A stretch of DNA of 21,091 bases from a virus, in the IMG/VR virus record IMGVR_UViG_3300042296_000889, positions 1 to 21,091 of that record; one strand, given 5' to 3'. This document shows, piece by piece, positions 1-21,091 of the stretch. How positions within the stretch are numbered: the stretch's first letter is position 1; each line of letters starts with the position of its first letter. Under the pieces are notes generated by a model that searched no databases, was not told the DNA's origin, and worked only from the letters and a program-made list of their open reading frames with translations. Position numbers and translations under genes: made by a program.

Positions 1-21
1 GTAAAGTTAGCAAGTAAGCCA

Positions 22-438
22 ATGGAGTTAAGTCTTATTCGTGATATATTCGCACCACAGCGTACGTTGGGTGTGCTGTATGTGGATGGCATAAAAGAGT
101 GCTATATCTGCGAAGATATGGTACGTCCAAAGGGTGAGAAGATTTACGGGCAGACAGCAATTCCCGAAGGCAGGTACGAAATAAAGATTACCATGTCGAA
201 TCGGTTCAAGCGTGAATTGCCTATACTATTGAACGTGCCGAATTTCGAGGGTATCCGCATACATTCAGGCAACCATGAAGGACACACAGAGGGTTGTTTA
301 TTGCCAGGCAAGACTCGCAATGCTTCGGGTGTGTTTAGTTCGGTTATTGCTACGAATAATTTAATTCTAAAAATCCGCACAGCATTGCAATCGGGTCGCA
401 GGGTATTCATCACAATTAAGAATGAACCTAACGCCTGA
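22..438 (+). CDS. DUF5675 family phage protein
   Basis: The 138-residue product matches the DUF5675 pattern throughout: an ECYICEDMVR segment near residue 26, then GQTAIPEGRYEI, then LPILLNVPNFEGIRIHSGN and TEGCLLPG around residues 65-96. The family is common in phages of Bacteroidota and its biochemical role is not settled. The His-Gly-Asn followed about 10 residues later by Thr-x-Gly-Cys resembles the HxG...S/T-x-GC layout of YkuD-type L,D-transpeptidases, which is only a suggestive likeness. It is the first gene of the plus-strand cluster in the window and overlaps the next gene by 17 nt, so both are probably on a late transcript that begins outside the window. No signal peptide is seen. 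Confidence 0.85.
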   Translation: MELSLIRDIFAPQRTLGVLYVDGIKECYICEDMVRPKGEKIYGQTAIPEGRYEIKITMSNRFKRELPILLNVPNFEGIRIHSGNHEGHTEGCLLPGKTRNASGVFSSVIATNNLILKIRTALQSGRRVFITIKNEPNA

Positions 439-1048
439 CCAATATATTTTGGCAATGGCGAACGCTGTAAAGGTGGTCGATAAGAGCGTAGGTAAAATTA
501 TGCTTAATGGTGCGAATTTGGGCAGTGCGCTTATGCAGAGGCGTGTATTTAATAAAGGCGTTGCTACGTCAGGCAAGAAGATGATGTACAGGAGTGCACC
601 ATACAAACGATTGAGGGTCGATGCAGGCTTGCAAACAGCACATAAAGATTTAATCTTTACAGGTAACTTATTTAATTCGCTTACGATATTAGGCAAGTCG
701 GATAAAGAGGTGAGTTACGGGTTTAATAATTCCGAAACCGCTACGATTGCGAATTATCAAGAAACGAGTAGTAAGCAAGTCAATCAGCCTATATTTGATT
801 TAAGCAAAAAAGAAATAGCGCAAGTTGAGCGGGCAATGGCAAAGGATGTTGCAAGGATGGTGGTTTCTGCTATTGAGAATTATCCGAACATGCCAACATT
901 GTCTGAGTCGATTCAAATGGATGCGCCTGCGCCAAAGACAGCAACCAAGGCAAAGGGTAAGAAAAAGGGTAAATTATCACCAAGCCAAACTCGTGCGCAA
1001 AATATTAGAAAAGGCACGCACAAACCAAAGAAACGCAAGAAGTCATGA
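422..1048 (+). CDS. probable head-tail connector/tail-completion protein (HK97 gp10-like)
   Basis: The 208-residue protein has the look of the HK97 gp10/virion-morphogenesis type tail-completion proteins: a helical N-terminus, a YRSAPYKRLR segment near residue 60, a DLIFTGNLFNSL strand-turn near 78-89, YGFNNSE, and a YQE motif followed by a helical region to about residue 155. The remaining 40 residues are low-complexity and very rich in Lys/Arg, which is unusual for that family and may bind DNA or a capsid component. It starts inside the DUF5675 gene and its stop overlaps the next ATG. Assignment rests on pattern and neighbourhood rather than on a decisive motif. Confidence 0.5.
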   Translation: MNLTPDQYILAMANAVKVVDKSVGKIMLNGANLGSALMQRRVFNKGVATSGKKMMYRSAPYKRLRVDAGLQTAHKDLIFTGNLFNSLTILGKSDKEVSYGFNNSETATIANYQETSSKQVNQPIFDLSKKEIAQVERAMAKDVARMVVSAIENYPNMPTLSESIQMDAPAPKTATKAKGKKKGKLSPSQTRAQNIRKGTHKPKKRKKS

Positions 1049-1602
1049 CATCAGAACTAAAACAAGTAATACAACGCATCAGGGCGCACATTGAACAATA
1101 CAATGTAATATGCCCACTCGGATTTGATGGTGCATTTCGTGACCCCGAAGCGAATCAAATATACCTGCGTAAATTCAATGACAACGATATTGAGCAATTC
1201 GGGATGGCAGATAATTTAGGCAATTTCTTTTACCTCAGATTTGCGGAAACCGAACGGGCAACATTTAGCGATGCACCTCGTGTGGCTTCGTGTAGAGATA
1301 GCGTAACCATGTCAATTGATATGCGGGCGATATTCATCTATGAAGCCAATGACCAATTCGAAGTGGGTGACTATCTCATGAATGTTTTGCAAGGCACGCA
1401 CATCGACCCGTTTCAGAACGTGTCAAACGTCGATATAAACTTCAACAGCATTGACTACGATTACTTCAATTGGAATGACGAAGACACGGGCGGTATAATA
1501 TTACATTACATGCCTTACATCAAATCCTGTGCGATTGATTTTACCGTAAATTTCAGACGAGATTTAGATATTTGTAGAAATCCACCTAACTTAGTACCAT
1601 GA
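1045..1602 (+). CDS. putative phage structural protein, tail-terminator position
   Basis: This 185-residue acidic protein starts in an ATGA overlap with the gp10-like gene. It begins with an amphipathic helix (TSELKQVIQRIRAHIEQ) and continues as a mixed alpha/beta protein with many aromatic and Asn/Asp residues (INFNSIDYDYFNWND). I do not recognise a family. In tailed phages the gene just after a gp10-like tail-completion protein is often the tail terminator or neck protein, so that is a positional inference. No membrane segment or signal peptide is present. The four-nucleotide overlaps on both sides suggest translational coupling within the late operon. Confidence 0.45.
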   Translation: MTSELKQVIQRIRAHIEQYNVICPLGFDGAFRDPEANQIYLRKFNDNDIEQFGMADNLGNFFYLRFAETERATFSDAPRVASCRDSVTMSIDMRAIFIYEANDQFEVGDYLMNVLQGTHIDPFQNVSNVDINFNSIDYDYFNWNDEDTGGIILHYMPYIKSCAIDFTVNFRRDLDICRNPPNLVP

Positions 1603-1904
1603 ATACTTTCAGCACCTTAAATCTGGGCAATTTCCCTGCGAATACGGCATCAATTGTCGTAACGGGTATGACATACCCAACTTCGGGCACTTACTTCGTA
1701 GAAGCCCTCGTAGATGGCAAATTTCGCACCGCTTCAGGCGTGGTTGTCGCAGGTAACACCGTAACGATTGCGAACAACTACCCTTCGGACGCAACCGTAT
1801 TTTTTCGGGTTCGCTTGCCCGTAGCCGACCGCACGAGTTCAAGTAATTACCTGAACGATGCGAACGGTCATATTTGGTTTCAATTTACTAACGTACCTGT
1901 ATGA
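1599..1904 (+). CDS. small beta-rich phage protein of unknown function
   Basis: The product is 101 residues, almost free of charged helices and rich in Thr, Val, Ala and Asn (for example GTYFVEALVDGKFRTASG and VVVAGNTVTIANNYP). This pattern of alternating hydrophobic and small polar residues suggests a beta-sandwich, as in small virion decoration or tail proteins. It contains one Lys and no Cys. Its start overlaps the previous gene and its stop overlaps the next start in an ATGA arrangement, so it belongs to the same late operon. No family is recognised and the virion role is inferred from context only. Confidence 0.55.
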   Translation: MNTFSTLNLGNFPANTASIVVTGMTYPTSGTYFVEALVDGKFRTASGVVVAGNTVTIANNYPSDATVFFRVRLPVADRTSSSNYLNDANGHIWFQFTNVPV

Positions 1905-2263
1905 TTTTAGATTACACATTAGCGATTCTCGTGCTATCCTTTACGGGTGCGTCATGGTCGTATTTTTTGGAATACCTGTTTATGCCATCGCAATTGTTGG
2001 CTGGGTACGGCTTGTGGATTAATCAGTGGGCAGGTAATGCACCTTTGAAGGATTTGCATAAAGCAGACTATACCGCAGAAGGCAAAGGTTACAAAAATGC
2101 ACGCTGGTGGGCATTTCCGCTCGGTGCTTGTACGATGTGCATGAATGCGTATGTAACACTGGTAATTAGCGTAATTGCCTTGTTATGGCTCGGATTGACT
2201 TTGTGGCTACTAATACCGATTCTGTCAATCAGTTCGTATTGGTTGCGGAAAGTAATGAGTTAA
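1901..2263 (+). CDS. phage membrane protein with CxxC motif
   Basis: The 120-residue protein has two hydrophobic segments, about residues 5-27 and 84-112, separated by a polar stretch (KDLHKADYTAEGKGYKNARWW). Just before the second segment lies PLGACTMCMNAY, giving a CxxC pair at residues 77-80 at the membrane border. Small two-helix proteins of this kind occur at the end of structural cassettes in Bacteroidota phages, and a holin-like or membrane-anchoring job is possible but not shown. It is the last plus-strand gene here, and its 3' end overlaps the convergent minus-strand gene at 2229-2420 by 35 nt. Confidence 0.6.
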   Translation: MILDYTLAILVLSFTGASWSYFLEYLFMPSQLLAGYGLWINQWAGNAPLKDLHKADYTAEGKGYKNARWWAFPLGACTMCMNAYVTLVISVIALLWLGLTLWLLIPILSISSYWLRKVMS

Positions 2264-2420
2264 TCGTTTCTATCTCACCCTTAAACTTTGCAATCATAGC
2301 CGTATGCTCAGCCTTAGATTTACATATCTTCGGCTTGCGGGTGTACAAATCTAATCCGTGTTCGGCAAAGTATAGCCACCGTTCAAGTTGATGGCGTGTG
2401 AATTTGGTGAAGTCAGGCAT
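2229..2420 (-). CDS. small hypothetical protein, last gene of the left minus-strand operon
   Basis: This 63-residue, mostly helical protein (MPDFTKFTRHQLERWLYFAEHG at the start) is basic and has no motif I recognise. The start follows AAATAACC directly, the same start context seen for several other genes in this operon. Its stop lies within the 3' end of the plus-strand membrane protein gene, a tail-to-tail overlap of 35 nt, and no terminator hairpin is evident between the two. The coding call rests on the compact gene order and shared start context. Confidence 0.5.
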   Translation of the reverse strand: MPDFTKFTRHQLERWLYFAEHGLDLYTRKPKICKSKAEHTAMIAKFKGEIETINSLLSATNTN

Positions 2421-2426
2421 GGTTAT

Positions 2427-2612
2427 TTAAGGTTTCAAAATTACATCTCTTACATACTTCCCACAACTGGGGCAGTGATTGACTCGGTACATGACTTGAG
2501 TACAATTACCCCAAATATACGGCATACATCGGCTTCCATCTCCGAGTAGATGCCAGTGTACCCGCATCTTTTCGAGGACGCCACAGCAAACGGGTTCTTT
2601 CTTTTTAGGCAT
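2427..2612 (-). CDS. small zinc-finger-like phage protein
   Basis: I start this 61-residue protein at the ATG at 2612 rather than the in-frame ATG at 2648, because a GGAGGG ribosome binding sequence sits the right distance upstream and the shorter form begins with MPKKKEPVCCG. Cys residues occur as a CC pair near the N-terminus, a single Cys in SRCMPY, another in GNCTQ, and a CPSC knuckle near the C-terminus (NHCPSCGKYV). This suggests a small zinc-binding protein. It overlaps the stop of the DUF3310 gene by 8 nt. Its function is unknown. Confidence 0.6.
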   Translation of the reverse strand: MPKKKEPVCCGVLEKMRVHWHLLGDGSRCMPYIWGNCTQVMYRVNHCPSCGKYVRDVILKP

Positions 2613-2832
2613 GGTTAATTCCCTCCAGTTCCTTCGCTTTCCTTTCATACCATAGTGCTTTCTGAATGTCCTGTGTTATATCATCCTTATGCCCTGCACG
2701 CATCCTGTACTTGAATGCATTGAGCAGGCAGAAGTTAATAACGGCATCACGTCCGTATATTGCCAGCATCATATCAATTACCTCGATTGGGTGCTGATTG
2801 AAGTGGGTCGGGTGGTTTACGTTGTTTTGCAT
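2605..2832 (-). CDS. DUF3310 family protein
   Basis: The 75-residue product begins at the ATG at 2832, which has a GGAGG ribosome binding sequence 6 nt upstream; the longer in-frame form from 2877 would overlap the previous gene. It has the DUF3310 signature: VNHPTHFNQHPIEVIDMM, then INFCLLNAFKYRMRAGHKDD, then DIQKALWYERKA. This small family is found in many phages, and some annotations call it a nucleotide kinase-like protein without firm proof. The preceding gene ends 1 nt upstream, so translation is probably coupled. Confidence 0.85.
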   Translation of the reverse strand: MQNNVNHPTHFNQHPIEVIDMMLAIYGRDAVINFCLLNAFKYRMRAGHKDDITQDIQKALWYERKAKELEGINHA

Positions 2833-2833
2833 A

Positions 2834-3094
2834 TCATACCTCCGCTTCGCTGTTATTGGGGCAAACCTGCTCAACATGATTTACCTCGAAGTTAATCCCA
2901 TTCCCAGTGCTTACCACCCGCATCTCATGTATCTTCGCACCCTTGCGGGGCAGATAGCCTACGGGGTCAATCTCATTCCCATGTGTCGCTACCATTCGGT
3001 ACAATAGGGTCTTGAGGTGCTTGTTCTCTTCGTGGGTTGCCTCGTAATCTGATATCAGTGCATCGAGGTCTTTACGGAGTTTGGTGGTGTTCAT
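2834..3094 (-). CDS. hypothetical protein with N-terminal coiled coil
   Basis: The 86-residue product starts with a heptad-like region (LRKDLDALISDYEATHEENKHLKTLLYRM, roughly residues 6-34) that looks like a short coiled coil, followed by a polar tail without recognised motifs. The start context is GAATAACC before ATG. A 31-nt element that can form a pseudoknot lies 18 nt upstream of this start, so translation of this gene may be controlled in cis. Function unknown. Confidence 0.6.
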   Translation of the reverse strand: MNTTKLRKDLDALISDYEATHEENKHLKTLLYRMVATHGNEIDPVGYLPRKGAKIHEMRVVSTGNGINFEVNHVEQVCPNNSEAEV

Positions 3095-3112
3095 GGTTAT
3101 TCAATCCATTCT

Positions 3113-3143
3113 CCCTCTGACAATCCGCCCAGAGGGTTGGCGG
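3113..3143 (-). promoter_or_regulatory. candidate H-type RNA pseudoknot, copy 1
   Basis: On the minus-strand RNA, stem 1 is CCGCC with GGCGG (5 bp). Its loop holds AA then CCCTCTG, and the CCCTCTG pairs with a downstream CAGAGGG (7 bp) after a 5-nt linker ATTGT. This is the textbook layout of an H-type pseudoknot (loops of 2, 0 and 5 nt). It lies between the stop of the 3150-3332 gene and the start at 3094, ending 18 nt before that ATG. An element of the same 31-nt length and plan, with compensatory changes, occurs at 10075-10105. There is no T tract, so it is not an intrinsic terminator. Confidence 0.6.
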
Positions 3144-3149
3144 TTAAAA

Positions 3150-3332
3150 TCAAGATACACTAAACGTCTTACCTGTTGCTGTTTCGCAGTAATATCTGCC
3201 TATTAATCCATTTCTGTAATGAAAATCATGTGCAACAGATATAGCGTGATGGTCTGAAATTGCATTTAGCGTAAACTCGTGAATTTTTATTCCACCTGCT
3301 ATTTTAAACATGATAAATGTCGTTGATTCCAT
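3150..3332 (-). CDS. small hypothetical protein
   Basis: The 60-residue product starts at the ATG at 3332; a TTG start at 3347 would add five residues but has no better signal. It is rich in His and aromatic residues (AISDHHAISVAHDFHYRNG) and has no recognised domain. Upstream on the minus strand lies TTGAACTTTG, which partly matches a Bacteroidota -7 box, so a weak internal promoter is possible. The stop codon is 6 nt before the pseudoknot element. Confidence 0.45.
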   Translation of the reverse strand: MESTTFIMFKIAGGIKIHEFTLNAISDHHAISVAHDFHYRNGLIGRYYCETATGKTFSVS

Positions 3333-3361
3333 ACTATTCCAACTCAATTACAAAGTTCAAT

Positions 3362-3589
3362 TTATTCTGATTTGCCATAAATATCATCATAATATTCACG
3401 TGCTTGAAAATAGGGTATGCCATTCAAAACTTGCTCAGAGTAACCATCTGCAAATTCAATTATCTGCTCCCGTTCTATCTCCCGTGCCTCCTCAAACAAT
3501 TCAGCAAACTTCGGGCTCATGGGTTCGGATAAGTTCGATTGTATCTTCTCTTGAAGCCAATCTACTGCGGTGGTTTTTGGTGTGTTCAT
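3362..3589 (-). CDS. small conserved Bacteroidota phage protein
   Basis: This acidic 75-residue protein has the pattern TAVDWLQEKIQ near the N-terminus, then an EEAREIEREQIIEFAD helix in the middle. Proteins with a TAVEWL start and an ExAKExEKxQII helix recur in phages and prophages of Bacteroidota, from memory of the family type, and have no known function. The start overlaps nothing and the upstream gene ends 1 nt before it, which fits an operon. Confidence 0.65.
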   Translation of the reverse strand: MNTPKTTAVDWLQEKIQSNLSEPMSPKFAELFEEAREIEREQIIEFADGYSEQVLNGIPYFQAREYYDDIYGKSE

Positions 3590-3590
3590 A

Positions 3591-4415
3591 TCAATTCGGT
3601 TTAACTCTCAATGACTGCTTCCAATCGAGGTCGGAGGGTAGGGTGAATGGGGATGTTAACCCTTCTAAATACCTTTCATTTCCGTATAGCTTCACGCCAT
3701 ACCAATGACCATTCCCTTCAAAATCAAATGCATGAATATAAGCCCACTCAGGTGCTTTACTCCAATCGGGTTGATACGGGTCAGGTACAGCGGTCACAAT
3801 CTCATGTGTTGTTACCTTGTATTGGATTGGGCGAATGGGGCGGTAGTCACTCTGCATGACTACTGGTGGGTCAATAATAGATTGCCATATATGCCCTAAT
3901 GGATTCATTTTGCTTGGGTTCTCCACCTTAACCCACTTCTCCGCATCTGCTTCCTGACAGAACTCGTACCCATCGGGTAGGAGGTGGGTGTAGTCGGGTG
4001 CATTCGATATTGCTTCGGGTCGCATCATTAGCGTGGATTTCCAGTAGTCGGTGGGTAGTAGGTGGGCGTTGGTGGCTTCTGCACAACAAACTCTTTTCTT
4101 ATCGTCCATAATGCACCACATTTCATCATCGCAAGTAGGTATTTTATCCCACCAAAACCAATCTCCATTCCTATCCATCGCTACACACACCGCATCTTCG
4201 GGCGCATCCTTCCAGTCGGGGATGAAGTCGGGAAGTTCGTATTGTTCGCAAGTGTTCGGGATTTCCGAAGAGTTCAATTTACTGAAATTCGCACCCTTGT
4301 GCTGTTCGGCTAAGTGCGATTCAATCGCCTCAATGCGGTAGATGTTGTTCCGATTCGCCACTTTTAAGCGGGAGATTTCGGTTTCGAGTATTGCAATTCG
4401 TTCTTTGTTTTTCAT
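3591..4415 (-). CDS. phage protein with coiled coil and two tandem DW..AP modules
   Basis: I start at the ATG at 4415 (274 residues). The longer form from 4472 would overlap the upstream gene by 53 nt. Residues 1-40 form a coiled coil (KERIAILETEISRLK). Two related modules follow, at about 66-133 and 216-274. Each opens with PDWxxAPE, then an aromatic-rich strand (GDWFWW or GHWYGV), and ends with LPxDxxWKxSLxxxP. DW..AP repeats of this type are frequent in phage proteins of unknown role. The leader reads AATCAC directly before ATG. A structural or nucleic-acid role cannot be decided from sequence. Confidence 0.65.
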   Translation of the reverse strand: MKNKERIAILETEISRLKVANRNNIYRIEAIESHLAEQHKGANFSKLNSSEIPNTCEQYELPDFIPDWKDAPEDAVCVAMDRNGDWFWWDKIPTCDDEMWCIMDDKKRVCCAEATNAHLLPTDYWKSTLMMRPEAISNAPDYTHLLPDGYEFCQEADAEKWVKVENPSKMNPLGHIWQSIIDPPVVMQSDYRPIRPIQYKVTTHEIVTAVPDPYQPDWSKAPEWAYIHAFDFEGNGHWYGVKLYGNERYLEGLTSPFTLPSDLDWKQSLRVKPN

Positions 4416-4419
4416 GTGA

Positions 4420-4779
4420 TTAATTCGTTTTAGCATTCCTAAGTTGCTTATTCTGCCACTTCCTAAAATCATCGCAGTAGTACTTCATTATCCCAATTTG
4501 ACCCGAAGAGGTCATGAGGTCAGCAAGCATATCGTTCTCACGGGTCAGCCTGATGTTTGCCCGAAGTAGAAGTATGTTGTAGTTCATATTCGCCACCGCT
4601 ACGGCGTTCATTTTCCGCATCTGATAGAATGTAGCGCAATTCAGAATAAAGAGCAACACGAGGCAGATAATGGCGATTCTGAACCTTATGAAGTAGTATA
4701 GTGGTTCATCGCCTCTGTCGGTTAGATAGGTAATGACCATGACTATGTAGGTTCGGATGTTGGTGATTAGGGCTTTCAT
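4420..4779 (-). CDS. single-pass membrane protein with coiled-coil tail
   Basis: The 119-residue protein has one clear membrane helix at about residues 34-52 (IAIICLVLLFILNCATF), flanked by an Arg-containing N-terminal side. It is followed by a region able to form a coiled coil (NYNILLLRANIRLTRENDMLADLM). The arrangement is that of a small membrane-anchored helical protein such as an i-spanin (Rz-like) or an anchor, but its place in an early-type operon does not favour lysis. It overlaps the previous gene by an ATGA junction. Confidence 0.55.
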   Translation of the reverse strand: MKALITNIRTYIVMVITYLTDRGDEPLYYFIRFRIAIICLVLLFILNCATFYQMRKMNAVAVANMNYNILLLRANIRLTRENDMLADLMTSSGQIGIMKYYCDDFRKWQNKQLRNAKTN

Positions 4780-5312
4780 GGCTTCACATCGGTTAAGTTG
4801 AACACAATACCCATAAAGTACTTACCATCGCATTCCATTAGGTTGCGCTCGACTGTTTCAATTTGAAATTGGCTTCCTATGAATCTAAAGAACAAATCCA
4901 TGTGCTTGTAATTGTATGCGTGCCTCACAACCGTATAGGTGCAGTTCAGCAGGTGTTCTCTCTCGGTTGCGTTGTAGGGCGGTATCATATTCTTCAATTC
5001 TTCATGGTAAGTCAGCACATCGAACTTAACCCAGCCTTCACCATCTGGGCGATTATCGAGGCAAAAGGAATCGGTGTACTTCCATCCCAACAAGCCATAC
5101 ATGAGTTCAACTTCTACCCGACTGCCCTGCAACTTGCTGAGATAGGTCATAAAGGTATCCAAGGAATCGAAGTTAAATGCGATAGCCTTGCCATCATTGG
5201 TTAGATAGAACTCGCAGGTATCACGCTCGGATAAACCAGCGTTAGTGAGTTCTGCGTAGTTTGGGTGCGTGGGGTCAAGGAATAGTTCCTGACGTTTGGT
5301 TTGTGTTGTCAT
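4776..5312 (-). CDS. hypothetical protein
   Basis: This 178-residue acidic protein is mixed alpha/beta with several Cys (positions scattered, no CxxC) and many aromatic residues in its C-terminal half (AYNYKHMDLFFRFIGSQF). No domain or motif is recognised. The leader contains AATAATCAC upstream and ATCAACC just before ATG. It is followed by the membrane protein gene through an ATGA overlap, so the two are probably co-translated. Confidence 0.6.
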   Translation of the reverse strand: MTTQTKRQELFLDPTHPNYAELTNAGLSERDTCEFYLTNDGKAIAFNFDSLDTFMTYLSKLQGSRVEVELMYGLLGWKYTDSFCLDNRPDGEGWVKFDVLTYHEELKNMIPPYNATEREHLLNCTYTVVRHAYNYKHMDLFFRFIGSQFQIETVERNLMECDGKYFMGIVFNLTDVKP

Positions 5313-5325
5313 GGTTGATATGTGA

Positions 5326-5544
5326 TTATTCGGTTTCTACTATTATCCAATTGCCCCCGTTGAGGTATGAGCAATCTCGCTCAAGGCAAGATATTTTATT
5401 CCCATTGTCGGAAATGATGTTAAATCTATGCCCTGAATCATCATCTGAATGACGTTGCCAAAATCCTACTACGTCATAAATCTTGCCTGCGGTTAATCGA
5501 CTTGCGCACCCCTCTGGTGCTTGTACTTTGGTTGGTTTTTTCAT
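5326..5544 (-). CDS. small SH3-like phage protein
   Basis: The 72-residue protein reads as a compact beta barrel: CASRLTAGKIYDVVGFW, then HRFNIISDNGNKISCLERDCSYLNGGNWIIVE. The LTxGKxYDV opening and the final W-I-x-V strand are typical of small SH3-like or KOW-like phage proteins of unknown function. The upstream intergenic stretch of 64 nt (5545-5608) contains no convincing promoter or terminator. Confidence 0.6.
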   Translation of the reverse strand: MKKPTKVQAPEGCASRLTAGKIYDVVGFWQRHSDDDSGHRFNIISDNGNKISCLERDCSYLNGGNWIIVETE

Positions 5545-5608
5545 GATTGATTTGGTTAAACGTGATTGATAATTTGCGTTTTGCGGATGCGACCCCCGTT
5601 TGTTTTTA

Positions 5609-5833
5609 CTAATGCCAGTTTGTTTGGTTGGATGAGCCTCTTACACCTCCGTTGTAGCACCTTGCCACCTTGAAGTAAGCAGTGCCATAATTTTTAACCC
5701 TTGCATTTTCTTTAGCGATTTTCTTAGCCTCTTGCAAATTAGAAGCAATAATGTAGTCAAGAACCCTAACACCATCTGAGTACAACACTTGATAAGTGTT
5801 GCTTTGTTCTGTTTTCTGATTTTCTGTGTCCAT
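5609..5833 (-). CDS. small hypothetical protein, first gene of operon from P1
   Basis: The 74-residue product has an N-terminal polar stretch followed by YQVLYSDGVRVLDYIIASNLQEAKKIAKENA, a strand-helix arrangement seen in small phage proteins that pack a helix with EAxxxAxE against a sheet. No family is recognised. The start is fixed by the AACAATCAC leader that precedes it by exactly 3 nt, as at the two other operon heads in the window. Confidence 0.6.
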   Translation of the reverse strand: MDTENQKTEQSNTYQVLYSDGVRVLDYIIASNLQEAKKIAKENARVKNYGTAYFKVARCYNGGVRGSSNQTNWH

Positions 5834-5836
5834 AAC

Positions 5837-5892
5837 GTGATTGTTTAATGATTTGCAAGCAAGTTAGCATCTTTTCAAATACGCACGTCAAA
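5837..5892 (-). promoter_or_regulatory. candidate promoter P1 with AACAATCAC leader
   Basis: On the minus strand: TTTG (5892-5889), 22 nt, TAACTTGC (5866-5859), then a leader with AACAATCAC (5845-5837) 3 nt before the ATG at 5833. TTTG and TAnnTTTG are the -33 and -7 boxes known in Bacteroidota; the -7 box here is imperfect. The spacer begins ACGTGCGTATT, close to TCGGGCGTATT at the same place in P2 and P3. The region lies just outside the 3' end of the DnaA-C-like gene. Confidence 0.6.
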
Positions 5893-5899
5893 TATTTTT

Positions 5900-6367
5900 T
5901 TAATCTATCGTAAATATTTGATTCTGAGCGCAAAAAGTTTTCAGCGAATTTACCGCAGTTACAAAATATGGGTCTCTCGTGCATAGCATATCCTTGACTT
6001 TATCCCTGCTGTGAATGGTCGTTGCATGGTCGCACGGGTACACAATCGAACCCGCTTGCCTCAGGGTCAAGTCTACGAAATGGCAGTAGTACCACCTTAG
6101 TATGTGCCTGATGCTGGCAATCTCAACCTGACGCAGAGGCGATTGAACTTCACCCAAGGTCATGTATCGGTCGAACACACGTTGATTTCCCTCGAATCTA
6201 TCGACTTCATTCTTCTTGACTATCTGCCGATGCACCCAAGGTCGGAACACCTCAATGTCGGGTATCTTGCCTGTGCCCATGCCCAATTCCTCGTTCATGG
6301 CATTGATTAGGATTGCATGGGTTCTGTCTTTGCCAAGTATTTCAATGGCTCGCTGGTAGGTTGTCAT
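5900..6367 (-). CDS. DnaA domain IV-like DNA-binding protein
   Basis: The 155-residue product has, at about residues 83-130, a region that follows the DnaA C-terminal helix-turn-helix: IRHILRWYYCHF (compare the MYL.R helix), DLTLRQAGSIV (compare the SLPEIGRxF helix), and DHATTIHSRDKVKDML (compare RDHTTVLHAxRKI). There is no Walker A motif, so the AAA+ part of DnaA is absent. It may bind an origin or act as a regulator. The signature DHxT followed by a His fits well, but the domain should be confirmed by a profile search. It is the last gene of the middle operon and overlaps its upstream neighbour by an ATGA junction. Confidence 0.65.
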   Translation of the reverse strand: MTTYQRAIEILGKDRTHAILINAMNEELGMGTGKIPDIEVFRPWVHRQIVKKNEVDRFEGNQRVFDRYMTLGEVQSPLRQVEIASIRHILRWYYCHFVDLTLRQAGSIVYPCDHATTIHSRDKVKDMLCTRDPYFVTAVNSLKTFCAQNQIFTID

Positions 6368-6669
6368 TTGATTAGTTTTGATTCCTTAAACGCCTTAATT
6401 ACCTCGATTGTCTGCTCAGGATTCATATCCAATACAGCATCTAATAATATCTGAGTATTCCTTTGTTCATCGTATAGTGCCTCAACCATGTCTTCGGGTA
6501 GATTCCGTTCAATTAGGGTCATGATGGGATTGAGTGAATCTAATACGTCCTTAAACTTGCGCTTCCCGTATCGCTCGGATTTCGTATCGCCTTGGGTTAT
6601 TGTGGTCAATTCGGGATGGCACAGCAACGTGGCGTGCAGGAGTTGGATTAATTGGATGGTGCGGGTCAT
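6364..6669 (-). CDS. small helical hypothetical protein
   Basis: The 101-residue protein is nearly all helical (TIQLIQLLHATLLCHPEL, then DVLDSLNPIMTLIERNLPEDMVEALYDEQRN). It has no membrane segment and no recognised motif. The helicase-methyltransferase gene ends 1 nt upstream of its start and its stop overlaps the start of the DnaA-C-like gene, so it is probably translated from the same message as both. Confidence 0.6.
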   Translation of the reverse strand: MTRTIQLIQLLHATLLCHPELTTITQGDTKSERYGKRKFKDVLDSLNPIMTLIERNLPEDMVEALYDEQRNTQILLDAVLDMNPEQTIEVIKAFKESKLIK

Positions 6670-6670
6670 G

Positions 6671-8860
6671 TTAGAATAAACTAATTTGATTCTTGCTCAA
6701 TACAACCGATTTCAAATTATTTTTCGCCACATTGAAGTAACTTTCTTTTAATTCAAATCCTATCGCTTTCCTGCCCATTTTAACCGCCTGATAAGCCTCA
6801 GACCCAATTCCTAAAAACGGAGTGAATACGGTATCTCCTTTATTGCTATAAAGGTGAATTATTCTTTCAATGGTGTCAAGTTGAAGCGGGCAAATGTGCT
6901 TTTCGTCATTTTCGGTTCTTCCATCCCTATATCCCTGCAATGTATTGCCATAGTCAATATCCATCCAAACAGGGGATGCGTATTTTTGCCACAAATCAAC
7001 GGGTAAATCAGTATTAGTTACGGGATTGGTTCTTTCTCCATCCTTTCTAAATATCATAACATAATCAGGAATGCCAACTCTGCTCATAGTGCTGTCTTTT
7101 TTGACCTGCTTATGCAACAAACCTAATGCCTTTGTACGTTGCATTTCAACAACTGGGTCTTTCCATATTGTAACCCTGCTGGCGTAAATAAATCCTGCAT
7201 CTTCAAATGCCCTCAGAATCATTCCAGAAAAATCCCGCAATCCGATAAATCCCTCTTTACCCTTTTGTATAGGTAAGTCCATGCAGTGTACTGCAACATT
7301 CCTACCTTGCATCATAACTCTATAAAGTTCTTTTATCAGGAATCCAAATTGAGTCAAAAATTCATTATAATCTTTTGAATTACCCATGTCCTCAATATGA
7401 CTTGAGTATGTGTATAGTTCTGCGAATGGTGGAGAAAATACAGACAATCCAATGCTTTCACTTCCTATCTCTTTAATAAGTTGGACTGAATCACCCCTTT
7501 TTACTTTATACCACTCGTTTGATTCTTCCAATGTATCAAACTCTGATTGTGTCATTAATTCACCTTTAAGGTGTGCGCTTACCGCATTGCTCATTTCTTG
7601 TTGCATGGTTTCGAATTGTTGTTGTTTTTTGTCTATTGATTGTTTAACATTTGCCATTGTATCTGTTGTTACCAGATAAATATTTACTTGTTCTTTTTGC
7701 CCGAATCGGTAACTTCTTCTAATTGCCTGATACAAACCCTCGAATGAAAAATCTAATGATGCAAAAATCTGATTCCTGCAATTCTGATAATTCATCCCGA
7801 ATGATGCTATTTTTGTCTTGGTAATTAAAATTCTAAATTCATTATTACCAAATCCTAATAACGTCTTTTCTTTATATTCGCTGGTGTCATTACCTTTTAC
7901 CTCTTTTGCATCTGGCAGTAGTTTTTTCAGCATTTCACCCTCCTCATTTTGCTTTATCCAAATTATAAAATTTTCATCAGGTCGTGAATTTATAATTTTA
8001 ACAACTTCGTCCATGCGTTCCTTTTTGGTTAATCTTAACTCGCTATTGAAGTTTGTGGCAGAAATAATTGCATCATTAAATAGTTGACCATTATCCCGCT
8101 TTGGGGTCTTTATTTGGCATTCAACTATATTAAGTGATGGTAGATTATACCCCGACATTTCAAATCCAATATCGCAAGGGTTATTTAGCATTACCGCCCA
8201 ACTACCTATAAATTCATAAAACAATTTAGACGCATGCCCCTTTAATCTCCATTTTGCCGTTTCGCCTCCGTCATGAACAAAGTACATTGCAAGCATTTCA
8301 TTTCTGCTCATTACATCTAAGAACTCAGAATGATTACCTAATTCCATAGGGTCGTTCGGGCTTGGTGTCGCAGTGCATGCAAGTTTGTACGGAGTATTTG
8401 AAAACAAGTCAATTATTAACTTCTTTGTTGAACCCTCAAAATTCTTTAGTATGGAACTTTCATCTAATACGATTCCTGAGAATATACTGCAATCAATGTT
8501 GTCTAATTGCTCGTAATTACTAATTTGAATAGGCGAATTACTGCCATCATATTTGCATACGTTAATGTTAAACTTCAATCCCTCTTTAATTGTTTGACCT
8601 GATACTGCAAGCGGTGCAAGTATCAATACGGGCTTGTTGGTGTGAATACTTACCTGATTAGCCCATTCTAACTGCATCAGGGTTTTGCCTAATCCGCAGT
8701 CTGCAAATATGGCATACTTACCTGCCTTTAATGCTCTTTTTACTATGAATTTCTGAAACTCAAACATTGAATTGTTTAATGATTCTGATTCAATATCGAA
8801 TCCAGAAAACACATGCGCTTTTTGCTTCTTGTTAAGAAACTCTTGATATTCGTTTTTCAT
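6671..8860 (-). CDS. SNF2-type helicase fused to an N4/N6 DNA methyltransferase
   Basis: The 729-residue protein has two parts. Residues 1-430 are a SNF2-like SF2 helicase: ADCGLGKT (53-60), DESS (133-136), TATP (163-166) and QAIRRSYRFGQ (378-388). Residues 450-715 are a beta-type DNA amino-methyltransferase: SPPF catalytic motif IV (476-479) comes before the AdoMet-binding region FTPFLGIGS (679-687) and a GFEL acidic loop (701-704). SPPF is a variant of the DPPY/SPPY motif. The C-terminus is QISLF, which matches the beta-sliding-clamp binding pentapeptide. It probably methylates phage DNA, perhaps while translocating, which would protect against restriction. The leader is A-rich with no Shine-Dalgarno sequence. 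Confidence 0.85.
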   Translation of the reverse strand: MKNEYQEFLNKKQKAHVFSGFDIESESLNNSMFEFQKFIVKRALKAGKYAIFADCGLGKTLMQLEWANQVSIHTNKPVLILAPLAVSGQTIKEGLKFNINVCKYDGSNSPIQISNYEQLDNIDCSIFSGIVLDESSILKNFEGSTKKLIIDLFSNTPYKLACTATPSPNDPMELGNHSEFLDVMSRNEMLAMYFVHDGGETAKWRLKGHASKLFYEFIGSWAVMLNNPCDIGFEMSGYNLPSLNIVECQIKTPKRDNGQLFNDAIISATNFNSELRLTKKERMDEVVKIINSRPDENFIIWIKQNEEGEMLKKLLPDAKEVKGNDTSEYKEKTLLGFGNNEFRILITKTKIASFGMNYQNCRNQIFASLDFSFEGLYQAIRRSYRFGQKEQVNIYLVTTDTMANVKQSIDKKQQQFETMQQEMSNAVSAHLKGELMTQSEFDTLEESNEWYKVKRGDSVQLIKEIGSESIGLSVFSPPFAELYTYSSHIEDMGNSKDYNEFLTQFGFLIKELYRVMMQGRNVAVHCMDLPIQKGKEGFIGLRDFSGMILRAFEDAGFIYASRVTIWKDPVVEMQRTKALGLLHKQVKKDSTMSRVGIPDYVMIFRKDGERTNPVTNTDLPVDLWQKYASPVWMDIDYGNTLQGYRDGRTENDEKHICPLQLDTIERIIHLYSNKGDTVFTPFLGIGSEAYQAVKMGRKAIGFELKESYFNVAKNNLKSVVLSKNQISLF

Positions 8861-8896
8861 TTTGGTTTTTATGATTTTGTTTAAAAGTTCAATTAA

Positions 8897-9187
8897 TTAT
8901 TCGTACTCCCCCCTCAATCTCTGATTGCATTCCTGTACCTGTGAATCATCGTTCTCAAGCATGTACTTCATATTATACTCAATTACCTCCGCCACACTCA
9001 CTTGTGGTGGCATGTAGAACCGCTCACCCTGCATCGTTACGATGTCGGCAAGGGAGAAGGATGGGTAATCATCCCATGTAAGCGGGTCTACACTGTGTAC
9101 CTTGGTACATATCTCCACAGGACTCGGATGCCAATACCCCCGTTCGTATAGGGCTTTTGATTGTTCGTAATTTGTGAATCCGTGCAT
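8897..9187 (-). CDS. hypothetical phage protein starting MHGFT
   Basis: The 96-residue acidic protein begins MHGFTNYEQSKALYERGYWHP and carries a central FSLADIVTMQGERFYMPPQVSVAEVIEY segment. No domain is recognised. Its first five residues and the 18 nt around its start are identical to those of the gene just upstream (9190-9372). The 36-nt gap to the helicase-methyltransferase gene holds only its A-rich leader. Confidence 0.6.
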   Translation of the reverse strand: MHGFTNYEQSKALYERGYWHPSPVEICTKVHSVDPLTWDDYPSFSLADIVTMQGERFYMPPQVSVAEVIEYNMKYMLENDDSQVQECNQRLRGEYE

Positions 9188-9191
9188 GGTT
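9174..9191 (-). repeat. 18-nt direct repeat at gene start, copy 1
   Basis: The sequence AACCATGCACGGATTCAC on the minus strand covers the start codon and first five codons of the 8897-9187 gene. It is identical to 9376-9359, which covers the start of the 9190-9372 gene. Confidence 0.85.
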
Positions 9192-9372
9192 ATTCTGTAA
9201 ATACTCGTTTAATTTTAACTGATGAAATAAGGTTGCCATCTGAATCAAATTTGTGTTTAAACAAATCATATCCAACAACTCGCATCCCCTTGTAAATTAT
9301 ACCATGATTCGGATGATAAACACCATCTGCCATTACAGGTATTTTAATTAGTTTAGTGGTGAATCCGTGCAT
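9190..9372 (-). CDS. small hypothetical protein starting MHGFT
   Basis: The 60-residue product is basic and probably beta-rich (VYHPNHGIIYKGMRVVGYDLFKHKF). It shares only the MHGFT start with the next gene, from which it otherwise differs, so the similarity is limited to the start region. The start context is TTGAACC before ATG. Function unknown. Confidence 0.55.
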   Translation of the reverse strand: MHGFTTKLIKIPVMADGVYHPNHGIIYKGMRVVGYDLFKHKFDSDGNLISSVKIKRVFTE

Positions 9373-9376
9373 GGTT
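9359..9376 (-). repeat. 18-nt direct repeat at gene start, copy 2
   Basis: Exact second copy of the sequence at 9174-9191, 185 nt away, again spanning a start codon and its first codons. Confidence 0.85.
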
Positions 9377-9600
9377 CAATAGCAATAAGTTGTTGTCGTG
9401 GATTTCATGCCGTTGGCACTGCTCTTCTTAGTCTTGCCATTAACAGCACGCAGATTCGCTCCGCACTCCTCATGTACGAAGGTGTAGGAATAGTTGCTAC
9501 CATTAGCCGTTGTGGTCATAGTGGATTTGCAGGTAGCGCACTTGTTCTTGCATCCGATAATTCCAGATGCGAGGATGATTAAAATTGTTAATTGTTTCAT
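9376..9600 (-). CDS. small phage lipoprotein
   Basis: I start at the ATG at 9600 (74 residues), because MKQLTILIILASGIIGC is then a compact signal peptide with a lipobox-like IIGC and Cys at residue 17; an ATG four codons earlier is also possible. After the Cys come CKNKCATCKS and a Ser/Thr-rich stretch with further Cys. The mature protein would be lipid-anchored on the outer face of the inner membrane or in the outer membrane. Phage lipoproteins of this size commonly block superinfection or are o-spanins; the sequence does not decide. The start lies 1 nt after the upstream stop codon. Confidence 0.7.
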   Translation of the reverse strand: MKQLTILIILASGIIGCKNKCATCKSTMTTTANGSNYSYTFVHEECGANLRAVNGKTKKSSANGMKSTTTTYCY

Positions 9601-9601
9601 G

Positions 9602-9817
9602 TTAAATATCATTTGTTAATAAAACATTTGCAATTCTCAAGGCAACAGCCTCAGAATTAATTTCACTTCTTTGCTTGTAATCGGTATTTACTACCCAATT
9701 CCCAAAAGTGTCTTTTGTCAGCACCATTAAGAAATACTCATACCCATTCTGTATTGGGCTTTTCTGTCTGACAATTTGAACTTTCTTATTGCCTTGTTCG
9801 AGTTCTTTGTGTAGCAT
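9602..9817 (-). CDS. small hypothetical protein
   Basis: The 71-residue product is beta-rich in the middle (YEYFLMVLTKDTFGNWVVNTDYKQ) with a helical end (SEAVALRIANVLL). No motif is recognised. A 13-nt gap separates it from the upstream gene and 1 nt from the lipoprotein start, which fits an operon. Confidence 0.55.
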   Translation of the reverse strand: MLHKELEQGNKKVQIVRQKSPIQNGYEYFLMVLTKDTFGNWVVNTDYKQRSEINSEAVALRIANVLLTNDI

Positions 9818-9830
9818 GATAATTACTTAC

Positions 9831-10058
9831 TTACTCGTTTCCACCGATTCCGCACGGTGTTTGGCGTGGATTAAATACACAGTCAAGATTTAATGACGAC
9901 CCTTGCTTTGAATTTACAATAGGAACTACTTTATACATAAAAGTAGCATCCCCTTGTTTATTAATAAAGTCATAGCATTGTTCCTCTGTTCCTTCAAAAC
10001 ATTCTTGACCTTCATCTGGTGTATAAACCAAATCTAATACCTTGTGTGTTGGTTTCAT
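9831..10058 (-). CDS. small hypothetical protein downstream of the second pseudoknot
   Basis: The 75-residue product begins MKPTHKVLDLVYTPDEGQECFEGTEEQCYDFINKQG, which resembles small phage proteins with an xGTxEECxxFI helix start, and continues with a beta-like MYKVVPIV. No family name can be given. A candidate pseudoknot ends 16 nt before its start, and the region between holds a small GAAC/GTTC hairpin. It follows the XRE regulator gene. Confidence 0.55.
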   Translation of the reverse strand: MKPTHKVLDLVYTPDEGQECFEGTEEQCYDFINKQGDATFMYKVVPIVNSKQGSSLNLDCVFNPRQTPCGIGGNE

Positions 10059-10074
10059 ATTGAACTTTGTTCTT

Positions 10075-10105
10075 CCCGCTGTCCATCCGCTCAGCAGGGT
10101 AGCGG
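10075..10105 (-). promoter_or_regulatory. candidate H-type RNA pseudoknot, copy 2
   Basis: Minus-strand RNA: stem 1 CCGCT with AGCGG (5 bp); the loop is A then CCCTGCTG, which pairs with a downstream CAGCGGG (7 bp with one bulged T) after the 5-nt linker ATGGA. Compared with copy 1 at 3113-3143, the total length (31 nt) and the 5-nt linker are the same. Stem 1 has changed C:G to T:A, and stem 2 has changed T:A to G:C, both compensated. It begins right at the stop of the XRE gene and ends 16 nt before the ATG at 10058. Confidence 0.6.
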
Positions 10106-10366
10106 TTACACCCCACCGCCCTCAAGTGTAGCAATTACACTTGAGTTTGGTACAGCGTTTAATATCTCACTTACATTTACATTCAGCACATCCGCAATCT
10201 TCATCAATCTTGGAACTGATAAAACCGTAATACCTCGCTCGATTCGCTCGTAGGTGTTGGTTGTCATATCCAATCTAACCGCCATCTTCTTCTGAGTCAA
10301 TCTCGTGTCCTTGCGGAGCGATTTGATGCGCCTTCCGATTGACTTACTGATTTCGTAGTCAGTCAT
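10106..10366 (-). CDS. XRE-family helix-turn-helix regulator
   Basis: The start at 10366 is set by a perfect GGAGG ribosome binding sequence; it gives 86 residues. Residues 10-64 are an XRE/Cro-type helix-turn-helix: IGRRIKSLRKDTRLTQKKMAVRLDM, then TTNTYERIERGI, then LMKIADVLNVNVSEIL. This is a DNA-binding regulator of the type used for phage operon control. It sits inside the middle operon rather than divergent from it, so it is probably an early regulator rather than a classic lysogeny repressor. A natural target to test is the conserved spacer GCGTATT of promoters P1-P3. Confidence 0.85.
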   Translation of the reverse strand: MTDYEISKSIGRRIKSLRKDTRLTQKKMAVRLDMTTNTYERIERGITVLSVPRLMKIADVLNVNVSEILNAVPNSSVIATLEGGGV

Positions 10367-10556
10367 TATCCTCCTTTGATTGCTTGTACTTTTCATCGCC
10401 TATGCTCATTTCAGTCCAGAACTCATCATCATCGTCCGTATCCAACTCCGATTGCTCGCATACATCGCAGGTTTCGTCCTCGTTAAGATTGCCCGCTAAA
10501 TTAGGTGTCTTGCACTTCTTGCAAGGCATCACCTCGTTCTCATCACCCCAAGCCAT
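10359..10556 (-). CDS. small acidic zinc-ribbon-like protein
   Basis: The 65-residue product has two Cys pairs, CKKC (residues 12-15) and CDVC (about 30-33), followed by a very acidic stretch (SELDTDDDDEFW). This suggests a small zinc ribbon. A GGAGGG sequence lies 9 nt upstream of the ATG. It overlaps both neighbours by 8-14 nt, so translation is coupled to the XRE gene. Confidence 0.6.
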   Translation of the reverse strand: MAWGDENEVMPCKKCKTPNLAGNLNEDETCDVCEQSELDTDDDDEFWTEMSIGDEKYKQSKEDND

Positions 10557-10773
10557 TTAACTTCGCCCTCCTTGCTCGCTCACGGGTGATGGCTCTCGAC
10601 ACGCTTCCGAAGTCGGGTACTTCACGCAGTCGGTTGCGCTGGTGTACGGTCAGTTTCAAGCCGTGCATCTCCCATACATTTATAACTATATCAATGTTGG
10701 TTATGTCAGGATTGGCTGACATCAATGCCCGAACCTTGCGGGCAATGAATGGGTTAGAATGGGAGGTCTTCAT
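10543..10773 (-). CDS. small basic hypothetical protein
   Basis: The 76-residue protein is Arg-rich in its C-terminal part (QRNRLREVPDFGSVSRAITRERARRAKLNG). The pattern, with VSRAITRERARR, is frequent in small phage proteins next to replication genes, and DNA binding is plausible. Its start lies within the 3' end of the DUF3127 gene (20-nt overlap). Confidence 0.6.
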   Translation of the reverse strand: MKTSHSNPFIARKVRALMSANPDITNIDIVINVWEMHGLKLTVHQRNRLREVPDFGSVSRAITRERARRAKLNGLG

Positions 10774-11104
10774 TTGTAGTGGCTGTTGTTGGTGTTTGTG
10801 GCTCGTGCTGGATGTCTTGAATTACCTTAACCTTCCAGCATCCGATTGTATTGAATACCTTCATAGTGTCCGTTTTCGGGTCTTTCCATTCCCTGCCTCG
10901 GATGTCGCAATCGAACTCGACTACCTGACCGTTGATTAACTTATCGCCCTCAGCGCATCGGTCACCTGCCAACTCAATCTGAATGGTTTGCGGATAATCG
11001 GTATCGCTGTCGATTAAGACGTGAACCGCTCTGATTTGGAAGTTGTTTCCTTTTACTTCCGTTTGATTTACACGAACTACCGTGCCTGTGATTTTGATTT
11101 TCAT
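10754..11104 (-). CDS. DUF3127 OB-fold protein, likely ssDNA-binding
   Basis: The 116-residue protein matches DUF3127: an N-terminal strand KIKITGTVVRVNQTE, then YPQTIQIELAGDRCAEGDKLINGQVVEFDCDIRGREWKD and a final GCWKVKVI strand. The family is an OB-fold group of Bacteroidota and their phages, believed to act as single-strand-binding proteins. After about residue 97 the tail is disordered (PQTPTTATTNE) and ends DLPF, close to the acidic DDIPF tip that bacterial SSB uses to recruit partners. Its position next to the YqaJ exonuclease supports a recombination/replication role. Confidence 0.75.
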   Translation of the reverse strand: MKIKITGTVVRVNQTEVKGNNFQIRAVHVLIDSDTDYPQTIQIELAGDRCAEGDKLINGQVVEFDCDIRGREWKDPKTDTMKVFNTIGCWKVKVIQDIQHEPQTPTTATTNEDLPF

Positions 11105-11108
11105 ATTC

Positions 11109-11729
11109 TTAAAATGTTACTTGTTGATAATACTTTTCGAACTTCGTCCAGAACTTGACGATGCTTGCCATTAACTCACCCAACTCGACCTGCACTTCAT
11201 CACGTGTGATGCGGTGAATATAAAGCGGACGTGGTGCGAATCTTGGGTCATACGATACGAAGTCAAGCCACTGCATATCTTCGTTGATTAAGAAGTATTG
11301 GAGCACTTGATACTTGTGTTCGTTCGGTAGTCCACCCATGCGGATAGTGCGGATGTGCGTCTTCGTATTAGGACACTTCACCTCAACTGCGCCCGTTCTG
11401 TCGGGTGTCAATCGGTCAGGGCTCATGCCAAGATAATCGAATACCTTGTGCGTACAGAAGCCGACTGCCTCCATTTGATTGCCTGTCTTCGCTGTGTATG
11501 CCTGTACTGCATCGTCTTCGTGGTCTGTGCCCCATTGCATAGCATCGGATACATAACCGTCCTGAGTATCCCACAGCGCATCGTCTGGGCAACTGCGCTC
11601 GTATATCAGCGCATCGACTACTTTCAAATTGTCCGACTTCATAATGTCGGCAACCCTGCTACTGGTTATTCGTCCTATTCGCAATTTGTGCCACTCTGGC
11701 GTTCCTTGCTCTACTTTGTGCTCTATCAT
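11109..11729 (-). CDS. YqaJ-like (lambda exonuclease family) recombinase exonuclease
   Basis: The 206-residue protein carries the YqaJ/lambda-exo PD-(D/E)xK core: QGTPEWHKLRIGRITSSR at 8-25, WGTDHE with Glu 71, MSPDRL with Asp 105, AVEVKCP with Glu 116 and Lys 118, and HKYQVLQYF with Gln 141. All expected catalytic residues are present. It should resect double-stranded ends 5' to 3' to feed single-strand annealing during phage recombination or concatemer formation. No RecT/Beta-type annealase is evident; the neighbour at 11726-12223 sits in that position. The two genes overlap by an ATGA junction. Confidence 0.88.
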   Translation of the reverse strand: MIEHKVEQGTPEWHKLRIGRITSSRVADIMKSDNLKVVDALIYERSCPDDALWDTQDGYVSDAMQWGTDHEDDAVQAYTAKTGNQMEAVGFCTHKVFDYLGMSPDRLTPDRTGAVEVKCPNTKTHIRTIRMGGLPNEHKYQVLQYFLINEDMQWLDFVSYDPRFAPRPLYIHRITRDEVQVELGELMASIVKFWTKFEKYYQQVTF

Positions 11730-12223
11730 TTGTTCAATTCGTTTTTACGTGAATCCTTAATACTCAAACATACTGCCTTGCCACCTGCATCGAGTGCGTT
11801 CCATAATGCGCTGAGTTCACTCAGGTCTTTTGCCTCCGATATGGCTTTTATTTCGGCTTCGTAGGTAGGCTTCGGTGCGTCCGATATAACTTCGTTCCTG
11901 ACACGAAGCGCATCGGTCATGTCACCAAATGCTTTGACCTTATCGACTCCTATCTTTACTTTCCGACCTGCCCATTTCTCGATGGCTGGCGTTTGGAATA
12001 GGCGTGTGATTGTCTTGCAATTTGTCTTGTTCAGGATAATTGGCTTCGTTTCGTTTGTAGTCGCTACGATGCACTCCGAATCCTTTCCGTCTGCGCCCTT
12101 AACTTTCTTCTTTTCGACCTTTACCAGCGTGACTATCGCCTCGCTGTACTTGTTGTCATCCACGAACAAATCGTGGCTTCCGAAATAATCGGGATTGGTT
12201 AATTTCTTCCAGTGTGTTGTCAT
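11726..12223 (-). CDS. recombination-associated phage protein, possible ssDNA-binding partner of YqaJ
   Basis: The 165-residue protein begins HWKKLTNPDYFGSHDL and has a beta-rich core with KKVKGADGKDSECIV, then KPIILNKTNCKTI and IEKWAGRKVKIGVDKVKAFGDMTDALRVR. This HWKKLTNPxYxG type is familiar from phage recombination cassettes beside exonucleases or annealases, where it lacks a formal function. The C-terminal 45 residues are helical (EAEIKAISEAKDLSELSALW). It directly precedes the YqaJ exonuclease with an ATGA overlap, so a role with single-stranded DNA is inferred from context. Confidence 0.65.
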   Translation of the reverse strand: MTTHWKKLTNPDYFGSHDLFVDDNKYSEAIVTLVKVEKKKVKGADGKDSECIVATTNETKPIILNKTNCKTITRLFQTPAIEKWAGRKVKIGVDKVKAFGDMTDALRVRNEVISDAPKPTYEAEIKAISEAKDLSELSALWNALDAGGKAVCLSIKDSRKNELNK

Positions 12224-12226
12224 GAT

Positions 12227-12358
12227 TTATGATTGTTTAAAGATTAATATGCCGTTTGGGGTTACCTCGAATCTGCCTGCAAAATGACTGCATAGAATCA
12301 TTTCTGCATAACTTGTGATGAGGTAGGTGTCGGGTGCGATTTCGATTGGGAATGTCAT
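12227..12358 (-). CDS. very small protein, first gene of operon from P2
   Basis: The 43-residue product (MTFPIEIAPDTYLITSYAEM at the start) begins at the ATG at 12358, which is 3 nt after the AACAATCAC leader shared with the other operon heads. A longer in-frame form from 12508 would run through the promoter and into the neighbouring gene and is rejected. It looks like a small beta-rich protein (GRFEVTPNGILIF). Its last codons (AAA CAA TCA TAA) recreate an AACAATCA sequence before the next ATG. Confidence 0.55.
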   Translation of the reverse strand: MTFPIEIAPDTYLITSYAEMILCSHFAGRFEVTPNGILIFKQS

Positions 12359-12361
12359 GAT

Positions 12362-12472
12362 GTGATTGTTTTTAAAAGAATACACGAAGGTAGTTCTATT
12401 CACAATACGCCCGACAAAATAAACATAAACTTTTTTTAAGTCTTTGATTGTCAGGTGGAAAAATTTACATGA
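12362..12472 (-). promoter_or_regulatory. candidate promoter P2 with AACAATCAC leader and upstream block
   Basis: Minus strand: TTTG (12418-12415), 22 nt beginning TCGGGCGTATT, TACCTTCG (12392-12385), then AACAATCAC (12370-12362) 3 nt before ATG. Counted by eye, about 65 of the 88 positions from 12385 to 12472 match P3 at 16217-16304 without gaps. They include a conserved upstream block (12472-12451) with GTAAATTTTTCCACCT. It drives the fifteen-gene middle operon. Confidence 0.68.
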
Positions 12473-12473
12473 T

Positions 12474-13604
12474 TTATAACGTATCTGTCCACTTCTTGAT
12501 AATTTCATCTTCTTTTTTCAATTTGTTCTTGTGCAATATCTGGTCTTTTGTGTAGTTAAATTCATTATCTCTTGCCCATGTAATATTGCCTTCCCAGTCA
12601 CAAAGAAGTATTCGCTTGACCATGTATTTACACGCTCCGACATCATCGGTATCGCCAAACCTACTCCACTGATATTTGAATAGTTTAGACAGGTCTGGAT
12701 GGATGCTACTCAATAAAAAATCCTTGTATTCCTTCCACGTTTTAAAATTGTCAGGCAATGTTTTAATCGAGTAAATCAAATCTTCTTTAGCATAAATTGA
12801 AGCCGTATGCACGCCTTGTAATCGCTCCTCAAGTTTGTTGTATGTATCGGGTTCAAGTTCCTGCAAATCGGTCAAACACCTGAATGCCTTTTCGTGAATT
12901 AAATTCGATACACGCAATGTTCTGAGGTCATGACCCAGCATGTACATCTTGTCATAAATACGATTGTATTTATAATCGCCCTCAATTAAATACTTCCAAA
13001 TATCTTTATACTTCCAGTCAATAATTGGATATGCCTTGTGCGGTTCGTTTATTCTGCGCAACCAAAACATTTCCGAATCTTCACCAAATAAAACAAACCT
13101 TCTATCTGGGCTTTCCTCTGCCCTCAATCCAATAATTGATACACTTGTACCTTCTAATTTTCGCAAGTTCTGACCTACCCATAAATTAAACTTGTGGAAT
13201 CGTTTTGGGTATTTATTTTCAATGCTATGAATTGCAACAGGGTGCTTATCTCGTACCCATTTTTCATCATCACCCCATGCCCATAAAAACAACTGACTTG
13301 TACTGCAAGCATTGGTCATAAATATAGGCACTTGATACCAAAACGGTATAACATTAGGTTGAGTCATTACCCATTCGACAAGTTCAATTGTTGCGCTATA
13401 CTCGGCTTCTTGGTCTTGAAAATAAACAATAAACTTTCGGTCACGCCTCTTTGCTTCTTCATTGAGCAAGTGAAATAATACGGTGCTATCCTTGCCTCCA
13501 GAGAATGATAATGAAACATTGTCGTAATTATCGAATAGATATGCAATGCGCTTGTTTGTTGCATCTAATACATTCTCTATTCCCCTAATTGCTGTGCGTG
13601 CCAT
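12474..13604 (-). CDS. IbrA-like PAPS-reductase-fold protein (PP-loop)
   Basis: The 376-residue protein has a PP-loop SFSGGKDS at 33-40, typical of PAPS reductases and N-type ATP pyrophosphatases, and a long C-terminal region like that of DUF3440/IbrA proteins (FRCLTDLQELEPDTYNKLEERLQG). IbrA and IbrB in E. coli prophages are needed for expression of immunoglobulin-binding proteins; the chemistry is not known. The related DndC acts in DNA phosphorothioation. Here it follows the IbrB-like gene with a 1-nt TAATG overlap and a strong GGAGG sequence. A role in modifying phage DNA or in gene control is inferred. Confidence 0.8.
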   Translation of the reverse strand: MARTAIRGIENVLDATNKRIAYLFDNYDNVSLSFSGGKDSTVLFHLLNEEAKRRDRKFIVYFQDQEAEYSATIELVEWVMTQPNVIPFWYQVPIFMTNACSTSQLFLWAWGDDEKWVRDKHPVAIHSIENKYPKRFHKFNLWVGQNLRKLEGTSVSIIGLRAEESPDRRFVLFGEDSEMFWLRRINEPHKAYPIIDWKYKDIWKYLIEGDYKYNRIYDKMYMLGHDLRTLRVSNLIHEKAFRCLTDLQELEPDTYNKLEERLQGVHTASIYAKEDLIYSIKTLPDNFKTWKEYKDFLLSSIHPDLSKLFKYQWSRFGDTDDVGACKYMVKRILLCDWEGNITWARDNEFNYTKDQILHKNKLKKEDEIIKKWTDTL

Positions 13605-14137
13605 TATATTTCCTCCTTAATGTCCTCACCTGCATCCACTATCTGACGTTCAATTGAATATGGCACACCCATAATTTCCGATGCAATACCTTTGATTCCA
13701 ATTAAACGCTGAACCTCTTCCAGTGTCATGCCTAATTCCTTCATGATTTTCATTTCATCCCATCCAGATTTAAGCATACCAACGAGTGAAGCCTGTAATT
13801 CAACTTCATGCTTTCCTCTTGCTCGGTTATGCCTTATTGTACTTGCCATGCGGTCATTTATATCCTTTTCAATTACCGATACTGGAAGCATGCCGTTCTC
13901 TCGCTCATAAATATCTTTTCTGGTCAGCATTATCGTATATCGGTGGAAGCCATCAACGATAATATATTTATCTCTATCTGAATCGTAAAAGCATACGACA
14001 GGCATAGTGTAGCCATCGCATTTAATTGATTGATAAAGTAAATCCATTTCACGTTTTGCAACATGGTTAGGATTGTAATTGTTTGCCTCGATTTTATCAA
14101 TCGGCACGGCAATAACATTGTAAACTGGACTTTTCAT
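13604..14137 (-). CDS. IbrB-like ParB/sulfiredoxin-fold protein
   Basis: The 177-residue protein has a ParB/Srx N-terminal domain: IEANNYNPNHVAKREMDLL, then DGYTMPVVCFYDSDRDKYIIVDGFHRY, with the DGxHR motif at residues 62-66. The C-terminal half is helical (ELQASLVGMLKSGWDEMKIMKELGM), with a likely helix-turn-helix. This matches IbrB, the partner of IbrA encoded next. DndB of the phosphorothioation system carries a related DGQHR motif. The gene starts in an ATGA overlap with the helicase stop and is coupled to the IbrA-like gene. Confidence 0.8.
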   Translation of the reverse strand: MKSPVYNVIAVPIDKIEANNYNPNHVAKREMDLLYQSIKCDGYTMPVVCFYDSDRDKYIIVDGFHRYTIMLTRKDIYERENGMLPVSVIEKDINDRMASTIRHNRARGKHEVELQASLVGMLKSGWDEMKIMKELGMTLEEVQRLIGIKGIASEIMGVPYSIERQIVDAGEDIKEEI

Positions 14138-15321
14138 ATTTGTTTAATTAACTCTTGAATTTTAACTGCTCTGAAATACTCATCTATGCCCTGCTTCTTA
14201 CTTATGTTGTCATTTACCAGCACGTCTAAGCCTGTATTTGAAGTCATGTCATAATAAATACAATCATGGTTCTGACCAGTTCGATATGTACGCTGTTCTG
14301 ATTGCAAACGCTGGGCATAGTCAAATGTCTTGTCGAAATAAATAGTAATATACTTGTGTTGCAAATTCAATCCAAACGAGTGCATCCCATACGACAGAAT
14401 CGACACGTTCGGGTATAGTTTCTGCAACATTTCTCTGCTCTTAATATACTTGCAATATATCAGAACCTTGTCATGTTCAACGGTGCTCAGAATCGAATCC
14501 AACTTAATTATTTTGTCCTCAGATACGCAGTACAAATGTTGCATTTTCTGGGTCATTTCAATGAAAATATTGTTGTTCAAAAATTGCAAGGTTTCATTAT
14601 CCAGATAGTGCGATTTAAGGTACTGATACTCCTTCATTTCTTCGTCTGTAATTTTATATTTCACCTCGTTGTATATCTTTTTGACCTGAATAAACAAATC
14701 GGATTCATACACATACGGTGCAATGATGCTGTACAAATAATCGATGTTCGTAAACTCGTGAATGATTTCCTTTGATACCTGCCTGCCCGATACATACTTT
14801 GTCATCTTTGACCATTTGACAAATGTGTTTTTGAACTCGGCAAAATCCATCTTGAGAATGAGCGGTGAAAGAAATTCCATTTGTGCCCAGATGTCAAGAA
14901 TATTCTTCGATATAGGCGTGCCATTCAGTACGAGTTTATACTTGGCATATTTGCCAATCTCAATAATGCGTTGCGTGCGCTTAGCATCGTTGTTTTTGAT
15001 TTTAAGCGATTCATCTACCACTACGAAGCAATCGTGCGCCTGAACGAAGTTAAATAGCCGTAAATACTCTCTATCCGATGCAGATAGTGTTTCAATTCCT
15101 ATGACTTGGCAATTTTTGACAAGACAAGATTTGGCAAGTTCAGCAATAAGATTATCCTTCGTGCGAAATGGCGTAAACCAAATCACTTCGGGTACTTCGG
15201 TGCTATTTATCAGCGTTACGGCAGTCAGCGTTTTGCCCGTGCCGGGGCGCATAAACAACGCCCCGACTTTCAGACAATTCAACTTATCAATCGCAAATTT
15301 TTGGTCAGGCAGTAAATTCAC
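14134..15321 (-). CDS. compact SNF2-like SF2 helicase
   Basis: The 395-residue protein has MRPGTGKT (24-31), DESLKIKN (103-110), NGTPISKN (133-140) and motif VI QSEQRTYRTGQ (340-350). The second RecA domain is short: SILSYGMHSFGLNLQ follows almost directly after the KLYPNV strand, as in compact phage SNF2 proteins. It starts with GTG at 15321, in a GTGA overlap with the upstream stop; the next Met lies inside the Walker A motif. It should be a DNA translocase or remodeller. Its coupling to the IbrB/IbrA pair suggests they work together. Confidence 0.82.
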   Translation of the reverse strand: MNLLPDQKFAIDKLNCLKVGALFMRPGTGKTLTAVTLINSTEVPEVIWFTPFRTKDNLIAELAKSCLVKNCQVIGIETLSASDREYLRLFNFVQAHDCFVVVDESLKIKNNDAKRTQRIIEIGKYAKYKLVLNGTPISKNILDIWAQMEFLSPLILKMDFAEFKNTFVKWSKMTKYVSGRQVSKEIIHEFTNIDYLYSIIAPYVYESDLFIQVKKIYNEVKYKITDEEMKEYQYLKSHYLDNETLQFLNNNIFIEMTQKMQHLYCVSEDKIIKLDSILSTVEHDKVLIYCKYIKSREMLQKLYPNVSILSYGMHSFGLNLQHKYITIYFDKTFDYAQRLQSEQRTYRTGQNHDCIYYDMTSNTGLDVLVNDNISKKQGIDEYFRAVKIQELIKQI

Positions 15322-15701
15322 TTGAGCAAATCCGTATCGGCATCCATTTTACCTGCCACAAGTGCTGGCGGTGTGTTTGTTTCGACTATGACCTCATTAT
15401 GACCTTCGCCATACACACGAACCTTGCCACCATACTCTAATGCTTCCGCTTCCATCTCTTCGAGTGCGCTGTACACACGTTGTATTACTTGCTCTTTTTG
15501 ACTTGTAATCCATGCGTATGGCTGGCTTGGGCAGTCGATGAATGCCGATACCTTAATCTCGCCATCCTGAATATACAGGTAAACGCTGGTCTGCATTTTC
15601 TTGGTCTTGTAACCGAATTGTGGAAGATATACTCGGCTATCTTTCCATACTTTGCATCCGAAATGCGATGCTATTTCTTGAAGTGTTCTGGTTGTTTTCA
15701 T
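15318..15701 (-). CDS. hypothetical protein before the helicase
   Basis: The 127-residue protein opens with TRTLQEIASHFGCKVWKDS, which looks like a small helix-turn-helix or winged segment, then has a beta region (QTSVYLYIQDGEIKVSAFIDC), a long helix (KEQVIQRVYSALEEMEAEA) and an acidic end. No family is recognised. It overlaps the helicase start (GTGA). Confidence 0.6.
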   Translation of the reverse strand: MKTTRTLQEIASHFGCKVWKDSRVYLPQFGYKTKKMQTSVYLYIQDGEIKVSAFIDCPSQPYAWITSQKEQVIQRVYSALEEMEAEALEYGGKVRVYGEGHNEVIVETNTPPALVAGKMDADTDLLK

Positions 15702-15706
15702 GATGA

Positions 15707-16192
15707 TTAAATGGCTAAAAATGCGTTAACGGATGAAGGTGTAAATTTCTTGGAGTAGAACTCACGAGCAAACTGACGATTGGATTTTACAAACTGGTAG
15801 TAGTCGGCAAGTTTGCGACCTGCTTGCTTAACAGTGGCAAGTACATCTCCTGATGCATCTTTATTGGCTTGTAATTTTGATTTCTGTGCATCCGCTTTAG
15901 CATTTGCAATACGCTCACGCTTAGCGTAATATTCATCAACCATTGCGCTGTATTCCGCATTCTTAACCAACTCAAATGCAATTACCCATAATTGCTTCTC
16001 GCTGAATCGGCTCGATGTAGATGCAATCTTGTAGGCAAGTGAAGCCTCTGGCAAGTATTGCAACACTTCCTGAATTGCTTGGTCAGCAAGTTCAGCATTT
16101 TGATTGGTTACAAATTCACCAATTGATGAAATGCAACTGGTTTTCGGGTTTAAGTCCTGAATGAAAGAAAAGATTTGTTTTGCGTTGTTCAT
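15707..16192 (-). CDS. hypothetical helical protein, first gene of operon from P3
   Basis: The 161-residue protein is largely helical and rich in Ala, Lys and Gln. A basic central stretch (DEYYAKRERIANAKADAQKS) precedes a C-terminal RKLADYYQFVKSNRQFAREF helix. It has no catalytic motif and no membrane segment. The start is fixed by the AACAATCAC leader 3 nt upstream. As the first product of its operon it may be abundant early. Confidence 0.65.
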   Translation of the reverse strand: MNNAKQIFSFIQDLNPKTSCISSIGEFVTNQNAELADQAIQEVLQYLPEASLAYKIASTSSRFSEKQLWVIAFELVKNAEYSAMVDEYYAKRERIANAKADAQKSKLQANKDASGDVLATVKQAGRKLADYYQFVKSNRQFAREFYSKKFTPSSVNAFLAI

Positions 16193-16195
16193 AAT

Positions 16196-16304
16196 GTGAT
16201 TGTTAAAATGATACTACGAAGGTAGTTTGTTTCGAAATACGCCCGACAAACCAACCTAATCTTTTTTGTAACTCGTTGAGAATGAGGTGAAAAATTTTAC
16301 ACGA
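16196..16304 (-). promoter_or_regulatory. candidate promoter P3 with AACAATCAC leader and upstream block
   Basis: Minus strand: TTTG (16250-16247), 22 nt beginning TCGGGCGTATT, TACCTTCG (16224-16217), then AACAATCAC (16204-16196) 3 nt before the ATG at 16192. It aligns with P2 over 88 nt without gaps, including the upstream block at 16304-16283 with GTAAAATTTTTCACCT. It drives the five-gene operon ending with the IbrA-like gene and is divergent from the tRNA promoter. Confidence 0.68.
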
Positions 16305-16337
16305 AAAAAACTATTAGGTTAAAATAAATCATTTTTA

Positions 16338-16345
16338 TAACTTTG
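16338..16345 (+). promoter_or_regulatory. candidate -7 box of the tRNA promoter
   Basis: TAACTTTG is a perfect TAnnTTTG Bacteroidota -7 box. It ends 10 nt before the tRNA, which allows a start of transcription at about 16350. A clear TTTG -33 box is not seen; TTAG about 20 nt upstream is the nearest match. Confidence 0.5.
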
Positions 16346-16355
16346 TGGCTCACAA

Positions 16356-16428
16356 TGCGGGATAGAGCAGTGGTCAGCTCGGTTGGCTCATAACCAACAG
16401 GTCGCAGGTTCGAATCCTTCTCCCGCTA
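16356..16428 (+). tRNA. tRNA-Met (CAU), initiator-like
   Basis: The 73-nt cloverleaf is complete: acceptor arm around GCGGGA/TCCCGC, D-stem GAGC/GCTC, anticodon arm GTTGG-CTCATAA-CCAAC, variable loop AGGTC, T-loop TTCGAAT, discriminator A. Initiator hallmarks are an unpaired T1-T72 and an A11:T24 pair. Only two of the three usual G:C pairs at the base of the anticodon stem are present (29:41 is T:A). The T-stem has one C-T mismatch (50:64). CCA is not encoded. The gene is transcribed on the plus strand ahead of the helicase and primase genes. Confidence 0.88.
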
Positions 16429-16441
16429 CTATAAACAAAAC

Positions 16442-16532
16442 AACTCAGGTAGCAGTGAGTTCAAATGAATTTCCATTAGGAAAAATTAAACCCTGATATA
16501 GGCAACTGCTACTGCCTGTATTGGGGTTTTTT
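16442..16532 (+). ncRNA. candidate structured RNA with complementary hairpin loops
   Basis: Between the tRNA and the 16551 gene, three hairpins can form. Hairpin 1 is AACTCA/TGAGTT with loop GGTAGCAG (16442-16461). A small one is TTTCC/GGAAA (16470-16483). The third is the 17-bp terminator stem with loop ACTGCTAC (16488-16529). The first and third loops are complementary over 7 nt, plus one closing base (16449-16456 with 16505-16512), so they could kiss. No open reading frame covers the stretch. It is probably co-transcribed with the tRNA. No known RNA family is recognised. Confidence 0.5.
16488..16532 (+). terminator. intrinsic terminator after the tRNA
   Basis: A 17-bp stem from AAACCC (16488-16493) to GGGTTT (16524-16529), continuous with three G:T wobble pairs, closes an 8-nt loop. 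T residues run on to 16532. This is a strong Rho-independent terminator on the plus strand. It lies 18 nt before the next start codon, so readthrough could be controlled. Confidence 0.8.
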
Positions 16533-16550
16533 ATTAAACAACATTACACT

Positions 16551-16736
16551 ATGTATTATTTACGCATCAAAAAAATTGACGAAAACTTAAAACTTGTCAT
16601 GGTCGGTATGTATGAAGCATCTACTGACAAATGGATTAAATGGGTAAAGATTAATGAGGCAACAATTGAATTGCTAACGTCTAATCAAATTTATTTTAAC
16701 ATTGTAGATGGAGTCCCAGTGCCATGCAAACATTAA
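16551..16736 (+). CDS. small hypothetical protein before the SF2 helicase
   Basis: The 61-residue product starts at the ATG at 16551 (MYYLRIKKIDENLKLVMVGMY). An apparent earlier start at 16521 is TTG inside the terminator and is rejected. The protein is beta-rich with a WIKWVKINEATIELL segment. Its 3' end overlaps the helicase start by 13 nt. Function unknown. Confidence 0.6.
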   Translation: MYYLRIKKIDENLKLVMVGMYEASTDKWIKWVKINEATIELLTSNQIYFNIVDGVPVPCKH

Positions 16737-18070
16737 GACCCTACCAAACCCAAGCGATTTCTATGCTTCGCACCTCAATTGCGAAGCATACGAAGTCTAT
16801 TCTATGTGTTCCAACTGGTGGAGGCAAAACCACTATTGTATCAAGCATGATACAGAGCGCAATAAGTAAGCAGAAACGAATCTTATTTCTTGCGCACAGG
16901 TCAGAACTATTACAACAAGCAACCGAACGGCTTCAATCGTTTGGGTTACATCCCGGACTTATACAAGGCAACAATACCCGAACGCACCCATGCCTCAATG
17001 TGGCAAGTGTGCAGACTCTGCGAAATAGGTTAGATATAATCCAACCGCCCGACATTATCTTTATTGACGAGTGCCACCTCAGCATGGCAAATAGTTACCG
17101 TAAAATATTGGCGCACTTCCCAAATGCTTATGTCGTAGGTATGACAGCAACACCCACCCGACTTGATGGCAAGCCATTGGGTGATGTCTATAATGATATT
17201 GTCGCACCTATAAAGGTTTCCGAACTAACCGACAACGGGTTTTTATGTCGTGTTAGGAAGTTCGGTTCAAAAGAACATATTGACCTCGAAGGCGTTGAAA
17301 CTACCCAAGGTGATTTTAATCCAAAGCAGTTATTCCAGAAATTTAACGAAAAAAATCTTTATCATGGCGTGGTAAATAATTACCTGCAATTTGCTAAAGA
17401 CAGACCATTCATTTGCTTCTGCGTGAATGTAGAACACTCACAAAAGACAGCACAAGAATTTCAGTCAAACGGCATAAACTGCAAGCACCTCGATGGCGAA
17501 TCAAAGCAAAGTGAACGTGATATAACGATTGCCCAATTTCGTGCAGGCATTATACAGGGCATAACAAATGTCGGTTTGTTCACCGAAGGATTTGACGTGC
17601 CACACGTTTCATGCGTTATTTTAAATAGGGCAACCCAATCCCTTGCGCTTTATCTGCAAATGATTGGACGTGGTCTGCGTCCATACAAAGACAAGTCCGA
17701 TTGCATTATAATTGACCACGGTGACAACGTGCTGAGGCATGGATGGTACGACCATGAACACGAATGGTCGCTTACAATTAAAAAGAAAAAATCGGATAAA
17801 AAACAGGCTATGTCGGTTAGGTTGTGTACAGGCTGTCAAGCAATGATGCCCGTAAATTTGCGAACCTGTCCTGAATGCGGTGCGCAAAAAATAAAGAAGG
17901 ACAAGGATTTAGTTCACACAGAATTTGCCGAACTTGCGAAGCCAAAAGTGCCTGAACATTTACGAAAGCCATTCAGTCAAATGTCGAGGCAAGAACTTGA
18001 GGAGTTTGCAGATTTCAAAAAATATAAGAAGGGATGGGTTTATAAACAATTACAATTGCGCTCAAAATGA
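16724..18070 (+). CDS. SF2 DEAD/DEAH helicase with C-terminal zinc finger
   Basis: The 448-residue protein has RPYQTQAI (Q-like motif), PTGGGKT (30-36), DECH (115-118), TATPTR (141-146), TEGFDVP (287-293) and QMIGRGLRP (312-320), so both RecA domains are complete. A zinc finger follows, CTGC (368-371) with CPEC (382-385), and the C-terminal region is basic. It is a RecQ/RadD-like phage replication or repair helicase. The gene before it overlaps by 13 nt, and the primase gene starts in an ATGA overlap with its stop, giving a coupled helicase-primase unit. Confidence 0.9.
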   Translation: MQTLRPYQTQAISMLRTSIAKHTKSILCVPTGGGKTTIVSSMIQSAISKQKRILFLAHRSELLQQATERLQSFGLHPGLIQGNNTRTHPCLNVASVQTLRNRLDIIQPPDIIFIDECHLSMANSYRKILAHFPNAYVVGMTATPTRLDGKPLGDVYNDIVAPIKVSELTDNGFLCRVRKFGSKEHIDLEGVETTQGDFNPKQLFQKFNEKNLYHGVVNNYLQFAKDRPFICFCVNVEHSQKTAQEFQSNGINCKHLDGESKQSERDITIAQFRAGIIQGITNVGLFTEGFDVPHVSCVILNRATQSLALYLQMIGRGLRPYKDKSDCIIIDHGDNVLRHGWYDHEHEWSLTIKKKKSDKKQAMSVRLCTGCQAMMPVNLRTCPECGAQKIKKDKDLVHTEFAELAKPKVPEHLRKPFSQMSRQELEEFADFKKYKKGWVYKQLQLRSK

Positions 18071-20229
18071 ACATAAGTATTTACAAAAACATATCCGACA
18101 CCAAGAGTCAGGACACAACATTACTTGACCAATTCTTACAAGATGTTAAGAATGGCAAGTGGCAAACTCAAGTTGAAAGGGTGCGACAAACGCAAGACCC
18201 TGAGCAAAAGAAATCCGTTCCACTTGTAACCGTTTCAGGGCAGTTTAAAGAACGCAATGCTTCTGGCATTATTTCCCATAGTGGATTTATCTGCATTGAT
18301 ATTGATGGCATAGAGCCTGTGCAAATGGTAGATGTTGCCAATAAATTATGGACTGACCCATACACATACGCCTGCTTTAAAAGTATTCGTGGTAATGGTT
18401 TAGCCGTTGTTGTTCGCATTGACCCAGCACGCCATCTTGATGCATTCGAAGGATTAGAGCGGTATTATGCTCAGCAATATCAAATAAGTATAGACAGGTC
18501 ATGCAAGGATGTTTCACGAACCCGCTTTGTTTCGCACGACCCCTCTTTATACCTCAACAGCCGTAGTCAAATATTTAAGAAATACATACCTAAAAAGGAA
18601 ACACCCAAAACGGAAAATTATCCGAACGCACTTGCAACCTCGGATTTTCACCACATACTCGACCAAATAAGTACCAATAAAATTGATATAACGCAAGGGC
18701 AGTATTATATCTGGCTTCGTGTTGGTTTTGCAATTGCTGATTATTTCGATGAAAGCGGACGCAGTTACTTTCACACCATTAGTCAAAATTCGGAAAAATA
18801 CGACCCGAAAGTATGCGATAAGCAATACACCGCATGCCTGAAATCTCGTGGTCAAGGTATTCAATTAGGCACGTTTATACATTGGTGTAAAGAGGCTGGA
18901 ATCAATACCACCAGCACCAAAACAAAACGCACACTGCAAGCCGTTTACCATGCTAAAAAACAAGGCAGAACAAAAGAAAGCGTGGTTGATTTGCTTACCA
19001 AATTGGATGGCATGGATGCAACCGAAGCAACCGATTTGGTTAATCGTGCATTTAATAACGCCACACCTATAAATGATAAGAATTTCTCACCCGTTGATAC
19101 CATCGAAATATTTGTAAATTCTAATTACAAACTGCTTCGAAACCTCATTACAAATAGGCTTGAAAACAATGGCGAAATCTTTACGCAGATTGATGAAAAT
19201 ACCATGTACATAAACCTCAAAAAAATTGAGCCAAAAGTATCTCAGGAACTTTTATCAACATACATCCGAAGCAATGAAATACCGTCATATCACCCACTGC
19301 AAGACTTTATAGGTAAATATGAACACAGGCAACCAGTAGGCGTAATTAAATCCATTGCCGAAACAATACACGGTTATAATGGATATTTGCCCGATGGTGA
19401 AATAATGCATGATTATGTTGAGGTGTTTTTAACTAAGTTCTATCTCGGACTCATAGCGGGTGCATTAGGTGACGAAACACCACCAATTATTCCCGTAATT
19501 TATGGTGAAAAAATCGGAACGGGTAAGACCCAATTCTGGAAACGATTATTGCCCGATGAACTTAGTAATTACTTTGCTATATCTGACCTGTCACGAGGGC
19601 AAGATGATGATATATTACTATCAATGAAGTGGATGGTATGCGATGATGAATGGGCAGGCAAGATGGCAAATAATACCAAGTACATGAAGTCAAAATCTGG
19701 GCAGACATCAAGCACAATAAGGCGTGCTTATGCTCGTGACCATGAAGATATAAAACGTCTTGCCATGCTGTGTGGTACTTCGAATGACTCAGATATAATT
19801 GCCGATAGTAGCAACAGGCGTATTATACCAATCAATGCCACACATATTGATTTGGAAAAATATTATAAGATTGATAAAATTGATGCCCTCATTGAAGCAT
19901 ACCACCTTTACACAAGTGCAGGGGATTCGCCATTTCTTACCGCTTACGAAAATGATATGTTGCAACGCATTTCATCGCTTAACACCGCACCCGATGTTAA
20001 TGAGGAGTTATTACTAACATTTTTTGAATGTTGTGAACCCGATGATACCTGCGCTGTTTTCAAAACTGCTACCGATGTAGCAAGTTTTATTCAGAGCAAG
20101 ACCCAACTGCGCATATCTGTTACGGCAATCGGCAAAGCATTAGCAAAAAATGGATTTTTAAAGGTTTCCGAACGCAAAAACGGTGCGCCTCGATACGCAT
20201 ACGTTGTCAAACCGATTCGGCAAGAATAG
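18067..20229 (+). CDS. primase-helicase: BT4734-like/PriCT and VirE-type ATPase domains
   Basis: The 720-residue protein combines three parts. Residues 1-170 are a BT4734-like primase-polymerase domain (DIDG at 78-81, SIRGNGLAV at 106-114, RTRFVSHDP at 151-159). Residues 194-280 are a PriCT-2-like helical domain (IWLRVGFAIADYF, CLKSRGQG, FIHWCKEAG). Residues 440-640 are a VirE-type SF3-like ATPase (GEKIGTGKT at 480-488, VCDDEW at 524-529, then LAMLCGTSN and RRIIPI). Together they form the phage primase-replicative helicase. Its 3' end overlaps the convergent VRR-NUC gene by 23 nt. Confidence 0.88.
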   Translation: MNISIYKNISDTKSQDTTLLDQFLQDVKNGKWQTQVERVRQTQDPEQKKSVPLVTVSGQFKERNASGIISHSGFICIDIDGIEPVQMVDVANKLWTDPYTYACFKSIRGNGLAVVVRIDPARHLDAFEGLERYYAQQYQISIDRSCKDVSRTRFVSHDPSLYLNSRSQIFKKYIPKKETPKTENYPNALATSDFHHILDQISTNKIDITQGQYYIWLRVGFAIADYFDESGRSYFHTISQNSEKYDPKVCDKQYTACLKSRGQGIQLGTFIHWCKEAGINTTSTKTKRTLQAVYHAKKQGRTKESVVDLLTKLDGMDATEATDLVNRAFNNATPINDKNFSPVDTIEIFVNSNYKLLRNLITNRLENNGEIFTQIDENTMYINLKKIEPKVSQELLSTYIRSNEIPSYHPLQDFIGKYEHRQPVGVIKSIAETIHGYNGYLPDGEIMHDYVEVFLTKFYLGLIAGALGDETPPIIPVIYGEKIGTGKTQFWKRLLPDELSNYFAISDLSRGQDDDILLSMKWMVCDDEWAGKMANNTKYMKSKSGQTSSTIRRAYARDHEDIKRLAMLCGTSNDSDIIADSSNRRIIPINATHIDLEKYYKIDKIDALIEAYHLYTSAGDSPFLTAYENDMLQRISSLNTAPDVNEELLLTFFECCEPDDTCAVFKTATDVASFIQSKTQLRISVTAIGKALAKNGFLKVSERKNGAPRYAYVVKPIRQE

Positions 20230-20554
20230 ACTCAACAAAGTCAATCACACACTGGGCAGAACGGGCAATGTAAATTTTTACACCTTGTTCTGCCCATTTT
20301 TTATGCAGTTCAACTTGTGGCTTGCTTAAATTTCCCTTTGCCGTTTTAACTTCGATGTAATGCGTTTTACCCGCCCAGATGAATACGAGGTCGGGAACGC
20401 CTGCGATAACGCCTTGTGCCTTAAATTTAGCCCCTTCACGGCCATTTGAGAACATGCCGTTGGGAACGTGGAAAAGACACAATCTGGTTTGTGGCATTTT
20501 GTTCCAGATGTGCATTATTGCCTCTTGTTGTATCGCTGACTCTGATTTTTCCAT
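20207..20554 (-). CDS. VRR-NUC domain nuclease
   Basis: The 115-residue protein is a stand-alone VRR-NUC nuclease: E6 and Q10 in the first helix, FHVPNGMFSNGREGAKFKAQG at 28-48, GVPDL with Asp 55, IEVK with Glu 68 and Lys 70, and Gln 80 in LSKPQVELH. All the catalytic residues of the PD-(D/E)xK fold are present. Viral VRR-NUC proteins cut branched DNA such as Holliday junctions. It lies tail to tail with the primase and head to head with the terminase region, next to the origin-like stretch. Confidence 0.88.
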   Translation of the reverse strand: MEKSESAIQQEAIMHIWNKMPQTRLCLFHVPNGMFSNGREGAKFKAQGVIAGVPDLVFIWAGKTHYIEVKTAKGNLSKPQVELHKKWAEQGVKIYIARSAQCVIDFVESILAESV

Positions 20555-20635
20555 GAATTATTTTTAAAGTTACTACAAATGGGTATTGAGTATTAGCACT
20601 TTACCGATTTGTAGTAGGTAGTACCTCAAAATTGC

Positions 20636-20694
20636 AACTTTTCCTTGAATGCAAAAAATAAAAAAAATAAAAAAAAATTTCTCAGGGAAAAGTT
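20636..20694. repeat. imperfect inverted repeat around an A-rich centre
   Basis: AACTTTTCCTTGA (20636-20648) and TCAGGGAAAAGTT (20682-20694) are inverted copies matching at 12 of 13 positions. The 33 nt between them are almost all A. Outside them, TTTGTAGTA-type motifs (20608-20616 and 20719-20727) are also inverted, so the whole is a nested symmetrical structure. Confidence 0.75.
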
Positions 20695-20732
20695 AAAATG
20701 TGTTTTTTACCTACTACTTACTACAAATAGCC

Positions 20733-20780
20733 TATAATAATATATATATATATTAATATTATATATTATATATTATATTA
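20733..20780. other. 48-nt run of pure A/T
   Basis: No G or C occurs from 20733 to 20780; alternating TA steps dominate. It is a good candidate for a DNA unwinding element and contains several overlapping ATATTATA repeats. Confidence 0.7.
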
Positions 20781-20809
20781 GAGGCAGTTACAAAAAGTAT
20801 TTCGATTTT

Positions 20810-20868
20810 CGAATGTAGTAACTTTGTGTAGTAACTTTGTAGTAACTTTTTTCTACCTACTACATTCG
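20810..20868. repeat. tandem GTAGTAACTTT repeats inside an 11-bp inverted repeat
   Basis: CGAATGTAGTA (20810-20820) and TACTACATTCG (20858-20868) are perfect inverted copies. Three direct copies of GTAGTAACTTT begin at 20815, 20828 and 20839. Each of the first two includes a TAACTTTG -7 box, so the block could be origin iterons, operator sites, tandem promoters or a mixture. Confidence 0.75.
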
Positions 20869-20917
20869 ATATTCGTATGAAATAATAAAATAGTGTTAGT
20901 TATTCGGTTTTATTTCG

Positions 20918-20925
20918 TAAATTTG
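20918..20925 (+). promoter_or_regulatory. candidate -7 box before the terminase gene
   Basis: TAAATTTG is a perfect TAnnTTTG box, only 4 nt before the ATG at 20930. If used, the transcript would be leaderless or nearly so. The -33 region is weak (TTAG). Upstream TAACTTTG boxes in the repeat block are alternatives. Confidence 0.4.
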
Positions 20926-20929
20926 AGGC

Positions 20930-21091
20930 ATGGCAAAGCCTACTAAAATACCACGTCCTGACATATCCGAAGTAGTTGAGGATATACTTAACTGCATGAG
21001 TTACAGAGAAATGGCAAGCAAATACGGTATGAGTTTAACCGTTTTCTTTGATTTCATCCACCTGCCCGAACATTCCGCACGTATCAAGGAG
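20930..21091 (+). CDS. terminase small subunit-like protein, 5' part only
   Basis: The first 54 residues are seen; the gene runs off the window. They read MAKPTKIPRPDISEVVEDIL, then MSYREMASKYGMSLTVFFDFI, a helix-turn-helix, then EHSARIKE. This is the layout of small terminase DNA-binding proteins of the type with a C-terminal SARYARA-like region, which bind the packaging site. It begins a plus-strand operon that presumably leads into the large terminase and virion genes. An unrelated small HTH regulator is the alternative. Confidence 0.6.
   Translation, partial: MAKPTKIPRPDISEVVEDILNCMSYREMASKYGMSLTVFFDFIHLPEHSARIKE

Follow-up and report, generated by a model that had tools for sequence, protein, structure and literature searches.

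Genes and elements in the minus-strand array

The DNA analysed here, referred to as the window, is a virus record of 21,091 bases from a Flavobacterium-type phage, in which the helicase-methylase protein has its nearest counterparts in Flavobacterium columnare phages (53% identity). Between 16.2 and 2.2 kb, about 31 small genes follow one another on the minus strand, most of them overlapping or separated by gaps of less than 15 nt. Only five gaps in this array exceed 25 nt. Two of them contain the elements described below, A in a gap of 55 nt and B in a gap of 47 nt, both on the coding strand (Table 1). The array also includes recombination genes, encoding a YqaJ-type exonuclease and an SSB-like protein.

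Table 1. Coordinates of elements A and B and of the neighbouring features in the window.
Feature	Coordinates	Strand	Details
86-aa gene, downstream of A	2834..3094	-	No known family
Purine/A-rich leader, A to ATG	3095..3112	-	18 nt; 19 nt in L004, 25 nt in L006
Pseudoknot element A	3113..3143	-	Stem 1, 3143-3139 with 3129-3125; loop 1, 3138-3137; stem 2, 3136-3130 with 3119-3113; loop 3, 3124-3120
65-aa ORF, upstream of A	3150..3347	-	
75-aa gene, downstream of B	9831..10058	-	No known family
A-rich leader, B to ATG	10059..10074	-	16 nt; 24 nt in L010, about 50 nt in L003
Pseudoknot element B	10075..10105	-	Stem 1, 10105-10101 with 10091-10087; loop 1, 10100-10099; stem 2, 10098-10092 with 10081-10075; loop 3, 10086-10082
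XRE/Cro-type HTH gene, upstream of B	10106..10396	-	
SSB-like gene (DUF3127, phrog_4932)	10754..11104	-	Same array, 650 nt upstream of B

Element A (CCGCC AA CCCTCTG GGCGG ATTGT CAGAGGG) and element B (CCGCT AC CCTGCTG AGCGG ATGGA CAGCGGG) are both 31 nt long and follow one exact H-type plan, 5-2-7-0-5, which denotes 5 bp in stem 1, a 2-nt loop, 7 bp in stem 2, no gap and a 5-nt loop; in each element, all 12 pairs are standard. The initial annotation had recognized the common length and plan, which are exact, and had given loop 1 as 1–2 nt, although it is 2 nt in both elements. The 2-nt loop crosses the 7-bp stem and the 5-nt loop crosses the 5-bp stem, an arrangement that is near-ideal for coaxially stacked stems. 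A and B differ at 8 of 31 positions (26%, compared to the third first estimated), and five of these changes are in the stems. Element B contains a single U-G pair, located in stem 2.

Upstream of the elements, no conserved promoter-like motif was found; the probable promoter motif of the phage (TTTGTCGGGCGTATT and AACTACCTTCG) is confined to two sites, 12385-12418 and 16217-16250. Three other types of signal were considered and rejected. An intrinsic terminator would be followed by a T run, which is absent after the stem, and neither element appears in a terminator scan. Inspection by eye revealed no core-site pair of the kind expected in an attC-like cassette site. As for a type III antitoxin RNA, the elements are single copies and the neighbouring genes have no ToxN/AbiF-type family match in Pfam or PHROGs.

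Copies in related phages

A search of IMG/VR with a pattern of 22 fixed bases returned four records, and looser patterns added one more, giving five further copies that are all found in close relatives: A in L004, L005 and L006, and B in L003 and L010. The three A copies are identical to that of the window (31/31), while the B copies match at 30/31 positions each; the single change produces a G-U pair in L003 and falls within the long loop in L010. Every copy has two interleaved helices and sterically allowed loops, as expected of an H-type pseudoknot. The initial annotation had named homologues that retain the sequence without paired changes as evidence against its proposal; instead, all 12 pairs are kept in each of the five copies. 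Placement between genes and sense orientation are common to all copies, including those of the window (7/7).

Outside this group the element was not encountered. The other IMG/VR pattern matches were dismissed as chance, since nearly all are GC-rich and form only 7–11 of the 12 pairs. An exact pattern scan of GTDB with one genome per species gave no copy, and a scan of 395 Bacteroidota genomes with 2 mismatches permitted gave no accepted copy; its single match, in L152, lies antisense within an ORF with stem 1 broken and was rejected. Among phage GenBank records, blastn returned short chance matches only. No further copy emerged from a scan with a structural descriptor, which covered 926 kb from more distant relatives and took in homologues of the second gene downstream of A. 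Rfam has no match at the elements in the window or in the relatives, and in the window none up to E = 5, in agreement with the earlier statement that they resemble no known riboswitch.

In the window, A is separated by 6 nt from the preceding TGA and by 18 nt from the following ATG; B directly follows a TAA (0 nt) and is 16 nt from its ATG. The initial annotation described this spacing (a stop within 0–6 nt, an ATG 16–18 nt further on) correctly for the window, but it does not extend to the relatives. Across copies the distance from the stop codon to the element ranges from 0 to 19 nt, with 17–19 nt in L006 and L004 and no likely adjoining gene in L010, and the distance from the element to the start codon ranges from 16 to about 50 nt. 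Such variable spacing argues against mechanisms that require an exact geometry, and makes readthrough or frameshifting unlikely.

Conservation at gene-swap junctions

The strongest feature of the elements, which the initial annotation missed, is that they form islands of conservation at gene-swap junctions. Each has its own slot: A is always found ahead of the 86-aa gene and B always ahead of a 71-aa gene (9602-9817). L004 has a different small gene upstream of A, and its homology to the window ends at 3144, a single base short of the element. L006 lacks the gene upstream of A and carries an extra gene between A and the 86-aa gene, leaving an aligned island of 43 nt. L003 lacks 205 bp downstream of B (most of the 75-aa gene plus the leader), with homology ending at 10073, 2 nt beyond the element. 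Around B in L010, both neighbouring genes differ and the XRE/Cro-type HTH gene is absent, while B itself is retained in an island of 41 nt. The blastn islands in L006 and L010 are 95% identical over their 41–43 nt and have flanks that do not align. Over the 20 nt that adjoin the element on its upstream side, L004, L006 and L010 match the window at 5–8 of 20 positions, compared to 30–31 of 31 within it. At the local identity of 81% seen in L006, a match of 31/31 would arise by chance with a probability of ~0.0015 (0.81 to the power 31).

The association with the downstream gene is not obligatory. L077 has a homologue of the 86-aa gene (72% identical) that directly adjoins its neighbour without an element, so this gene can do without it. 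Its absence from L077 and from the distant relatives implies that it is dispensable.

Other short intergenic islands, for example that at 5559-5600, show the same behaviour at junctions.

Evidence for a structure at the RNA level

As a control for chance, 60 Markov-1 shuffles of the window were scanned on both strands (2.5 Mb). Three instances of the exact plan appeared across all of them, or 0.05 per window, with stem scores of at most 3, compared to 10 for A and 7 for B; no plan with similar loop sizes scored 7 or more in any of the 60 windows on either strand. Comparison of A with B reveals two compensated pairs, one C-G to U-G change and no broken pair. The compensated changes, C-G to U-A in stem 1 and U-A to G-C in stem 2, confirm those first reported, and as there is one double change in each stem, both helices show covariation. 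When 8 random substitutions were placed in A, all 12 pairs were retained with P = 0.001. The six stem substitutions known all preserve pairing, and shifting the partner columns by 1–3 positions lowers pairing from 100% to 35–67%. Column shuffles matched the observed covariation score in 24 of 500 cases. With this result and four distinct sequences, the covariation is modest and should be regarded as supportive rather than conclusive.

The wobble pairs distinguish between the strands. They are found at element positions 10-29 (B) and 11-28 (the additional G-U pair of the L003 copy), and on the opposite strand they become A-C mismatches that leave 11/12 pairs in B and 10/12 in the L003 copy. Since these G-U pairs are legal on the sense strand only, RNA is favoured over DNA. 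Together with the interleaved dyads and the sense orientation of every copy, they favour an RNA that acts in the operon transcript.

The stacking energies of the two stems sum to –22.5 to –27.7 kcal/mol, compared to –9.6 to –12.9 kcal/mol for the best nested folds, which implies that the pseudoknot is preferred provided that its loops cost less than ~13 kcal/mol. Pseudoknot penalties in the literature are near 10. For element B, a nested alternative has a predicted energy of –11.5 kcal/mol, and in its context in the window and L003 the upstream sequence is able to compete for the pairing of stem 1.

Alternative explanations

The elements could instead act mainly at the level of DNA, as a short shared junction sequence for phage recombination in which the double dyad is incidental, or as a cruciform or recombinase target. 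Homology breaks at the element edges with differing genes alongside in L003, L004, L006 and L010, similar short intergenic islands exist (5559-5600 is one), and the YqaJ-type exonuclease and SSB-like genes of the array would fit such a role. On the other hand, a linker has no need of preserved pairing, and the dyads are interleaved, as a pseudoknot requires, and not nested. The changes between A and B are either compensated or yield G-U pairs that are legal on the sense strand only, the orientation is invariably sense relative to the flanking genes, and A and B keep to their own slots with no sign of spread. We therefore consider a mainly DNA-level role unlikely.

Less probable still is that A and B are neutral remnants, old duplicates of a single intergenic sequence whose pairing is fortuitous. 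The small number of distinct sequences and the lack of the element in more distant relatives are what such a remnant would leave. The shuffled windows gave the exact plan too rarely, and never at comparable strength, the element is conserved above the adjoining DNA, and pairing survives 6/6 known stem substitutions.

A translational operator for the phage SSB-like protein, in the style of T4 gp32, would involve nucleation on the pseudoknot and cooperative coating of the leader and start. In the T4 gene 32 operator, binding of gp32 nucleates at a pseudoknot of ~28 nt, after which the protein covers the start region, which is unstructured (PMC535899). The anatomy is similar to that of the T4 and RB69 gene 32 leaders: in each, an H-type pseudoknot of ~28–31 nt, set between tailed-phage genes, precedes a less structured, A-rich leader and an AUG, and in both systems the phage encodes an SSB, or here an SSB-like protein, in this case from the same array. 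The T4 gene 32 operator is the closest working model for the elements, and the SSB-like protein (DUF3127) may be a candidate trans-acting protein. The likeness to the gene 32 leader, already pointed out in the initial annotation, is however anatomical only, because neither downstream gene encodes an SSB-like protein. In contrast to gene 32, there are two copies, located before small genes of no known family that are unrelated to SSB, while the SSB-like gene itself is preceded by a 4-nt gap without an element. The leaders are 16–25 nt in most copies, thus below 40 nt, and have neither UUAAA repeats nor a UUAAA/UAAA-rich stretch over 40 nt. As the elements do not lie ahead of the SSB-like gene, they fall outside the gene 32 type on the feature tested, and an operator of this kind seems quite improbable.

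Finally, the idea that the elements promote readthrough of the stop codon, or frameshifting, so that translation passes from the upstream into the downstream gene deserves hardly any credence, as the start of the elements 0–6 nt past a stop in the window is offset by distances of 17–19 nt in L006 and L004, the lack of a likely gene reaching the element in L010, unrelated upstream genes and a slippery sequence that is not conserved.

Discussion

Our results partly support the RNA reading, in which A and B represent an intercistronic regulatory structure of narrow phage range that is absent from Rfam. We lean, with slightly better than even confidence, towards a lineage-specific cis-acting H-type RNA pseudoknot that is located at a gene-swap junction and would set the translation or stability of the downstream message. 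Of the RNA-level control element proposed in the initial annotation, the covariation, the retention of all pairs and the sense-only wobbles hold up; the fixed spacing to the codons does not, and the control function is inferred.

In the proposed mechanism, the element would fold in the cell as a cis-acting pseudoknot within a long minus-strand phage mRNA, leaving an unstructured purine/A-rich leader up to the next AUG. The pseudoknot might be bound by a protein, either the phage SSB-like protein or one from the host, or might obstruct exonucleases or ribosomes. The outcome would be a set level of translation or stability for whichever small gene sits downstream. The shared island could double as a crossover point when phages swap adjacent genes. 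Small genes are often exchanged among Bacteroidota phages.

Several other systems share features with the elements. Type III toxin-antitoxin pseudoknots (ToxI and the AbiF antitoxins) occur as tandem repeats that the endoribonuclease of an adjacent gene cleaves. They are likewise phage-associated H-type pseudoknots of similar size upstream of a gene, but A and B are single copies with no match to such a toxin family. The PeSL mobile regulatory cassettes of T4-type phages, reportedly described by Arbiol et al. in 2010, are said to combine an early promoter with a stem-loop. As in PeSL, a structured intergenic element is kept at the junctions of shuffled phage gene modules; in contrast to PeSL, no promoter was found with the elements and the structure is a pseudoknot. 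In cluster K mycobacteriophages, SAS and ESAS are short conserved intergenic repeats upstream of small-gene starts, of which ESAS has inverted repeats, and their function is unknown (PMC3203893). The elements are similarly short, intergenic, conserved and upstream of small phage genes. They differ from SAS, present in many copies per genome and adjoining the start codon, in having two copies in the window and a variable distance to the start, and from ESAS in their interleaved pairing, as opposed to simple imperfect inverted repeats.

More tentatively, and with somewhat less than even confidence, the elements may belong to a new class of cis-regulatory RNA in phages that no catalogue yet lists. 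Such an RNA would be a minimal pseudoknot cassette, fixed in its genome slot and controlling the expression of any small gene recombined behind it. This same judgement covers the view of A and B as two diverged subtypes, each of which could be tied to its own slot.

If correct, a structured RNA that keeps its place while the genes behind it are replaced would offer a simple route to suitable expression of newcomers in a long operon. The size of 31 nt makes direct testing feasible. Such a role would also extend phage mRNA pseudoknots beyond T4 gene 32, into hosts in which Shine-Dalgarno pairing is mostly not used.

Additional features of the window and its relatives

The perfect 10-bp hairpin beside element B, one of the two predicted 31-nt pseudoknots, ends 15 nt ahead of it and has a fold z-score of -3.4. 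In L010, a close relative that carries a copy of element B, the non-coding stretch upstream of this copy has a strong predicted fold (z -3.8) and may contain an internal pseudoknot. Farther 5' lies a tRNA-like 3' half (~10455-10487), called by neither ARAGORN nor Rfam. The intergenic island, in which no notable nested fold was found, has a 93-95% conserved counterpart in the relative L006 (2878-2919) that precedes a different gene.

Positions of the features discussed
Feature	Position	Strand	Remark
Hairpin, CTCAAGTGTA-ATTGC-TACACTTGAG	10121-10145	-	3' end of XRE-type gene
Non-coding stretch	L010:10500-10633	+	directly 5' of element B
Another intergenic island, CGGGGG[T/A]CGCATCCGCAAAACGCAAAT	5559-5600	-	
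SSB-like gene (DUF3127, phrog_4932)	10754-11104	-	
PAPS-reductase/DUF3440 gene	12474-13604	-	

A YqaJ-type recombinase gene (11109-11729) adjoins the SSB-like gene. The minus strand of the window also carries two copies of a 102-nt sequence (12371-12472 and 16203-16304; mutual identity 72%), each preceding a minus-strand gene. Both contain the promoter-like motif TTTGTCGGGCGTATT...AACTACCTTCG, similar to promoters of Bacteroidota, and further related copies occur in L080, L081, L116 and L010.

Homologues of the PAPS-reductase/DUF3440 gene were found in 37 viral contigs (identity 73-100%), in some of which their position relative to neighbour genes differs. Judged from these sequence comparisons, it is a gene that moves widely.
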